Part shown: positions 1 through 64,000 of the stretch, piece after piece
Numbering within the stretch: position 1 is the stretch's first letter
Layout of the letters: each line of letters begins with the position of its first letter
DNA from: Verrucomicrobiota bacterium
GTDB taxonomy: Bacteria > Verrucomicrobiota > Verrucomicrobiia > Verrucomicrobiales > DEV007
Direction of reading: 5' to 3'
DNA: 64,000 nucleotides
Assembly (NCBI GenBank): GCA_018970725.1
Contig: JAGWVU010000025.1
Coordinates: 1 to 64,000, forward strand
Program-made: the position numbers and the translations under genes
The notes under the pieces: generated by a model
Seen by the model: only the letters and a program-made list of their open reading frames with translations
What the model was told of the DNA's origin: nothing
Database searches by the model: none

Positions 1-72
1 TGAGCACCCGGCGAGGAGGGTGATCAAGGCCAGAACTCCGAGGCGGGCGGCGTTGGAGGGACGAATGTTCAT
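1..72 (-). CDS. Lipoprotein, N-terminal fragment (rest lies left of window)
   Basis: An ATG at 72-70 opens a leftward frame of 24 codons that runs off the window edge. The translation has a short basic start (MNIRPSNAAR), a hydrophobic stretch (LGVLALITLL) and then LLAGC, a good lipobox with Cys at residue 23. This shows a lipoprotein anchored in a membrane by lipidation of that Cys. Nothing can be said about the mature domain. The gene diverges from the secreted hypothetical gene at 563, with a long AT-richer spacer between them. Confidence 0.6.
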   Translation of the reverse strand, partial: MNIRPSNAARLGVLALITLLAGCS

Positions 73-562
73 ACGATTGCGGCGGACTCTGACTAATTCC
101 AGCTGGTAAGGTTGCGCCAAAAGAACGGCAAGTGAATTATCCGTTTTCGTGGGTTTTTTGTCGAAAGTTTAGCGTTTGCCTTATAAATCCTAAATTATTT
201 TTACACTGTATAATCAGGATTAAGCATTCAGTCAAGTCAGTCAGCAGGAACATTTTCCGGCAATCCTGACCGGTTCACCAAGCTGGGGAATAGGATGCCG
301 GAGCGGGTTCTTTCCTGCCCCCAAAAGCTTCAATCGTCACCCGGGAGGCTGGCGGGGCGAGATGATCGATTGTTGATGCGTCAGGCGGGGGCGCACCTGC
401 GGTATCGGTCGGGATTTTGGAGGTTTGTCCCCGGCCCGGGGCCCGTTTTCAAAGCGCGGGGGGAGGCTGGATGATCTCCGCGGGAGGGCGAAGACGGGAG
501 GTCATCCTTCGATCCCGATGGGAATGAGTGGCAATTCTTCGCGAGGCTGCTAGAGATCGGGG
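73..562. other. Long intergenic region with AT-rich promoter-like core
   Basis: I see no convincing gene in these 490 bases. About 120-260 is far richer in A+T than the rest of the window and includes a perfect TATAAT at 209-214 on the plus strand, without a good -35 box at normal spacing. The region separates two divergent genes, so it probably holds both promoters. Bases 300-560 return to high GC and show no recognisable element; they could be a long 5' leader of the 563 gene. Confidence 0.4.
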
Positions 563-1429
563 ATGTCGTGCCGGATCCTGCTGTTTTTGATTTGCCTGCC
601 CGCGCTGCAAGGGGCGCTGGCGCAGGAGGAGGCACGCGAGGAAGGGGCGGCCGTTTCGGGGCGAACGATTCCGGAAACGAGTGAGATCGAGGGCGGGCCG
701 GAGGAATCCGGTTCTCCGGAGAGCCTGAGCCGGCAGCGACTCCGTGGCGGACGCGCGGAATGGCTCTCCTTGTCCAAGCTGCGTTCGCCGGGAGGCGGCG
801 AAGGGGTAACCCCGGGGGGAACCACGGCATCATCCGCAACGGGGAGTGATGCGGAGCAGGACGGCGAAGCCGGTCGGGAAGTTCGGGAGGAGGGGCCGGG
901 ACCGGAGGAGTTCCCACCGTTGTGGGAGCGCCTGCTGAAAATGCCTTCCCGATTGGTGGCGGGGAAGGAAGAAGCGCCGCGTGCGGATTACTACAGTGTG
1001 GAGGGCGACGGGGCGTCGTTCCATTTGACGAACTTCGAAGTTCCCTGGGAGACCAAGGAATTCGACATCAAGGAGGGGATGGTCGGCCGGAGTCTCGGGG
1101 AAGGAGAAAAGTGGGCTTGGGTGGAACTGCACACCGGAGCCGTGGGGTTGATGCGCAAGAAACATTTGTCCGGCGCGAGCCGCTCGCAGATTGATCGTTT
1201 CCTGAGCCTCGAGGCGGAATCGCGCAAACCGGTGACGTCCGGGCCGGCCGCCCGGGATCCGTATGAAGGGTTGACTGTTCCGATGCAGCGGGGGCGCTCC
1301 CCACTGTCCTTGCGCCGGGTATCGGAATCCGGGGAAGCTCCGGAGGCGGAACGGGTGGAGCCGCCCAAGGCCGAAGCCGGGGCCACGCCCGCACCGCAAG
1401 CGCCGCTTGAGACCCCCCCGGCGGACTGA
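563..1429 (+). CDS. Secreted hypothetical protein, possible SHD1-like segment
   Basis: The 288-residue product starts with a signal peptide (MSCRILLFLICLPALQGALA). A long low-complexity region rich in Glu, Gly, Pro and Ser follows to about residue 150. A compact, ordered-looking segment spans roughly 150-220. Within it, the stretch WVELHTGAVGLMRKKHLSGA followed by SQIDRFL resembles the SHD1 (SLA1 homology 1) pattern of Planctomycetes and Verrucomicrobia, where a Gly-rich turn is followed by 'LS..D..yl'. The C-terminus is again Pro/Ala-rich. The likely location is periplasmic or extracellular. No function is assigned. The ATG at 563 was chosen because it directly starts the signal peptide. Confidence 0.6.
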   Translation: MSCRILLFLICLPALQGALAQEEAREEGAAVSGRTIPETSEIEGGPEESGSPESLSRQRLRGGRAEWLSLSKLRSPGGGEGVTPGGTTASSATGSDAEQDGEAGREVREEGPGPEEFPPLWERLLKMPSRLVAGKEEAPRADYYSVEGDGASFHLTNFEVPWETKEFDIKEGMVGRSLGEGEKWAWVELHTGAVGLMRKKHLSGASRSQIDRFLSLEAESRKPVTSGPAARDPYEGLTVPMQRGRSPLSLRRVSESGEAPEAERVEPPKAEAGATPAPQAPLETPPAD

Positions 1430-1446
1430 GAGGGATCCGCTCCCGG

Positions 1447-2589
1447 TCAACGGGTGGCGGACAGGGGCAGGAACAGAGTGGCGGCCATGGCCCGGTGTTG
1501 GGAAGGCCGGTCCTTTTCCGTGAGGCAATGGATGACCTGCCATGGCTTCCCGGCGAAGATGTAATCGATCCGCATCCACGGGCCCCTCAGGCTGAGAGGA
1601 TTGCGGGTCACACCGGGGAAGGTGAAGCCGAATCCCCGGCCGGCGGCGGTGTGGGCGTCCGTCAACCGACCCGAAATCCGCCGGTGAATGGCTCCTCCGG
1701 CGGGTGCGTTGAAATCCCCGGCGACCAGAAACGGCAGCGGTTCCTTTTCGCAGAGGGCGAGGAAGGCATCGGTTTGGCGGATCCGATCGTCCCACCATTC
1801 CTGGAGGACACGGCGCTTAGCCGCGAACGGGGTGCCGGGGAGCCCGAGCAGACCGTAGAGGAATCCGCCGCGGGCGATGCTCCGGAGGTGATCGCGCGGG
1901 GTGAGGACATGAACGTTGTAGAGGGCGATCCGGCGGCCGGCCACCTCCAGCTCGAACCGGGCGGCGATCGGGGCCGGGCCCTTGGTGGAGGGAACGGTGA
2001 CAAGCTCGGAAGCGAGGATGGGAAAGCGGCTCAGGAGGGTGAATTCCCCGACCCCGGCGACGTGGGAGAAGGTTTCATAGCCCTTGGCGTCTTGGAAACC
2101 CCGGGCCCGTCCCTTGGCGTCCTGGAGGATGATGAGATCCGGGTTGGTCGATTGGATGAAGGGCTGGAGGCTCTGGTTCATGTGTTCCCCGCGGTTGTAA
2201 GTCAGCAGGGTGAGGCTCGTGCCCCCGGCGGTGGCCGGAACGGCTTCGGGTTGGTGGAACTGCCAGCCCATGACCAGCCAGACAAAGGCCGTGCCTGCTG
2301 CCAGTTGGGTGAACGCCATTCTCCAGTGAAAGGGCAGGGTGACGATGAAGAGGAAGGGCAGGGGTAGCAGGAAAACGGTTCCGGGCAGGTAAAGCAGGAA
2401 CGCGGTGGTGATGTTGTGTTCACCGATGAACCGCAGAGCGAAGGCGATCCCCACGAGATAGAGCGTGAAGAGGGCCGTAAGGATGGTGAGGGCGCGCCGG
2501 ATCCAGGCGATCACCCCGCTGATGAAGGTTCGCCGCGATGCTTCGTCGCGCAGGGCATCCCCGAGACGTTGGAGCAGATGATCAAGCAT
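1447..2589 (-). CDS. Membrane-anchored endonuclease/exonuclease/phosphatase family protein
   Basis: The 380-residue protein (start MLDHLLQRLGD) has about three N-terminal membrane segments (residues ~25-115) followed by an EEP fold. Visible family motifs are LTLLTYNRG, LIILQDAKG, VHVLTPRDH, VAGDFNAP (metal-binding GDFN), RIDYIFAG and SQHRAMAATL (catalytic His). The metal-binding Glu usual in 'LQE' is Asp here. The family hydrolyses phosphodiesters or phosphomonoesters; the substrate is unknown. The start at 2589 overlaps the upstream deacetylase-like gene by 8 bp, which suggests coupled translation. It is the last gene of a three-gene set with a glycosyltransferase, so a role in cell-surface glycan or lipid head-group processing is possible, but that is inference. 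Confidence 0.8.
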   Translation of the reverse strand: MLDHLLQRLGDALRDEASRRTFISGVIAWIRRALTILTALFTLYLVGIAFALRFIGEHNITTAFLLYLPGTVFLLPLPFLFIVTLPFHWRMAFTQLAAGTAFVWLVMGWQFHQPEAVPATAGGTSLTLLTYNRGEHMNQSLQPFIQSTNPDLIILQDAKGRARGFQDAKGYETFSHVAGVGEFTLLSRFPILASELVTVPSTKGPAPIAARFELEVAGRRIALYNVHVLTPRDHLRSIARGGFLYGLLGLPGTPFAAKRRVLQEWWDDRIRQTDAFLALCEKEPLPFLVAGDFNAPAGGAIHRRISGRLTDAHTAAGRGFGFTFPGVTRNPLSLRGPWMRIDYIFAGKPWQVIHCLTEKDRPSQHRAMAATLFLPLSATR

Positions 2590-3676
2590 GGGAGCGCCGG
2601 TAGAGGTGGTTCCGGTGGTCGCCCGGGGGATTCGTGAGACCGTCCTCGGCGGCGTGGAGGATATTGACCAGTTCCCTGGCGGTGACGTAGTGAAGGGAAA
2701 GGTTGGAGTCTTGGCAGAATCGGCCGAGAGCCTCATGAAAGGCCCGCATTTTTTCGCCGAGCAGGGTCCCGTAGTTCCGGGGAATGCCTCCGTGGGTGTG
2801 CAGTTTGACGAAAATCCAGTTGGGTTGCCCTTGAACCTGGATCCGTTGGGCGGTCCAGGTGAGCAGGCGCTGGAGGGACGGAGGGTTCGCCCCGGTCAAG
2901 TCTCCGTTTTCCAGCTTGGGGATCAGGCCCCATTTGCGGCGGCGCCAGTCCGGGGCCAGCGGTCCCTGGACGAGCAGCAGATGATCCGGGGACTGGCGGA
3001 GGCGGGCGGTTTGGCCGACTGCGACCGGCGTTCCGGAATCGTGCGCCTTCCGCCGGGGGGCGTCGGCGGCGTAATAGAGGGAATTGATGGTGCGGGTTTG
3101 GGTCGGATGCGGAGCGGACGGCATGGTGAAATCCGCATAGCATCCGGTGGCGCGCAGAATCGGGATTTCCCGGTCCACCCCGCAACCTTTGCCGCCGGGG
3201 GCGGAGTTGTTGAGGGCCCAATTTCCATGGATGAAACCATAGACCGTTCTTCCCAGCGGATCTTCAGCCAGCAGACCATGACGGCGTAGAACGGCTTTGC
3301 CCGTCTCCAGCGATTCCCGGAATCCTTCCACGGTATCGTTGTGATGATGGAGATGGATTTCCACTTCGGACCCTGTCGCCGCGCAAAGATCGCTCAAAGG
3401 GCCGACCAGTTCCTCGTGGTATTGTTCAACGGGGTAGAAAAAGGTGTGCTTGGGAGGGTGTCCGTCCGCATCCCGGAAAGCGGCGGTGAGGGCGGGAAAG
3501 GAATCCTGCCAGACGCGGAGGCGTGATTCGGCCCCGGCAAGGTCGGTATCGTGCAAGGGTTCGAAGTGATCGCAAACACAAAGCATGAGGTGCACCGGGC
3601 CTGGTGCCAGGGAAGGAATTTTGCGGCTGAGATAGGGGATCAGCCATTTGTCGGCGGCACGGAGCATGGGCGGCAT
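2582..3676 (-). CDS. Polysaccharide-deacetylase-like protein
   Basis: The 364-residue cytoplasmic-looking protein has no signal peptide. Features consistent with a NodB/deacetylase-type barrel are an early CVCDHFEP motif, a His-rich HLHHHND stretch (~residue 107), YGFIHGNWALNN, and a late FVKLHTHGG strand. Such proteins occur in exopolysaccharide and lipid-glycan clusters, but I cannot identify the classical TFDDG motif, so activity is uncertain. Its ATG follows directly on the TAA stop of the glycosyltransferase gene (TAAATG on the minus strand), and its 3' end overlaps the EEP gene. The three genes therefore look like one translationally coupled operon. Confidence 0.65.
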   Translation of the reverse strand: MPPMLRAADKWLIPYLSRKIPSLAPGPVHLMLCVCDHFEPLHDTDLAGAESRLRVWQDSFPALTAAFRDADGHPPKHTFFYPVEQYHEELVGPLSDLCAATGSEVEIHLHHHNDTVEGFRESLETGKAVLRRHGLLAEDPLGRTVYGFIHGNWALNNSAPGGKGCGVDREIPILRATGCYADFTMPSAPHPTQTRTINSLYYAADAPRRKAHDSGTPVAVGQTARLRQSPDHLLLVQGPLAPDWRRRKWGLIPKLENGDLTGANPPSLQRLLTWTAQRIQVQGQPNWIFVKLHTHGGIPRNYGTLLGEKMRAFHEALGRFCQDSNLSLHYVTARELVNILHAAEDGLTNPPGDHRNHLYRRSHA

Positions 3677-4822
3677 TTACCAAGTCACTCCCGGGCCGGA
3701 CCGCCGGCCTCCGGGCATTCGCAGGTAGAAAAGAAGAGCCATGACGGAAGTCCACTGCAGAAACAGAAAGGCGGCCGGGATGGTCACGAGTCGTGAGGAA
3801 ATTCTCGGAAAAATCAATCCGAGGGCGGCGAGGAAAAGCAGGACGCCCTCCGCGGCGAAAACGGCCCGATGGAAAGGCAGGGTCCGGGCGAGAAGGGCGC
3901 TGGATGTCAGGGTCGTGAGCAGCAGGGGCGCTCCCATGAGCCTCAGGTAGCGGTGGCAGAAGAGTTGCCACCACAGGCGGCAGCGCCAGGGCAACAACCA
4001 GCCTGGATACCGGAAGAGCATCTGGTAATTCCCCGCCAGGGTGCGCGGCTTGCGGCGGCGTTCCTTGGCCGGATCCAACCGCTGCGGTTCGAGGGCAACC
4101 GCCTCCGGCTCGAAGAGGATCCGGAAGCCGCGATTGGCGATCCGCATGGGGATCACCACGTCATCGAGGAGCGTATCTACGGGCAGGTGTTCGAAGAGTT
4201 CCCTGCGGATGGCGTAGATGGCTCCTGTGCAGCCGATGGCGGAGTCGAACGCGGATTCCCAGCGCCGGACAAACTTTTCCAAGCGCCAATACACATCCAC
4301 TCCCCGCCCGGCTCCGGCGGTCGAGGGCTCGATCTCAAGGTTTCCGCTCACCGCACCGGTCCGTGGATCGGCAAAATGGTGGAGCAACCGATCAGTCGCG
4401 CCCGGAGCGAAGGATTGGCGGGCATCGCAGAAGACGATGATTTCCCGGCTCGCCAGACGGGCCCCGTGGTTCAGACCGCGCGCCTTGCCCCCGCGCGGCA
4501 CTTCCTCCACCCGGATTCTGGGATCGTTCAGGGCCCGAGCGCGCGCGGCCGTTTCGTCCCGGCAACCGTCGCAAATGATGAGGATCTCATCGTCCGGAGC
4601 GGATTGCGACTCGAGCAGATTGCGCAGCCTGGCTTCGATCCGTTGCTGTTCGTTGTGAACGACAAGGAGGAAAGAGGCGCGTGGGCGCGACGGGGAAGGC
4701 GGGAGGTCCCGGGACCGGGGGTGGAGACGGCCGAGGAGGAAACAGAGGACGGGATAGCCGGCGTAGGCAAAGCCAATCAAGCCGGCAGAGAGCCAGAAAA
4801 GCAGTTGCAGGAGATTCTCCAA
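3677..4822 (-). CDS. Family 2 glycosyltransferase with C-terminal membrane segments
   Basis: From the TTG at 4822 the product is 381 residues. I chose TTG because GAGG lies 8 bases upstream and the translation then begins with a membrane segment (LLQLLFWLSAGLIGFAYAGY). The GT-A domain follows: SFLLVVHNEQQRIEARL, LIICDGCRDE, a DxD-like FCDARQSF, CTGAIYAIRRELF and LLDDVVIPMRI. Near the C-terminus come QRR-like basic residues and two or three hydrophobic helices. This is the layout of processive or membrane-bound GT2 enzymes that use nucleotide-sugars on a lipid or polymer acceptor. It is the first gene of the operon with the deacetylase-like and EEP proteins. The acceptor and sugar are unknown. 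Confidence 0.85.
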   Translation of the reverse strand: MENLLQLLFWLSAGLIGFAYAGYPVLCFLLGRLHPRSRDLPPSPSRPRASFLLVVHNEQQRIEARLRNLLESQSAPDDEILIICDGCRDETAARARALNDPRIRVEEVPRGGKARGLNHGARLASREIIVFCDARQSFAPGATDRLLHHFADPRTGAVSGNLEIEPSTAGAGRGVDVYWRLEKFVRRWESAFDSAIGCTGAIYAIRRELFEHLPVDTLLDDVVIPMRIANRGFRILFEPEAVALEPQRLDPAKERRRKPRTLAGNYQMLFRYPGWLLPWRCRLWWQLFCHRYLRLMGAPLLLTTLTSSALLARTLPFHRAVFAAEGVLLFLAALGLIFPRISSRLVTIPAAFLFLQWTSVMALLFYLRMPGGRRSGPGVTW

Positions 4823-4892
4823 TCCGGTTGCCTCGGTCCCAGTTTTTAGCTTCGGGACGTTTGGTTGGCAACCACTCCGGGCGAAAAATTGC

Positions 4893-4934
4893 GGGGGGAG
4901 AACTTCTCCCCCCGGTTCCCTGGGGGAGAAGTTC
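4893..4934 (-). terminator. Strong hairpin/palindrome at end of small secreted-protein gene
   Basis: Bases 4900-4912 (GAACTTCTCCCCC) pair perfectly with 4922-4934 (GGGGGAGAAGTTC) around a 9-base loop. In addition 4893-4913 is a near-perfect 21-base palindrome that shares one of those arms. Read on the minus strand the element overlaps the stop codon of the 4933-5217 gene and is followed by GCAATTTTT. It is probably the transcription terminator of that gene. The two alternative pairings are unusual. Confidence 0.6.
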
Positions 4935-5217
4935 AGGCGGAATGATGCTTTCTGCAGAAGCGGTGGTGCCGGTGGGGATGGTCCTTGACGAGGACGCCGT
5001 TGACCCATTTGTGGAGGTGTTTGTAGACATGGCAGCAGTCCTTGACGACGACCTTCTCCTTGACGAGGTGGTGCCGGGGCCTTTCCACCAGCTTGTGTTT
5101 CTCCACGCGCCGGCAGTAGGGGGCGTCGCTCTCAGCGGCGGCGTGACCGGCTTGGGATTGGGTGAGGGTGATCATTCCGATCACGAGAATTCCGGGGAGG
5201 ATGGGTTTTGGTTTCAT
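4933..5217 (-). CDS. Small His/Cys-rich secreted protein
   Basis: The 94-residue product starts with a signal peptide (MKPKPILPGILVIGMITLTQ, with probable cleavage after the following Ala/Gly/His stretch). The mature ~65 residues hold four Cys (YCRR, DCC, FCRK) and about eleven His, many in pairs (RHH, HPHRHH, KHH). That composition suggests metal binding or a disulfide-bonded envelope peptide. No family is recognised. It reads leftward and ends in a strong hairpin, so it is probably its own transcription unit, upstream of but separate from the glycosyltransferase operon. Confidence 0.55.
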   Translation of the reverse strand: MKPKPILPGILVIGMITLTQSQAGHAAAESDAPYCRRVEKHKLVERPRHHLVKEKVVVKDCCHVYKHLHKWVNGVLVKDHPHRHHRFCRKHHSA

Positions 5218-5388
5218 GGGTTTTGCGGGGACGGAAGAGCGGTGCAATGCCGTTCCTGTTCCCCAATCTTTCTATCGTTGAGAAACGGGCGGGTTCAAAC
5301 CGAGGAGACCCTGCGGGGTTTGGCGGTCCCGGTGCCGCCGGAAGCGCGGGGGGGAGGCTACGGAAGACCTTGAAGCACCCTGTCCGGT

Positions 5389-7002
5389 ATGGTTTCTTCA
5401 GGGGTGTCTGCAATCTCCAACCCGCCGGACGCTCCGGTGATCGATATCATCCTGCCGTTGGCGGTTTCGGAAAGCGACGACGCGATCCGCGCGGCAGTGG
5501 CGGCCCGGTTGGGGGTGCCGGAGGGGAGGGTCAAGGGCGTCCGCGTGCGGAAGCATTCACTCGACGCCCGGAAACGGGAGATCAAGGTGCAGTTGCGGCT
5601 CGAGGTGGGGATCGATGCCCCGCTGCCTCCGGAGGAACCGCCGCGGCGGACCTATCCGCGGGTGCCGGATGGGGCGGCGCGTGTCGTCATCGTGGGGGCC
5701 GGACCGGGAGGTTTGTTTGCGGCCTTGCGCTGTCTCCAGACGGGGCGCAAGCCGATCGTTCTGGAGCGCGGAAAAGACGCGTCCAGCCGGCGTTACGATC
5801 TGGCGCCGATTTTGCGGCGCGGCGTGGTCGATGAGGAATCGAACTACTGTTTTGGCGAGGGCGGGGCGGGGACGTTTTCCGATGGCAAACTCTACACCCG
5901 GGCGACGAAGCGGGGGCCGGTGCGGGAAGTTTACGAGACGCTGGTGGCCCACGGGGCGCCGGAGCGGATTCTGGTCGATGCCCATCCGCACATCGGGTCC
6001 AACTTGCTGCCGAACGTGGTCAAGGCGTTGCGGGAGAGCATCCGGGCGGCCGGGGGGGAAGTCCATTTCGGGGCCAAGGTGACGGACCTGATGCTCTCGG
6101 GCGGTCGAATCCATGGGGTCATTCTGGCCGGAGGCGGGGAAGTGCCCGGGGAGTCGGTGATTTTGGCGACCGGACATTCCGCCCGGGACGTCTACCGGTT
6201 GTTGGTGCGGCGCGGCGTGCGCCTGGAGCAAAAGCCGTTCGCGATGGGGGTGCGGATCGAGCACCCGCAGGCGTTGATCGACCGCTTGCAATATCATTAT
6301 CCGCCGGGGACGGAGCGGCCCCGGTTGCTTCCGGCGGCCCGCTATGGATTGGCGACGAAGATCCGGGGGCGCGGGGTGCACTCGTTTTGCATGTGTCCGG
6401 GAGGGTTCATCGTGCCGGCGGCCACCGCCAACGATCAGGTGGTGGTGAACGGAATGAGTTTGTCACGCCGGGATTCCCCGTTTGCGAACAGCGGTCTGGT
6501 GGTTTCCGTGGAGCCGGAGGATACGGAGCCCTATCGGGAGGAATATGGCGTGTTGGCGGGGATCGCGATGCAGGAGGCGTTGGAGCACACCGCGAAACGG
6601 ACCGGTGGAGGCGGGCAGGTCGCGCCCGGGCAGCGGGTGATCGATTTTTTGCAGCGGCGCGATTCCCGGGAATTGCCGGGGACGAGCTATTTTCCGGGGG
6701 TGCGGGCGACGCGACTTGACGAACTCCTTCCGGGATGGATGGCGAACCGGATGCGCGAGGGGTTGACCCTGTTCGGGCGTCAGATGCGCGGTTATCTGGA
6801 CGAGGAAGCGCTCTTGATCGGATTCGAGACGCGAACGAGTTCCCCGGTGCGGATTCCGCGGGATCCGGAAACCCTCGAGCATCCGGAGTTGGCCGGGCTG
6901 TATCCGTGCGCGGAGGGAGCGGGCTACGCCGGCGGAATCGTCAGCGCGGCCCTGGATGGTCTGCGTTGCGCCGCCGCGGCGTGCGCGGAACGGGTCGGCT
7001 AA
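5389..7002 (+). CDS. NAD(P)/FAD-dependent oxidoreductase (YhiN/COG2509-like)
   Basis: The 537-residue protein has an N-terminal ~90-residue alpha/beta segment, then a dinucleotide-binding motif VVIVGAGPGGLFAAL (~100-114) and an acidic end of the second strand (PIVLERGKD). FGEGGAGTFSDGKLYTR, ILATGHSARDVY and a C-terminal GLYPCAEGAGYAGGIVSAAL, which closes over FAD, also match. These are typical of the COG2509 flavoproteins found widely in bacteria; the substrate is not established. Length fits the family (~520). It stands alone between the small secreted-protein gene and the convergent msrAB pair. Confidence 0.85.
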   Translation: MVSSGVSAISNPPDAPVIDIILPLAVSESDDAIRAAVAARLGVPEGRVKGVRVRKHSLDARKREIKVQLRLEVGIDAPLPPEEPPRRTYPRVPDGAARVVIVGAGPGGLFAALRCLQTGRKPIVLERGKDASSRRYDLAPILRRGVVDEESNYCFGEGGAGTFSDGKLYTRATKRGPVREVYETLVAHGAPERILVDAHPHIGSNLLPNVVKALRESIRAAGGEVHFGAKVTDLMLSGGRIHGVILAGGGEVPGESVILATGHSARDVYRLLVRRGVRLEQKPFAMGVRIEHPQALIDRLQYHYPPGTERPRLLPAARYGLATKIRGRGVHSFCMCPGGFIVPAATANDQVVVNGMSLSRRDSPFANSGLVVSVEPEDTEPYREEYGVLAGIAMQEALEHTAKRTGGGGQVAPGQRVIDFLQRRDSRELPGTSYFPGVRATRLDELLPGWMANRMREGLTLFGRQMRGYLDEEALLIGFETRTSSPVRIPRDPETLEHPELAGLYPCAEGAGYAGGIVSAALDGLRCAAAACAERVG

Positions 7003-7012
7003 CGGCGGAGGG

Positions 7013-7585
7013 TTACTCCTTCTTGGGAGCGCCTTCCGCCGGGGCTTTGGTCTCGGTCGGGAAGGGGACGAACTTGAGGACGGTTCCGTTGATGCAGTAA
7101 CGCTTGTCGGTCGGGGTGTTGTAGCCTTCACCGGTGAAGACGTGCCCGAGGTGGCCGTCGCACACGGCGCAACGGACTTCGGTTCTTGCATACCCCAAAT
7201 GGTAATCTGTCGAGGTCTTGATGTTCTTGGCCTTGGAAGGGTCGTAAAACGAGGGCCAGCCGCAGTGGGAATCGAACTTCTCCTTGGAACTGAACAGTTC
7301 CGTTCCACAACCCGCACAAAAGTAGGTGCCGCCGCCCTGGTGTTTGAACTCGCTGTAAACCGGACCGTTGGACCGCTCCGTCCCGGCCTGGCGGAGGATG
7401 CGGTATTGTTCCGGGGTGAGGATCTTGCGCCATTCTTCGTCGGTCTTCTCGACGGCTTTGGCGGGTTGTTCGGGGGCCTGCTTGAGGACTTCGATGATCG
7501 GCTTGGCGGGATCGGCGGCCATGAGGAGCAAGGGGGCGGAAGAGATCGCGGCCAAGGCGGGGATGAGTCGGGCTGGGAAGGTCAT
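7013..7585 (-). CDS. msrB: Exported peptide-methionine (R)-S-oxide reductase
   Basis: The 190-residue product has a signal peptide (PALAAISSAPLLLMAADP), so it acts outside the cytoplasm, where it reduces the R-epimer of methionine sulfoxide in proteins. Family residues are all present: zinc ligands C90/C93 (CAGC) and C139/C142 (CAVC), HCGWPSF with C108, DGHLGHVF, and catalytic C164 in RYCINGTVL. Its ATG at 7585 overlaps the msrA stop by 4 bp, so the pair is coupled. The C-terminal ~20 residues are a Pro/Ala/Lys tail not needed for the fold. Confidence 0.93.
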   Translation of the reverse strand: MTFPARLIPALAAISSAPLLLMAADPAKPIIEVLKQAPEQPAKAVEKTDEEWRKILTPEQYRILRQAGTERSNGPVYSEFKHQGGGTYFCAGCGTELFSSKEKFDSHCGWPSFYDPSKAKNIKTSTDYHLGYARTEVRCAVCDGHLGHVFTGEGYNTPTDKRYCINGTVLKFVPFPTETKAPAEGAPKKE

Positions 7586-8208
7586 TCGGGCGACTGGTTG
7601 GTTTGAGTGGGGGCGTTCTCGAGGTTGAGTTTCTTCAACTTGGGGCTGATCACGACCCGGCAATACCCGGCGAACTTGTTCCGGTTGTAATAGTTCTGGT
7701 GGGATTCCTTGGCCGGGTAGAAGGTGGAGGCGGCGCTGATTTCCGTCACAATGGGGTCTTTGAAGTGCGGTTGCGCCTCTTTGCGGGAAGCCTCGGCGAC
7801 TTGTTTCTGTTCCGGGGAATGGTAAAAAATGGCGGAACGGTATTGGGTGCCTTCGTCGGCTCCCTGGCGGTTCAAGGTCGTGGGGTCGTGCAGTTGCCAG
7901 AAGATTTCGACGAGTTCTTTGAAGGAGACCTTGGCCGGATCGAACTCCACCTGGATGACCTCGGCATGACCGGTGGTGCCCTCGCAGACCTGTTCGTAAC
8001 TCGGGTTCGGCACGGAACCGCCCATGAAACCGGAGGTGGACTTCAGGACGCCTTCGACGCGTTGCATGACGGCTTCGGTGCACCAATAACAGCCGGCCCC
8101 GAAGGTGGCGGTCTCGGTTTTCACGGGATCTGCGGCAGAAACGGAACCGGCGAGAGCGGTGGACATGGCGGCGATCAGGATGGGGAACGAATGGTTCGAG
8201 AGAGACAT
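7582..8208 (-). CDS. msrA: Exported peptide-methionine (S)-S-oxide reductase
   Basis: The 208-residue protein starts with a signal peptide (ILIAAMSTALAGSVSAAD). The catalytic motif FGAGCYWCTEAV follows, with C40 as nucleophile. GFMGGSVPNPSYEQVC, GHAEVIQVEFD, FWQLHDPTTLNRQG, GTQYRSAIFY and the C-terminal YYNRNKFAGYC, with a likely resolving Cys, complete the family pattern. It reduces the S-epimer of Met sulfoxide. It is the first gene of a two-gene operon with msrB, giving full periplasmic Met repair by two separate proteins instead of the fused MsrAB seen elsewhere. Confidence 0.93.
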   Translation of the reverse strand: MSLSNHSFPILIAAMSTALAGSVSAADPVKTETATFGAGCYWCTEAVMQRVEGVLKSTSGFMGGSVPNPSYEQVCEGTTGHAEVIQVEFDPAKVSFKELVEIFWQLHDPTTLNRQGADEGTQYRSAIFYHSPEQKQVAEASRKEAQPHFKDPIVTEISAASTFYPAKESHQNYYNRNKFAGYCRVVISPKLKKLNLENAPTQTNQSPE

Positions 8209-8398
8209 AAAGGATCAGGGTTCGATGCGTTGGACGGTGTTCCTTGCGGAATCCAATTCCTCCGGGCTTTGAATCTTATCCAACGAGCATGTTCAAACAG
8301 GGAAACGGTCGGCGGGGGGCGATTCTCTCAAAAAACCGGGGGCAGGCCATCCGCAGGCCGGATAAATTGGAAGCTGGCACTTTTCCGATTCCCCGGGT

Positions 8399-9742
8399 AT
8401 GAAAGAAAGCGGTATGCAGACCGTTCCCTCCCGCGCCCTTGGATTGACGGTCGCCTTGTCGGTTTTGTTGATCGCGGCTGGCGTGGCGTGGCGGGTTGCG
8501 GGCGGGGGACGTCCCCTCCGGGAGTCCGTTTCCGTGGGATGGAAGCATGGGGGATCGCGCTCCATGCTGCCGCAGGCCCGGTCCAGCGGCGGACCGGATG
8601 GGGAGCGGGGCGGGGGAAGCGGGAAGATCGGCGCCGCAGGGGCCGGCCTGGAACTGGAACCCTTGGACGCGCCCGGGGCCATCCCGGGGGAAGCGCTGCT
8701 GACCTTCCGGACCGCCCGGGCGCTGGAGCTCTTCCGGGAGCGCGCTAACCGGGGCGGGTTCACCGTGCTCGGGGTGGAGCCCCGGTTGCGCACCGTGCGG
8801 GTTCGCTTTGGCGACCCGGCGTCGCTGGCGGCGGATTGGGCGGAGCATGCGGAAGATTATGAGCGGTTCGGTCCGAACTACTTGGCGAGGATCCCGGGTT
8901 TGCCCGTGGGGGAAACCGGGCGTGAGTCCCGGCCTGACTCCGCCAACGAGGGAGGGCGTCGCCCCTTCGAGAGCCAGGGGCTTGAATCCATCGGGGCGGC
9001 CGGTGACCGGAGCCGGTGGGGCAAGGGCGTCACCGTGGCGGTGGTCGATTCCGGGATTGGCTCCCACCCTTCGTTGGCCGGGGTGGAAATCCGTCACATC
9101 GACTTGTTGCGGGACGGGGCGGAAATCAACGGCCATGGGACCGCGATGGCCTCCCTCATTGCCGGCCGGGACGCCGGGGTGGGTGGGGTGGCTCCGGCGG
9201 CGACGCTGCTCGATATCCGGGTGGCGGACGCGGACGGGATGAGCAACACGGCGCTGCTGGCGAGCGGAATGGTCAAGGCGGTGGATCTCGGGGCCAGGAT
9301 AATCAACATCAGTCTCGGGACGGACGGTTATTCCGCGATGCTGGTCGAAGCCGTCCGGTATGCGCAGGCGCGGAACGTGGTGATCGTGGCGGCGGCGGGG
9401 AACGAACAGCAGACGGTTCTGGCCCTGCCCGCCGCCCTTCCCGGGGTCCTCAGTGTCGGGGCCGTGGACGCGGGCGGGAAGCAGGCGTGGTTCTCCAACT
9501 CGGGCGAGGGCCTGACCCTGGTGGCTCCCGGGGTCGGGATCGTTTCCGGCTACACCGGCGGAAGGCTGGTGATCGGGAGCGGCACCTCCCAGGCGACGGC
9601 GCTGGCCAGCGGTGCGGTGGCCTCCCTGATGAGCCGGGGCTACTCCGCGGCCGCCATCGTCCCGCTTTTGGTGCGCGCGGCCAAACCGCTCGAAGGTCCG
9701 CGGGCGGCGGTGGGAGCCGGGCTGCTGCAGTTGCCGCGATAG
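8399..9742 (+). CDS. Exported subtilisin-like serine protease (S8)
   Basis: The 447-residue protein has an N-terminal membrane/signal segment (residues ~12-32). A ~170-residue pro-region contains a strand-rich part from about 95 to 165, resembling an inhibitor-like prodomain. The peptidase S8 domain follows. The catalytic triad is visible: D217 in VAVVDSGIGSHP, H246 in NGHGTAMASLIAG and S407 in GSGTSQATALASG, with oxyanion N335 in AAAGNE. It is probably secreted or anchored in the periplasm. ATG codons at 8399 and 8414 are both possible starts; the second leaves a shorter n-region. It ends 70 bp before dnaX. Confidence 0.9.
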   Translation: MKESGMQTVPSRALGLTVALSVLLIAAGVAWRVAGGGRPLRESVSVGWKHGGSRSMLPQARSSGGPDGERGGGSGKIGAAGAGLELEPLDAPGAIPGEALLTFRTARALELFRERANRGGFTVLGVEPRLRTVRVRFGDPASLAADWAEHAEDYERFGPNYLARIPGLPVGETGRESRPDSANEGGRRPFESQGLESIGAAGDRSRWGKGVTVAVVDSGIGSHPSLAGVEIRHIDLLRDGAEINGHGTAMASLIAGRDAGVGGVAPAATLLDIRVADADGMSNTALLASGMVKAVDLGARIINISLGTDGYSAMLVEAVRYAQARNVVIVAAAGNEQQTVLALPAALPGVLSVGAVDAGGKQAWFSNSGEGLTLVAPGVGIVSGYTGGRLVIGSGTSQATALASGAVASLMSRGYSAAAIVPLLVRAAKPLEGPRAAVGAGLLQLPR

Positions 9743-9812
9743 CTTGCCGACGGGACGGGTGCGACGGAAAAACCATTTTCCATCTTCCGGACTCTGGCTA
9801 GAGTGCCCCCAC

Positions 9813-11624
9813 GTGAGTTACCAGGTCTTTGCGAGGAAATACCGGCCCAGGACGTTTGCCGATCTGTTGGGGCAGGACCACGTGGTCCGCACGCTCCGCA
9901 ACGCGATCGAGATGGACCGGTTGGCGCACGCCTACCTATTCGTCGGGCCGCGGGGCACCGGCAAGACCTCGACTGCGCGGATCTTTGCCAAGGCCTTGAA
10001 TTGCTCCGGGGGCCCGAAGATCGAGTTTGACCCCGACGAGGACATCTGCCGGGAAATCGCCGAGGGCATCAGTCTGGACGTGCTGGAAATCGACGGGGCC
10101 TCGAACAACGGGGTGGACCACGTCCGGGAGCTGCGGGAAACGGTGAAGTTTTCTCCGGCGAAGTGTCGTTACAAGATTTACTACATCGATGAGGTGCACA
10201 TGCTGAGCGCGGCCGCCTTCAACGCCTTGTTGAAGACCTTGGAAGAGCCGCCTCCGCACGTGAAATTCATCTTCGCCACGACCGAGGCGCAGAAGGTCCT
10301 CCCGACCATCATCAGCCGCTGCCAGCGCTTCGATTTGCGGCGGATCCCGACTAAAACGATTGCCGATCACCTGCTCCACATCGCGCGGTTGGAGAAGGTG
10401 GAGCTGGAGGAGAAGGCGGCCTATGCCATCGCCAAGGGGGCGGATGGCGGGATGCGGGACGCGCAATCGATGCTGGACCAGCTCGTGGCTTTTTGCGGCA
10501 GCCGGATCGAGGAGGCGAACGTGCAGGAAGTCTTCGGATTCACCCCGATGGAACGGATCGCGGACATGGCGGACTCGCTGCTGGCGCGCCGCGTGGTCGA
10601 GTCCACGGCGGTCATCCATGAGCAGGCGGCCCGGGGGCGGGACCTTTCGCTCTTTCTCGCGGATTTGATCGGCTATCTCCGGCATCTGGTGGTGGCGGTG
10701 ATCGATCCCAAAAACGAGTTCGGCGAGTTGACCTCCGAAGCGGTGGGGCGGCTGCGGGAACAGGCCCGGCTGAGCACACCGGAACGGCTGTTGCGCCTCA
10801 TCGATCATTTCGCCGCCACCGAGGCCAAGCTGAAATGGGCCCCGAACAAGGGGTTGCATCTGGAAATCGCGGTGATCAAGGCGATGCAGATTCTCGGGGA
10901 AACCACCTTGAGTGATGTCATCGGACTCCTCCACCAAACCGGGGACGCGATCGGCGTTGATCTGGCCCCGGGACCTGCTTCCGCCGGGAGTCGCGCCGGG
11001 GGCGAAGCGCCCCCCCCACCGCGCAAACCGGCCCCGAAAGCGGAGGTGAGCCGGTCCATGGAAGAGCGGGACGGCGATGCCGGGTCGGTCGATGCCCGTG
11101 AGGCGGTCTCGCCGGCCCGGCCGAAAGGGCCGCTTTCCGGGGCGGCGCTCTGGGCGGGAGTGGTCGACGTGATGACGAAGGAGCGGCCGCTCTTTGGAAG
11201 TTGCGTGCAGGCGGCGGTTTTTGCCGAGCAGACGGAAAAGAAACTGGTGGTGCATTTCTCCCGGGCGGACTCCTTTTCCCGGGATTCCCTGTTGCGGGAA
11301 AGCAACCGGACCTTCGTCGAGGAATTGATCAAGGAACTGGCCGGCAAGCCGCTCGGCTTCGTGGCGGAGATCCGGGACGGTCTCGAGGCGGCGCCGAAAC
11401 CGGCCTTGGAACCGGAACCACCGGCCCCGGACGGCGCGGTCAAGGCAAAGCCCCCGGCCAAAAAAAAAATAGCGGATGACGCGGCCGGACCGGCTCCCGC
11501 CGTGGAAAAACCGGCGGCCCCGGTGGAAGTCAAGGCGGCGGAACCGGTGGAGGCGGCGACCTTCCTCAAGGATCCCATGATCGAGGCCGCCATGGAGCTT
11601 TTCGACGCGAGTCTGGAGTCCTGA
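9813..11624 (+). CDS. dnaX: DNA polymerase III subunit gamma/tau
   Basis: The GTG at 9813 gives VSYQVFARKYRPRTF, the usual DnaX start, and a 603-residue product. Motifs are Walker A GPRGTGKTS (~45), DEVHML (Walker B, ~125), LLKTLEEPP, and the sensor/arginine-finger region SRCQRFDLRR. The AAA+ clamp-loader core covers ~1-370, then a Pro/Ala-rich linker and a C-terminal tau-like region from ~440. The zinc module after the first Cys (ALNC) is degenerate: the usual CxxCxxC cluster is replaced by an acidic FDPDEDIC. Role: loads the sliding clamp at replication forks. It is followed by ebfC, the common bacterial order. Confidence 0.95.
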   Translation: MSYQVFARKYRPRTFADLLGQDHVVRTLRNAIEMDRLAHAYLFVGPRGTGKTSTARIFAKALNCSGGPKIEFDPDEDICREIAEGISLDVLEIDGASNNGVDHVRELRETVKFSPAKCRYKIYYIDEVHMLSAAAFNALLKTLEEPPPHVKFIFATTEAQKVLPTIISRCQRFDLRRIPTKTIADHLLHIARLEKVELEEKAAYAIAKGADGGMRDAQSMLDQLVAFCGSRIEEANVQEVFGFTPMERIADMADSLLARRVVESTAVIHEQAARGRDLSLFLADLIGYLRHLVVAVIDPKNEFGELTSEAVGRLREQARLSTPERLLRLIDHFAATEAKLKWAPNKGLHLEIAVIKAMQILGETTLSDVIGLLHQTGDAIGVDLAPGPASAGSRAGGEAPPPPRKPAPKAEVSRSMEERDGDAGSVDAREAVSPARPKGPLSGAALWAGVVDVMTKERPLFGSCVQAAVFAEQTEKKLVVHFSRADSFSRDSLLRESNRTFVEELIKELAGKPLGFVAEIRDGLEAAPKPALEPEPPAPDGAVKAKPPAKKKIADDAAGPAPAVEKPAAPVEVKAAEPVEAATFLKDPMIEAAMELFDASLES

Positions 11625-11671
11625 CAGGGCACCGCGCCATTCCCCACTCACCATCCAACCAAGAGACGATT

Positions 11672-11983
11672 ATGAATCCTGCCAAATTGATGAAGCAGAT
11701 GCAGAAAATGCAGCAAGACATGCAGAAGGCCCAGGATGACCTGGCCAAACGGCAGGTCGAGGTCACGGTCGGCGGCGGCAGTGTCACCGTGGTGGCCAAT
11801 TGCGCCGGAGACGTTCTCTCCATTAAGATCAAGAAGGAAGCGGTCGATCCAGACGACGTGGAGATGTTGGAGGACCTGATCCTGAGCGGCGTGAAGCAGG
11901 CGATCGATCAGGGGCGCGCGACGGCCGGCAAGGAAATGTCCAAACTCACGGCCGGGTTGCCGATTCCTCCGGGATTCATGTGA
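11672..11983 (+). CDS. ebfC: YbaB/EbfC family nucleoid-associated protein
   Basis: The 103-residue protein begins MNPAKLMKQMQKMQQDMQKA, the typical amphipathic N-terminal helix. A glycine-containing sheet (VTVGGGSVTVVANCAGDV) and a C-terminal helix ending AGLPIPPGF are also family signatures. Family members form dimers that bind DNA and often sit between dnaX and recR. Here recR is absent from this position and the next gene is rsmA, whose GTG overlaps the ebfC stop by 4 bp. Confidence 0.93.
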   Translation: MNPAKLMKQMQKMQQDMQKAQDDLAKRQVEVTVGGGSVTVVANCAGDVLSIKIKKEAVDPDDVEMLEDLILSGVKQAIDQGRATAGKEMSKLTAGLPIPPGFM

Positions 11984-13374
11984 ACCGGACCGAACTGCAG
12001 GACCTGCTGTCTTCCCTGGAGTTGCTTCCGAGCCGCAAGCTCGGGCAGAACTTCCTCGTGGACCGGAATGTGGCCGCTTGGATCGCGGACCGGTTGGAGA
12101 TCTCACCGGGGGATACCGTGGTCGAGGTCGGTCCCGGCACGGGCTCGTTGACCCGGGAGGTGCTGGCGCGAACGCAGAATCTGGTGTTGGTCGAAAAGGA
12201 TGTCCGGCTGGCCGCTTTTCTGGCCGAAAAACTGGCGGAGGTTTCCTCGGTCGAGATGCATCATGAGGACGCGTGCGCGTTCGACACCCGGCTGCTCTAT
12301 CCGCGGCGCCCGGTCAAGTTGATCGGGAACCTGCCTTACTCCGCCGGCGGGGAGATCATCCGGAACTTTCTCGGCATCCATTCCCCGGTGGAAGAGGCGG
12401 TGCTGATGTTGCAGCGGGAAGTCGCGGAACGGATCGCGGCCGCTCCGGGAGGCAAGGCCTACGGCGTGCTCACCCTGCGGGTCCAGGTCCGCTGGGAGGT
12501 CAGTCTGCTGAAGCATGTCGGGCCGGATTGTTTTCATCCCCGGCCCAAGGTGGACTCCACCGTGATCCGGCTCACGCCCCGGGCCGCCGATGACTTGCCG
12601 GTGTTTGATCACCGGCTGTTCGACGCCACGATCCGCCGCGGCTTTGCCCAGCGGCGCAAGCAGCTGCGCAATGGCCTGGAGATCGGGGTCGAGCGGTGGC
12701 GGGAAATCTGCGGCCTTCTGGGGGTGGCGGAGACCGTGCGGGGGGAGGATTTATCCTTGAGGCAGTGGGTGGATTTGACGAACCTGCTGGATGAACATCC
12801 GCTCAAGGACAACCCTCAGCGACAGGATGAACTGTTCGATGTGGTCGACGACGCCAACGAGGTGATCGGCCGGGAGACGCGGGGGGTGGTGCACCGGGAA
12901 CGGATGAAGCATCGGGCAGTGCATGTTTTTCTGTTTCACCGCAACGGCGATCTCTTTTTGCAGCGCCGGTCCCGGCTCAAGGATGTGGCCCCGGGGCGAT
13001 GGGATTCCAGCGCGGCCGGGCATCTCGACGCCGGGGAAGAGTATGCGGCGGCGGCGCGACGCGAACTGCTCGAGGAGTTGGGGATCGACGCGCCCACGGA
13101 GCGGGTCGCCTTGCTTGGGCCCGAGGAGCGGAACGGTTTTGAATTCGTGGAGTTGCACCGGGCGGAATTGCCGGTGGGCATGAAGCCCCGTTGGCCGGCC
13201 AGCGAGGTGGAATTCGGACAATTTTTTCCGGTGGCAACAATCGACGAATGGGTGCGGCGGCGGCCGCAGGATTTTGCGGGAGGGTTCCGTCAGTGCTGGG
13301 AGGCCTGGCAAGCGGGTGCGGATCAGCCCCGCCTTTTTTCCTCTTCGGGATCCTCGGCCGAACCACCTCCATAG
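11980..13374 (+). CDS. rsmA: 16S rRNA dimethyladenosine transferase fused to a Nudix hydrolase
   Basis: The GTG start overlaps the ebfC stop. Residues 1-~268 are RsmA/KsgA: RKLGQNFLVD, SAM motif VVEVGPGTGSLTREV (~47-61), catalytic NLPY (117-120), and FHPRPKVDSTVIRL. It dimethylates two adjacent adenines near the 3' end of 16S rRNA. Residues ~280-445 are a complete Nudix domain, with the box matching Gx5Ex7REUxEExGU exactly at 347-369 (GHLDAGEE ... RELLEELGI). The opening DVVDDANEVIGRETR resembles isopentenyl-diphosphate-isomerase-type or YfcD-type Nudix proteins. The reading frame is continuous with no stop between domains. The last 52 bp overlap the convergent giant gene. Confidence 0.92.
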   Translation: MNRTELQDLLSSLELLPSRKLGQNFLVDRNVAAWIADRLEISPGDTVVEVGPGTGSLTREVLARTQNLVLVEKDVRLAAFLAEKLAEVSSVEMHHEDACAFDTRLLYPRRPVKLIGNLPYSAGGEIIRNFLGIHSPVEEAVLMLQREVAERIAAAPGGKAYGVLTLRVQVRWEVSLLKHVGPDCFHPRPKVDSTVIRLTPRAADDLPVFDHRLFDATIRRGFAQRRKQLRNGLEIGVERWREICGLLGVAETVRGEDLSLRQWVDLTNLLDEHPLKDNPQRQDELFDVVDDANEVIGRETRGVVHRERMKHRAVHVFLFHRNGDLFLQRRSRLKDVAPGRWDSSAAGHLDAGEEYAAAARRELLEELGIDAPTERVALLGPEERNGFEFVELHRAELPVGMKPRWPASEVEFGQFFPVATIDEWVRRRPQDFAGGFRQCWEAWQAGADQPRLFSSSGSSAEPPP

Positions 13375-16300
13375 CCGAGAACCTCCACGGAAATGAGGGA
13401 GGGCACTTCGGTGACCTCGGTTGGCGCGGCGGACTTTTTACTGGCGGCTTCGGTGGCGGCTGAGGCGGCGTTGCTGTTGGCGGCGGAGGCCCCGGCGGCC
13501 CCGGTCATCCCTCCGATGTTCGGTGCGGCCACGGCCGGTGCGGTCGGTGCGCCGGTGGAGCTGCCCCCCACGGAAATGTTGGAGGCATTGACCACGGCGG
13601 TGGCGGCGAGGTTGATGTTTCCGGTCACCCGGATGCCGGCGTCACCGGCATCGATGATCCCGGACGGGGCGATGAGGTCGACGTTACCGGGCTTGACGTT
13701 GGCGACGGCGGCCAGAACCCCGATCCCGCCCCCGGTGGAGAGACCCGCCAGATCGGTTTCCACGGCTGCGGACTGGGGATCAATGACCACCCGGGTGGGC
13801 GGCGCGGAGGCGACGGTCTTGGAGGCGGCCCCAGCAGCGATGTCGCCTTCCGAGGACCAGATCAAGAGATCGCCGCCGCGCAGGGTGAAGATCCGTCCGA
13901 CGCCGATGTCGACGCTCTGGTTGGCGAAGATGGAGACTTTGCCGCCGGCCTCGGTGACAATGCCCGGTGGAACGGCGGCATCTGCCAGCAAGGTGTTGGA
14001 AAGGGTGAGACCACCGTTCGGGGCGAAGAGGGCGATATCCCCGCCGGTGCGGGTCCGGATGTTGCGGGTTTGGGCGGAGATGGACCCTGAGGTGCCGGCG
14101 CTTCCGAAGAGGGAATCGATTGCGGCGAAGCCGCCCTTGTAGTTTCCGAAGCCCGGGCTGTCCGGATCGTTGTAAGCCCGGCCCGCGTCGCGAAGCACGA
14201 GGTAAAAGACTTCGAGGGCGACTTTGGCCTGTTGCTCCTGATCGAGTGCTGGGAAGTTGGTGATGCCCAGTTCCTTGAGATAGGCAGCCCCTGAGGGAAT
14301 GCCCGGAACCGGAGCCTTGCCGCTGAGGAACGTGTCGATGAAATCTTGAATGGCTAGGCTGCTGTTGAAGAGGCTGGTGGCGGGTCCAAGCCCGGCTCCG
14401 GCGAAAAGATCCGCCCCGGCGAAGGAAAGGCCGGGGTTGCGGATATTGCCGAGAGTGACGATGCCGGAGCCGGTGCCATCGGTGTTGGTTGGGCCCGTCC
14501 CGAGATCGAGATTGCGCCCGGCGAGAATTTGCAGGGTGCCAGGGCCTCCGATGTGGATATCACCGGCGAGCGGGCCGCTGTTCAAGGCCGGTAAGTTGCC
14601 CGGGGCGAGCGAAGCCTTGCGGAGCGGTGAGGCGGCGTTGTAAGGAAGGATATCCCGACCGGAGGAGACGATGGTGATATCGTTGTCGCGGGCGTTTTGC
14701 AGATAGAAGGAGATATCCGTCACGTCGTTGGAGGCGTGCAACCGGGAGAACTTGGGGCTGAAGAGGTTGAAGCCGGTGAGGTTGCCCTTGAGGGCGTAGA
14801 TGCGCAAGGGATCGGCGTCGCCCGCATGAAGGGGCCCGGAGGCGTGGAGTGCCAGTTTGGTTTGGGTGACGCCGAACACGCCGGTGATGGAGCCCGAATC
14901 CGTGAGCGCGGCATCGAAGTCCGTCAGGAAGCCGGAACGGGTGATGCTGCTGTCGCTGGGCCTGGAGGTGCCGACGATTGAGACGTAAGCCAAGGGGGTT
15001 TGCGGGGTCCGGAAGGTGGCGGGAGAGGCGTCGGACACGTTGATCGTGGCGGAGCGCCAGGTTTGGGTTACTTGGCCGGGAGCAATGAAGTTGGAGCGGC
15101 CCGAGGGCTGGAATCCGTTGACGGAACCGCCTCCGGCGATCATCTCGAGTTGGCCGGTGGCGGAGGGAAAGAGGGAGAAGGAACCGACGACGTTCACGTT
15201 TCCGGCGAGCGAGGTGACTTCCAATTTGGGCGGACGCAGGCCGGCCACGGCGGCGAAAGGTTGGACGTTGTCTTCGGCGAGACGCAGCCATGGCTGGCGG
15301 AAGGCCGCGCCGGTGGAGGCCGGGATGCTCTGCCGTTCCATCCAGGTCTGCAAGATATCCGCCGGGGAGGTGCGGTCGGAGGTGGTGACTTCATTGCGGA
15401 GGGTGACGCTGCCACCGAGCGAGGTGATGCGGACGTTGCTCTCCGGGGTGAAGGTGCTGAAGTAGTTCTTATACCAGAAACCATTGTTCTGGCCTTGGGG
15501 CAGGAGGAAGGGGTTGGCCATGGGGCCCATGAGAATGTCCCCTGCCGCGGTGACGTCGAAGGCGCTCTTGCCGACAAACAGGGTCGTGGGCAGCCAGGTG
15601 GCGGGATCGAGTGTGGCGGAGTCCGGGTCGTTCAAACTCTGCAGGATGCCCGGGGAGGGGGACCGGGTTTTGTTGGTGGTGATCTGTGAACCGGCCGAGA
15701 GGGTTCCCTTGCCGCGTTCCAGATAGTAAATCCCGCCGTCCAGATTCCCTCCGGCCCGCACGACGAGGTCGCCTCCGCCCAACTCCTGAAGGGTTCCCGC
15801 GGCAGCACTGCCCTGGGCGGCTCGGGCGTTGGTGGGAATCACGGCATCGAAGTTCCGGATACTTCCACCGGCGGTGAGGGTCACGTTGCCACCCCCCAGA
15901 GCCCCGGAGGTTTGGAAGAAGTTGGAGAAATCAACCCACCACGTGGTGGACGCAGCCTGGTCGTTGAGGGAGCCGAGCGTGAGTCTGGCGTAGTTGCCAT
16001 CGTCCCCGACGAACCCGCGGCGGTAGAGCCAGTTGTTGGGAAGTTGCCGGGATGAATCGTCGATCAGGCCGGAGTTGTTCCTGGTTTTGCGCTCGAGGTT
16101 GTCCCCGGCCGAGATGGAGAGGTTTCCTCCCGCCATCGTGTAGTAGGCGCCGTAAGCTTGTTGGAGCCGGCCGAGGGCCCCTTGGTTGAGATTGGAGTTC
16201 AGAATCGGCGTTACGAAGTCATTGGCCGCGGCAACCGAGGTCGGTGACGCCACTTGGGTGCCTGCGGTGTAGATGGACGCCAGGGGGTTGAGAAGGCGGA

Positions 16301-19300
16301 CGCTCCGGGCCACGTTGATGTCGATGTCTCCGGAACCGGTGCGGATGACTTGGAAATAGGTCGTGGCCAGACTGGAGGTGAGGGCGTTGGTTCCCCCGGT
16401 GGCGGTGGCGGCCCCGGCGTTTTTGCCAAGGTCGAGGAAGCCTTGATCGCTGCCGATCGCGCCCGTTCCGGTTCCCGGCAGCACGCTGCGGTAGTTGGCG
16501 GACGCAAGGTCGGATCCGGCGCTGAGCCGGTAGGACCAGGATTGCCGGTTGGCGGGGAGATTGGGATTGGCGGCGGATGGCGGGGCCAGCCATAGGGTGT
16601 TTTGGGGAGCCGTTCCCGAGGTGTTCACGGTGAAACCGTCGCTCAATGCGTTGAAGAGAACGAGGCTTTGCGCGGCCCGGATCGTGAGGACGCCGGGAGC
16701 GGACTGGGGACCGAAACGGAAGCCCGAGAGGTTCCAATCCGCGGAGGTGGCCGACGAGGAAGAGCCCATGGTGAGGCTACCGGACGGGTTGATGATCTCC
16801 GCTCCCGGCACCAGGATGAGGTCCAAGGTGCCGGAAGGATCGATCTTGCTGCGCATCGCGTTGTAGGCGGGTGTGGCGCTGCCCGCATTTCCGAAGAGGG
16901 CCGTGGCGTCCGTCCGGATCTGGTCCCGCAAGGCATTGTCGAGCAGTCCGCTGCTTTGGTTGTAGAGTCTGTAGGCTTCGACCATGATCGAAGCGGCATT
17001 TTGGATGGAGGTGCCAATCGCTCCCATTTGAATCGTGGTGTGGGTGGCTTCATCCTGGGGCGCTCTCAGGTTCAGCGTGCCGCTGAATTTGCCGGACGCA
17101 GCACTGGAGGACGATTTCTCGTCAACGCCGAGGTCGATGGTTCCGCCGGCCAGATTGAGTTGGGCCGAGGGGGAAATGGAACCGCTCCGGGAGGTTCCCG
17201 CCGCAAGGGAGACGGCGCCCCCCTTGCCGGCGGCATCGAAGACCTCGGCCGAGGCGTCGAGCGCCGCACCGGCTTGGAGCAAGAGGCTGCCCCGCGCGGC
17301 GAGATCGATCGTGCCGCCAGTGCGACCGGAGGCGTTAATGGTGCCCGATATGGTGAGATTTCCGTCATCCACGGCCACGCGGTAGGTCTTGGAGGTGGCT
17401 GTGCCCCCGATGGCCAGATTCCCGGTGCGGATGCGGTAGTCGCGGAATTGGGTGAAGGAACCCGCGTTCAACAGGGCATCGACAGTGGTCAGGTCGTTCC
17501 CGCTGACTCGCGCGGCATCGAGGCGGAAGGAACCGGTGTTCCGCCCGGCCGCGGCCGAGCCAAGGATCGTGCCGTTCAAGTCAAAGGATCCGTTGACCGT
17601 GCGCACGCTGAGGCTTCCGGCATCTCCCGATCCGGTGGCGGAAAGGTCGATCGTTGAGAGCGATCCGAGGGAGACCGAACCGAGATCCGCAGTGATGCCG
17701 ACGGATCCGGCGTTGGTGTAACGCGTTTCATCGAGAAACGTCAGGGCGCGTCCCGTGAGGTTGATGGCCGCCGCCTTGGACAGGCCGAGCGTGGCGTCGC
17801 CAGTGCGGGCGAGGACGGAGAGGCTGCCGCTGGGCAGGGAGATGTTTCCGTCAAGGCTGACGGACTGGCCGGTGAGATTCAACTTGGCTCCCAAACCTCC
17901 CGAGGCGGTGGCCCCGCTGGTTGGCGCGGTCGAAGAAATCAGTTCCAGCATGCCGTCCGCCAGAATGTCCGTGCTGGCGGCACCGGCCGAAGTCAGAAGC
18001 GGGGTGGCGAGCTCCAGCCGGCCCGGCACGGAAAAGCTGCCTACTCCGCTGCTCAGAATGAGCGAGGAGGCGGCGAGCTGCACGTTCTGGAATCGCTCGA
18101 CCCGGTAGCTGTCGGCCTGCAGCGCGATCTCGGCCGCGTCGAGCACAAGGGAACCGGCCAGCGGCGATGCGGAAACGGCAGAGGTCCGGCGCCCGGACGC
18201 GTTGCCCAAGGCGATCCGGTCCGCTTGGAAGCGCACCTCGGCGGCGCCGGTATCGAAGCCCCGGATCGCATTTGCCTGAAGGGAGAGCGAATCCAGGGAA
18301 GCGCCCCCGAAGGTGCCGGCTCCATAGAGGTCGATCGAGGTGTAGCTGAGGAGGGAAATGGAGGTTGCCTCGCTTTGCAGGGCGTCGAGGGTGTTGCGGG
18401 TGAGGCTGAGGAAGTCGTTGGCGGGGATGGAGGCGGAACCGGCGAGTTGCAGGCTGATCAGGCCGCCGCTGAGGGCGATGTTCGAAGCGGTCAGGGTGGC
18501 GGAGGGTGCCAAGCCGAAAGCCCCGGTGGAATCCAGGGTGAGGCTCTCACCGGTGAGCGCAACATCGTTGCCCACGGTAATGGACGGAAGAAGAGAGTTG
18601 GTCAGGCCCGAGCGAATGACGGGAGCGCTGGAAGCCCCGCTGACCCGGACCGCGGCGCCGTCACCGCTCCCGGGAGAGGCGTTGTTACCGATCAGGAAGG
18701 CATCCTGGGAGGCGCTTCCGGTCCCCCGGATTTCCGAATTGGCAGCGAGAGCGATGGATTGGCGGGCCGCGAGGATGATGTCGGAACCGGTGAGCGGTGC
18801 CCCGGCATTGTCGAGTGTGATCCGGTTGGTGGTCACGGAGGCCGGCGCCGAACTTCCGGAGGCGGAGCGGGCCCCCCCGATGAGGAGACTTTCCGCGCGG
18901 ATCTGGCTCAGGAGGCGGCTGCTCAAGGCAAGGGTCCCGGGACTGCCGCCGGATCCATCCGCGTTGATCAGAATGTCGATCGGGCTGCTGATGTCGACCA
19001 CGCTGCCGCGACCACCTGCCGGACTGCCGCCGAGAATATCGCCCCGGAGTTGCAAGGACGCCGTGGAGGAGAAAGCGAGATAACCGGCATCGATCGGCAG
19101 CCTCGGAGCCGGAAGATCCCGGGCGAGGGCGGCTTGGCGGAGGAAGGAGTTGGCGGGGGCGAGCTGGTATTCCGCCCGCCGGGTGACGACATCGCGCGGA
19201 GAGACCTCGAAACGTTCCATCGAGGTGACGCCCGAGCGACCGGGGGCGAGATTGTTGGCGCGGTAACCGTTGACGAGAGCGGCTCCTTCGGGGAGCAGGT

Positions 19301-22300
19301 TGGAACCGGCCGGGTCTCCGGAGACCGGGCGGATGAGGTAGGCCCCGGCGAGCAAGGCATAGCGGGCTGGCAACATGGTGTAGGTGCCGGCTGGCAAGCC
19401 CGCCCCCGAGCCCAGCGTGACTTGATCCCCGACTCTCAGGTTGTTGTTCAGATAGCCCGGCTGACCTTGGAGGCTGGTGGCGGTGCTGCGGTTGTTGAAG
19501 GGGGCGAAGGGGGCGTAGTTGAATCCGTAGCTTGGAATCACGGCGAACGAGGAGGATGAGGCCAGAATGTCTTCGGGGCCTCCGTTGCCCTCGACCCAGC
19601 GGTAGGCGAAAACATCGCCTCCACCCCGCAGGTCGACGGTGGCGCCCGCCTCCGCCGCGATGTTCTGGCCGCCCAGCCGGATGCTCTTCGCGGGAAGACC
19701 GCCCGAGGTGATGTCGTTGCCCGCGGGATCGATCCATGAGAGACCGTCGAAGCTGATCCCGTAGGGGAGCACAAGGGCCTTGCCGGATCTTGGATCCACC
19801 GCCGAAACCGAGGTCACGCTGTTGGCGCCGAGATTGATTTCCGTGGTGAGCGGAGTGGCGATGGCGGGACCGGACACCGGGTTGACGGGGGCGCTGCCGG
19901 TTCCATCCCAGCCCAGGGAAATGGTGCCGAAGGGGGCGCGAAGGGTGCCGCTTTGTGTCACCCGGGCGGATTGAAGGGTGAGGGCGCCGCCGGCGGACCA
20001 GGGGAGCGGGCGGGAGGAACCGCCCGAGACGGTGATGGAGCCTTGCCGGGCCACGCCCCCCGCGGTGTAATTGTAGGCGTAGATGTTGAACTTCCCGGCC
20101 GTCGTCGGGTAGACTTGGCCCGCTTCCAAAACCATGTCACCGGCCATCAGCAGGTTGCCCGCCCCGCGGATATCCCCCCGGGGAGCGGAAAACCGGGCGT
20201 TTCCGATGTTTTGCAGCACAAGGTTTCCGGTCTCGAACAGATCTGTCTCCACCTCCAGACGGCCGGAACCGAAGTTCGGGGCGAGGTAATACTGAGTGAT
20301 CAGCCCGCTGTCGTTCCTCGTGAACGGAATGATCGGGTCGAGCGCGAGGAAGGGCCGCGGAATCGGTTGCCCCAATTTGATGGCCGGGGCTTGCAGGGTC
20401 GCCACTCCCTCGGTGGCAATCACCCCGCCGGAACCAACGCTCAGCTGGCCCGGGACCGCCACGGTGACGTCCCCGAGGAACCGCACGTTCCCATCCAGCG
20501 TCAGCGAGTTGATCCCGCTGCCTCGCAACCGTTCGGCGACGAAGGTCCCCACGCCGGGCAGAGATTGGCCGGATGAATTTAGCAGAGGTTGTCCGATTCC
20601 CCGGCTACCGACGGCATTGGTTAATGAGAAGCCGCTTTGGCTGACTTCGAGATTGATATCTGCAGAGGTGAAGCTGGCGGAGGAGATGAAGCGCGATGAC
20701 GCGACCGTCAGGCTTCCGCCGATGGCCGACCGGCCCCCGCTGCGCGCCACGAGGGTGGAGTCCGCGTAGAGCATCTGTCCTCCTTCCAAAGTGATTCTTC
20801 CGGCGTTTGTGTCCAAACGAACGGCCGTGAATTCCTCCCCCTTGGGACCCGTCAGGGTGCGATTGTTGATGGCGGCATAGCTGTAGGCCAAGTCCTTGAT
20901 CCCGCTGGTGCCGGAGACATCGATGACCGAACCCCGCTCCGCCACAATGTTGCCGCTGACCTTGACGGACCCACCCGGGGTGATGAGATCGGAACGCGCG
21001 CCCCGTTCTCCCGTGAGAGGAACCACCTTGCCGGCCGTCGAAAGTTTGGCCCCGGACCCCAGATAAACCGTGGTCCGGGCTTCCCCCGGGGCGGAACTTG
21101 CCGTCGCCAACGATTTGGCTCCGTTGACCGTGATCGATCCGCCGGGGGCGGCGACCGAGCCGTCGAGGGTGACGGTTTGCCCGTTGAAGGTTACCTGACT
21201 CAGGGCATCGGTCAGGATGTAGGCCCCGCTCCCGAGGTTCACATCACCCCGGACGACGAGACCAAGAACTGGATCCGAAGCCCCTCCGGCGGAAAAGCTG
21301 AGGGCAACCGGCGACCGGATGCCTTCGGATAGAACGTCCCGGCGGACGCGAAACCCCGTGTTTTCACCGGGGCGGTTGGCGACGGCGGTAAGGCTGCCGA
21401 CGATCGGCCGGATGAAGGTTCCCGGAGCGATGTCGATCCCCGGGATGTAGGCCTCGACCCCGCCCGGTCCGTTTGGAATCGGGAGGCGGACGATTCCGGC
21501 GGCCTCAAGATTGAATTCGGAGAATCCGCCCTTGCTGAAAAAGGAGGGGGTCAATTTCAGTACGTCGGGGTGGGCGACCTGACCTCCGATTTGGAAGCCC
21601 GGAGCGCCGAGGGAGAGGGAGCCGCCCTTGGCTCCGGAGAATCCCCGGAGTTCCCCGTTCAAGACGAGCAGGCCTCCCAGAACGGAGTCCACGTTCGTGT
21701 CCGAACCGGCGCTTATGGCGATGGAGCCGCCGTCGCCGAAGGAGAAAAGGCGATTTTCGTATTTCACGCCGCCGGAGGCGTCCAGCACGGAACCACGGTT
21801 GAGGGAAACATTGTATCCTTTCAGGGTCAGGGAGCCGCCCCCGAGAACGGAGGGGAGCAACGCGGAGGCCCCCCGGGAAAGGTCGACGAGAAGGCCGGCG
21901 ACGCTCAGGGTGGAGGAGGAACCGATGGTCAGGTTGCCCCGGCCCGGCAGGGCCACCGGGCTTCCGGCCGGGTTTTCGTTTTGCAGGTTGATGGCGTCCA
22001 GTGTCTGGTTGTTTGCGGTCAGCAAGATCTTCCCGCCCGGCGACAGGATATCCCCGGCGATGCTGAGGTTGGAACCGTTGAGCTCGATTTTTCCGAGCGG
22101 CACCGTTTCGAGTTTCACCGCGGAGGGCACGGAGATGTTCCCATCCGGGTTGTTGACTTTGAGCAATCCGAATCCGGAGCGATCCGGATTGAGGAGGGAG
22201 GGGGAAAGGGCCACGGTATCCCGCCGTTCGGTAGGGAGCGGGAGGGGATCCCCGGAAATGTCGACCGAGAAATTCCCTACCCGGGGCAGGGAAACTCCGG

Positions 22301-24743
22301 AGAAAATGACGGACGGGGGCGTGGGAGAGTAAGCGGGGGTGGTGGGGTATTTGGTGTCGTCCGCGAGGAAGGAGACTTGTAAGGAGCTGAGGGGAGCGGG
22401 TTGGTCGAGTTGATGCTGGCCGTTCAGGGTGCGCCCGACGATTTGACCGTCGAGAGCCATGGAAGCGGCGTTGAGAACAAGTTTTCCGCCCGTGGCCCCG
22501 ATGAAGTATCCCAGTTCCGTGCGTTCCCCTGACATCGCGAGGGGTTGGGCGAAGGTCCGGGTGACACCCCATTTCGTGCTGCTGGAGGTCGAGGTTCCGT
22601 CGTAGACACCGGTGTAGACGCGGTCCGGGGTGGCGTCCTTGATATCGATGATGAGACCGTTCGAGATCAGGCGGGTGGTTTGCACGGTGCCCCCTTCGAT
22701 ATAGCTGAAGCCCCCGGAGACGTCGACCTTGGAGGTGGGTTGCATCACCAGGGAGCCGCCCGAGATCAGGCTGACCGATCCGCCGCCGGCTGTGAGTTCG
22801 GCGACGTCCCGCTGGAGGAGGTTCACATATCCGGAGACGTTGCCGAGCGGCGTTCCGACCCAGGAATATCCGTTGTAGGTGCCCTGTTGCCGGGCATCCA
22901 CGGTGATCGGGACGCCCCGGAGCACGCCATCCCGCTGCACCGGGGAACGGGCGAACTCGGCACCGCGGAGTTCAAGGTTGAGCAGCCCGCGTGCGATCGG
23001 GATGGAAGCGGAGACGCTGCCGGAGGCGTCGATGGTGACTTCCCCGTCCAGATAGACCTGCCCGCCGGAGCGGACAAACGTTGCCACGGGGACGGAACCG
23101 CTGATCAAATTGAAACGTCCGGCGCGGACGGTGATGTCGCCGCTGTTGGCCTGAAGCGTCGAGCCGCTCTGGAAAAATACCGTTTTGCCTGTGACGTTGA
23201 CCGCGGAATTGAGGGCCAACCGGGTGCCGATGACGGTTTCGGCGCTTTCGGTTTCCGGCCGAATCCGGGTGACGCTTCCGGGGCCGAACTCGACCGAGCC
23301 CGTGGTGATCGGAAGGAAAGGCCTTCCGGTGGACTGATTGGTCGGGTTGTAGCCGGAGTTCGGGATCGATTCGTAGATGGCCTCGATGTCGATGCGACCG
23401 TTGTAAGATACCGAGGTTGAGCTGTCGATCACCCCGTTCTGCCGGACGGCGCGTCCCGCCAGCGTCACGTTGCCGCGCATGGATTCCACGATCCCGTTCA
23501 CTGTGACGGTTCCCGCAGAAACGGGATCGCCGGCAGCGGCGACCGCGCCGACGAAGACATCGAGTCCGCGGAGGCTGGCATCCGAGGAGGCATGGCCATC
23601 GATCCCCACCTGCAGCCCGGCCGCGAGGATGGTTTGGCCATCCGGCGTGCTGATGGTCCCGCCGTTGGTCACGTTGGCCCCGACCAGCATGATACGCCCC
23701 CCGGCTTTGGCGGAGTCGGTCGGGCTGGAAAGAACGGCTCCGGGCTGAACGGTGACATCGCCGTAACGGCCTGAGGCGACGAACGGTTTTCCCGGAGTGA
23801 AGGGAGGCGTTCCCGACTTGCCTTGCGGGATATCGATCCCGCTGAAGAGGAACTGCGCGTCCGGGTTGTTCAGCAGCCCCCGTTGGATCAGGTTGGTGTT
23901 GATCGGAATCGAGGTGGCCACGAAGGTGGGCATCCGGACCTGGCTGTTGGGGCCGAAGATGATGCCGTTCCGGTTGATCACGTAGACCTGGCCATCGGCC
24001 TTGATGGAGCCCAAAATCTGGCTCGGCACGCCGGTCGGATCCGTGATCTGGTTGAACGCGACCCATTTCTTGGTGTTTGCCCCGCCGGCGGTCTGGTCAT
24101 AGGTCAGGGTGGTTTTGCGGCCCACGTGGAAGGTCTTCCAACTGAGCAAGGCGGTCTGGGCGGTCTGCCGGATCCGGACGTTGCTGGCGTCCCCGGGTTG
24201 ATGCCCGACCGGTTGGCCCGTGGGCAGGTCGGCTCCCGTCCACGGGGCGGTTCCCGCCGATACGCCGGGGTCGACCTCCAAGCCTCCCGGGTGCAATCCA
24301 TTGGCCACGTCCGGAAGAGGGACGTTTCCGGGAAGGTTCGGGTTGATCCCCAGGGAATCCCGCCCGGCGGTGGTTGCCGCCGCACGGGCTGCTTCCTGAA
24401 AACGTTGGGCTTCCTGAATGGTCCGGGTGGTTCGGGCCAAAGTATCCCGCGCATTGGCACGGGCTGCCGCTGCCGCCGCGTTGATGTTCTGGTTCTGGCT
24501 GGCGGCTCGTTGCGCCTGATCTCCCGCCGGCACCCCACCGCGGAGGATGTCCCCGGCCCGCGCCCCGGAGAGCGGGAGCAATGCGAGCAAGGCAACCATG
24601 GAAAAGCCCCTTCCGACGAGCATCGGAAGCGTTCTGCTGTCGACGCGATCCTCACCGCGGATGGCCTGTTGATCGCCCGGGCATCGGGGCGCTAACCGCG
24701 CGATCTCACGGCGCTTTTTAACGGGCTTGAAGGTGCAAGACAT
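13323..24743 (-). CDS. Giant filamentous-haemagglutinin-like exoprotein with DUF3739 C-terminus
   Basis: The 3,806-residue product takes up about 18% of the window. After a signal region (PMLVGRGFSMVALLALLPLS, then GARAGD) and an Ala/Gln/Arg-rich coil comes the TPS-type carbohydrate-dependent haemagglutination domain (~185-310; e.g. TALLSWKTFHVG, GQVYVINRNGIIFGPNSQV). Some 2,500 residues of Gly/Ser/Asn-rich beta-helix repeats follow. The C-terminal part matches the DUF3739 family (VDLIAPSGIIDAGDAGIRV, NASNISVGGSSTGAP, SVEVLGYGGG). It is expected to be secreted by a TpsB transporter and to form a fibrous surface adhesin or matrix protein. No TpsB gene is in the window. The ATG at 24743 gives a 63-residue leader; ATG 24623 gives an ordinary signal peptide and is a good alternative. 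Confidence 0.9.
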   Translation of the reverse strand: MSCTFKPVKKRREIARLAPRCPGDQQAIRGEDRVDSRTLPMLVGRGFSMVALLALLPLSGARAGDILRGGVPAGDQAQRAASQNQNINAAAAAARANARDTLARTTRTIQEAQRFQEAARAAATTAGRDSLGINPNLPGNVPLPDVANGLHPGGLEVDPGVSAGTAPWTGADLPTGQPVGHQPGDASNVRIRQTAQTALLSWKTFHVGRKTTLTYDQTAGGANTKKWVAFNQITDPTGVPSQILGSIKADGQVYVINRNGIIFGPNSQVRMPTFVATSIPINTNLIQRGLLNNPDAQFLFSGIDIPQGKSGTPPFTPGKPFVASGRYGDVTVQPGAVLSSPTDSAKAGGRIMLVGANVTNGGTISTPDGQTILAAGLQVGIDGHASSDASLRGLDVFVGAVAAAGDPVSAGTVTVNGIVESMRGNVTLAGRAVRQNGVIDSSTSVSYNGRIDIEAIYESIPNSGYNPTNQSTGRPFLPITTGSVEFGPGSVTRIRPETESAETVIGTRLALNSAVNVTGKTVFFQSGSTLQANSGDITVRAGRFNLISGSVPVATFVRSGGQVYLDGEVTIDASGSVSASIPIARGLLNLELRGAEFARSPVQRDGVLRGVPITVDARQQGTYNGYSWVGTPLGNVSGYVNLLQRDVAELTAGGGSVSLISGGSLVMQPTSKVDVSGGFSYIEGGTVQTTRLISNGLIIDIKDATPDRVYTGVYDGTSTSSSTKWGVTRTFAQPLAMSGERTELGYFIGATGGKLVLNAASMALDGQIVGRTLNGQHQLDQPAPLSSLQVSFLADDTKYPTTPAYSPTPPSVIFSGVSLPRVGNFSVDISGDPLPLPTERRDTVALSPSLLNPDRSGFGLLKVNNPDGNISVPSAVKLETVPLGKIELNGSNLSIAGDILSPGGKILLTANNQTLDAINLQNENPAGSPVALPGRGNLTIGSSSTLSVAGLLVDLSRGASALLPSVLGGGSLTLKGYNVSLNRGSVLDASGGVKYENRLFSFGDGGSIAISAGSDTNVDSVLGGLLVLNGELRGFSGAKGGSLSLGAPGFQIGGQVAHPDVLKLTPSFFSKGGFSEFNLEAAGIVRLPIPNGPGGVEAYIPGIDIAPGTFIRPIVGSLTAVANRPGENTGFRVRRDVLSEGIRSPVALSFSAGGASDPVLGLVVRGDVNLGSGAYILTDALSQVTFNGQTVTLDGSVAAPGGSITVNGAKSLATASSAPGEARTTVYLGSGAKLSTAGKVVPLTGERGARSDLITPGGSVKVSGNIVAERGSVIDVSGTSGIKDLAYSYAAINNRTLTGPKGEEFTAVRLDTNAGRITLEGGQMLYADSTLVARSGGRSAIGGSLTVASSRFISSASFTSADINLEVSQSGFSLTNAVGSRGIGQPLLNSSGQSLPGVGTFVAERLRGSGINSLTLDGNVRFLGDVTVAVPGQLSVGSGGVIATEGVATLQAPAIKLGQPIPRPFLALDPIIPFTRNDSGLITQYYLAPNFGSGRLEVETDLFETGNLVLQNIGNARFSAPRGDIRGAGNLLMAGDMVLEAGQVYPTTAGKFNIYAYNYTAGGVARQGSITVSGGSSRPLPWSAGGALTLQSARVTQSGTLRAPFGTISLGWDGTGSAPVNPVSGPAIATPLTTEINLGANSVTSVSAVDPRSGKALVLPYGISFDGLSWIDPAGNDITSGGLPAKSIRLGGQNIAAEAGATVDLRGGGDVFAYRWVEGNGGPEDILASSSSFAVIPSYGFNYAPFAPFNNRSTATSLQGQPGYLNNNLRVGDQVTLGSGAGLPAGTYTMLPARYALLAGAYLIRPVSGDPAGSNLLPEGAALVNGYRANNLAPGRSGVTSMERFEVSPRDVVTRRAEYQLAPANSFLRQAALARDLPAPRLPIDAGYLAFSSTASLQLRGDILGGSPAGGRGSVVDISSPIDILINADGSGGSPGTLALSSRLLSQIRAESLLIGGARSASGSSAPASVTTNRITLDNAGAPLTGSDIILAARQSIALAANSEIRGTGSASQDAFLIGNNASPGSGDGAAVRVSGASSAPVIRSGLTNSLLPSITVGNDVALTGESLTLDSTGAFGLAPSATLTASNIALSGGLISLQLAGSASIPANDFLSLTRNTLDALQSEATSISLLSYTSIDLYGAGTFGGASLDSLSLQANAIRGFDTGAAEVRFQADRIALGNASGRRTSAVSASPLAGSLVLDAAEIALQADSYRVERFQNVQLAASSLILSSGVGSFSVPGRLELATPLLTSAGAASTDILADGMLELISSTAPTSGATASGGLGAKLNLTGQSVSLDGNISLPSGSLSVLARTGDATLGLSKAAAINLTGRALTFLDETRYTNAGSVGITADLGSVSLGSLSTIDLSATGSGDAGSLSVRTVNGSFDLNGTILGSAAAGRNTGSFRLDAARVSGNDLTTVDALLNAGSFTQFRDYRIRTGNLAIGGTATSKTYRVAVDDGNLTISGTINASGRTGGTIDLAARGSLLLQAGAALDASAEVFDAAGKGGAVSLAAGTSRSGSISPSAQLNLAGGTIDLGVDEKSSSSAASGKFSGTLNLRAPQDEATHTTIQMGAIGTSIQNAASIMVEAYRLYNQSSGLLDNALRDQIRTDATALFGNAGSATPAYNAMRSKIDPSGTLDLILVPGAEIINPSGSLTMGSSSSATSADWNLSGFRFGPQSAPGVLTIRAAQSLVLFNALSDGFTVNTSGTAPQNTLWLAPPSAANPNLPANRQSWSYRLSAGSDLASANYRSVLPGTGTGAIGSDQGFLDLGKNAGAATATGGTNALTSSLATTYFQVIRTGSGDIDINVARSVRLLNPLASIYTAGTQVASPTSVAAANDFVTPILNSNLNQGALGRLQQAYGAYYTMAGGNLSISAGDNLERKTRNNSGLIDDSSRQLPNNWLYRRGFVGDDGNYARLTLGSLNDQAASTTWWVDFSNFFQTSGALGGGNVTLTAGGSIRNFDAVIPTNARAAQGSAAAGTLQELGGGDLVVRAGGNLDGGIYYLERGKGTLSAGSQITTNKTRSPSPGILQSLNDPDSATLDPATWLPTTLFVGKSAFDVTAAGDILMGPMANPFLLPQGQNNGFWYKNYFSTFTPESNVRITSLGGSVTLRNEVTTSDRTSPADILQTWMERQSIPASTGAAFRQPWLRLAEDNVQPFAAVAGLRPPKLEVTSLAGNVNVVGSFSLFPSATGQLEMIAGGGSVNGFQPSGRSNFIAPGQVTQTWRSATINVSDASPATFRTPQTPLAYVSIVGTSRPSDSSITRSGFLTDFDAALTDSGSITGVFGVTQTKLALHASGPLHAGDADPLRIYALKGNLTGFNLFSPKFSRLHASNDVTDISFYLQNARDNDITIVSSGRDILPYNAASPLRKASLAPGNLPALNSGPLAGDIHIGGPGTLQILAGRNLDLGTGPTNTDGTGSGIVTLGNIRNPGLSFAGADLFAGAGLGPATSLFNSSLAIQDFIDTFLSGKAPVPGIPSGAAYLKELGITNFPALDQEQQAKVALEVFYLVLRDAGRAYNDPDSPGFGNYKGGFAAIDSLFGSAGTSGSISAQTRNIRTRTGGDIALFAPNGGLTLSNTLLADAAVPPGIVTEAGGKVSIFANQSVDIGVGRIFTLRGGDLLIWSSEGDIAAGAASKTVASAPPTRVVIDPQSAAVETDLAGLSTGGGIGVLAAVANVKPGNVDLIAPSGIIDAGDAGIRVTGNINLAATAVVNASNISVGGSSTGAPTAPAVAAPNIGGMTGAAGASAANSNAASAATEAASKKSAAPTEVTEVPSLISVEVLGYGGGSAEDPEEEKRRG

Positions 24744-24977
24744 AATGAGAACGGCGGGTAGTTGGCTGGCGACCCTATCTGCAAAGCTTCGGCAATCAAG
24801 TTACGGTTCCCATCCTGACCGCAAAGTTTGTGAGAGTTTTGTTGCAGAATTTCACTTGCGCATCAGGTCGAAATTGAAGGATCGACAAACCACGGCGGCT
24901 TCCTTCCAAAACCCGCCGGCTCATGCGATCGATGCGTTGACCCCCCGCCAAGAAACAGTCTTAATTCTAAAAAAATC

Positions 24978-25664
24978 ATGCGCTACCCTCCCTTAACCTC
25001 CGTTGTTTTGAGCCTTTGTCTCGCCGGTGCCAGTTGTGACCGACAAACGGCACCCTCCCCGGGCGGGGCGGGAACCCCGTCGGCTCCTGCCGAACCGACA
25101 AAGTCAGTGCCCAAGGCCGGACTGACCAGTGCCTTGGGATCTGCCAAGACCGCTCCGGAGGCTCCCGCGGCGAATCCTGCCACGCCGGCTCCGCCGAAGG
25201 AGCCCTCCCCCGAGGAGGTGGCCAAGACGGTGGCGGCTTTGCAAAAGATTGATTCGGTGCTGCGCGACTCAAACCTGCCCCCGGCCAAGGCAGGCTTGCA
25301 ATTGGCGGAGATGGCTTCCGATTCCTCGGTGCCGCTGCAGAACCGCACCGAGGCGCTGCAACACGCGGTGAATCTTTTGCCGGACGACGGTTTCGGGGCG
25401 TTGCACGGTTTGCTTTCCGCGCCGGATGCCCCGGTCTCGCTTCAGGACATGGTTTTCAATGAGGTGCACAACCGGCCCGTGACCACTCAACTGCCGGTGG
25501 CCTTGCTGCTGCTCAAGAGTCAGGATCCGGATGTTTCCAGCCGTGCCCGCAACCTGCTGAGGTTTCATCTTGACCGGGATTATGGGGATGATCTGGGTGC
25601 TTGGGTCAAGCCGACCGAGGAGGCCCTCGCCAAGGCCAAGGGCGTTCCGGCTCCGGCCCCTTGA
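24978..25664 (+). CDS. Lipoprotein, hypothetical
   Basis: The 228-residue product has a lipoprotein signal (TSVVLSLCLAGASC, Cys at 20). A Pro/Ala/Ser/Lys-rich linker follows to ~75. A helical domain (~78-215) has a pattern of short helices (VAALQKIDSVLRDSNLP, RTEALQHAVNLLPDDGF, LPVALLLLKSQDPDVSSRAR) resembling HEAT/ARM-like repeats. It is probably a periplasmic-face lipoprotein of unknown role. It is transcribed divergently from the giant exoprotein gene, with a 234-bp shared, AT-richer spacer, so the two may be co-regulated. I recognise no named family. Confidence 0.7.
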   Translation: MRYPPLTSVVLSLCLAGASCDRQTAPSPGGAGTPSAPAEPTKSVPKAGLTSALGSAKTAPEAPAANPATPAPPKEPSPEEVAKTVAALQKIDSVLRDSNLPPAKAGLQLAEMASDSSVPLQNRTEALQHAVNLLPDDGFGALHGLLSAPDAPVSLQDMVFNEVHNRPVTTQLPVALLLLKSQDPDVSSRARNLLRFHLDRDYGDDLGAWVKPTEEALAKAKGVPAPAP

Positions 25665-25816
25665 GCCGGGGGCTTGGTGTCAGGGACGATGGGCCCCCCC
25701 GGGAAAACCCGGATGCCGGTCCACGCCAACCCCGGGATTGCGGCTCCATGGAGCGAGGGCTAGGATGGATTGTGGTTTTGAGGACGTTGGCCGGTAGCCA
25801 GCGGAGCGAAGGACAA

Positions 25817-25879
25817 ACCGTCGGAGTGCATGACGGTAGGCCTCACCGTCGAAGCTTGTGTGGGCGGAAGACGGTGAGG
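25817..25879. repeat. Four-segment inverted-repeat cluster between convergent genes
   Basis: ACCGTC at 25817 and 25845 alternates with GACGGT at 25832 and 25870. Segments 1-2 and 3-4 can form two hairpins (the second with a 10-bp stem, CCTCACCGTC/GACGGTGAGG, 19-base loop), or segments 2-3 can pair instead (7-base loop). No T-run follows. It lies in the 249-bp space between the ends of the lipoprotein and sulfatase genes and may be a REP-like element or a bidirectional terminator. Confidence 0.5.
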
Positions 25880-25913
25880 TCTCTCCTCCGGCGGGACCTT
25901 CACCAACCCTTCC

Positions 25914-27425
25914 TCACGGGTCCAGTGCCGGGAAGGGAAAGCGTTGGGAAGGTTGATGTTCGGCTTGCATCAGGGTGAGGAGGTGGGCGACGAGGTCCGG
26001 ATTTTGCTCGGCCAGGTTGTGCTGTTCCCCGGGATCGGCGGATAAATCGAACAATTCCAAGGTCGGCTGTCGCCCTGCGGCGAGCGTTTTCCGATTCGGC
26101 ATCAATCCGGTGCGGATCAGTTTCCACTGGCCCTCCCGGATGCACTGCTGGCCGCCATAGGCCGGAAATTCGCGGTAGAGGAAGGGGCGTTCCGGCTGCG
26201 GTTGGCCCAGCAGGGTCGGAGCGAAACTGATTCCGTCGATTTCTTTGGGGATAAGGTTTTCCAGACCGGCCAATTCGAGGAGGGTGTGCAGCCAATCCTC
26301 GAATCCGGTGGTCCGGTGGCTAGTGGTGCCGGCGGGAATCCGGCCTTTCCAGCGCACCAGACCCGGCACGCGGAACCCGCCTTCATACAAGGTGCCTTTC
26401 CCGTTGCGCAGACCGCCGCTGGAATGAAAAAACCGGGCATCGGTCCCGGCGAGTCCCTCGTGCTCGCCATGGAGCGGTCCGTTGTCTGACGAGAAGACGA
26501 AGATGGTTCGTTCCTCCAGACCGAGTTCCGCCACCAGGTCGAGCATGCGCCCGATCTCCCGGTCCATCCGGCTGATCATGGCGGCGTAAGCGGCGCGGGG
26601 CGCGAAGTGCGGGAGATAGCCTTTGCCCCCGGGGTAAGGCGGATCTTCCCAGATTCCAAGATACTCCTGCAACGAATCGTCGGGCACTTGGAGCGCCAGG
26701 TGGGGCACGGTGGTGGGGAAATAGCAGAAAAAGGGGCGGTCGCGGTGCTGCCGGATGAATTTGCGGGCCTCCCCGGCAATGAGGTCGGCCGAGTATTGGG
26801 TGCCTTGGAAGCGTTTGTAGGAACGCGGATCCCCCGGGTCTTCCTCCGGCTTGAACGTGTCGTGCGCGGAGAACGCGGGGTTCGCCAACGGGAAAATCCG
26901 GTCGTCGTCCCAAAGGGAGACGGGGTAGAAATTGTGGGCCGCGGACTGGGAATTGTAGCCGAACCAACGGTTGAATCCCTGTTGCAAAGGCGCTCCGGAG
27001 GTCCCGGGACCGCCGAGCCCCCATTTGCCGAAGCCTCCGGTCACGTAACCGGCGCCCTGAAGGAGGCGGGGCAGGGTGACCGTGTCCGCCGGAATCGGTT
27101 CCTGACCCTCCGGCTTGTGTTCCCGGTTGTTGCGAATCCACGCATGGCCGGGATGCAAACCGGTGAAGAGAACGCACCGGGACGGCGCGCAAACCGCGTT
27201 GCCGGAGTAGTGCGCCGTGAAACGCAAGCCCTCCGCCGCGAGGCGGTCGATGTTTGGCGTGCGGATCTTGGTTTGGCCGTAGCAACCGGGATCTCCGTAA
27301 CCGAGGTCGTCCGCTAGAATGAAGATGATGTTGGGGCGGAGATCCGCCGCCGGCAGCCGGGCCGCTCCCTGTCCAAACGCCAACGCCAGCGCGAGGTGGA
27401 TGGAAAGGCGTCTCATCCGCTTCAC
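25914..27425 (-). CDS. Exported sulfatase (arylsulfatase type, S1 family)
   Basis: The 503-residue protein has a signal peptide (IHLALALAFGQGAARLPAAD). The alkaline-phosphatase-like fold then begins with PNIIFILADDLGYGDPGCYG, where DD are metal ligands. The formylglycine motif is C79-A-P-S-R, giving the sulfatase catalytic residue after maturation. GKWGLGG, SSDNGPLHGEHEG (metal-site DN) and EGGFRVPGLVRWKG complete the family pattern. It removes sulfate esters from a glycan or other substrate outside the cytoplasm. Its start overlaps the RidA-like gene by 4 bp (ATGA), so the two are co-translated. It needs a formylglycine-generating enzyme encoded elsewhere. Confidence 0.93.
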   Translation of the reverse strand: MKRMRRLSIHLALALAFGQGAARLPAADLRPNIIFILADDLGYGDPGCYGQTKIRTPNIDRLAAEGLRFTAHYSGNAVCAPSRCVLFTGLHPGHAWIRNNREHKPEGQEPIPADTVTLPRLLQGAGYVTGGFGKWGLGGPGTSGAPLQQGFNRWFGYNSQSAAHNFYPVSLWDDDRIFPLANPAFSAHDTFKPEEDPGDPRSYKRFQGTQYSADLIAGEARKFIRQHRDRPFFCYFPTTVPHLALQVPDDSLQEYLGIWEDPPYPGGKGYLPHFAPRAAYAAMISRMDREIGRMLDLVAELGLEERTIFVFSSDNGPLHGEHEGLAGTDARFFHSSGGLRNGKGTLYEGGFRVPGLVRWKGRIPAGTTSHRTTGFEDWLHTLLELAGLENLIPKEIDGISFAPTLLGQPQPERPFLYREFPAYGGQQCIREGQWKLIRTGLMPNRKTLAAGRQPTLELFDLSADPGEQHNLAEQNPDLVAHLLTLMQAEHQPSQRFPFPALDP

Positions 27426-27880
27426 CCCTTGATCTCGAAAACGGCCTCCACCTCCACGGCGGCCCCGGTGGGCAACTGGGCGAAGCCGAGGGCACTGCGC
27501 GCGTGCCAGCCATCCCCGTCCTTGCCGAAGATCTCATGAAGCAGATCCGAGCAGCCGTTGATCACGAGGTGCTGTTCGGTGTAGTCGAGGGTCGAGTTCA
27601 CGCAGCCCAACACCTTGATGACCTTCAACCCGTCAAGCGTTCCATGGGTGTCCCAAACCGAGCGAAGAACCTTTTCCGCACAGTTCCGGGCCGCTTGGTA
27701 GCCGGAGCCGGTGTCCACGTCCGCCCCGAGCTTGCCCTTGAGGTCGCTCACATGGCCCGAGGTGATCAATTGGTTGCCACTGCGGATGCACAAGTTCAGG
27801 TAAGCCGGCGGCTGTTTCGTGAAAACGATTCCGAGGAATTCTGCTTTTTGTTGGGGTGTCATTGGTTTGGGTGACCCCAT
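27422..27880 (-). CDS. RidA family (YjgF/YER057c/UK114) protein
   Basis: The 152-residue product (ATG 27880; ATG 27862 is an alternative that starts MTPQQKAEFLG, closer to many homologues) has the RidA pattern. This includes RSGNQLITSGHVSD, GYQAARNCAEKVLRSVW, VIKVLGCVNSTLDYTEQH, and a C-terminal HARSALGFAQLPTGAAVEVE with the conserved Arg that holds the substrate carboxylate. RidA enzymes hydrolyse reactive enamines/imines formed by PLP enzymes. It forms a coupled pair with the sulfatase; the metabolic reason for that link is not evident. Confidence 0.88.
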   Translation of the reverse strand: MGSPKPMTPQQKAEFLGIVFTKQPPAYLNLCIRSGNQLITSGHVSDLKGKLGADVDTGSGYQAARNCAEKVLRSVWDTHGTLDGLKVIKVLGCVNSTLDYTEQHLVINGCSDLLHEIFGKDGDGWHARSALGFAQLPTGAAVEVEAVFEIKG

Positions 27881-27915
27881 GGAAATCGAATTCGGGGGCG
27901 ATTGCAACTCCCGGG

Positions 27916-27952
27916 AAAAAAAGAGCGCCGCCCCGGATTTCGAGGCGGCGCC
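27916..27952 (-). terminator. Rho-independent terminator, leftward
   Basis: Read on the minus strand, GGCGGCGC/GCGCCGCC arms (27944-27951 with 27925-27932) form an 8-bp stem and are followed by TC and a run of seven T. It lies 33 bp after the stop codon of the small secreted-protein gene at 27985-28278 and before the RidA gene, so it isolates the sulfatase-RidA unit from upstream transcription. Confidence 0.85.
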
Positions 27953-27984
27953 GCAGGAGAAAACCTGCCGTGGACGAGGGAAGG

Positions 27985-28278
27985 TCAGTCCTTGGTGATG
28001 GAAGTCACCGTGATGACCTTCTTGCCGTCACGCTCCGTCACCTTGCCGGTGACGGTGGCCTTGGCCGTGCCGCTGCACTGATGTTCGCTGGTCTTCACTT
28101 CACCCCCTTCCTCGAGGTGGTAGAGGACATCGCCCACCTTGAGGGTGTCGGCGCAGGAATCAGCGGTGCCCAAGGAACATTTGGCGCAGGCCATGGTGCC
28201 TTGGAATTTTTGATCTTCGGCGCGGAGACCGAAGGTAGACAGGGCCGCGAGGGCAATGATGGAGAAGAACGTTTTCAT
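27985..28278 (-). CDS. Small secreted Cys protein, DUF6370-like
   Basis: The 97-residue product has a signal peptide (MKTFFSIIALAALSTFGLRA). The mature part carries CAKCSLG, SCADTLKVGD, YHLEEGG, HQCSG and a C-terminal VTGKVTERDGKKVITVTSI strand pair. The order of C-x-x-C, two further Cys, a His and a final 'V.G.v....v.V.si' resembles small envelope proteins of the DUF6370 type, possibly metal- or redox-active. The start is ATG 28278; an upstream in-frame TTG (28290) is less likely. The gene is closed by a strong terminator. Confidence 0.7.
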   Translation of the reverse strand: MKTFFSIIALAALSTFGLRAEDQKFQGTMACAKCSLGTADSCADTLKVGDVLYHLEEGGEVKTSEHQCSGTAKATVTGKVTERDGKKVITVTSITKD

Positions 28279-28362
28279 TTTTGATTTCAAGTTTTATGTT
28301 TAGCTGTTGAGTTAGGTCTGTAGTTGTTTCATGATCCATGGTGTCCGGTTTGGATCAGGCGC

Positions 28363-28776
28363 TTAACAACGCAGAACGCAGTGAAGAAGGTGGAGAGCGG
28401 GTCCCGATCCCGGGGGACCATGGAGCCCGGCGCACGGCGGCGAGACGTTCCGGGGCCGGGAAGGGAAGGCCGGCGCGACCCACGGGAGAAGGGGGCCGGG
28501 CCCGGGTTCCGGGGCCTTGAGGCCGGTGCCGGAGGAACCGGCGGTATCGGCCACCATTTTGCAGGCGCAGGCGGGATCCGGAAGAGGAGACCGTGGGGCG
28601 GCGGGGGAAGACCCGTGGTGACTGCCACTGGATGTTTCATCCTGTGCGCTCCGGTGGCAACAGCCCGCTTTTCCGGAACCCTCCCTGGATCCCCCGGGCG
28701 TGCCTTCCGTGAGGCAGCAACACCACGGTTTGCCGAGGGCGAGGATCAGGAGAAGGACAATGAAACTCTTCAGCAT
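28363..28776 (-). CDS. Cys-rich secreted hypothetical protein
   Basis: The 137-residue frame starts with a clear signal-peptide-like segment (MLKSFIVLLLILALGKPWCCC), followed by Cys clusters (CCC, CC, CAC) and then a Pro/Gly/Ser-rich tail ending CVLRC. The signal peptide and Cys clusters argue for a real gene, but composition bias means I cannot exclude a chance open frame. It sits 44 bp after the KDPG aldolase gene in the same direction and could be in its operon. No family is recognised. Confidence 0.45.
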   Translation of the reverse strand: MLKSFIVLLLILALGKPWCCCLTEGTPGGSREGSGKAGCCHRSAQDETSSGSHHGSSPAAPRSPLPDPACACKMVADTAGSSGTGLKAPEPGPGPLLPWVAPAFPSRPRNVSPPCAGLHGPPGSGPALHLLHCVLRC

Positions 28777-28820
28777 CCTGTTATTGATACGGCCGGGTGC
28801 CGGAACTTGTTCAAGGCAAT

Positions 28821-29474
28821 TCAGGAAATTCTTGCCTGTCTGACGAGGGCGGAGGCTTCCGAGGCGAGGGCGGTGAGGGAAGGCCAGGCCTTTTCCTTGA
28901 TCAGATCCCGGGGCGCCAGCCAGGACCCGCCCAGTGCGAGGACCGACGGTTCCCGCAGGTAGACCGGCGCGTTTCCGGGGGTGATGCCGCCCAGCGGGAT
29001 GAATCGCACGCCGAGGTGGGCGAAGGGCGCGGCGACCGCCCGCAGATACGGCAACCCGCCCGATTGTTCCGAGGGAAACAGTTTCAAGGCGTGGCAGCCT
29101 TTTTCCACGGCCAACTCGATGTCCGTGGGGGTGCAGACGCCGGGAGCGAACGGCAGGCCGATCCGGTTGGCCTCGTCAACGACCCGCGGGTTCAATCCCG
29201 GGGCCACCCCGAAATCCGCCCCGGCCTCCCGGGCTTCGGCGGCCTGGCGCGGGGTGAGAATGGTGCCCGCGCCGAGCAAAATTTCCGGCATCTCGCGCCG
29301 GATGCGGGCGAGGGACTCAAGGGCGGTGGGGGTCCTCAGGGTCAACTCGATGGCATCGACCCCACCTTGGAATAGGGCCCGGACCAAGGGCACGGCGTCG
29401 TCCGCGTCCTCGATAATCAAGACGGCAACGACTCCGGAACGGTGGAGCCGGGTTTGCAGGGAATCCGGAAACAT
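28821..29474 (-). CDS. eda: KDPG/KHG aldolase
   Basis: The 217-residue TIM-barrel enzyme has the family residues: E43 in DAIELTLRT, the Schiff-base lysine K131 in CHALKLFPSE, and LGAGTILTP, GVAPGLNP, FAPGVCTPT, FIPLGGITPGNA. It splits 2-keto-3-deoxy-6-phosphogluconate into pyruvate and glyceraldehyde-3-phosphate (Entner-Doudoroff and uronate catabolism), and may also act on 4-hydroxy-2-oxoglutarate. It lies 61 bp downstream of the sulfatase-DUF1080 fusion on the same strand, which fits use of uronic acids released from sulfated glycans. Confidence 0.93.
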   Translation of the reverse strand: MFPDSLQTRLHRSGVVAVLIIEDADDAVPLVRALFQGGVDAIELTLRTPTALESLARIRREMPEILLGAGTILTPRQAAEAREAGADFGVAPGLNPRVVDEANRIGLPFAPGVCTPTDIELAVEKGCHALKLFPSEQSGGLPYLRAVAAPFAHLGVRFIPLGGITPGNAPVYLREPSVLALGGSWLAPRDLIKEKAWPSLTALASEASALVRQARIS

Positions 29475-29535
29475 GGCATCGGCACTGTGCGCGGATTGCG
29501 TGGCCCGTCACGCGAAACCTGACGGGGATTGTCCC

Positions 29536-31731
29536 TCATTGGCGCGGCTGGCCGTCCCCGTGGACCGGGGGCTTCCAGTCCGGCGGAAGTTTGCCTTGGG
29601 GGCGGACGCCGTGGGCGCCTTGCGGAATGGGGTGATCCTCGGGGCGGAGCAGGGGCAGATCGTCCGGCAGATGCTTGATCAGGACGTCCCGGTATTGGAT
29701 TTTCATGGCGGGACCGACGTGGACCTGAACGGCCAGAACCCCCTCCAGGGAGCGCCCCTTGGCATCGAAGTCGATCAGGTCGGCGGTGGGATGGCCGTCG
29801 ATCCAGTGCCGGTGATGGTTTCCCTCGACGAGAACCCGGTAATCGTGCCAGGTGTCCGGGGCGAACGACTTGACCTCCATTTGGCCGATGACCCACGGTT
29901 GCCCGTCCGGAGCCACGATCACCCGTTCCCCGGTATGGGAAAGGATGCGGCGGCCCCGTTCCTCATAGAGCATCCCGTTGTAGTCCGGGTTGTTTGCGAC
30001 CACGTCGCACTGGTAACCGCTGACGATGTCGAGACCCGCCTCAGGCCGCATCGCTCCCCGGTATTGGAGCCCGCTGTTGCCTCCCGGGGTGACCTTGACC
30101 TTCACCCGCAGCTCGAAGTTGCGGATGGTGGAACCGGTCCAGGTGAGAAACCGGTTCATTTTGAGGGAACCGTCGGTCACGCCGGTGATGGCTCCGTCCT
30201 CCACCGACCAATACGCGGGATCACCGGTCCAACCCCGAAGCGATTTTCCGTTGAACAACCGCACGAAGCCCTCCGCGTCCGGTTGGGTGCCGACCGCCGC
30301 CGAGGCGACCGGGTGGGCCTTGGTGGACGGTTTGAATCCGCCCGGGGGCAAGGGTGGCAAGGGGCCGCCGTAGCCGGCCACGGTCCGGTCCGTCCGCTCC
30401 CGCAGGGCTTGCAAGGTGGCGGCATGCCGCGGGTCTCCGGCCAGGTTGACGAGTTCGTCGGGGTCTGTCGCCAGATCGTGGAGGAACTCATAGTTTCCCT
30501 GGTCGAAGTAGCGGGCGTATTTGAAACGTTCCGTGCGGATTCCCTCGTGGGCCGGGATCCGGTCACGGACCGCGAAGTGTTCGTGAAAGGTTTCGACGCG
30601 CCAGTCGGCGGGGGTTTCCCCGTTCACGATCGGTCTCAGGCTTTTTCCTTGGTAGGCCCCCGGAATTTCCGCTCCGGCCCAATCGAGAAAGGTGGAGGGG
30701 AGGTCGAGGTTCAGGGTCAGGGCCCCGGTCACCTTGCCGCGTTGCGCGGTCTCCGCCCGGGGGTCCATGATGATGAGTGGGACGCGGATTGATTCCTCGA
30801 AGTGCGACCATTTCCCGGAAAGGCCCCGGTTCCCGAAGTGGTAGCCATTGTCCGCGGAGTAGACCACGATGGTGTTCCCGGCGAGACCGCGCTCCTCGAG
30901 GGCCTGGAGAAAACGGCCGATCTCCCGGTCGATCCCGGTGGTCATCCTCAGGTAAGCCCGGGCGTTGGTCTGGTATTTCTCCGGCGTGTTCAGGGACCAG
31001 AAATAGCGTTCCCGGCTCAGGGAGGTTTTGAGGAAATCCGGGAGGCGTTCGAAAATGGCCGGGTCGCCGAGCCGGGGCGGAGGCATCGGGATGTCCTCGT
31101 AGAGACCATCGAGAGAGCGGGGCCAGGGATAGATGCCGATGCCGGGTCTCCGGTCATTGTCCTCGGCGTGGCAGGCGTTGAACCAGAGGTTTAGGGCGAA
31201 CGGCCGGTCCTTGGGTTGGCTTTGGAGAAACCCGATGCCGGCATCGACGATCCGTTCCGTCTCGTGACGCAACGTGCCATCCGGTTGCACCTCGTAATAC
31301 GGGGACCGGTCGATTGCGGTGAAGGCGTCGAAGTGATCCGCGGGCTGGAAGCCTTCGGGCATTTTGGCGTGCCATTTGCCGAAAAAACCGGTCCGGTAGC
31401 CGGCCTCGCGCAGGAGGTCGGGGCAGAGTTTGGCCGCGATCCCGGCCCGGGTCAGTTCGGGATTCCCCGGGGTGCCGTAACTGCGGCCGACCCGGCCGGA
31501 CAGGATGGTGGTGCGGCTTACCCAGCAGATCGGCTGGGAGACGAACGCATTGGCGAAGCGCACGCCGCGGGCGGCGAGACGGTCGAGGTTCGGGGTCTGG
31601 ACCAGCGGGTTGCCGTAACAGCCGAGGGAGGAAGTGGTCTGGTCGTCCGCAAAGAAGAAAACGATGTTGGGGCGCGGTTCGGCGGCGGCGAGGAAACCGG
31701 GGAGAAAAAGGGGGAGAAGGAAGCGCTTCAT
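29536..31731 (-). CDS. Exported sulfatase fused to DUF1080 (3-keto-disaccharide-hydrolase-like) domain
   Basis: The 731-residue protein begins with a signal peptide (MKRFLLPLFLPGFLAAAEPR). Residues ~20-480 are a sulfatase: PNIVFFFADDQTTSSLGCYG, a formylglycine motif C69-W-V-S-R, TGFFGKWHAKMPEG, VVYSADNGYHFGNRG. The third position of the Cys motif is Val, not the usual Pro or Ala. From ~485 to ~690 a DUF1080 domain follows: FVRLFNGKSLRGW, WSVEDGAITG, NSGLQYRGAM and HWIDGHPTADLID, a concanavalin-like fold linked to 3-keto-glycoside cleavage or carbohydrate binding. The ATG at 31731 was chosen because it starts the signal peptide. It is divergent from uvrB (87-bp gap). Confidence 0.9.
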   Translation of the reverse strand: MKRFLLPLFLPGFLAAAEPRPNIVFFFADDQTTSSLGCYGNPLVQTPNLDRLAARGVRFANAFVSQPICWVSRTTILSGRVGRSYGTPGNPELTRAGIAAKLCPDLLREAGYRTGFFGKWHAKMPEGFQPADHFDAFTAIDRSPYYEVQPDGTLRHETERIVDAGIGFLQSQPKDRPFALNLWFNACHAEDNDRRPGIGIYPWPRSLDGLYEDIPMPPPRLGDPAIFERLPDFLKTSLSRERYFWSLNTPEKYQTNARAYLRMTTGIDREIGRFLQALEERGLAGNTIVVYSADNGYHFGNRGLSGKWSHFEESIRVPLIIMDPRAETAQRGKVTGALTLNLDLPSTFLDWAGAEIPGAYQGKSLRPIVNGETPADWRVETFHEHFAVRDRIPAHEGIRTERFKYARYFDQGNYEFLHDLATDPDELVNLAGDPRHAATLQALRERTDRTVAGYGGPLPPLPPGGFKPSTKAHPVASAAVGTQPDAEGFVRLFNGKSLRGWTGDPAYWSVEDGAITGVTDGSLKMNRFLTWTGSTIRNFELRVKVKVTPGGNSGLQYRGAMRPEAGLDIVSGYQCDVVANNPDYNGMLYEERGRRILSHTGERVIVAPDGQPWVIGQMEVKSFAPDTWHDYRVLVEGNHHRHWIDGHPTADLIDFDAKGRSLEGVLAVQVHVGPAMKIQYRDVLIKHLPDDLPLLRPEDHPIPQGAHGVRPQGKLPPDWKPPVHGDGQPRQ

Positions 31732-31818
31732 GATGGGGACGGACGATATTAAGGCGGGGATGGGCGTCCGGGTCAATTCGGGATTGACCGGGAGCCGCCT
31801 TCGCCGCTTTGTGGGAAC

Positions 31819-33987
31819 GTGGCGGATTTCCAACTCAACAGCGCGTTCCAGCCCCGGGGGGATCAGGAGCAGGCCATCGCCAAGCTGGTGAAATCGATCC
31901 GGGCCGGAAACCGGCACCAGACCCTGCTCGGCGTGACAGGTTCCGGAAAGACCTTCACGATGGCGAATGTCATTGCGGAGCTGGGACGTCCGGCGCTGGT
32001 GATGTCCCACAACAAGACACTGGCGGCGCAGCTTTATTCCGAGTTCAAGAACTTTTTCCCGCACAACGCGGTCGAGTATTTCGTCAGTTACTTCGACTAC
32101 TATCAACCCGAAGCTTACATCCCTCGCACGGACACCTATATTGAAAAGGACTCCCAGATCAACGAGGAGATCGAGCGGCTCCGCCTTTCCACCATGTCCT
32201 CGCTCCTGACGCGCAAGGATGTCCTCGTCGTGGCCAGTGTCTCCTGCATCTACGGTTTGGGATCACCCGAGGATTTTGAGGGCATGATGGTCTCCGTGGC
32301 GCGCGGGGATGTCATGGACCGGGATGTCTTTGTAAGGGGGCTCGTGGACATCCTGTATGAACGCAATGACATCGGCTTCGCGCGGGGAAAATTCCGGGTC
32401 AGGGGGGATGTGGTGGAAGTGCATCCGGCGGTGCTGGATGACGAGGCGGTGCGGGTGGAGTTTTTCGGGGATGAAGTCGAACGGATCTCCCTCTTCGATC
32501 CCCTGACCGGACGCGCGAACGAGGAGGTGGATCGTTATACCTTCTGGCCGGCCAAACAATTCGTCACCGCCAAGGAGAAGATGACGCGGGCCATCCGGGA
32601 GATCCGCGCGGAGCTGAACGAAGTCATCGAGCGTTTCGAGAAGTCGGGAAAATATCTCGAGGCCCAACGCATCAAAATGCGGACCGAGTATGACATCGAG
32701 ATGATGCAGGAAATGGGGTTCTGCCAGGGGATCGAGAATTACAGCCGTCACCTCACCGCGCGCCCGCCTGGTTCCAAACCTTACACGCTTCTCGATTTCT
32801 TTCCGGAGGATTCCCTGCTCATTGCCGATGAATCCCATGCCACCATGCCACAAGTCGGCGGGATGTATGAAGGGGATTTCAGCCGGAAAACGACGCTGGT
32901 GGAACACGGGTTCCGTCTGCCCAGCGCAATGGACAACCGGCCGCTCCGTTTCGAGGAGTTCATGGCCGCCACCTCTTGCCGTCTCTATGTGAGCGCCACC
33001 CCGGCCGGGTTCGAGATCGAGAATAGCCGCGTGGGAATCGACGGGTATCTCCCGCCCCGCAAAAAACGTCTGGGGGAGGAAGAGACCACGCCGGCGCGAC
33101 TCCCGCGGATTTCCGGCAGTGCCCAACCCCTGGCGGCCTTCGATGTGACCACGAAGGGGCGCGACCTGATCGTCGAGCAGATCATCCGCCCCACCGGGTT
33201 GCTTGATCCGACGATTGAATTGCGCCCCTTGAAGAGCCAGATCGACGACACCATTGAACTCTGCCGCGAGCGGGTGGCGCGGCAGGAACGAGTGCTCATC
33301 ACCACCCTGACCAAGCGCACGGCCGAGGATTTGACGGATTATCTGCGCAATACCGGACTGGCGGTTCGTTATCTCCACAGCGAGATCGACGCCATCGAGC
33401 GGGTGGAAATCCTGCGCGCCTTGCGGGCGGCGGAGTTCGATATTCTGGTCGGGATCAACCTTCTGCGGGAGGGGTTGGATCTTCCGGAGGTTAGCCTGGT
33501 CTGCATTCTGGATGCGGACAAGGAGGGGTATCTGCGGAGCGAGACCAGCCTGATCCAGACCGCGGGGCGCGCCGCCCGTCACGTCAACGGTCATGTGGTG
33601 CTCTTCGCGGACCGGGTCACGGGCAGCATGCAGCGGTTGATGGATATCTCGGCCTATCGCCGCGCCAAGCAGATCGAATACAACGAGGCGCACGGCATCA
33701 CGCCGACCAGCGTGGTCCGGTCCGCCCAGGCCAGCCTCCACCTCAATCCCGGCCAGAAGGGCGGGGACCGTGTGGTCCGGGAAGGCGCCGGGGATTTCGA
33801 CGTGCTTCAGGTCTTGAAAGAATTGGAGGAGGAGATGCAGGAAGCCGCCGTGGCCCTCGAGTTTGAACGGGCCGCCCTCTTGCGGGACCAGATCGCGGAC
33901 CTGCGCAAGCGCCACGGAATCGAGCCCGGAGCGGGAGGGACCGGACCGGGAAAACCCGGTGGGGCGCGCAAAAAGGTGAAATACTGA
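31819..33987 (+). CDS. uvrB: Excinuclease ABC subunit B
   Basis: From the GTG at 31819 the protein is 722 residues, longer than the usual ~670. Motifs: Walker A GVTGSGKTF (38-46), beta-hairpin YFDYYQPEAYIPRTDTYIEK (91-110), ADESHATMPQVGGMY (336-350), RLYVSATPAGFE (388-399), VLITTLTKRTAEDLTDYL, NLLREGLDLPEVSLVCILDADKEG, and QTAGRAARHVNG. A C-terminal UVR motif (LEEEMQEAAVALEFERAALL) binds UvrC/UvrA. Role: damage verification in nucleotide excision repair. Between SATPAGFE and VEQIIRPTGLLDP there is an extra basic/Pro-rich segment (~401-447) absent from typical UvrB. The divergent start shares an 87-bp spacer with the sulfatase-DUF1080 gene. Confidence 0.96.
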   Translation: MADFQLNSAFQPRGDQEQAIAKLVKSIRAGNRHQTLLGVTGSGKTFTMANVIAELGRPALVMSHNKTLAAQLYSEFKNFFPHNAVEYFVSYFDYYQPEAYIPRTDTYIEKDSQINEEIERLRLSTMSSLLTRKDVLVVASVSCIYGLGSPEDFEGMMVSVARGDVMDRDVFVRGLVDILYERNDIGFARGKFRVRGDVVEVHPAVLDDEAVRVEFFGDEVERISLFDPLTGRANEEVDRYTFWPAKQFVTAKEKMTRAIREIRAELNEVIERFEKSGKYLEAQRIKMRTEYDIEMMQEMGFCQGIENYSRHLTARPPGSKPYTLLDFFPEDSLLIADESHATMPQVGGMYEGDFSRKTTLVEHGFRLPSAMDNRPLRFEEFMAATSCRLYVSATPAGFEIENSRVGIDGYLPPRKKRLGEEETTPARLPRISGSAQPLAAFDVTTKGRDLIVEQIIRPTGLLDPTIELRPLKSQIDDTIELCRERVARQERVLITTLTKRTAEDLTDYLRNTGLAVRYLHSEIDAIERVEILRALRAAEFDILVGINLLREGLDLPEVSLVCILDADKEGYLRSETSLIQTAGRAARHVNGHVVLFADRVTGSMQRLMDISAYRRAKQIEYNEAHGITPTSVVRSAQASLHLNPGQKGGDRVVREGAGDFDVLQVLKELEEEMQEAAVALEFERAALLRDQIADLRKRHGIEPGAGGTGPGKPGGARKKVKY

Positions 33988-34087
33988 GAAGGACGCGGTT
34001 TGGAATGCCCGCTTGTTTACGATTTTCCTCTTTTCTTTTGGAAAACTCTCGTTCAGAGATGGTTTGCGCCGAGCGCGCCACGCCTCC

Positions 34088-34567
34088 ATGAAATCGCTGC
34101 CTTTGTTCGTCCCCCTGCTCTCCTGTTCCCTGCTTCTCGGTCCGGTCCAGGCCTCGGACCCTTACCGTTATCCCGCGGAATCGATCCGTCCGCCGGTCTA
34201 CACCTACGGAACCACTTACGAAACGCACGAGCATCACTGCGGCACGCTCCAGCTGCCCGGTTGGAAGTGGAGCGAATGGTATTTCGTGGCGTGCGAGGAC
34301 GGGGTCGAGTTGCAAGTCCGTTACCGGATGCGCAACGCCGGGGCTTGGGGCACGCGGACGTTCATGCAGTTGCGTTACGTCAACCGCAGCAAGTGCATCA
34401 AGACGGCGACGGTCTCCCGTCTCCGGCTCCATTTTCACGACGGCACGCCGGACCTGATCTGGGACGGGGAACAGGTCACGATGCAGCCCTACAGTGTCGG
34501 TTATGGCAGGATCCAGACGCTCAACGGCCGTTTGTGCACCTGGACCAAGTGTTACGATGTCCGTTGA
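34088..34567 (+). CDS. Secreted hypothetical protein
   Basis: The 159-residue product has a signal peptide (MKSLPLFVPLLSCSLLLGPV, cleaved after QAS). The mature protein is beta-rich and aromatic, with five Cys (EHHCGTL, VACEDG, SKCIK, LCTW, KCYD) that could form disulfides, and the motif WKWSEWYFVACEDGVELQVRYR. It looks like a small extracellular beta-sandwich. No family is recognised. It sits 100 bp after uvrB and converges with the next gene (15-bp gap). The ATG at 34088 was preferred over an upstream in-frame start because it begins the signal peptide. Confidence 0.65.
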   Translation: MKSLPLFVPLLSCSLLLGPVQASDPYRYPAESIRPPVYTYGTTYETHEHHCGTLQLPGWKWSEWYFVACEDGVELQVRYRMRNAGAWGTRTFMQLRYVNRSKCIKTATVSRLRLHFHDGTPDLIWDGEQVTMQPYSVGYGRIQTLNGRLCTWTKCYDVR

Positions 34568-34582
34568 GCGGATCGGCCCGGG

Positions 34583-35302
34583 TCAGGGACCTGACCGGAT
34601 GATCAACTCCGGCCGGTAGAGATCCCGGTTGCCGGCTTGGTATTCCGCTTTAAGGCGGACCCGGAACCCGTGGAGGTCCACCAGCGTCCACGAGAGGAAG
34701 GTCCAGGCACCGTCCTTGCCGTCGTGCCGGATGCCCACGAGGAGATGATGGGCGTCCTCGAGGATCTTGTTGGTGTGGGTCCCCGGGGTGAAGTAAAACG
34801 TGCGCAGACCGCCGTCCAAGGTCCCCGTCTCCACCAGTTTGGGGTCCAGATAGGCGACCCGTCCCGAGGGAAGGTGTTGGATCCGCAGGTCCGGGTAGCC
34901 GGCGGTCTGGCTGGCCCCTCCGGCGGTCGCAGGCACGGCGCACTCGAAGTCCGGGTGCGCCGCGATGAGGTCCCGGATCGACTGCTCGAAATAGCGGCTC
35001 GCCTCGTTGATCCTGCGTTCCCGGCGCAAGGGGCTGTCCTCCCGGTTCAGCGCCGCCAGGCTGCGGTTCATGGCCCCGGTGATCACGGCGAGGATGGCTT
35101 GATCCACCGGCGCCATGGGATCGATCGGCAGGACCCGGTGACCGGTGACCCGTTCAACGACGGTGCGGAAGGCCACGTCCTCCCGGCTCGAAGGATCCAG
35201 GATCCTTTCGAGGAGGGCCGGGTCCGGGGCGGGCGGGTCCTCGCCGTGGAGGGACGGGGCCAGCAGCCAGAGGGCGGGGATCAAAGGGCGGAAGGATGCC
35301 AT
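34583..35302 (-). CDS. Secreted protein with PD-(D/E)xK-like motif, hypothetical
   Basis: The 239-residue product starts with a signal peptide (MASFRPLIPALWLLAPSLHG). A helical N-terminal half (RRINEASRYFEQSIRDLIAA) precedes a conserved-looking core: GYPDLRIQ, then VAYLDPKLV 15 residues later, then LRTFYFTPG, DAHHLLVGI and LSWTLVDLHGFRVRLKAEY. The PD...DxK spacing is that of PD-(D/E)xK nuclease-fold proteins, which is odd for an exported protein. Activity is not established. The start overlaps the 3' end of the truncated aldehyde dehydrogenase gene by 22 bp, so the two are probably expressed together. Confidence 0.65.
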   Translation of the reverse strand: MASFRPLIPALWLLAPSLHGEDPPAPDPALLERILDPSSREDVAFRTVVERVTGHRVLPIDPMAPVDQAILAVITGAMNRSLAALNREDSPLRRERRINEASRYFEQSIRDLIAAHPDFECAVPATAGGASQTAGYPDLRIQHLPSGRVAYLDPKLVETGTLDGGLRTFYFTPGTHTNKILEDAHHLLVGIRHDGKDGAWTFLSWTLVDLHGFRVRLKAEYQAGNRDLYRPELIIRSGP

Positions 35303-36168
35303 GCCGTCTTGAATTCCACCGTGTCGAGAATCCGGTAGGGGTTCTCCAGTTCCTCGCTTTCCCACTGGGCGGCGTTGTAGTGCCAGAGCGCGACGCGTTT
35401 CAGGTTGGTGGAGGTTCCCCCGGCGAGAATGGCGGAGACGGCGGGGTCGCCACCGGCGTCGAGGATGGCTTGCACCTCTTGATGGGAAGCCAGGGCGGGA
35501 GCCAGTTCCGAACGGATGCCGGTCAGGATGTTGACCACGCCGGCCGGCAGATCGCTCACCGCGAGGACTTCGGCGAGGGAGATGGCGCTGAGGGCCTCCT
35601 TTTCCGAGGCGATCGCCACCACCGAGTTTCCCGTGACCAGGGCGGTGGCCAGCAGGGTGACGAGACCGAGGAGGGAAGGGGAATCCGGGCAGACGGCGGC
35701 GACGACGCCACACGGTTCGGGTGCGGTGACGTTCCAGTGGGGGGAGGCGACGGGATTCACGGAGCCGAAAACGGCGGCAAGTTTGTCCGTCCAACCGGCG
35801 TAATGGACGATCCGGTCGATGGCCAGATCGAGTTGGCGGCCGGCGGATTTGGCGTCGAGCCCGGTGAGGCTCAGTTCGGGGAGGAAGGAGCTGCGGCGGC
35901 TTTCGAGGATTTCCGCGACCCGGTAGAGAATCTGGCCGCGGAGGGCGGCGGGGAGGTTTTGCCAGCCCGGTTGGGCGGCCCGGGCTTGGCGGATGGCATC
36001 GCGCAGGTCTTTCCGGGAAGCATTGCAGTAGTTGGCCACGTGGTCACCGTTCGGGGTTCGGGCAATGAGATGACGGCCGCTTTCGGAGCGGGGGAAGGCG
36101 CCGCCGATAAAGAGTTTGTAGGTTTTCGCCACCGCGAGGCGCTGGGGATGGACCGCCATGAGGGACAT
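35281..36168 (-). CDS. Truncated aldehyde-dehydrogenase-family protein (N-terminal NAD domain only)
   Basis: The 295-residue protein matches the N-terminal ~60% of ALDH enzymes: KLFIGGAFPRSESGR, ARAAQPGWQNLPAALRGQIL, YAGWTDKLAAVFGSVNPV, EPCGVVAAVCPDSPSL, TGNSVVAIASEK and DLPAGVVNILTG, all from the NAD(P)-binding domain. It ends soon after the motif E/G region and lacks the catalytic Cys (GQxC) and oligomerisation parts of a ~480-residue enzyme. The stop is followed by no in-frame remainder, so it is either a stable short paralogue or a decayed gene. Short ALDH-like proteins of this size occur next to full ALDHs in other bacteria, but no full copy is in this window. Confidence 0.8.
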   Translation of the reverse strand: MSLMAVHPQRLAVAKTYKLFIGGAFPRSESGRHLIARTPNGDHVANYCNASRKDLRDAIRQARAAQPGWQNLPAALRGQILYRVAEILESRRSSFLPELSLTGLDAKSAGRQLDLAIDRIVHYAGWTDKLAAVFGSVNPVASPHWNVTAPEPCGVVAAVCPDSPSLLGLVTLLATALVTGNSVVAIASEKEALSAISLAEVLAVSDLPAGVVNILTGIRSELAPALASHQEVQAILDAGGDPAVSAILAGGTSTNLKRVALWHYNAAQWESEELENPYRILDTVEFKTAWHPSAL

Positions 36169-36240
36169 CCATAGGCGCTGGAGGCGTCCGGGTAAAATCG
36201 GAAATGCTTTCCTTGAATGCGGAGGCCTTTCTGCGATCTA

Positions 36241-38436
36241 ATGATCCCGGTGGCGAGACCTGACCCTGACCCCATTCCTCCCCTCTGGCTCCCGCGTGGC
36301 GCCTGCTGGATTTTGCTGCTGACCGTGGCGTGGGCGGTCGTTGGCGGCGAGGCCCTCGCCTATCCCCTGACCCAGGTGCAGCGGGAGCGGCTGACCCGTT
36401 ACGTGCCAAAGGCGTTGGAAAAGCTGGAGCGCCGCCAGCCGGTCCATGTGGTGGTGGTCGGCGAGGGGGTTTCCCGCATGGTCACAAGGGATGAGCGGAG
36501 CCAGGACATGTTGTCCTCGATGCACGGTCATTTCCTCGCGGGTTTCGAAGCGGAGTTTTATTACACGGGCGGGGTCCGCCTGGTCAACCCGATCGGAGCG
36601 CATCCCTCGAAGAACCGGGCGCACAAGGGGGAGGAGATCACCTTCGAGCAGTTCACCGAGCCCGCGGGCACCGTCCTCAGCGCGCTCCGCCAGATGTCCG
36701 GCCGCGCTTTGCTCAATCCCGCGGACCTCGTGTTGATCCAGGCGGGGGTGAACGACGCCCGGGAAGGCATGTTGCTGGAGACCTTCGGCAACGCCCTGGA
36801 GAAAGCCGCCGTCCAAGCCCGGGAAAGCGGGGCGGAAGTCATCCTCGTGGGTCCCACCCTCACTTACGAACCGGGCGCGCCCACCGGATGGGGCGCCACG
36901 CGGGCCTATGCCGCCGAAGTCCGTCAGGTGGCGGAAAAGCTCGGCCTGATGTTCCTTGACCCCGCCATCGATCTGGCTCGCACCCGCCCCATCCCGGACG
37001 ATGGCAGCCCCGGGGAAAGAGCCGGCCAGATTTCCGAGGCGATCGCCCTGGACCTGTTCGATTACGGCCCCGGCGTCAAGGAGACCGTCCTGATGAATCC
37101 GGAAGCCCACCGCCGGGCCGGGCGCGGCATGTTCCAACAGTTTCTCAACGGTCTCCCGGAGGCGGGATGGTCTGTGCAGGGACAAGGAAATCTCGTCCGC
37201 CCCCGCGAATTGGAGGTCGATCTCGAGGTCGCCAACTCCGGGGACCGGGAAAGAATCGGGGTGCTGATGGCGCTCGATATCGGTTCCTCCTGGCGCGCCA
37301 CCGTTCCCGCCTTTGAGCTTCGTTGCGCTCCCGGGGAAAAAAAGAAGTTCCGGATCCTCTACCGCCAGCGCATCGTCTCCGGGGAAGGGGAAAACGCGGC
37401 CTACGCGGCATGGCAGTTTCCCGACGGAAAGCTCGATTGTCCGCTGCTCATCAGTGATCTTTACACCACCAGCCTGCTCGATCTGGCCGGGGATCTGGGG
37501 CCGGTCAAGGTGGAGTGGGATTTCGCGCCGCAACAGGGGCGCAAGGGGAACTTCCCCCTCAAATTTTCCCTCCATAATCCGGGCAAAAATCCGGTGAAGG
37601 GGAATTACGAACTGGCTTACGCCAACCAGCGGGCGCGGGTCGGCTTCGAACTGGAACCGGCGCAGACCAAGGAGTTCTCCAACCAGTGCGCCCTGCCCAA
37701 GGAAAAGGAGCAATGGGGCAACAAACAACCCGTGGTGCTCACGGTCGACACCCCCGCCGGGAAGTTCATCGAGGAACGGGAGGTTGAGGCGATCCGCAAT
37801 CTCCGTCTCGGGGAGAGCCGTCCGCTGGCCAAGGCCGCCGAGTTGATCGATGCCACCGGCCCGCTGCAATCGGATGGCCGGACTTCGCTGACGGCGGCGG
37901 TCGATGCCGATTTCCTGCGGATCAACTTCGATTTGGGAACCGTCGAGTTGCAGACGGTTCCGGGCAAACCGTCCCTCCTTCTGGAGATTTCGTTGGACGG
38001 GCGGCCCTCCGGTGAAAGCGGTGCCCCGGGGTTTGTCGAGCCTGTGCAGGTGCAGTTTTCCGAGGGGGACGGTCCCGGAAAGGTCCCCTCCATCGGGGAC
38101 GCCGCGTTCGGCGATGGCTACTCGAAGCAACTGAGTCCGCTCGGTGTCTTCGCCGAACTGAAGACCGGGTCCGGGGGAAGGCGCAAGGCGGAGGTATCGA
38201 TCCCCAAAATTTATCTCTACCGGCACGAATGGCAGGTCGACGATCCGGAGAGCCGGATCGGTCTCCTCGCGAGAGTCAGCTTCGCCCGTCGTGGCGGAGG
38301 CGGGGGGAGTTCCTATCCGGTCGAAGCCCGTTGGATGAATGCCGGTTCCCCCCTCTCCCGCGAGGACGCCTCGGCCCTGCCCCAGCTGGAACTGACGACC
38401 GGGGAGTCGAACGCCTGGAGTGTCCGCTTGTATTGA
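36241..38436 (+). CDS. Exported SGNH/GDSL-hydrolase-like protein
   Basis: The 731-residue product (ATG 36241; ATG 36217 is possible) has a signal peptide (ACWILLLTVAWAVVGGEALA). Residues ~45-300 resemble an SGNH hydrolase: VHVVVVGEGVSRM (block I, altered from GDS), LVLIQAGVNDAREGML (block III GxND), EVILVGPTL, and NPEAHRRAGRGM (block V Asp/Asn-x-x-His). The rest is beta-sandwich-like, with long strands (~310-730), possibly binding modules. SGNH enzymes deacylate lipids or glycans; the altered block I leaves activity open. It is the first of four same-strand genes with the amidase-like protein, secretin and AsmA-like protein. Confidence 0.75.
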   Translation: MIPVARPDPDPIPPLWLPRGACWILLLTVAWAVVGGEALAYPLTQVQRERLTRYVPKALEKLERRQPVHVVVVGEGVSRMVTRDERSQDMLSSMHGHFLAGFEAEFYYTGGVRLVNPIGAHPSKNRAHKGEEITFEQFTEPAGTVLSALRQMSGRALLNPADLVLIQAGVNDAREGMLLETFGNALEKAAVQARESGAEVILVGPTLTYEPGAPTGWGATRAYAAEVRQVAEKLGLMFLDPAIDLARTRPIPDDGSPGERAGQISEAIALDLFDYGPGVKETVLMNPEAHRRAGRGMFQQFLNGLPEAGWSVQGQGNLVRPRELEVDLEVANSGDRERIGVLMALDIGSSWRATVPAFELRCAPGEKKKFRILYRQRIVSGEGENAAYAAWQFPDGKLDCPLLISDLYTTSLLDLAGDLGPVKVEWDFAPQQGRKGNFPLKFSLHNPGKNPVKGNYELAYANQRARVGFELEPAQTKEFSNQCALPKEKEQWGNKQPVVLTVDTPAGKFIEEREVEAIRNLRLGESRPLAKAAELIDATGPLQSDGRTSLTAAVDADFLRINFDLGTVELQTVPGKPSLLLEISLDGRPSGESGAPGFVEPVQVQFSEGDGPGKVPSIGDAAFGDGYSKQLSPLGVFAELKTGSGGRRKAEVSIPKIYLYRHEWQVDDPESRIGLLARVSFARRGGGGGSSYPVEARWMNAGSPLSREDASALPQLELTTGESNAWSVRLY

Positions 38437-38447
38437 ATCCCGTGGAC

Positions 38448-39797
38448 ATGCGCGTTTTGGCCTGCCTTTCCGCCGGTATTCTTGCCGGGCTTTGCGGACC
38501 GGAGCTTTCCCAGGCTCAGAACGAGACCGGTTTTCAGGAGGTGCACATGCACCGGGGGCAACCGTATCTCACCGTGGAAGCGGTTCAACGGGCCTACGGG
38601 TTCACCGACCTGAGGGGCGACGCCGGCCGCTTTGAATTGAGCAGTGCCACCGCCCGGTTGGAGGGGCGCGCCGGAGATTCCTTCATTCTCCTGAACAACT
38701 TGCGCTATGCCTTGCATCACCCGCTGGAAGCCAGGGAGCGGCAGCGACTCATCTCCGCGTATGATCTTTCCAACCTGATCGACTTCCTCTTCCGGCCCGC
38801 CGGTCATCTCCACGGAGGCGAGTTGAAGACGGTCTACCTGCAAACCGACAGCGCCGATGGTCTCGCCGCAAAACCGGTCGCTGCCGAGGTGGTCTTGAAT
38901 CTTCAGGCGGCTCTTTCCCAGCTCGGGTTCGCGGTCCGGTCCGTTCCGGCGGATGCCGTAAGGGTCGGAAGCGGGGCTCTCCCCGGCGGCGGGGAAAACC
39001 TGGCGGTTTGGCTCAAGCTCAGGGGAAATCCCAAACTGCCCGCCGATTCAGTGCGCTGCGCCGTTCTTTCCCCGCCCGATTCCCCCAAACGGGAGGCCAA
39101 TCGCACGGAGGTCTATGCCGGGAATCTTTCGGACGCCGGCAGTTTGGCCCTGGCCACGCTGCTTCAATCCGGACTCGTTTTCGGACCGGGTGCCAAGGTC
39201 CGCAAGGTGACCGACGGGGGCATCGCACAGGATCTCGGGCGCTCCTTCCAAGCCGCGCCCGGCCCCGCTGTTCTCGTGGAATGGGGCAAGGAATTCTCCC
39301 CGGATCACCTTCTGAAATCCCTCGCAGCCGGCGTCGTGCGCTACCAAGCCTTTCTCCGAAAACTGCCCCGGGAACCGGAGCGCAGGGAGGGGAAGGCGGT
39401 GGAAACGCCCTTCCGATTGGAAAAGCTCCGGATCGCCAGCGGCCCCCAAGGCGCGGGCATCGCCGGGGCGGTGTCCGGAGTCTCCTCCGAGACCGACCGG
39501 GGCAAGATCCAACTGCAATGGTATTTTTTTGAAGTCGCTGCCAGCGGCGCCTTGAAACTTTTGCAAACGCCTCCCCCCCTTCTCAAGGGCGCGGAACTGG
39601 CTGTCGGCCAAACCGGGGAGGAGCCGGCAACTTTCTTCCAGCCCTTGTCCGGGGAGCTCGAGGCCCGGTTGCGGCAACCGGACACCGGCTACGCCGTGCG
39701 GTTGCTCTGGCAGGGCAAAGAACAGGATCTGGCGAGTCATCCCCCGGAATTGCGAAATCAATTGGAGCGATTTTCGGCGCTCTATCCTCAATTCTAA
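38448..39797 (+). CDS. Degenerate N-acetylmuramoyl-L-alanine amidase-fold protein
   Basis: The 449-residue protein has a signal peptide (MRVLACLSAGILAGLCGPEL). An N-terminal stalk domain (~35-120; LTVEAVQRAYGF, FILLNNLRYALHHP, ISAYDLSNLIDFLFRP) resembles the AMIN/Cu-amine-oxidase-N-like domain that precedes Amidase_3. The Amidase_3 region follows (~125-300): TVYLQTDSADG replaces the zinc-binding 'DPGHGG.D', AVWLKLRGN replaces 'S.H.N', but AALSQLGFAVRS and PAVLVEWGKEFSPDHLLKSL keep the fold signature. The zinc ligands are lost, so it is probably not catalytic and may bind peptidoglycan. It sits 12 bp after the SGNH-like gene and 65 bp before the secretin gene. Confidence 0.7.
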   Translation: MRVLACLSAGILAGLCGPELSQAQNETGFQEVHMHRGQPYLTVEAVQRAYGFTDLRGDAGRFELSSATARLEGRAGDSFILLNNLRYALHHPLEARERQRLISAYDLSNLIDFLFRPAGHLHGGELKTVYLQTDSADGLAAKPVAAEVVLNLQAALSQLGFAVRSVPADAVRVGSGALPGGGENLAVWLKLRGNPKLPADSVRCAVLSPPDSPKREANRTEVYAGNLSDAGSLALATLLQSGLVFGPGAKVRKVTDGGIAQDLGRSFQAAPGPAVLVEWGKEFSPDHLLKSLAAGVVRYQAFLRKLPREPERREGKAVETPFRLEKLRIASGPQGAGIAGAVSGVSSETDRGKIQLQWYFFEVAASGALKLLQTPPPLLKGAELAVGQTGEEPATFFQPLSGELEARLRQPDTGYAVRLLWQGKEQDLASHPPELRNQLERFSALYPQF

Positions 39798-39862
39798 AAA
39801 AAAGCGTTACAAACCGGCGAAATTGATTCAAATTTGTGGTCCCCCCGGGGGGAATCGCAAAG

Positions 39863-42358
39863 ATGCCGGTTTTCAAACGCAAGGGTTTCAAAGTGGGGAT
39901 GGTTTCCGCCGTCCTCCTCGCCGCCATGGCGGTGGTGACCGCCCAGGACGCTGCCAACCCGGTGCTGGACGCAGGCAAAAAGGCCATCGCCCGTCGTGAA
40001 ATGGCGGTGGAGTCCGCCCGCAAACTTTTGCTTCAAGGGGACCGTCTCCTGGCGGATCAGGATTCCGCCGGAGCGCTTGATGCCTATCGGACGGCCTTCG
40101 ACCAGATCCCGGATACGTCTGCTACCCGGGAACTCCGGTTGGAGTCGGTGACGAAATACGAGGTGGCCCTGCAGGCGCAGGCGCGCGCGGTGGCGGAGGA
40201 GGGTCGGCTGGAAGACGCTGTGGGGCTGATCCAGCGTTTTTATCAGGAGGTGCGTGATTCCGGCTTGCCGCCGTCGACCATCAGCGTTCCCACGAAGCGT
40301 TTGCTGGCGGACCTGCAGGACGGGGAGACCTTCGAGCCGGCGAACTCGCCGGAGATGGTGGACAAGAGGCGCGAGGTGACCCGTCTTTTCGCCTATGCGG
40401 ATGGAGCGGTGCAAACGGGGCAGTATGACGAGGCCACCAAGCACTATGCCCAGATCTTGAACATCGATCCGACGAACCAAGCGGCGCGCCGGGGGATGGA
40501 ACGGGTCGATAAGCTGGTCAACGCCTACAACAAAGCGGCCCGGGATCATGGCCGGGCGGCGGCTCTGGCCGAGGTTTCCGCGCAGTGGGAGAGCCCGGTT
40601 CCGCGGTTTGCCCTGAAGGGCGTGGCGGGGGGCGAATCTTCCGCGGAGGCCGCGAGCCTGGGTTCCGTCCGGGAGAAGTTGCGCCGGATCGTGCTGCCGC
40701 AGTTGGAGTTGGCCCAGACGCCGTTGCGTGAGGCCTTGGAATACTTGTCCGCCCGCAGCAAGGAGTTGGATTCCGGCGGCGTGGGTGAGCGCAAGGGCGT
40801 GGACATCGTGCTGGCCGGAACCGATCCGGCGGTGAGCGCCACGCCGATCAGCCTGAAACTCGACGGTGTTCCACTGGGCACAATTCTGGATTACGTGGCG
40901 CAGGCCGCCCGGCTTAAGGTCCGGATCGATGAGGTGGCGGTGACTTTGGTGCCGCTTTCCGCGCCCGACCAGACCGCGATTGTCACCAAGACCTACCGGG
41001 TCCCGCCGAACTTCATCACCGCCGGCGCCACCGGGGCCGGAGCGGCCGGAGCGGCCGGAGATCCTTTCGGGGCTGATGGCGCGGCACCGGCCTCCGGAAC
41101 CCTGCAGAAGAAGCTCACGGCGGTGGAATTCCTCAAGATGAACGGGATCACGTTCGGCCCGGACGCAGGGGCGGAGTTCATCCCGGCCACCAGCACCTTG
41201 TTGGTGAGGAACACCCAGGATCAGATGGAGTTGATCGAGGCGATGATCGAATCAAGTTTCGGCAGCGTGGCCAAGATGCTCCGCTTCGATGTCAAGACGA
41301 TCGAGATCAGCGAGACCAAGCTGAACGAGCTGGGATTCGACTGGTTGTTGGGACAGTTCAACGTCCCCGGCAGTGACCGGGTCTTCAGCTCCGGAGGCAC
41401 CCAGGGGAATCAGGGGGCCGGGAACGCCCGGAACGAATACCCCTTCATCCCTCCGGGAGACACCGTGCCGCTGGGCCGGAACCCGGTGACGGCGGGCAAC
41501 CGGAGCGGGGATGGTGCCGACTTTCAGGACGGGATCGATACCGCCATCAACCGCGACGTCGGCTTCGGCGCGCAGGGGAATGGCATCGTCAAGGCACCCG
41601 GAATTTTTTCGGTGGCCGGTGTGTTCACGGACCCGCAGTTCCAAGTGGTCATGCGCGGGCTCAACCAGTCCGCGGCCCGGGACTTGATGACGAACAACTC
41701 CGTGGTCGGCCGCGCGGGTCAGCAGGCCATTCTCAAGAGTGTCCGTGAGTTCATTTATCCCACCGAGTATGATCCCCCGGAGATTCCGACCCAGGTGGGC
41801 AACGTCAACGCGAACAACAACAATAACAACAACAACAACCAAGGGCCGTCATCCTCGTTCGCTCCCATGACTCCGGCCAATCCGACCGCCTTTGAAACCC
41901 GTGAGTTGGGTTCCCTCGTCCAGGTGGAGGGCACCATCGGGCCGGACAATTACACCATCGATCTCACCATGACCCCCGAGGTGAGCCGCTTCGAGGGCTT
42001 TGTGAACTATGGATCTCCGGTCCGGCAATATGAAACCAACGCCGCAGGTCAGGTCTACGTGGCCCAGGAGGTACAGAACCGCATCTTGATGCCCGTCTTC
42101 AAGGTGCTGCGCAACTCCGTCAACGTGTCTGTTTACAGCGGTCAGACCATCGTCGTCGGCAGCTTGTTTGAAACCAAGGTCAACGGGACCAACGACAAGA
42201 CCCCGATTCTGGGGGATGCCCCCATCGTCGGCCATCTCTTCCGTTCCAAGGTCGAGCAGCGCGAGACGCGCGCGGTCATCTTTTTCGTGACGGTGAACAT
42301 CATTGATCCTTCCGGCGGAACCGTCAAATCTCCGACCGCCACCACCGCTTCCCTCTGA
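39863..42358 (+). CDS. Secretin, Amuc_1098-like type IV pilus outer-membrane protein
   Basis: The 831-residue product has a signal peptide (FKVGMVSAVLLAAMAVVTAQ). A TPR-like helical region (~30-215; GQYDEATKHYAQILNIDPTN) and N-domains (~270-440; EALEYLSARS, ISLKLDGVPLGTILDYVAQA) precede the secretin domain (~450-815), which ends with VYSGQTIVVGSLF and the hallmark TPILGDAPIVGHLFRS. The architecture matches the Amuc_1098 family of Verrucomicrobia, which forms the outer-membrane ring of a type IV-like system. A nine-Asn tract lies near residue 651. Pilus motor and pilin genes are not in the window. The ATG at 39863 is preceded by a G-run inside a palindrome. Confidence 0.9.
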   Translation: MPVFKRKGFKVGMVSAVLLAAMAVVTAQDAANPVLDAGKKAIARREMAVESARKLLLQGDRLLADQDSAGALDAYRTAFDQIPDTSATRELRLESVTKYEVALQAQARAVAEEGRLEDAVGLIQRFYQEVRDSGLPPSTISVPTKRLLADLQDGETFEPANSPEMVDKRREVTRLFAYADGAVQTGQYDEATKHYAQILNIDPTNQAARRGMERVDKLVNAYNKAARDHGRAAALAEVSAQWESPVPRFALKGVAGGESSAEAASLGSVREKLRRIVLPQLELAQTPLREALEYLSARSKELDSGGVGERKGVDIVLAGTDPAVSATPISLKLDGVPLGTILDYVAQAARLKVRIDEVAVTLVPLSAPDQTAIVTKTYRVPPNFITAGATGAGAAGAAGDPFGADGAAPASGTLQKKLTAVEFLKMNGITFGPDAGAEFIPATSTLLVRNTQDQMELIEAMIESSFGSVAKMLRFDVKTIEISETKLNELGFDWLLGQFNVPGSDRVFSSGGTQGNQGAGNARNEYPFIPPGDTVPLGRNPVTAGNRSGDGADFQDGIDTAINRDVGFGAQGNGIVKAPGIFSVAGVFTDPQFQVVMRGLNQSAARDLMTNNSVVGRAGQQAILKSVREFIYPTEYDPPEIPTQVGNVNANNNNNNNNNQGPSSSFAPMTPANPTAFETRELGSLVQVEGTIGPDNYTIDLTMTPEVSRFEGFVNYGSPVRQYETNAAGQVYVAQEVQNRILMPVFKVLRNSVNVSVYSGQTIVVGSLFETKVNGTNDKTPILGDAPIVGHLFRSKVEQRETRAVIFFVTVNIIDPSGGTVKSPTATTASL
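41813..41839 (+). repeat. Asn-codon (AAC) microsatellite inside the secretin gene
   Basis: Nine consecutive Asn codons (eight AAC, one AAT) encode a poly-Asn tract in the secretin, between VGNVNA and QGPSSSF. Trinucleotide runs of this kind can change length by slippage without breaking the frame. The flanking residues are Gly/Pro/Ser-rich, which suggests an exposed loop. Confidence 0.9.
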
Positions 42359-42389
42359 AACCGGAGTCTGAGGGCGGCGTCTGTCGCCG

Positions 42390-43892
42390 ATGAGCCGTTC
42401 CCCTCGCCAGTCCCCTTTTCCGCCCGGCGCCAAGCGCCGCCACCACGGTTTCTGGCTCACCCTGACCGGCCTTTTCCTCGTGGCCTCGGGCGCGTTCCTC
42501 ACCGCGACCATCATGGTCTCCCGTGCCAGCGAGGATCCCGCTTTCCGCGAACATGTCGAGGCCCGGCTGGCCCATCGGCTCGGTGCGGAGGTGAAGTTGG
42601 GAAAAATCGATTCCGATTCCCTCGTGTTTTTGTCCATTCCGGAAATCCGGGTCACCGCCCTGGACAAACGCTGGTCCTTCCTGCTGCGCCGGGTGACCTT
42701 GGAATTGGATTGGCGCCTGCTGCTGCAACGGGAGTGGACCTTTCGCTCCGCCGGAATCCAGTCGGCCGAGCTTTGGCTGGGAGCGAATTTCAGCGCGCCC
42801 CCGGAAACGGAAGCCGGCCAGGGCTCCGGTCCCGTTCCGGGTGTCGCATCCCCGGAGACCGGGGGACGGAGCGCTCCGGCCCGGGACCTGTCGGGCTGGC
42901 TCAAGGCGCTGCTCTTCCGAGGCCGGACGGGAACCGTGGTGGGATCGATCCGGATCGGCAAACTTTCCGCCCGCGGTCCGGTCATCGGCGGTTCCGTGCC
43001 CGCGTTCGAGTTGGAGTCCGAGGCGGGGGGGGAGTATGCCCGGGGTCGGCTTCAGTGGAGGCTCCGGGGGGGAGTTTTTCGCGGGGGCGGGGAGCCTTGG
43101 GCGATCGATTTCCTCAACGGCGCGGTCGACAAAGGAGTGTGGAAGGTGGAGTCCGGCCACCTCCTGGCCGGGACCGGTGAGGGTGGGGGAGAGCTGCGCC
43201 TGACCGGGGCATCGATGATTCCGGGCGAAATCGAGATTGGGATTTCGGGAGTCAATCTGGCCGGCAAAGCCCTGTCCGGCGGGGTCGCCAATGTGCTCGG
43301 TCCCCTCGATGAGGTGGATTTGGGGCTCGAGGGAAGGTTCATCGCCCGTTTTCCCGAAGTGCACCGCTTCCGTTTCCAAGGCACGTTGCACGCGGACAAA
43401 CTCAGGCTTGGTTCCTCCCGGATCTTCTCCCTCCTTGCCGGACAAACTGGAGAACCGCGTTTGGCCCGGCTCCAGTCGGAACGGGTTACCGGGGGGATCG
43501 ATTGGACCCCGGGGCTGGTGCGGCTCGACAACCTGACTTTCGAGGAGCCCGGTTTGGTGCGGATCGCGGGGCGCCTCTCCATCGTGGCGTCGGAAATCGC
43601 GGGGGTCTTTGATCTGGAACTGCCCGTGGATTTGGTGGGACGTTTTCCTGGCGGCAAGCCCGGGGGCTTCAGTTATCCCGCGGCGGGTTGGTCCCGGGCG
43701 CAACTCCGGGTCAGGGGACCGGTGGACCGCTGGAGCGAGGATCTCACGGAGCGTTTGATCGGGCAGGTGTCCCGGGAGATTCCGGTGGGGCCGGGACCGG
43801 TTCTGGAAGGCACTCCGGTGGACTCCGCCCGCATCCGTCAGGAGCGGATCACGGTGGCGGAGGGCCTCTTCAACGAAATGATCCGGGATTAA
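42390..43892 (+). CDS. AsmA-like membrane-anchored envelope protein
   Basis: The 500-residue product has one N-terminal membrane helix (FWLTLTGLFLVASGAFLTAT). A long beta-rich periplasmic region follows with the AsmA/DUF748 style: ARLAHRLGAEVKLGKIDSDS, ELDWRLLLQREWTFRSAGIQ, GLVRLDNLTFEEPGLVRIAG, IAGVFDLELPVDLVGRFPGG. AsmA-like proteins form periplasmic beta-grooves implicated in lipid transport or outer-membrane assembly. It follows the secretin by 31 bp on the same strand, so it is probably co-expressed. Its last four bases overlap the convergent DUF1501 gene. Confidence 0.75.
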   Translation: MSRSPRQSPFPPGAKRRHHGFWLTLTGLFLVASGAFLTATIMVSRASEDPAFREHVEARLAHRLGAEVKLGKIDSDSLVFLSIPEIRVTALDKRWSFLLRRVTLELDWRLLLQREWTFRSAGIQSAELWLGANFSAPPETEAGQGSGPVPGVASPETGGRSAPARDLSGWLKALLFRGRTGTVVGSIRIGKLSARGPVIGGSVPAFELESEAGGEYARGRLQWRLRGGVFRGGGEPWAIDFLNGAVDKGVWKVESGHLLAGTGEGGGELRLTGASMIPGEIEIGISGVNLAGKALSGGVANVLGPLDEVDLGLEGRFIARFPEVHRFRFQGTLHADKLRLGSSRIFSLLAGQTGEPRLARLQSERVTGGIDWTPGLVRLDNLTFEEPGLVRIAGRLSIVASEIAGVFDLELPVDLVGRFPGGKPGGFSYPAAGWSRAQLRVRGPVDRWSEDLTERLIGQVSREIPVGPGPVLEGTPVDSARIRQERITVAEGLFNEMIRD

Positions 43893-45244
43893 ATCAGCTC
43901 CTTCATCGGCTGCCAGCCATCCACCAGATACTGGGGACGGCCCGATAGATCCGGCAGGGTGGTGTGGACCAGATCAAGTCCAAGCCAGTGATACAGGGTC
44001 GCGAAAACTTCTCCAAAGTGGACCGGCCTTTCTGTCGGTTCGCCCCCGAGGCGGTCGGTGGCGCCGATCACTTGGCCGGTCTTGAAGCCGCCCCCCGCGA
44101 GCACCGCGCAGCCCACCCGCGGCCAGTGGTCACGGCCCCCGGTCGCGTTGAGCCGCGGCGTGCGGCCGAATTCTCCCCATGCGACCACCGCCACATCCTT
44201 GTCCAGGCCGCGCTCGTGGAGGTCCTCGACGAGGGCCGAGAATCCCTGGTCGAACCACGGGAGATGCGTCAGCAGCTCGGCATGGTTTCTGTCGTGAAAA
44301 TCCCAGCGTCCGTAATTCATCGTGACACAACGGGCCCCCGCCTCGACCAACCGGCGCGCCACGAGGAAATGCTCGTTGTTGCGCGGGGCACCGTCGCCGT
44401 AATTCCGCGTGTCCCCCTTGCCGTAGCGCTCGCGCGTTTTCGGGCTTTCCTTGGAGAGATCCAGCGCTTCCAGAAGACGGCTGGATGACAGGACATCGAA
44501 GGCCTGCCGGTTGAAAACGTCGAGACCCTCCATCAGGCCGCTCTTGTCGACATCACGCCGCATCTTGTCGAAGGCGGTAAGCAGCGCCCGCCGGTCCCCG
44601 AGCCGGTCGCTGGAGATGCCGTTCAACCGGAGATCGGCGATGCCCTCCCCATTGGGCCGGAACGCCGAGCAGGCGGGTCCGAGAAATCCGGGGTGTCCGG
44701 GGGATCCGTAGGGTGGATGACCCGCCTTGGGCGCCAAACCTACAAAAGGAGGCACCGCGGACGAGGTCGCCTTTCCACCGGGTTGGAATTTGCTCATCAC
44801 CGCGCCCAGTGAGGGCCATCCGCCGGGCGGAATGGTCACCCCCTTGGCACTTCTCCCTGTGTAGCAGATCTGGGAATCGTGATCTCCCGTGACCGAGCCG
44901 ACCATGGAACGAATCGGCACCAGTTTGTCCATGATCCTGGCCGAATACGGCATGTGCTCGGAAATCCGGATCCCCGGGACCTTCGTGGAAATGGGGCTGT
45001 AGGGGCCGCGGTAATCGAGCGGCGCGTCCATCTTCAAATCGAACAGGTCCTGATGAGGCGGCGCGCCCGCCATGTAAATCATGATGATCGACTTCGCCGA
45101 ATGCCCGACCCGCGCCATCGCCTCCGCTTGGAGGATTTGCGGCATCGACAGGCCGCCCATGGCGAGCCCCCCGATCCTCAAAAAATCCCGACGAGCCATG
45201 CCATCGCACAAGGGGCGTCCCGGTCTGCCTGTGATCGTCAGCAT
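43889..45244 (-). CDS. DUF1501 protein with twin-arginine leader
   Basis: The 451-residue product starts at ATG 45244 and carries a Tat motif (ARRDFLRIGGLAMGG), so it is exported folded. The body is a sulfatase/alkaline-phosphatase-fold DUF1501 protein: KSIIMIYMAGAPPHQDLFDLK, GDHDSQICYTGR, GARCVTMNYGRWDFHDRNH, VVAWGEFGRTPRLNATGGRDHWPR, and VHFGEVFATLYHWLGLDL. DUF1501 genes usually follow DUF1549/DUF1553 cytochrome genes; this copy is isolated and lies between the AsmA-like gene and the SNF2 helicase. The function of the family is unknown. Confidence 0.9.
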   Translation of the reverse strand: MLTITGRPGRPLCDGMARRDFLRIGGLAMGGLSMPQILQAEAMARVGHSAKSIIMIYMAGAPPHQDLFDLKMDAPLDYRGPYSPISTKVPGIRISEHMPYSARIMDKLVPIRSMVGSVTGDHDSQICYTGRSAKGVTIPPGGWPSLGAVMSKFQPGGKATSSAVPPFVGLAPKAGHPPYGSPGHPGFLGPACSAFRPNGEGIADLRLNGISSDRLGDRRALLTAFDKMRRDVDKSGLMEGLDVFNRQAFDVLSSSRLLEALDLSKESPKTRERYGKGDTRNYGDGAPRNNEHFLVARRLVEAGARCVTMNYGRWDFHDRNHAELLTHLPWFDQGFSALVEDLHERGLDKDVAVVAWGEFGRTPRLNATGGRDHWPRVGCAVLAGGGFKTGQVIGATDRLGGEPTERPVHFGEVFATLYHWLGLDLVHTTLPDLSGRPQYLVDGWQPMKELI

Positions 45245-45425
45245 GCTTCCAAACACCCTCCGGAGCGCATCGTTTCTTTCAAACGCTTGCCCGGGGCCTG
45301 CACCCCCGGGGATGGCAAAAGGATGGAGGTGAGGGTTGACCAAAGGGGCCCCGGGGCTTTCCTTGCAACCTCCCGCCAAAGTTGCCTAATTCCTGCTTCA
45401 GGGATCGTGCGCGGGAGCCATCCGA

Positions 45426-48400
45426 ATGAAGCCTGACCGAGCCACCCTGAATTTCCTCAACGCCTTCCCCGATGAATCCCGGAAGGAGGGGGAACGTTTG
45501 CAGAAAGACGGGTGCGTCACCAAGATCTTCGGGACTCACTTCCGGGTCCAGGGACGGGTCGAGGACGGTTCCTCCCTGTGCCGGACCTCCCTCCATTTCC
45601 GGGTCGACGCCTGGGAAGGGGAATGTTCCTGCCGGGAGGGGGAACGTTGCGCTGCCATTGTCGCCACTATGATGGAGCGCCTGGAGCGGGGCGGTGAAAT
45701 CCCCGAGGCTCCCAATGAGGTGGATGACCAGAGCCTCACCGAAGTTCTGGAGGAACGTCTGCAGCGGGAACTCACGCCCAACGAGGCCCAGTTCCTCGAC
45801 AAACTGGAGAAGCGCTACCGGCGTTTCGAGGTGGAGGGGCAGTTGGTGGATCACGATCTGGTCCGGCTCAATCCCAAGTGGCCCGTGGAATCCTACGATC
45901 CCATCCAGCTCTGGCCGGTCCCGCCCGCGGATATCCTCGAGTTCTGGAATTACATCGCCTATCATTTCAGGGCGCGGAATCTCGCCTACCCGAAGTTCAT
46001 GGACATTGTGACGGATTTGGCCAAGGTCGAGTCCCAACTCCGGGACTGGGAGATGGAACGGGCCGAGGACGAGTGGCGTCGCATCGTCTGCGATGTGCCC
46101 GCCTCGCTGGTCGTCTCCATCCAGGAGGTGGAGTTCCGCATCCTCCTCACCACCACCGAGGCCCGGCTTCAGTGGCGGTCCACCGGGAGCGGCGCAAGGT
46201 TTGTCTCGATCCAGCATCCGGACAAGCTGTTGGACCTGCGGGAGCGCCACGCCCGCGGGGAGTTCCGCATGAGTGACCAGTCCGCCTTGCTCGTGGAAGC
46301 TTTTCTCGCCGCCGTCGGGTCCGGGGAATTGGCCACCTTGCGTCTCGAGGACCGGGACCAGGCGGCGGTTCTCAACCGGCTGTTTCACGCTCCGCAAGCC
46401 TCCGGCCGGATCGTGAATCTGGACGAGCGGGTCATCCAAATGGTCGATGCCCCGGTCGGCTGGCGCGCCACCGAACGGCCGGATGGCGAGGGGCGGTTTG
46501 TCGACCTGCAACTGATCGGTCACGATGGCGATCCCATTCCCCACGCGCTGCGGATTCTGCCAGGCAACCCGAATCTCTATCTGGGCGATGAACAGGTCTT
46601 CCCCGGGCCGATGTTTTTCCAGGCCGGCACGGAGGTTTTGCCGGGTTATGAGATTCCCCGGTCCCTGATCTGGACCGAGGCCGGGGTCGAGTTTCTCACC
46701 CGGATCGGGGCCACGCTGCCGGACGGGCTCCAGTCCGTCGTGATCGACAGCAGGCTTCGCGTCAGGCTCCGGTTGCGCCTCAGCCAGAAGATCAGCGGGA
46801 CGGAGACCGAGCAACTCATCGTCGAGCTGGAGGCGGAGGACGACGACGGGACGCGCCGGGAGGTGATGGAAAAGGACGGGTGGATCATCCAGAGCCGTGG
46901 CGAGGTGCCGCCGGGGGCGATCTATCGCTATGACCGGACCGGTTTGCTCGCCTTTCCCGCCTTGTTGGAACCGCTCCACCTTTCCTGGGATCCGGTGCGC
47001 CAGAGCCTGCGCACCCGGATCACCAAGTCCTTTCCGGAGCGCTTTGTGGAATGGTATCAGTCGTTGCCCGGGGATATCGAGGTCGGGATCGACGACCATC
47101 TGCGCACCCTGCTGTCCGATCCGGTGAAGGCCTCGGTGACCTTCGATATTGTCTCCAGCGAGATCGATTGGTTCGACCTGAAAATCGTGGTGAATGTCGA
47201 AGGACTGAACCTCACCACGAACGAGATCCGGGCCTTGGTCGCGGCCCGGGGCGGCTTTGTCCGCATGCAATCCGGGGGCTGGTTGCGTCTGGAGTTCGAC
47301 CTCACGGAATCCCAGACCCGCGCGGTGAGCCGGCTCGGCCTGGATCCGTTCGACCTCTCCGGAGAGAGCCATCGCATGCACGTGCTGCAACTGTCCGATG
47401 CCTCCGCCCGGGAAGTGTTCGACGCCGCCGCCTGGGAGAAGATTTGCGAACGTTCCAACGCGCTCTCGCTGGAGGTGAAGCCCGGGGTGCCGGAGAAATT
47501 GCAGCTGCAACTCCGTCCCTACCAAATCGAGGGGTTCCATTTCCTCGCCTATCTTTCCTCCAACCGCTTCGGGGGCATTCTCGCGGACGACATGGGGTTG
47601 GGCAAAACCGTCCAATCGATCACCTGGCTGCTTTGGTTGCAGGAACAGGCTCCGGAGCGGGTGCCGGCGCTCGTGGTCTGCCCGAAATCGGTGCTCGACG
47701 TCTGGGCCGGGGAAGTCCGCAAGTTCGCCCCGCATCTCCGGGTCAAGATCCTGCGCAACAAGTTGGAACTGGACATGGACGAGATCCGCGGGCTTGACGT
47801 GCTCGTCTTAAACTACTCGCAGCTGCGCGTGAACGTTGAGGACCTCGTGCAAATCCAGTGGCTGGCGATCATTCTCGACGAGGGGCAACAGATCAAGAAC
47901 CCGGACTCCAAGGCGGCCAAGGCGGCCCGGGAGATCCAGGCGGAAAACCGGTTGGTCCTGACCGGCACGCCGATTGAGAACCGGCTGCTCGACATCTGGA
48001 GTCTCATGTCGTTCGCCATGCCCGGCGTCCTCGGGTCCCGCAAGTATTTCCGGGAACGGTTCGACCGCCGGCGGGATCCCTTGTGTCAGGAACGGCTTTC
48101 CGCCCGGCTCCGTCCTTTCCTCGTGCGGCGCACCAAGGATCAGGTGGCGGTGGATCTCCCGCCCCGGACGGAGGAGGACGTGCTCTGCAAAATGGATGAG
48201 ACCCAGGAGGATCTCTACAAATCCGAGGTGGAGCGGATCCAACAGGTCCTGCTCGGTTGCGAGAACGACGGGGATTTCAATACGGCCCGGTTCACCGTTT
48301 TGCAGGGGCTCACCCGGTTGCGGCAGATCTGCTGTCACCCGGGGCTCTTCGACCGCTCCTATCTCAACGAGGAGAGTGCCAAGTTCACCGCCTTGTTCTA

Positions 48401-48902
48401 TCTCTTGGACCAATTGCGTGCCGAGGGCCACAAGGTGCTCGTCTTCAGCCAGTTCGTCACCATGTTGGAGATCATCCGGGAACGGTTGGAGGAGGAGGAC
48501 CGGCCGCATCTCCTCCTCACCGGCCAAACCAAGGACCGACAGAAGGTGATCGAGGATTTTCAGACGTCCAAGGATCCCACCGTCTTCCTGCTCTCCCTCA
48601 AAGCCGGCGGTAGCGGCCTCAACCTGACCGCCGCTTCCTACGTCATCCTCTACGATCCCTGGTGGAACCCGGCCGTGGAAAACCAGGCGATCGACCGGAC
48701 TCACCGGATCGGGCAGGTGAACAAGGTCATCGCCTACCGGCTCCTCATGCGGGATAGCGTCGAAGAAAAAATCCGCGTCCTCCAGCAGCAGAAGCAAGCG
48801 GTCTCGGCCGGAGTTCTCGGGGAGGAAGGCTTCGCCAAATCCCTGACCCGGGATGACCTCCGGTTTCTCTTCGCACCGGTCCCCGGCCCCACGGGGGGGT
48901 GA
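45426..48902 (+). CDS. SNF2-family DEAD/DEAH-box helicase
   Basis: The 1,158-residue protein has a SWIM-like Cys cluster near residue 68 (CSCREGERCAA, final His not seen). A long ~600-residue region of unknown fold follows, then the helicase: LRPYQIEGFHFLAYL, motif I DDMGLGKTVQS (~719), motif Ia VVCPKSVLDVW, motif II LDEGQQIKNP (~815; DEGQ rather than the usual DEAH/DEAQ), motif III LTGTPIENRL, motif V LKAGGSGLNLTAA and motif VI QAIDRTHRIGQ (~1088). SNF2 proteins are ATP-driven DNA translocases. Bacterial ones act in transcription recycling or DNA maintenance. It stands alone, with divergent DUF1501 and convergent argG neighbours. Confidence 0.93.
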   Translation: MKPDRATLNFLNAFPDESRKEGERLQKDGCVTKIFGTHFRVQGRVEDGSSLCRTSLHFRVDAWEGECSCREGERCAAIVATMMERLERGGEIPEAPNEVDDQSLTEVLEERLQRELTPNEAQFLDKLEKRYRRFEVEGQLVDHDLVRLNPKWPVESYDPIQLWPVPPADILEFWNYIAYHFRARNLAYPKFMDIVTDLAKVESQLRDWEMERAEDEWRRIVCDVPASLVVSIQEVEFRILLTTTEARLQWRSTGSGARFVSIQHPDKLLDLRERHARGEFRMSDQSALLVEAFLAAVGSGELATLRLEDRDQAAVLNRLFHAPQASGRIVNLDERVIQMVDAPVGWRATERPDGEGRFVDLQLIGHDGDPIPHALRILPGNPNLYLGDEQVFPGPMFFQAGTEVLPGYEIPRSLIWTEAGVEFLTRIGATLPDGLQSVVIDSRLRVRLRLRLSQKISGTETEQLIVELEAEDDDGTRREVMEKDGWIIQSRGEVPPGAIYRYDRTGLLAFPALLEPLHLSWDPVRQSLRTRITKSFPERFVEWYQSLPGDIEVGIDDHLRTLLSDPVKASVTFDIVSSEIDWFDLKIVVNVEGLNLTTNEIRALVAARGGFVRMQSGGWLRLEFDLTESQTRAVSRLGLDPFDLSGESHRMHVLQLSDASAREVFDAAAWEKICERSNALSLEVKPGVPEKLQLQLRPYQIEGFHFLAYLSSNRFGGILADDMGLGKTVQSITWLLWLQEQAPERVPALVVCPKSVLDVWAGEVRKFAPHLRVKILRNKLELDMDEIRGLDVLVLNYSQLRVNVEDLVQIQWLAIILDEGQQIKNPDSKAAKAAREIQAENRLVLTGTPIENRLLDIWSLMSFAMPGVLGSRKYFRERFDRRRDPLCQERLSARLRPFLVRRTKDQVAVDLPPRTEEDVLCKMDETQEDLYKSEVERIQQVLLGCENDGDFNTARFTVLQGLTRLRQICCHPGLFDRSYLNEESAKFTALFYLLDQLRAEGHKVLVFSQFVTMLEIIRERLEEEDRPHLLLTGQTKDRQKVIEDFQTSKDPTVFLLSLKAGGSGLNLTAASYVILYDPWWNPAVENQAIDRTHRIGQVNKVIAYRLLMRDSVEEKIRVLQQQKQAVSAGVLGEEGFAKSLTRDDLRFLFAPVPGPTGG

Positions 48903-48929
48903 GGAAGGGACCGGTCCGGGGCAATTGGC

Positions 48930-50219
48930 TCAGCTGTTTTTCTGGTCGCGGATCGCCTCGTTCTTCAGGCGGAGCCCGTTCAGCCGGATGAAGCCGGTGG
49001 CATCGTCCTGATTGTAGGCTTGGGTGGGGTCCGCCTCCATCGTGGCCACCGCCTCCCGATACAGGCTGCGCGGTGATTTGCGTCCGGCGCGGATGACGTT
49101 GCCCTTGTAGAGTTTCACCCGGACCTCGCCGGAAACATTCTGCTGGCTTTCCGTCACCAGGGCCTGGAGGGCGAGGCGTTCGGGCGCAAACCAGAAACCG
49201 TTGTAGACCAGCTGGGCATATTTCGGAATCAGCGAGTCCCGCAGCAGCATGACCTCGCGGTCCATGGTCAAACTTTCCAAATCCCGGTGCGCCGCCAGCA
49301 GGATGGCCCCGCCCGGGGTTTCATACACGCCGCGGGATTTCATGCCGACAAAACGGTTTTCCACCATGTCCACCCGGCCGACGCCATGATCTCCGCCGAG
49401 ACGATTGAGCACCTTCATGATGCCGTAAGGGGTGAAGAGGGTGTAACCGTCCTTGTCCCCGACGGAATGCAGGCCCAGCGAGGCGGTGAGTTCGCCGAGG
49501 CGGTCGCACCGCAACCCGGTGCAATCGCCTTTTTCGAAGAGCAGTTCAACGTATTCGGCCTGGTCGGGAGCCTCTTCAGGGGAAACGCTGAGCACGAACA
49601 TCTCCCGGTTGGCGGCTTGGCTGGAGTCGAACCAGGGATCTTCCAGCATGCCGCTTTCGAAACTGATGTGGAGGAGATTGCGATCCATGCTGTAAGGCTT
49701 CTTGGCCGAAGCTTGAACCGGGATCTGGTGTTCCGCCGCGTAGGCGATCATTTCGGCCCGGCCCGGGAACTGGGCGCGGAACCGGGCTTCCCGCCACGGG
49801 GCGATCACCTCGATGTCCGGGGCCAGCGCGGCGGCGGTCAACTCGAACCGCACCTGATCGTTCCCTTTCCCCGTCGCGCCATGGGCGATGGCGTGGGCGC
49901 CCTCCTGCCTGACGACATCGAGCATGCCCTTGGCGATGCAGGGGCGGGCGATGCTGGTGCCGAGCAGGTATTGGCCCTCGTAGATCGCGTTGGCCTGAAG
50001 CATGGGGAAAATGAAATCCCGCGCGAATTCCTCCCGTTGGTCCCCGATGATGCACTTGCTGGCCCCGGTGGCCAGGGCCTTGGCCTCGAGCCCGTCGAGT
50101 TCCTCCTCCTGACCGACATCGGAACAATAGGCAATGATTTCGGCATCATGGACTTGGCCCAGCCATTTCAGCAGCACGCTGGTATCAAGGCCTCCGGAGT
50201 AGGCGAGAACGATCTTCAT
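48930..50219 (-). CDS. argG: Argininosuccinate synthase
   Basis: The 429-residue enzyme starts [20 protein letters not shown], the ATP pyrophosphatase P-loop. It keeps [59 protein letters not shown] and [20 protein letters not shown]. It joins citrulline and aspartate using ATP in arginine biosynthesis. Length is slightly above the usual ~400-405 because of a C-terminal extension ([17 protein letters not shown]). Other arg genes are not adjacent. A 178-bp divergent spacer separates it from the GH67-like gene. Confidence 0.96.
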
Positions 50220-50397
50220 CGGCGGGACAGATAAGATGCCGTCCGTCAGTTGCAAGCGGGAGCTGAGACGATGCGCGTCCGGCCCGGGTCTCCGGGGTCT
50301 TCTTGGGCGACGGAATTGCTTTACTCCGGGGCTTCCCGGCGTCAACTCTCCGGAGGCGCGCCCGACGCACCGCGCCTTGCCCACCTTCCCCCCGAGC

Positions 50398-52110
50398 ATG
50401 GAGATCCGCCTCATCGATGCCATCGGTCCGTTTTTCCGAGACTACCCGCTGGTCCGGATCAACTGGTCGAAGATTCCGTTCGAGCATCTGGCCACCACGG
50501 GCCCCGCGCGCCGGTTGCAGTGGGACCGGATCCGGGAGGACATGAAACGCTTCGCGGAGCAGGTCGCGGCGGTGGGCTACAACGCGGTTTCACTCGATGA
50601 CGTGATCCATCTGGTGGACCATGATCACACGCCGGAAATCCGGGACCGCATCGCCGTGTTCCAAGAGGAATACCGGGTGCTTTTCACCATTCTGCGCGAG
50701 GCCGGTCTCCAGATCTTTCTCACGCAGGACGTGCTTTCCTACACGCCGGAGATGCGCTTGCGGTTCGGCACCGGGGCGGAAGACGCCAGCGCCTTTTTGC
50801 GGGAGTTGGTGGAACGGTGTTTTCTGGGGTTCCCCGAGGTGGCGGGTCTGATATTGCGCATCGGTGAGAGCGATGGCCTGGACGTCAAGGGGGATTTCCG
50901 CAGTGAACTGGTGATCCGCACGGCCGCCGATGTCCGGCGCTTGCTTCGCGAGATTCTGCCGGTGTTTGAATCCGCCGGGAAAACGCTGATTTTCCGGACC
51001 TGGACGGTGGGGGCCTACAGCGTGGGGGATCTTCTCTGGCACCGGCGCACCCTGGCCCGGGCGCTGAAGGGGATCCGCAGCGATGCCTTGGTGCTCTCCA
51101 TGAAATACGGGGAATCGGACTTCTTCCGGCACCTGCCGTTGAACCGGAACTTCTTCGGGACGGGACGGAAGACGTTGATCGAGTTGCAGGCGCGCCGGGA
51201 ATACGAGGGGAGCGGCGAGTTTCCCGCCTTTGTGGGACATGACTACGAGCGTTATGCGGCGGAATTGCGCGAGGCGGGGAATCTGGTGGGGTTCTCCGTC
51301 TGGTGCCAAACGGGCGGCTGGGTGCCGTTCCGCCGCCTCGCCTACATCGACGGGCAGGCGGTTTGGACCGAGATCAATGCCTTTGTCAGTCTGCGGATTT
51401 TCGCGCATCGCGAGTCCGTGGAGGTGGCCGTGCAGGAATGCGCCCGTCACATGGATTTGCCGGATGGCGAGGCGGTGCTCGAATTGCTGAGACTCTCCGA
51501 GGAGGTGGTCAAGGAACTCCTTTATTTCGAGGATTACGCCCGGGAAAAGATCTACTTCCGGCGGATCCGCATCCCGCCCTTGGTGGAAGTCTATTGGCAC
51601 ACCATTTTCGTGCACCAATCGATCCGCAAATTGCTCGGGCACTTCGCCCGGGACCGGCAGGCGGCGGTCCGCACGGCGCGTCAGGCGCTCCGCAAGCTGG
51701 AACGGATGGAGGAACTGGCGCGGCGCTCCGGGTTGCCGGTGGAAGACATCGGATTCATGAAGGACACACTCGGGATTCTGGCTCTGGCGCGGGAATTCTT
51801 CATGGGACCGGACAACGAGGAGATCCGGCGCCGGATCCAGCGAGCCAAGGCGGTCTACCGGAAGAAATACACGCACCGTCCCCGCTACCGGATCAGCGTC
51901 AATTTCCGCCGGTTCGAGGACCCGGGCCGGGTCACCCGCTGGTTGATCAAGAACCTGTTCCGGACCCGTCCCGGTTACCGGATCCTCGACCGGATCTTCG
52001 TTCTTCACCTGCTCTCGCTTTTCTACCGCCTGGTCAAGCGGAGGCGTCCCGGTTGGATCCCCGAGTTTGTCCGGGACAGTGCGATGGGGATCGACGTGAT
52101 TTTCCGTTGA
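50398..52110 (+). CDS. Glycoside-hydrolase-like protein resembling GH67 alpha-glucuronidase core
   Basis: The 570-residue protein has no signal peptide. The barrel-like part (~10-300) carries three spaced acidic motifs that line up with GH67: E157 in [10 protein letters not shown] (cf. 'NSEGQ'), D241 in [13 protein letters not shown] (cf. 'VKNGPIDF') and E262 in [10 protein letters not shown] (cf. 'ELQITQEY'). The D-to-E spacing (21) is shorter than in GH67 (28, from memory). FRTWTVGAY and WCQTGGW are also typical of sugar-binding barrels. The C-terminal ~250 residues are helical and basic. GH67 removes 4-O-methylglucuronic acid from xylo-oligosaccharides, usually inside the cell, which fits the lack of a signal peptide. 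The assignment is from motifs only. Confidence 0.6.
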
Positions 52111-52122
52111 ACCGGTTTGCGT

Positions 52123-53514
52123 TCAGACAAGCAGTTCGGTGATCACCCGGCCATGGACATCGGTCAACCGCTGATCCCGGCCGCCGTGACGGAAGGTGAG
52201 TTTTTCATGGTCTACTCCCATCCGGTGCAGCAGGGTGGCGTGGATGTCGTGGATGTCGAGCGGCTGGTGCACCACGGAGTTCCCGAAATCATCGGTTTCC
52301 CCGAAGGCGGTTCCTCCCCGGAAACCTCCACCGGCAAGGAAGATCGAATAGCCGTTCACATGGTGGTCGCGCCCGCAGGTGTCGGTGATTTTCGGGGTGT
52401 GCGGCGTGCGGCCCATCTCACCCGCCCACAAAACGATGGTTTCATCGAGCAATCCGCGCTGCTCCAGATCGAGGATGAGCGCGGCGACGCTTTGATCCGT
52501 GACGCGGGCGTTCTTTTCGTGGTTCCTCTTGAGGAGACCGTGCTGGTCCCAGGGGGAATTGTTGCCGTCGATGCTGGGACAGGTGATCTCGACAAAGCGG
52601 ACCCCGGCTTCGACCAAGCGCCGGGCGCGCAGCGCTTGGGTGGCGTAGAAGCGTTGCTGTTCGTCGGCGGAATCGACCCCGTAGAGCCGGCGGATCGCTT
52701 CCGGTTCCCCTTGGATGTCCGCCACGGCGGGGACGACGCTCTGCATGCGGAAGGCGGTCTCGTAGTTTGCGATGGCGGCTTCGATGGCCGCGGCGTCGGA
52801 GGTGGTGGCAGCGAAGGCGGCATCCTGCGCGGCGAGGAGGGCCAGTTTGCGCCGTTGGAGCGGGGCGGAGTCGGACGGGGTGATGTGATCGACCGGGATT
52901 CCCTTGGCCCGGAACATGGTGGCCTGGTGGGTGGCGGGGAGGAAGGAGTTCCCGAAATTTTCCAGACCGCCGTTGGGCACCCAATCGTTGTTCAGCACCA
53001 CGTAGCCGGGAAGGTTGGCGTTTTCCGTGCCGAGTCCATACGACACCCAGGCGCCAAAGCTCGGCGCTTGGCCCAGGATGCGTCCGGTGTGCAGCAGCAG
53101 GTTTTGCTGACCATGCAAGGGCAGTTCACCGACCATGGACCGCACCACGCAGAGCTTGTCCGCCACCCGGGCGAGGTGGGGAAACAGGTCGCTGACCCAG
53201 AGCCCGCTTTGCCCGCGCTGCCGGAACTCCCAAGGGCTGCCCAACCAGACGCGGCCGGCGTTGGACTGCGAGCGCTTCGAGACGGCGTCCTCTCCGATGG
53301 CCTTGCCCTCGTGTTTCTTGAGCATCGGCTTCGGGTCGAACGTGTCCACATGGCTCGGCCCGCCGTCCATGAAGCAAAAGATGATGTTTTTCGCCCGGGC
53401 CCCGTTCCCGGCGGGAAGGGCGGCCATCGCGCGGAGAGCCAGCAGGCCGAAGCCTGCGGCCGCGCCCGCCAAAACACCGCGGCGTGAGCCGGGTCTGGGA
53501 GGGTGGGGTTTCAT
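52123..53514 (-). CDS. DUF1501 protein, Tat-like leader
   Basis: The 463-residue product starts at ATG 53514 with a double-Arg leader (PGSRRGVLAGAAAGFGLLAL). DUF1501 features follow: KNIIFCFMDGGPSHVDTFDPK, CVVRSMVGELPLHGQQNLLLH, LPGYVVLNN, ARRLVEAGVRFVEIT, LWAGEMGRTPHTPKITDTCG and GRDHHVNGYSIFLAGGG. It begins one base after the end of the DUF1549/DUF1553 gene, the standard pairing in Planctomycetes and Verrucomicrobia, and is the last gene of the leftward operon. The pair probably works together outside the cytoplasm; the substrate is unknown. Confidence 0.92.
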   Translation of the reverse strand: MKPHPPRPGSRRGVLAGAAAGFGLLALRAMAALPAGNGARAKNIIFCFMDGGPSHVDTFDPKPMLKKHEGKAIGEDAVSKRSQSNAGRVWLGSPWEFRQRGQSGLWVSDLFPHLARVADKLCVVRSMVGELPLHGQQNLLLHTGRILGQAPSFGAWVSYGLGTENANLPGYVVLNNDWVPNGGLENFGNSFLPATHQATMFRAKGIPVDHITPSDSAPLQRRKLALLAAQDAAFAATTSDAAAIEAAIANYETAFRMQSVVPAVADIQGEPEAIRRLYGVDSADEQQRFYATQALRARRLVEAGVRFVEITCPSIDGNNSPWDQHGLLKRNHEKNARVTDQSVAALILDLEQRGLLDETIVLWAGEMGRTPHTPKITDTCGRDHHVNGYSIFLAGGGFRGGTAFGETDDFGNSVVHQPLDIHDIHATLLHRMGVDHEKLTFRHGGRDQRLTDVHGRVITELLV

Positions 53515-53515
53515 G

Positions 53516-56500
53516 TCAGCGGTAATGGATGAATTCCTTGGCATTGAAGAAGGCGTGGGCAAGGCTTTCCCATGCCGCGGGGACGTCCCCTCCAAACGAT
53601 TGAAGGGCGGCTTGCCACCGCGCCACCTCCTCGTCATCCGGCTCACGGGAAAAGGCCTGGTTGAACATCCGGTGGATCCGTTGTTCGGGCAGGGTGGATG
53701 GGTCTTGGGTCAATTGCCCGGCCCAATGCCGAGCCATGGCACTCACAAAGGGATCGTTGAGAAGGATCAGCGCTTGGGAGGGAACGTTCGTGGCATCGCG
53801 CCGGCCGGTGGGCAGTTTGAGGTCGGGCAGGTTGAATCCGGTGAGGAATTTGGGCGGTGCCATGATGGACATTTGCAAGTAAATGGAGCGGCGGCCATTC
53901 CCGTCCAGAGGACCGGAGAAGAGGCGCTTGGCGCCATCTTCCACGACGCGATAGGGCAAAACGGGACGTCCGTAAGGTTGCGGATCAAGGCGGCCGGAGA
54001 CCGCGAGCAAGGAATCGCGAATGGACTCGGCCTCGAGCCGGCGCGTGGGATAGAACGAAAGCAGACGGTTGTTGGGATCGCTGTCAGGGGCGCGCCGTGA
54101 ATCCTGCCGGAAGGTCTCGCTGAGCACCAACCGGCGCACGAGCTGCTTCGTGGACCAGCCCTCGCGGATGAACTCGCGCGCCAGCCAGTCGAGCAATCCG
54201 GGGTGGGAAGGCTTGTCGCCGAGCCGGCCGAAGTCGTCCGGCGTGGCCACCAGGCCGGTCCCGAAGATCCACTGCCAGACACGGTTCACGTAAACGCGCG
54301 CGGTGAGCGGATGCTCGGGATTGAGCAGCGACTCCGCCAGCGCGAGCCGGTCTCCGATGCCCTGACCGTGCAGCATCTCCAGCGAGGCGGGCCCGATCAA
54401 TTCGCCGGGGGTGTCCACGTTGCCCCGGATGTTGAGCGGATATTTCACCGGCGTCACCTCGCGTTCGTCCATGCTGTTCACCGTGCGGGGAAAGGCGATC
54501 CCGGACTCGACGCGGCGATATTCAGCCACGAGCCCGGCGAGCGGGCTGCCGACGGCGGCTTGATTGGGCAGCAAACCATGGGCGAGAAGCCATTCCAGCA
54601 CCTCGCGATCCCCCGCTTGCGTCCGGCGGTCGCACCAGCGCCGCACCGCGTCGTTGAACCATGTGGCGATCCGTTCCCACGGGTCGGCGGCGGTTTCGTT
54701 TTGATGGAGAGAGCCGAAGGCGTCGAGTTCATCCTGCGGCGCGCCCGCGGTATCGTGCGCGACGATGTCGGTGATGCTGATCCAGCTTCGTTTGTCGTGG
54801 CCGGGATCGTCGTTCTTGAGGCCCTTCGCCAGCCCGGTGCGGGGCGGGAAGTTCGGGTTCAAAGGGGCGGTGCAAAACTCGACCGTGACCTGCTGCACCC
54901 CGTTTTTCAGCACGGCGTCCGCGAAGGATTTCCACTGCGGCACCGGGTCCGCGTAAAAGGAGAGCGGCTCATTCAGAAACGCATGATCATCGATCGTGAG
55001 GTGGCCCCCGAACCCGCCTCCGCCGGTCCGCAGACTGATGAATTTGCCCGGGACAAGGTGCTGCGGCGGCATGCGCAGGCTGCCGGGCAGTTTTGAACTG
55101 AGCGCGTGTGAATGCCATCCGGCCGGGAGCAGTCCCGCCAGAATGTTCCCGCCTTCCAACGCGATGAGGGGAGTTCCGTCCCCGGTGCGCCCGTGGGCAA
55201 AGCCCTCGCCTTCAAAGACCCAGCCTTCGAGCGAAGCCGGCTTGAAGGCTTCATTGGCCTTCCTCGCGGCTTCGCGCTTTTTTCGCCATTCGGCGGCCAT
55301 TCCGGGCCAATCGTCCGGGGTGGCGAGCGGAGCGCCGATGCCTTTCAAGGAGGCGGGGTGAGCCGCCGCCCAGGCTTTGAGGGCGGGGCCCTCGAAAGCG
55401 ACCGTCCCGGTCCAGAGGGTGGCGATTTCCTCGCGGATCGCATCCCGCAGCTCTTTGAGTTTTGCGATGGCCCCCTCATTCCTCCCCGGTGCGTCGACCA
55501 CGCGCGAGGTCCAGCGCGGCGTGGTGAACAGGGCTGCGAGGGCGTAATAGTCCCGCTGGGAGACGGCCTCGAGCTTGTGGTCGTGGCAGCGTGCGCAGGC
55601 CACGGTGCTGGCGAGGAAAGCTTTGGAAAAGGCATCGATCTTGTTGTTCACCATCTCCTGGTGGATGCCGTTGAAGGCCAGACTGCTGCCGTGGCGGTGC
55701 TCGCCCATGTGGTAGAACATGGGGCCGATGAGGCTCTCGTTGGTCCCGGCCGCCGGATGGAAGCGTGGCTCGGGCAAAAGATCCCCGGCGAGCTGTTCCC
55801 GCACCAGCTGGTCGAAGCCGGTGTCGTCGTTGAAGGCGCGGATGAGGTAGTCGCGGTATTCGTGGGAGCCTTTGGCGGGATTATCCCATTCATAGCCGTA
55901 GGTATCCGTGTAGCGCACGACGTCCATCCAGTGGCGCGCGAAGTGCTCGCCGAAGTGCGGGGAGGCGAGGAGCGCATCGACCCAGGCCTCGAATGACGGG
56001 GATGGAACGTCGAAGGCCGAGGGCGGCAGACCCGTCAAGACGAAGCTCAGGCGGCGGCGGAGCACCTCCGGCGGAGCTTGCGGCGCCAGGGTGAGTCCGG
56101 CGGTTCTTTGCGCGGCTTTGATCCAGCCATCCACCGTTCCGCCGGTGGTCTGGCCCATCGGCTTGAGGCTCCACCAGTCGAGACGCTTTTGGAACTCTGC
56201 CTTCCACGGGTCGCTCGTGCGCAAATCCGCGTTTGCCGTCGTGGCCACCCGTGGATCGGGCGCGCCCTGGCGGATCCATTCTTTGAGCAACGCAATCTCC
56301 GCGAGGGGCAACATCTCCTCCGGCGGCATGCGGAGATCTTTCTCGGCGTGGCTCACCGCCCGGATCAGGAGGCTGGCCTCCGGTTTCCCCGGCACGATCG
56401 CCGGACCGCTCCCGCCTCCCTTTTCCCAGCCGCTCTTCGAGTCGAGCGCGAGCCCACCTTTGATCTTCGTCCCGTGTGAATGGCACTCGAAACAACGGTT

Positions 56501-56617
56501 TTCCAGAATGGGGCGGACCTGGGCATCGAAAAAATCCGCGGCCGGCGCCTGCCCTGGCGCAAGCAGGGGGAGGAGGACCAAGGCCGGGATCGTGCAAAAC
56601 CAACGGGACACCCTCAA
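53516..56617 (-). CDS. DUF1549/DUF1553 protein with N-terminal c-type haem motif (PSD1/PSCyt1)
   Basis: From TTG 56617 the product is 1,033 residues; TTG 56677 would add 20. A signal peptide (FCTIPALVLLPLLAPGQAPA) precedes the cytochrome segment with a CFECH haem site (~42-46) and a Met region DLRMPPEEMLPL. DUF1549 follows (EVLRRRLSFVLTGLPPS, FARHWMDVVRYTDTYGYEW, ACARCHDHKLEAVSQRDYYAL), then a lectin/CBM-like middle and DUF1553 (GDRLALAESLLNPEHPLTARVYVNRVWQWIFG split across its start, DFGRLGDKPSHPGLLDWLA, FRQDSRRAPDSDPNNRLL). It is an exported redox protein tied to polysaccharide or sterol use in this phylum. It is paired with the DUF1501 gene. Confidence 0.92.
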   Translation of the reverse strand: MRVSRWFCTIPALVLLPLLAPGQAPAADFFDAQVRPILENRCFECHSHGTKIKGGLALDSKSGWEKGGGSGPAIVPGKPEASLLIRAVSHAEKDLRMPPEEMLPLAEIALLKEWIRQGAPDPRVATTANADLRTSDPWKAEFQKRLDWWSLKPMGQTTGGTVDGWIKAAQRTAGLTLAPQAPPEVLRRRLSFVLTGLPPSAFDVPSPSFEAWVDALLASPHFGEHFARHWMDVVRYTDTYGYEWDNPAKGSHEYRDYLIRAFNDDTGFDQLVREQLAGDLLPEPRFHPAAGTNESLIGPMFYHMGEHRHGSSLAFNGIHQEMVNNKIDAFSKAFLASTVACARCHDHKLEAVSQRDYYALAALFTTPRWTSRVVDAPGRNEGAIAKLKELRDAIREEIATLWTGTVAFEGPALKAWAAAHPASLKGIGAPLATPDDWPGMAAEWRKKREAARKANEAFKPASLEGWVFEGEGFAHGRTGDGTPLIALEGGNILAGLLPAGWHSHALSSKLPGSLRMPPQHLVPGKFISLRTGGGGFGGHLTIDDHAFLNEPLSFYADPVPQWKSFADAVLKNGVQQVTVEFCTAPLNPNFPPRTGLAKGLKNDDPGHDKRSWISITDIVAHDTAGAPQDELDAFGSLHQNETAADPWERIATWFNDAVRRWCDRRTQAGDREVLEWLLAHGLLPNQAAVGSPLAGLVAEYRRVESGIAFPRTVNSMDEREVTPVKYPLNIRGNVDTPGELIGPASLEMLHGQGIGDRLALAESLLNPEHPLTARVYVNRVWQWIFGTGLVATPDDFGRLGDKPSHPGLLDWLAREFIREGWSTKQLVRRLVLSETFRQDSRRAPDSDPNNRLLSFYPTRRLEAESIRDSLLAVSGRLDPQPYGRPVLPYRVVEDGAKRLFSGPLDGNGRRSIYLQMSIMAPPKFLTGFNLPDLKLPTGRRDATNVPSQALILLNDPFVSAMARHWAGQLTQDPSTLPEQRIHRMFNQAFSREPDDEEVARWQAALQSFGGDVPAAWESLAHAFFNAKEFIHYR

Positions 56618-56719
56618 GACACGGGGGAAGCGGCTTCGTTCTCTTGGGCAAGAGCAACAAAAAATGGGAAAATCCAAGTTTCGGCGATGGATCGCCTCGT
56701 CCCACGGGACGAATCGGGG

Positions 56720-59700
56720 CTACTTTGGCGACTTCGGCAAGTCGCTGGCGACCGGAGGCTCGAAGATCCCGATCGGCTGCGTCCGGAGGGATTCCGGAGC
56801 GAGCACCAGGTGCTTCACCTGCCTGCGGTTCCAGGTATAGGTCAGGTGGACCCGACCGTCCCGGGCCTGGATCATGGCGGGATAAGAAAATTCGCCCGAA
56901 TTCTCTTTCTCGATGAAGTCGATCGCCTCCCAGGAGAGACCGTCCCGGCTCACGGCGAGGTTGAGGACGTTGCGGCGGCCCCAACCGTCGGCGCGCTCAC
57001 CGCCGAGGTGGTTGTAGAGGAGAAGATGCCTTCCATCCTGCAGCGTCAGCGCCTCGATTCCGGAGTTGTTGTTGGGCAGGTTGGTCTCTTCGAGCCCGCT
57101 CCAGGTCCGGCCGCCGTCAGTGGATCGGTTTGTGATGATTTTCTTGTTCTTTGAACGGTAGAGGGCCCTCAGGCTGCCATCACCCAGGGTCAATACCGTC
57201 GGTTGGATGACTTGATAGGGTTGGGTCGCGGGCTCGTGACGTTCCCAAGATTCCCCCAGTTCAGGCCGGGCGGGATTCTTGAGGATCTCAAAGTGAAAGC
57301 GCCAGTCTCCTTCATGTTCGGTGGAGGACGGACAAAGCAGGGTGCCGTGCGGACCGGGCAGCGGCTTGCCCCGGACGGGACCGTCGATCCCCTCGGGAAG
57401 ACGGCGGCGGTGGCGGAAGGAGCGCCCCCCATCGAAACTGACGAGGACCTCGCCCCACCAGGTTTGCGGACTGGGACCGACCTTGAAAAACAGGAAGGCC
57501 GGACCGTCTCCCGGGGCCTGCCAGAGCACGGGGTTCCAGCAAGGATGGCGTTTGCCCGCATGCTGGATGCCGTTGGCCAACTCGACGGGCTTGGACCACG
57601 CGGCTCCGTCATGGAAGCTCGACCAGATGCCCACGTCCGGTTTGCCCTCCGCACTGCCCCCGAACCAGGCGGCGACCAGTCCGCGCGCGGTCTCGGCGAT
57701 GGTGGACGCGTGGCATTGGGCGAAGGGCGCCGTTTTGAAAATGAATTCCTCATCCAAGAGTCCGGGGAAGCGCGGTTTCACCGGGGCGGCCGGGGACCGG
57801 GCTTCCTGTTCCCGGGCCGGGCGGACGATGGCGTCCTTGCGGGGCAGGTGGTAAATGCGGCCGTCCTCCGCGCCGAGGACCAGTTCCGGTTCGCCGTCCC
57901 CGTTGAAATCCGCCACAGCCGGGCAGGTGTTGTGACCGGAGACATCCCGTTCCGAGACGTTGCCGATCTTTTTGAGGATGATTTTGCCCTCGCGTTCGCC
58001 CGCGTTGCGATACCAGAGCGCATTCTGGGAATTCACGAGGAGATCGGTTTTTCCATCGCCATCCCAATCCGTCATCGCGAGTTGGGCGCGCCCGCTGCCG
58101 CCGCTGGACCGGGCGTTGAGGACGAGGGGACGCAGGTCCTCATCCACGAAAATCCGCTCGGCGGCTTTCCCGGACCGACGCAGCACGAGGACGCCTTGCT
58201 GGTCCAGGGCCACCAGATCGAGTTTTTTGTCCCCGTCGAAGTCGAACACCAACGGGGTGGTGCGCCATTGCGTCAGGGTATCGCTCGCCGGAGCCTGCCA
58301 CCATTGCCATTTCGGCGGGAATTCCTTGAGCCCGGTGTCGAATGCGGCGGGCTGGAGTCGCTTGGGATCGCCGGTCCCCAAGAGGAGACCGATGCGTCCG
58401 AGGATGGAATTGTAAACAATGTCCGGCCGGCCATCGCCGTTCCAGTCGGCGGCGGAGAGGCTGGTGTAACCCCACTTGGCCTCGCAAGGACCCTGCACGG
58501 AACCGTTGGGACCGGCCATGACCCGGAAAGGCGTGCCCGCGGTGGTTTGCAGCAGGAGGGGGGCATTCCATTTCGGCGTGCCATGCTCCGCCATCCCGAG
58601 ATTCTCGAAGAAAGCGATGTTGCCGGCGGTGTTCCCGCACAGGATGTCCTGGTCGCCGTCCTGGTCCCAATCGATGACGAAAGGCGTGGAAAGCGCCCCG
58701 AATTTCAGGGTGTCCGCCTCTTGCTGGAAAGGGACCGGCTGATGGAAGACGGGAAGCCCCGCCCGGATGGTTCCGGTGTGCTCCAGAAAGGCGACGCGCC
58801 CGTCTTCGTCCCCCGTGACCAGATCGAGGTCGCCGTCCCGGTCCCAATCGATTGCGGTCGGCGTGATCATCTGCACGTGCATCACCAGCGGCCGGTCGTC
58901 GGAGCCGGAAAGACGGCGGCCCACCGCGTAGACCGGGTTCCGGCGCGTCCCGGTGTTTTCAAAGTAGGTGAACCCGTCGAGAAACTCCCCGCAGAGGAGG
59001 TCGAGATCGCCGTCGCCATCAAAGTCTCCGAAATTCGGTGAGGGCCAGCCGAAGACGTCGATGGGGGAGCCCCCGGCCTCGAGTTTGACCGGTTCGGCGC
59101 TGGCGTTGCCCCCGGTGTTCTCGATAAGGTAGACAAACCCGTGGAGCGGCCCGTTGCGCCAGCGGCCTTGCTGGTCGTAGGCTTGGTCCCAGACGTAATC
59201 GCTCCAGTCGTCGATCCCCACGACGAGGTCCGTGTCGCCATCGCCCTCGTAATCGACATAACGCCACATCCGCCCCCGCGTGGTTCCCGGGTGGAACCGG
59301 GCGTTCGGATGGATGGTCCGCGCCCCGGCAAAGCCCTTGGTCTTGAAGTCGACGTATTCCTGATTCTCCATCAGGATGCGCGGTTGCCCGTCCACGTAAC
59401 TCACCTGGAGGTTCTGGCCGGCCGGTCCGACCCTGACACCGGGCTTGAAAACCGGCATTTTCTCCGTTGCTCCGCGCCCCGGGTTTTCGAAGAAATAGAT
59501 GCCGTTGGAGGGTTTGTCAGGGCAAGCGACCAACAGATCGAGGTCGCCGTCGTCATCGAAATCGAGCGGCATCGGCCAAGCCCAGAGTCCGACCGCGAGA
59601 TCCACGGTCAGGCCGGGATGATTGTAAGGCATGCGCTTGAGTTTCCAATCACTCTCTTCCGCCGCCAGCGGCAAGGTCAGGATCGAGAGGAGGCAGAGGA

Positions 59701-59728
59701 AGGGCATCGGCTGGGTTTGCAGGGGCAT
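56720..59728 (-). CDS. FG-GAP/VCBS repeat protein fused to a sialidase-like domain
   Basis: The 1,002-residue exported protein (signal peptide PMPFLCLLSILTLPLAAEES) has two parts. Residues ~30-620 hold at least eight Ca-binding FG-GAP-type repeats, e.g. DFDDDGDLDLLVA, DFDGDGDLDLLCG, DWDRDGDLDLVTG, DWDQDGDQDILCG, DWNGDGRPDIVYN, DWDGDGKTDLLVN, DFNGDGEPELVLG: an integrin-like beta-propeller. Residues ~655-990 are an exo-alpha-sialidase-like propeller: QCHASTIAETARGLVAAWFG, CWNPVLWQAPGDGPAFLFFK, Asp boxes SFDGGRSF and STDGGRTW. It may bind and trim sialylated or related glycans. It sits one base after the DUF1080 gene and upstream of the DUF1549/DUF1553 gene. Confidence 0.88.
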   Translation of the reverse strand: MPLQTQPMPFLCLLSILTLPLAAEESDWKLKRMPYNHPGLTVDLAVGLWAWPMPLDFDDDGDLDLLVACPDKPSNGIYFFENPGRGATEKMPVFKPGVRVGPAGQNLQVSYVDGQPRILMENQEYVDFKTKGFAGARTIHPNARFHPGTTRGRMWRYVDYEGDGDTDLVVGIDDWSDYVWDQAYDQQGRWRNGPLHGFVYLIENTGGNASAEPVKLEAGGSPIDVFGWPSPNFGDFDGDGDLDLLCGEFLDGFTYFENTGTRRNPVYAVGRRLSGSDDRPLVMHVQMITPTAIDWDRDGDLDLVTGDEDGRVAFLEHTGTIRAGLPVFHQPVPFQQEADTLKFGALSTPFVIDWDQDGDQDILCGNTAGNIAFFENLGMAEHGTPKWNAPLLLQTTAGTPFRVMAGPNGSVQGPCEAKWGYTSLSAADWNGDGRPDIVYNSILGRIGLLLGTGDPKRLQPAAFDTGLKEFPPKWQWWQAPASDTLTQWRTTPLVFDFDGDKKLDLVALDQQGVLVLRRSGKAAERIFVDEDLRPLVLNARSSGGSGRAQLAMTDWDGDGKTDLLVNSQNALWYRNAGEREGKIILKKIGNVSERDVSGHNTCPAVADFNGDGEPELVLGAEDGRIYHLPRKDAIVRPAREQEARSPAAPVKPRFPGLLDEEFIFKTAPFAQCHASTIAETARGLVAAWFGGSAEGKPDVGIWSSFHDGAAWSKPVELANGIQHAGKRHPCWNPVLWQAPGDGPAFLFFKVGPSPQTWWGEVLVSFDGGRSFRHRRRLPEGIDGPVRGKPLPGPHGTLLCPSSTEHEGDWRFHFEILKNPARPELGESWERHEPATQPYQVIQPTVLTLGDGSLRALYRSKNKKIITNRSTDGGRTWSGLEETNLPNNNSGIEALTLQDGRHLLLYNHLGGERADGWGRRNVLNLAVSRDGLSWEAIDFIEKENSGEFSYPAMIQARDGRVHLTYTWNRRQVKHLVLAPESLRTQPIGIFEPPVASDLPKSPK

Positions 59729-59729
59729 G

Positions 59730-60512
59730 TCAGGAAAAAGGGGGGATTTCGGTTGATTGATTGCCGGAGCGGGGTGCGGCCTTTTCCTGCATGGCGCGCA
59801 CCCGGGCCTTTTCTTTCTCCAAGGCGGCACCAGTGACTGGCAGAGGGCGGAACGCAGCGTCAGGAATCAGCGGTTCCCCTGCCGGAATGCTCCGGAGACG
59901 GAGGTTCCGAAAGGCGACTTCCTGACCGTGATCCTGAAGGAGGAGCCGACCGCCACGACCCGTCAGATCCCCGCCGCGGATCCGCAGGAGTTCCACTTCA
60001 TCGGCCCATTTTGAATCGGTATAATCAAAGGAGAGCACCCGATCTTCGTTCAACCAATGTTCGATCACGGTGCCTTTGCAAAGGATCCGCGCGGAATTCC
60101 ACTGACCGGCGGGGCGCGCGACGCGTCGGGCGGGAGCCATGCAGAAAAAGAGCGACGCGGCGGATTGGCGCGGATTTTCGCCGTAGGGGCTGTGTTCGTC
60201 GTCGAGCACCTGATATTCGACCTGCCCCGGGCGATAGTAGAGCCCGCTGTTGCAGCCCTTGCTGACCTTCCACTCGAAGCGGATTTCAAAGTCATCGGGG
60301 ATCAGATGCTTTTCAAAGGTGAGCTGGCCGCCCGACCGCACGCGGACGAACGCGGCGTCCCGGATCTCCCAGTTGCCGGGATGTTTCCATCCATCGAACG
60401 TTTTGCCATCGCAGAGGGCGACGAAGCCGAGCCGCTCTTCGGCGGGATCGAGGGCGAAGATGTCGGGCCGGGAGAGCAGGGTCAGGGCGGCGAGGAGGAC
60501 GGGAAGTTTCAT
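59730..60512 (-). CDS. Secreted DUF1080 (3-keto-disaccharide-hydrolase-like) protein
   Basis: The 260-residue product starts with a signal peptide (MKLPVLLAALTLLSRPDIFA). The DUF1080 fold follows: FVALCDGKTFDGWKHPGNW, FEIRFEWKVSKGCNSGLYYR, VEYQVLDDEHSPYGENPRQS, EHWLNEDRVLSFDYTDS and GRLLLQDHGQEVAFRNLRLR. Family members are concanavalin-like and several cleave 3-keto-glycosides. Compared with the DUF1080 half of the sulfatase fusion in this window it is a complete stand-alone unit. It is the first intact gene of the leftward operon, directly upstream of the FG-GAP/sialidase gene. Confidence 0.9.
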   Translation of the reverse strand: MKLPVLLAALTLLSRPDIFALDPAEERLGFVALCDGKTFDGWKHPGNWEIRDAAFVRVRSGGQLTFEKHLIPDDFEIRFEWKVSKGCNSGLYYRPGQVEYQVLDDEHSPYGENPRQSAASLFFCMAPARRVARPAGQWNSARILCKGTVIEHWLNEDRVLSFDYTDSKWADEVELLRIRGGDLTGRGGRLLLQDHGQEVAFRNLRLRSIPAGEPLIPDAAFRPLPVTGAALEKEKARVRAMQEKAAPRSGNQSTEIPPFS

Positions 60513-60528
60513 GGCTGGGGACGCGGTC

Positions 60529-61175
60529 TCATTTGGGTTTGGTGGTCGTGAGCAGGTCGTTCACCAGGGAATCGATCTGGCCTTCGGTCAGGATGGCACC
60601 GATTGGAGGCATCAGGTTTTTCCGGGTAGCCATCGGCCAAAAGCGAGTTGGGATCGGTGATGTCCGCGAAGCGTCGCTCATCGTTTTCCTTCGCTGGCAG
60701 CGGGGGGTGGACGGCATTGAACGCAAGGTAGAGGAAGAAGGGTTTGGTTGCGCCGCGTTGGCGCCCCATGAAGGCCGCGGCTTCCTCCCCGAAGGCATCG
60801 GTGAGGTAGCGCGATTCCTGAACCGGCTCCCGGTTGCGCCACAGAGGGGCGGCATATTCACCTTTCGCATCAGCTTTCGGCAGGTAGAAATGACCGCCCC
60901 CGGTGAAGCCAAAGAACTCGTCAAAGCCACGATCCATCGGCGTGAACCCTTCCTTGTCACCAAGATGCCACTTGCCGACCAGGGCGGTCGTGTAACCGGC
61001 GGGCCCCCAACCGGTCGAGATTCGGGGTGGGGATATCCTCGCAGCCCTGAAGACCGAGATCGGCATAACCCAAATCATTGGAAAGAATCAGGACGACGTT
61101 CGGGCTTTTGGGGCTTGCCCCCTGACACACCATCAACGAGGCGAGCCAAAGGGTGGTGAGGAACGGGAGGTTCAT
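60529..61175 (-). pseudogene. Sulfatase remnant joined to a cytochrome-c tail
   Basis: Three frames are needed to read it. Frame 1 (from ATG 61175) gives a signal peptide and PNVVLILSNDLGYADLGLQG to TPNLDRLG. Near 61010-61020 the reading shifts to AGYTTALVGKWHLGDKEGF, skipping about 60 codons that would include the C-x-P-S-R catalytic site. It continues through FFLYLAFNAVHPPLPA to DPNSLLADGY near 60635. There, a second shift leads to NLMPPIGAILTEGQIDSLVN and a stop at 60529, which looks like the Met-ligand end of a c-type cytochrome. Two deletions have thus fused two former operon genes. It cannot make an active sulfatase. Confidence 0.85.
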
Positions 61176-61383
61176 GTTGCTGGTTCGTGAGTGGCGCCTT
61201 GCTTGACAAACTTTCCACCGAACTTCGGCGGCAGCGCTTTCACTTTGTTCCGCGTTTCATCGGGGTCGCCTTTGCCGTAGCGGACGAGCGTGAGGGACTT
61301 GAGAGGGGCCAAGGCTTGCAACTGCGGGAGGCGGGCGCCGGTGAACCCATTTCCATCCACGGCAAACTGGCTCAGGGTGGGGA
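61172..61383 (-). pseudogene. 3' fragment of a leucine-rich-repeat gene
   Basis: Reading leftward, IPTLSQFAVDGNGFTGARLP and LQALAPLKSLTLVRYGKGD are leucine-rich-repeat-like, and the frame then ends at TGA 61174-61172. That stop overlaps the start of the sulfatase remnant by 4 bp (ATGA), the relic of a coupled gene pair. The 5' part is missing: the fragment runs straight into the last codons of the PIN-domain gene. There is no usable start, so it is a broken gene. Confidence 0.65.
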
Positions 61384-61812
61384 TGGATCTGGCTCCGGCA
61401 ATCTCACCTCGGGGTCGCCGCGCCGATGAAAAGCCTGGAAATGGCTCAAGTTCAGCGTGTAGAGCGTCGAGGCTTTCGCCTTCCTCGCCGCGAACAAGTG
61501 GAAGAGATCGTGGATCGCCCCGCCGCGCACTCCCCGCGATTCGCTGTCAGCGATGGCCCTGATCACGTCCGAGGCGGCCAGATCGACGATCCTGAGGCGC
61601 GGCAAGAGATTGACCTCGATGAGCCGGTTGGCCACTGCCGGTGACAGCCGGAGAGGAAGACGCCCTCCGGTGAGCGTCGAAAACGTTTCCGCCAACCCGT
61701 GGCTGCGGACGATCTTCGATTCGCTCGAGAGGAGAAGCCGTGCGCACGGCGCGTGGAAGGGTTCGATATCGACGACCGCCGCCACGAGGACGCTGGCATC
61801 CAGGTAGATCAT
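61372..61812 (-). CDS. PIN-domain toxin (VapC-like)
   Basis: The 146-residue protein has the PIN nuclease pattern: D5 in MIYLDASVLVAAV, an acidic E42 in SHGLAETFSTLTGG, D in GGAIHDLFHLFAARKAKAST, and a final STLYTLNLSHFQAF strand-helix. PIN toxins are Mg-dependent ribonucleases, usually cleaving tRNA or rRNA. Its ATG overlaps the stop of the AbrB-type gene by 4 bp, giving a standard antitoxin-first pair. The last residues (EPDPSPP) and the stop appear to come from the broken leucine-rich-repeat gene, which suggests the module's end was formed by a junction there. Confidence 0.88.
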   Translation of the reverse strand: MIYLDASVLVAAVVDIEPFHAPCARLLLSSESKIVRSHGLAETFSTLTGGRLPLRLSPAVANRLIEVNLLPRLRIVDLAASDVIRAIADSESRGVRGGAIHDLFHLFAARKAKASTLYTLNLSHFQAFHRRGDPEVRLPEPDPSPP

Positions 61813-62105
61813 CGGACGCCTTGGGCACGTGTCGTCGCGTGGGCTTGCGCGAGTTGATCCTCGCGGTCCTCCCGATCCGCCAGCACGGCCGCGCCCACGT
61901 CGGCGCCGCTTGGGTATCCCGTGGCGACGAGCAAGTCTCCTTCGCGAACCAGTCCGACCCCTTCGTTCGCCCTCGGACGCAGCCGCAGGCTGTCGCCCTC
62001 CACCGTTATTTCCAGAGCGTCTCCTTCCTCGAGATGAAGTCGCTTGCAAACCTCCTTGGGCAAAACAATGCGACGGGATCTGCCCACAATAATGGTGCCC
62101 TTCAT
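61809..62105 (-). CDS. AbrB/MazE-SpoVT-type antitoxin
   Basis: The 98-residue product starts at ATG 62105 with the swapped-hairpin DNA-binding fold: MKGTIIVGRSRRIVLPKEVC, then HLEEGDALEITVEGDSLRLR. The C-terminal half (LVREGDLLVATGYPSGAD) would wrap the toxin. It is the first gene of the pair with the PIN toxin, overlapping by 4 bp, and by family behaviour represses its own promoter, which should lie in the 182-bp spacer shared with the divergent UxaA-family gene. Confidence 0.88.
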   Translation of the reverse strand: MKGTIIVGRSRRIVLPKEVCKRLHLEEGDALEITVEGDSLRLRPRANEGVGLVREGDLLVATGYPSGADVGAAVLADREDREDQLAQAHATTRAQGVR

Positions 62106-62287
62106 GGCATGAAACGTGTCACGAAACCTGCCAGCGGTCAACTCTGGTGAAAAGGCTCCCGCAGGCCGGATTTCCAGTGATGTCTTTCCCCGGCTTCCCG
62201 GGAGGGGTGGGCTGGGAGGCTGGTCTTTCCGGGCCGACACTCCTCCGTTGCTTCCGCTCCCGGCGCGGTTACTCTGCACGTTTGCTC

Positions 62288-64000
62288 ATGAAATTTTCCG
62301 AGATAGCCAGACTGCCCGCCGATCAGGACAACTGCGCCATCGCCGTGCAACGGCTGGAGGCGGGGACGGAAATCACGACGGACACGGGGCGGTTCCAGCT
62401 CGACCACACGGTGTTGGAAGGGCACCGGTTCGCCGTCAAGCCGATTCCCCCCGGCGCGGACCTGACTTCCTGGGGACTGCCCTTTGGCCGGGCTGTCCGT
62501 CCTCTCGAGGTGGGCGCTTACGTTTGCAATGACACCATGCTCGAGGCCTTGCGCTCCCGGCATGTGGACTTCGTGGTCCCGGAGGCCCCGAACTTCGTGG
62601 ACCATTTCGCGCCCTATCATCTCGACGAAACCGCGTTTCAACCCGGCACGCAACTGCCGCTCCATGAATCGCCGGGCACGTTCGAGGGCTTTGCCCGCCC
62701 GGGAGGACGGGGCGCCGGCACCCGCAATCACGTGGTCGTGCTCGGTACCAGTTCGTGGGCGGGCAGCACGGCGCGGATCGTGGCGGCGGAGTTTGCCAGG
62801 GCGCGCGAGCGTTTTCCCCATGTCGACGGGGTCGTGGCCATTGCCCATACCGAAGGTGGTGAACGCGGCGTGCCGAACAATTTCGACCTCACCCTCCGGA
62901 CCCTCGCCGGCTTCATCACCAACCCGAACGTCGGGGCCGTGCTCGCGCTCGACTTCGGGTCCGAACCGGTGAACAACGAGGCCTTGGAGCGCTGGATGCG
63001 GGCGCATGGTTCACCTTTGGAGGCGGTCCCGCACCGTTTCCTCCGGCTCGGCGGCGATCATGCGCGGAACCTCGCGGACAGCCGGGCCGCGGTGGAGGAA
63101 CTGCTTGGCGTCGCCAACCAAACAGAGCGAACCACCCAACCGCTGCGGCATCTCAAGATCGGCATGCAATGCGGCGGGTCGGATGCGTTCAGTGGCATCT
63201 CCGCCAATCCCCTCGTCGGCATCATCGCCCGCGAAACGGTCCGGCACGGCGGGGCGGCCAATCTCGCGGAAACGGACGAACTCATGGGCGCGGAACCGTG
63301 GGTCCTCGCGAACGTGCGCGACCTCGCCACCGCCCGGAAATTTCTCCAAACCCTGGCCGGCTTTGAGGAAAAGCTCAACTGGCACGGAGCCAGCGGGCAG
63401 TCCAATCCCAGCGGCGGCAACATCTACCGGGGCCTCTACAACATCGCCATCAAGTCGATCGGCGCCGCGCGCAAAAAGGATCCCCGGATGCGGCTCGACC
63501 GGGTCATCGATTACGGCGAAGCCATGCCCGAGCCGGGCTTCTACTTCATGAACAGCCCCGGGAACGATCTGGAAAGCATCGCCGGTCAAGTGGCGGCCGG
63601 ATGCAACCTCATCGTCTTCAGCACGGGCAACGGCTCCATCACCAACCACCCCTTTGTGCCCACCATCAAGGTCATGACCAACACGGGGCGCTTCAATCTG
63701 CTCGACCGGGATATGGATTTCAACGCAGGGCGCTACCTCGATGGGGAACCGATGGAGTCGCTCGGCGCTGAAGCGTTCCGTTATGCCGTTGCAGTCGCCT
63801 CCGGCCAGCGCAGCGTCGGCGAGCGCGCCGGGCACTCCCAAGCCCAGCTCTGGCGGGAGTGGCGTCAGACGGGCAAACTGGCCGGGCCACGCCGTCCCGA
63901 ACCCGATGGCGTGCCCCTCCCGTCCCGGGCCGCTCCGGATGCCCCCGCGTTGCCGGATGAACTCCGGCCCGCCGCCCGCGCCGTCAACCGGATCGGGCTC
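62288..64000 (+). CDS. UxaA-family (altronate/galactarate-type) dehydratase, cut by window end
   Basis: An open frame of 571 codons from ATG 62288 reaches the right edge without a stop. Residues ~10-95 are the SAF-like N-domain (NCAIAVQRLEAGTEI). A short linker follows, then the large UxaA domain: GGRGAGTRNHVVVLGTSSW, AIAHTEGGERG, KIGMQCGGSDAFSGISANPL, ETDELMGAEPWVL, PGNDLESIAGQVAAGCNLIV, and GNGSITNHPFVPTIKVMTNT. Family enzymes remove water from altronate, galactarate or related sugar acids to 2-keto-3-deoxy acids, which feed KDPG aldolase. Length already exceeds UxaA (~495), so it has a Pro/Arg-rich C-terminal extension. Exact substrate unknown. Confidence 0.88.
   Translation, partial: MKFSEIARLPADQDNCAIAVQRLEAGTEITTDTGRFQLDHTVLEGHRFAVKPIPPGADLTSWGLPFGRAVRPLEVGAYVCNDTMLEALRSRHVDFVVPEAPNFVDHFAPYHLDETAFQPGTQLPLHESPGTFEGFARPGGRGAGTRNHVVVLGTSSWAGSTARIVAAEFARARERFPHVDGVVAIAHTEGGERGVPNNFDLTLRTLAGFITNPNVGAVLALDFGSEPVNNEALERWMRAHGSPLEAVPHRFLRLGGDHARNLADSRAAVEELLGVANQTERTTQPLRHLKIGMQCGGSDAFSGISANPLVGIIARETVRHGGAANLAETDELMGAEPWVLANVRDLATARKFLQTLAGFEEKLNWHGASGQSNPSGGNIYRGLYNIAIKSIGAARKKDPRMRLDRVIDYGEAMPEPGFYFMNSPGNDLESIAGQVAAGCNLIVFSTGNGSITNHPFVPTIKVMTNTGRFNLLDRDMDFNAGRYLDGEPMESLGAEAFRYAVAVASGQRSVGERAGHSQAQLWREWRQTGKLAGPRRPEPDGVPLPSRAAPDAPALPDELRPAARAVNRIGL

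Follow-up and report, generated by a model that had tools for sequence, protein, structure and literature searches.

The rRNA methyltransferase RsmA, which adds the final methyl groups to the small ribosomal RNA, occurs almost everywhere and as a rule is a house-keeping enzyme of one domain. In the verrucomicrobial DNA described here, it is joined in one reading frame to a Nudix domain, and this fusion is genuine, ancient and clade-wide. The protein is probably a bifunctional RsmA-Nudix enzyme born from a translationally coupled pair of genes, with both activities predicted from sequence and fold. The window, which is the whole stretch of 64,000 nucleotides that was analysed, contains the fusion gene and its parts at the following positions.

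11672 to 11983, forward strand: ebfC
11980 to 11983, forward strand: GTGA, a four-base overlap of the GTG start of the fusion gene with the TGA stop of ebfC
11980 to 13374, forward strand: rsmA-nudix fusion gene, 464 residues, GTG start
11980 to 12783, forward strand: RsmA/KsgA domain, residues 1-268
12784 to 12828, forward strand: linker, residues 269-283
12829 to 13317, forward strand: Nudix domain, assigned to the group of YfcD, DR_0079 and type I IPP isomerase, residues 284-446
13018 to 13086, forward strand: Nudix box G-x5-E-x7-REUxEExGU, residues 347-369
13318 to 13371, forward strand: C-terminal tail without conservation, residues 447-464; it overlaps a convergent gene at that gene's 3' end

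The fusion gene and its surroundings

The frame holds 464 open codons from the GTG and encodes an entire RsmA/KsgA, followed by a short linker and then by a Nudix domain that is likewise complete. The Pfam family RrnaAD matches residues 19-271 (E 5e-58) and NUDIX matches residues 309-421 (E 2e-16). A sequence-only reading of this DNA had described an RsmA fused in frame to a Nudix hydrolase, and its domain names and boundaries are borne out by Pfam, by TIGR00755 and by the exact box at residues 347-369. The overlap with ebfC that it had reported is also real. This feature is local: dnaX and ebfC lie upstream of the fusion gene at 9744-11983 on the forward strand, and this order is found at only 4 of the 158 fused loci.

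Downstream, a 3806-residue open reading frame on the reverse strand (13323-24743) carries a TPS secretion domain (PF05860) at its N-terminus and a domain of the filamentous haemagglutinin family (PF12545) at its C-terminus. The 3' ends of this frame and of the fusion gene overlap tail to tail by 52 bp, within the unconserved tail. Elsewhere in the window (7013-8208, reverse strand), msrA (PF01625) and msrB/SelR (PF01641) are neighbours on overlapping open reading frames, and the frame with the msrB domain is open far upstream of that domain.

Strong purifying selection acts on both domains and on the linker between them. Computed against two congeners, dN/dS is 0.06-0.08 for the RsmA part and 0.08-0.09 for the Nudix part, and the 15-residue linker has a dN of 0 against either congener. 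The last 18 residues are unconserved, with a dN/dS of about 0.8, and the pLDDT falls below 50 from residue 452. An AlphaFold2 model of the whole chain (pLDDT 94.3, pTM 0.90) consists of two domains, and this one predicted structure suggests that the RsmA and Nudix domains are held in a defined arrangement.

Distribution of the fusion

Surveys across Verrucomicrobiota, which the sequence-only reading had proposed, found a full-length co-linear homologue in 36 of 37 relatives, the window's own genome being excluded; the sole relative without a match is a genome that is 85% complete. Among the 387 genomes of a phylum survey, every one of the 45 from the window's order has the co-linear fusion, as do ten more genomes of the class, belonging to families f10, f11, f15, f18, f19 and f21. 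In the listed genomes of other classes, the match in that frame is limited to the RsmA part. A survey of the class with the Nudix part, together with the loci fetched from it, added the fused families f85, f107, f109, f113 and f120. The named loci retrieved with a Nudix alignment are fused without exception (80 of 80) and all belong to Verrucomicrobiota; the names include Akkermansia, Prosthecobacter, Verrucomicrobium, Rubritalea, Roseibacillus, Phragmitibacter, Chthoniobacter and Spartobacteria. A close check of 25 genomes from other classes showed no fusion, their Nudix relatives being unlinked, and nowhere in the plasmid records is 80% of the query covered.

The sequence-only reading had itself named a sequencing frameshift as a possible origin of the long frame. 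Because co-linear homologues occur in nearly all of the relatives and in every genome of the order, neither chance nor a frameshift explains the fusion. More generally, the notion that an assembly or sequencing artefact joined two genes deserves practically no weight: no support for it was found, though the genes do stand apart in the majority of families that lie outside the fused clades, and it is refuted by an in-frame fusion at 158 of the 177 loci examined, isolate assemblies and single-contig genomes among them.

An internal translation start in the linker was considered and rejected. In-frame starts with a Shine-Dalgarno-like 4-mer lie near the linker in 23 of 52 fused genes, as compared with 10-21 of 52 for control stretches of the same genes, which is no clear enrichment, and no internal start is conserved.

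One genome titled Akkermansia muciniphila (MiE-14oct19-53, locus L098) has a Nudix half that is 83% identical to that of the window and much nearer to it than those of other Akkermansia-titled genomes. The name of this genome is probably wrong.

The open-access literature that was searched contains no relevant paper combining RsmA, KsgA or dimethyladenosine transferase with Nudix. Domain databases may already contain the architecture.

Probable path from gene pair to fusion

In sister families, rsmA and the Nudix gene are separate. At L058, L060, L074, L075, L208, L210 and L213, the stop of one and the start of the other share an ATGA, which is the classical mark of translationally coupled genes. 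The two genes are adjacent at about a dozen other loci, mostly with short gaps, and a further set of families has the orthologous Nudix gene elsewhere, unlinked to rsmA. Homologues with separate starts near 12800, which the sequence-only reading had set against its own interpretation, are thus absent among the fused genes but do occur in other families as adjacent genes, where they show how the fusion arose.

In a concatenated tree of 77 genomes, on which changes were counted without polarity, the fused rows stand in three places: a large clade that includes the window, family f85, and the single locus L076. The free tree thus gives three events. L076 is fused, yet it is nested among neighbours that have the ATGA overlap, and its junction shows a net loss of 2 nt relative to them, the ATG being gone. 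A single clade of all fused rows, corresponding to one origin, is rejected (p-AU 0.0002) owing to L076, whereas a constraint that groups the large clade with f85 is acceptable (p 0.54). At least two independent fusions are therefore claimed, rather than at least three. The RsmA ends and Nudix starts in the fusions coincide with those of the separate proteins, so that the two were joined end to end, plus a linker. Adjacency probably preceded fusion. The unlinked, the adjacent and translationally coupled, and the fused states are all alive in sister families, which makes RsmA-Nudix a good natural case of evolution from a gene pair to a fusion.

The RsmA half

Residues 17-269 match the ksgA model TIGR00755, a full-length equivalog, with 228 bits against a cut-off of 171. 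The motifs of the family are present: QNF (motif X) at 23-25, SAM motif I with E49, G51 and G53, motif IV NLPY at 117-120, and RRK at 225-227. The catalytic motifs are kept and near-invariant in the fused as in the unfused forms. No second RsmA was found in the window's genome, which is 96.5% complete, and the fusion protein is its sole RsmA. The whole clade to which Akkermansia belongs carries RsmA solely as this putative two-enzyme protein.

The Nudix half

The Nudix box is exact, and its acidic residues vary hardly or not at all, whether the forms are fused or unfused. When the domain is folded alone (pLDDT 95), the nearest folds are those of YfcD (2fkb, Z 23.3), DR_0079 (2o5f, Z 21.8) and type I IPP isomerase (1hx3, Z 21.7), and other Nudix enzymes stand well below this group, with Z at most 17.4. 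H305, H311, H348 and E388 are invariant in 77 of 77 genomes and, in an alignment with Idi and YfcD of E. coli, face H25, H32, H69 and E116 of the isomerase Idi, its metal ligands. The position of Idi Cys67, the catalytic cysteine, is occupied by Ala346 in the window's protein and by Ala or Ser in 75 of the 77 genomes, Ala in most fused forms and Ser in most unfused ones.

A true IPP isomerase was considered and rejected, as the catalytic Cys is absent and the IPP_isom_1 score, about 53 bits, is below the cut-off of 105.8. The score against the YfcD equivalog NF011922, 72.8 bits, is likewise below its cut-off of 152. The domain combines the positions of an isomerase-type metal site with a complete hydrolase box and lacks the catalytic Cys, so it is expected to hydrolyse and not to isomerise; it is probably a hydrolase. 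The Nudix half defines a subfamily between YfcD and IPP isomerase.

At the aligned positions 345-346, unfused Nudix orthologues (L001-L097 and L208-L220) often read WDSSCSGH or WDSSASGH, and the main fused clade reads WDSSAAGH. This is a small difference near the active site that tracks the fusion state.

What the two activities may be

According to the explanation that we favour, the N-terminal part, as the only RsmA/KsgA of the cell, would dimethylate the two adjacent adenines in helix 45 of 16S rRNA. The C-terminal third would act as a Nudix hydrolase, its catalytic residues being intact, and cleave a small diphosphate. Candidate substrates are an isoprenoid diphosphate such as IPP or DMAPP, or a (pyrimidine) nucleotide, both classes being suggested by distant relatives of 22-27% identity. 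The genes rsmA and nudix, adjacent and coupled (typically by ATGA), would have been joined in frame within Verrucomicrobiia at least two times, and the fusion would then have been fixed across one large clade. Its immediate effect would be an obligatory 1:1 co-production and tethering of the two enzymes.

The substrate of the Nudix half, and any coupling of the two reactions, are matters of conjecture, as is the sequence-only reading's idea that the fusion ties ribosome maturation to the clearing or sensing of a diphosphate. The isoprenoid or nucleotide diphosphate proposed in that reading is compatible with the subfamily of the domain. The plant protein AtNUDX3 presumably has a HRAVH...SSAGH signature similar to that of the Nudix half, and its Nudix domain likewise shares a chain with a second domain. 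Both AtNudx1 and AtNudx3 remove phosphate from IPP and DMAPP (PMC6779861). DR_0079 is reported to prefer cytosine (deoxy)ribonucleoside di- and triphosphates (Buchko et al. 2008, as cited in PMC5389931 and PMC5158307). With these characterised relatives as a guide, the indications diverge: DR_0079 suggests cytosine nucleotides, and AtNudx3 suggests IPP and DMAPP. The MEP pathway gene ispE is present in the window's genome, where no isomerase of either type scores above cut-off.

A more far-reaching reading is that the fusion physically couples 30S maturation to a Nudix enzyme hydrolysing IPP/DMAPP or nucleotide diphosphates, so that the level of the metabolite and ribosome assembly would be co-regulated by way of a single protein across this clade, Akkermansia included. 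The enzyme would then be of an intermediate type, with an isomerase-like metal site and a hydrolase box. This reading is unlikely. The fusion supplies a concrete partner for testing whether RsmA is metabolically coupled at all.

The fusion might also be neutral, a small indel having joined two unrelated house-keeping neighbours, each of which works as before. This has a real, if minority, chance of being correct. Starting from the ATGA overlap, an indel of 1-2 nt suffices, and as overlapping neighbours fuse easily, repeated fusion requires no selective advantage. No further conserved neighbour ties the pair to any pathway, and in many families of the class the orthologues are still unlinked, so function does not depend on tethering. 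Against neutrality, the adjacency of rsmA and nudix recurs in many families whose neighbours are otherwise different, and no case of the fusion having come apart was seen within the main fused clade.

Two other roles of the Nudix domain have been weighed against the bifunctional enzyme. The domain might act on pre-30S RNA, for instance by taking off a cap or a 5' pyrophosphate, and RsmA would then serve as the module that recruits it to the ribosome. Its physical tethering to an enzyme that binds pre-30S particles would agree with this, as would the partly similar gene pairing rsmA-apaG-apaH of E. coli. The domain groups, however, with YfcD, DR_0079 and IPP isomerase (VIA-align Z 20-23), RppH being clearly lower (Z about 14), and the models of RppH, an RNA pyrophosphohydrolase, match weakly and below cut-off, which makes an RNA substrate improbable. 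More improbable still is a non-catalytic or weakly catalytic sensor that tunes RsmA in response to a nucleotide or isoprenoid diphosphate. The confidently predicted arrangement of the two domains would suit such a sensor, and other Nudix domains, such as that of NrtR, do act as regulators (PMC8865458); a pure sensor, however, would not need the full catalytic box, which is nearly or fully invariant whether fused or not.

Comparison with known systems

Residues 1-271 of the fusion protein match the whole RsmA/KsgA family, whose members dimethylate A1518 and A1519 of 16S rRNA. The RsmA half superimposes on B. subtilis KsgA (6ift) with Z 31.3 and an rmsd of 2.2 over 272 residues, and it is 34% identical to E. 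coli RsmA. The canonical enzyme stops at about residue 270, whereas here a Nudix domain of about 165 residues continues the same chain.

The best match of the Nudix half, in both sequence and fold, is the E. coli Nudix hydrolase YfcD (2fkb, rmsd 1.8 over 159 residues). YfcD lacks counterparts of H305, H348 and E388, keeping only the second of the histidines (H311), and its gene stands alone, near ackA-pta, unlike the Nudix half of the fusion. Idi, the type I IPP isomerase, has the same fold but is without the full REUxEExGU box. DR_0079 of Deinococcus radiodurans (2o5f) also has the same fold, with 24% identity, and is a lone Nudix domain by sequence and gene; its box ends in Asn instead of Gly (PMC5389931).

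The neighbourhoods of rsmA in other bacteria offer suggestive parallels, at most by analogy. Next to rsmA in E. coli come apaG and then apaH, which encodes a dinucleoside polyphosphatase. In a Listeria record with the order rnmV-rsmA-veg-ispE, rsmA lies two genes from the isoprenoid-precursor gene ispE. In both cases the genes are separate and the enzymes unrelated.
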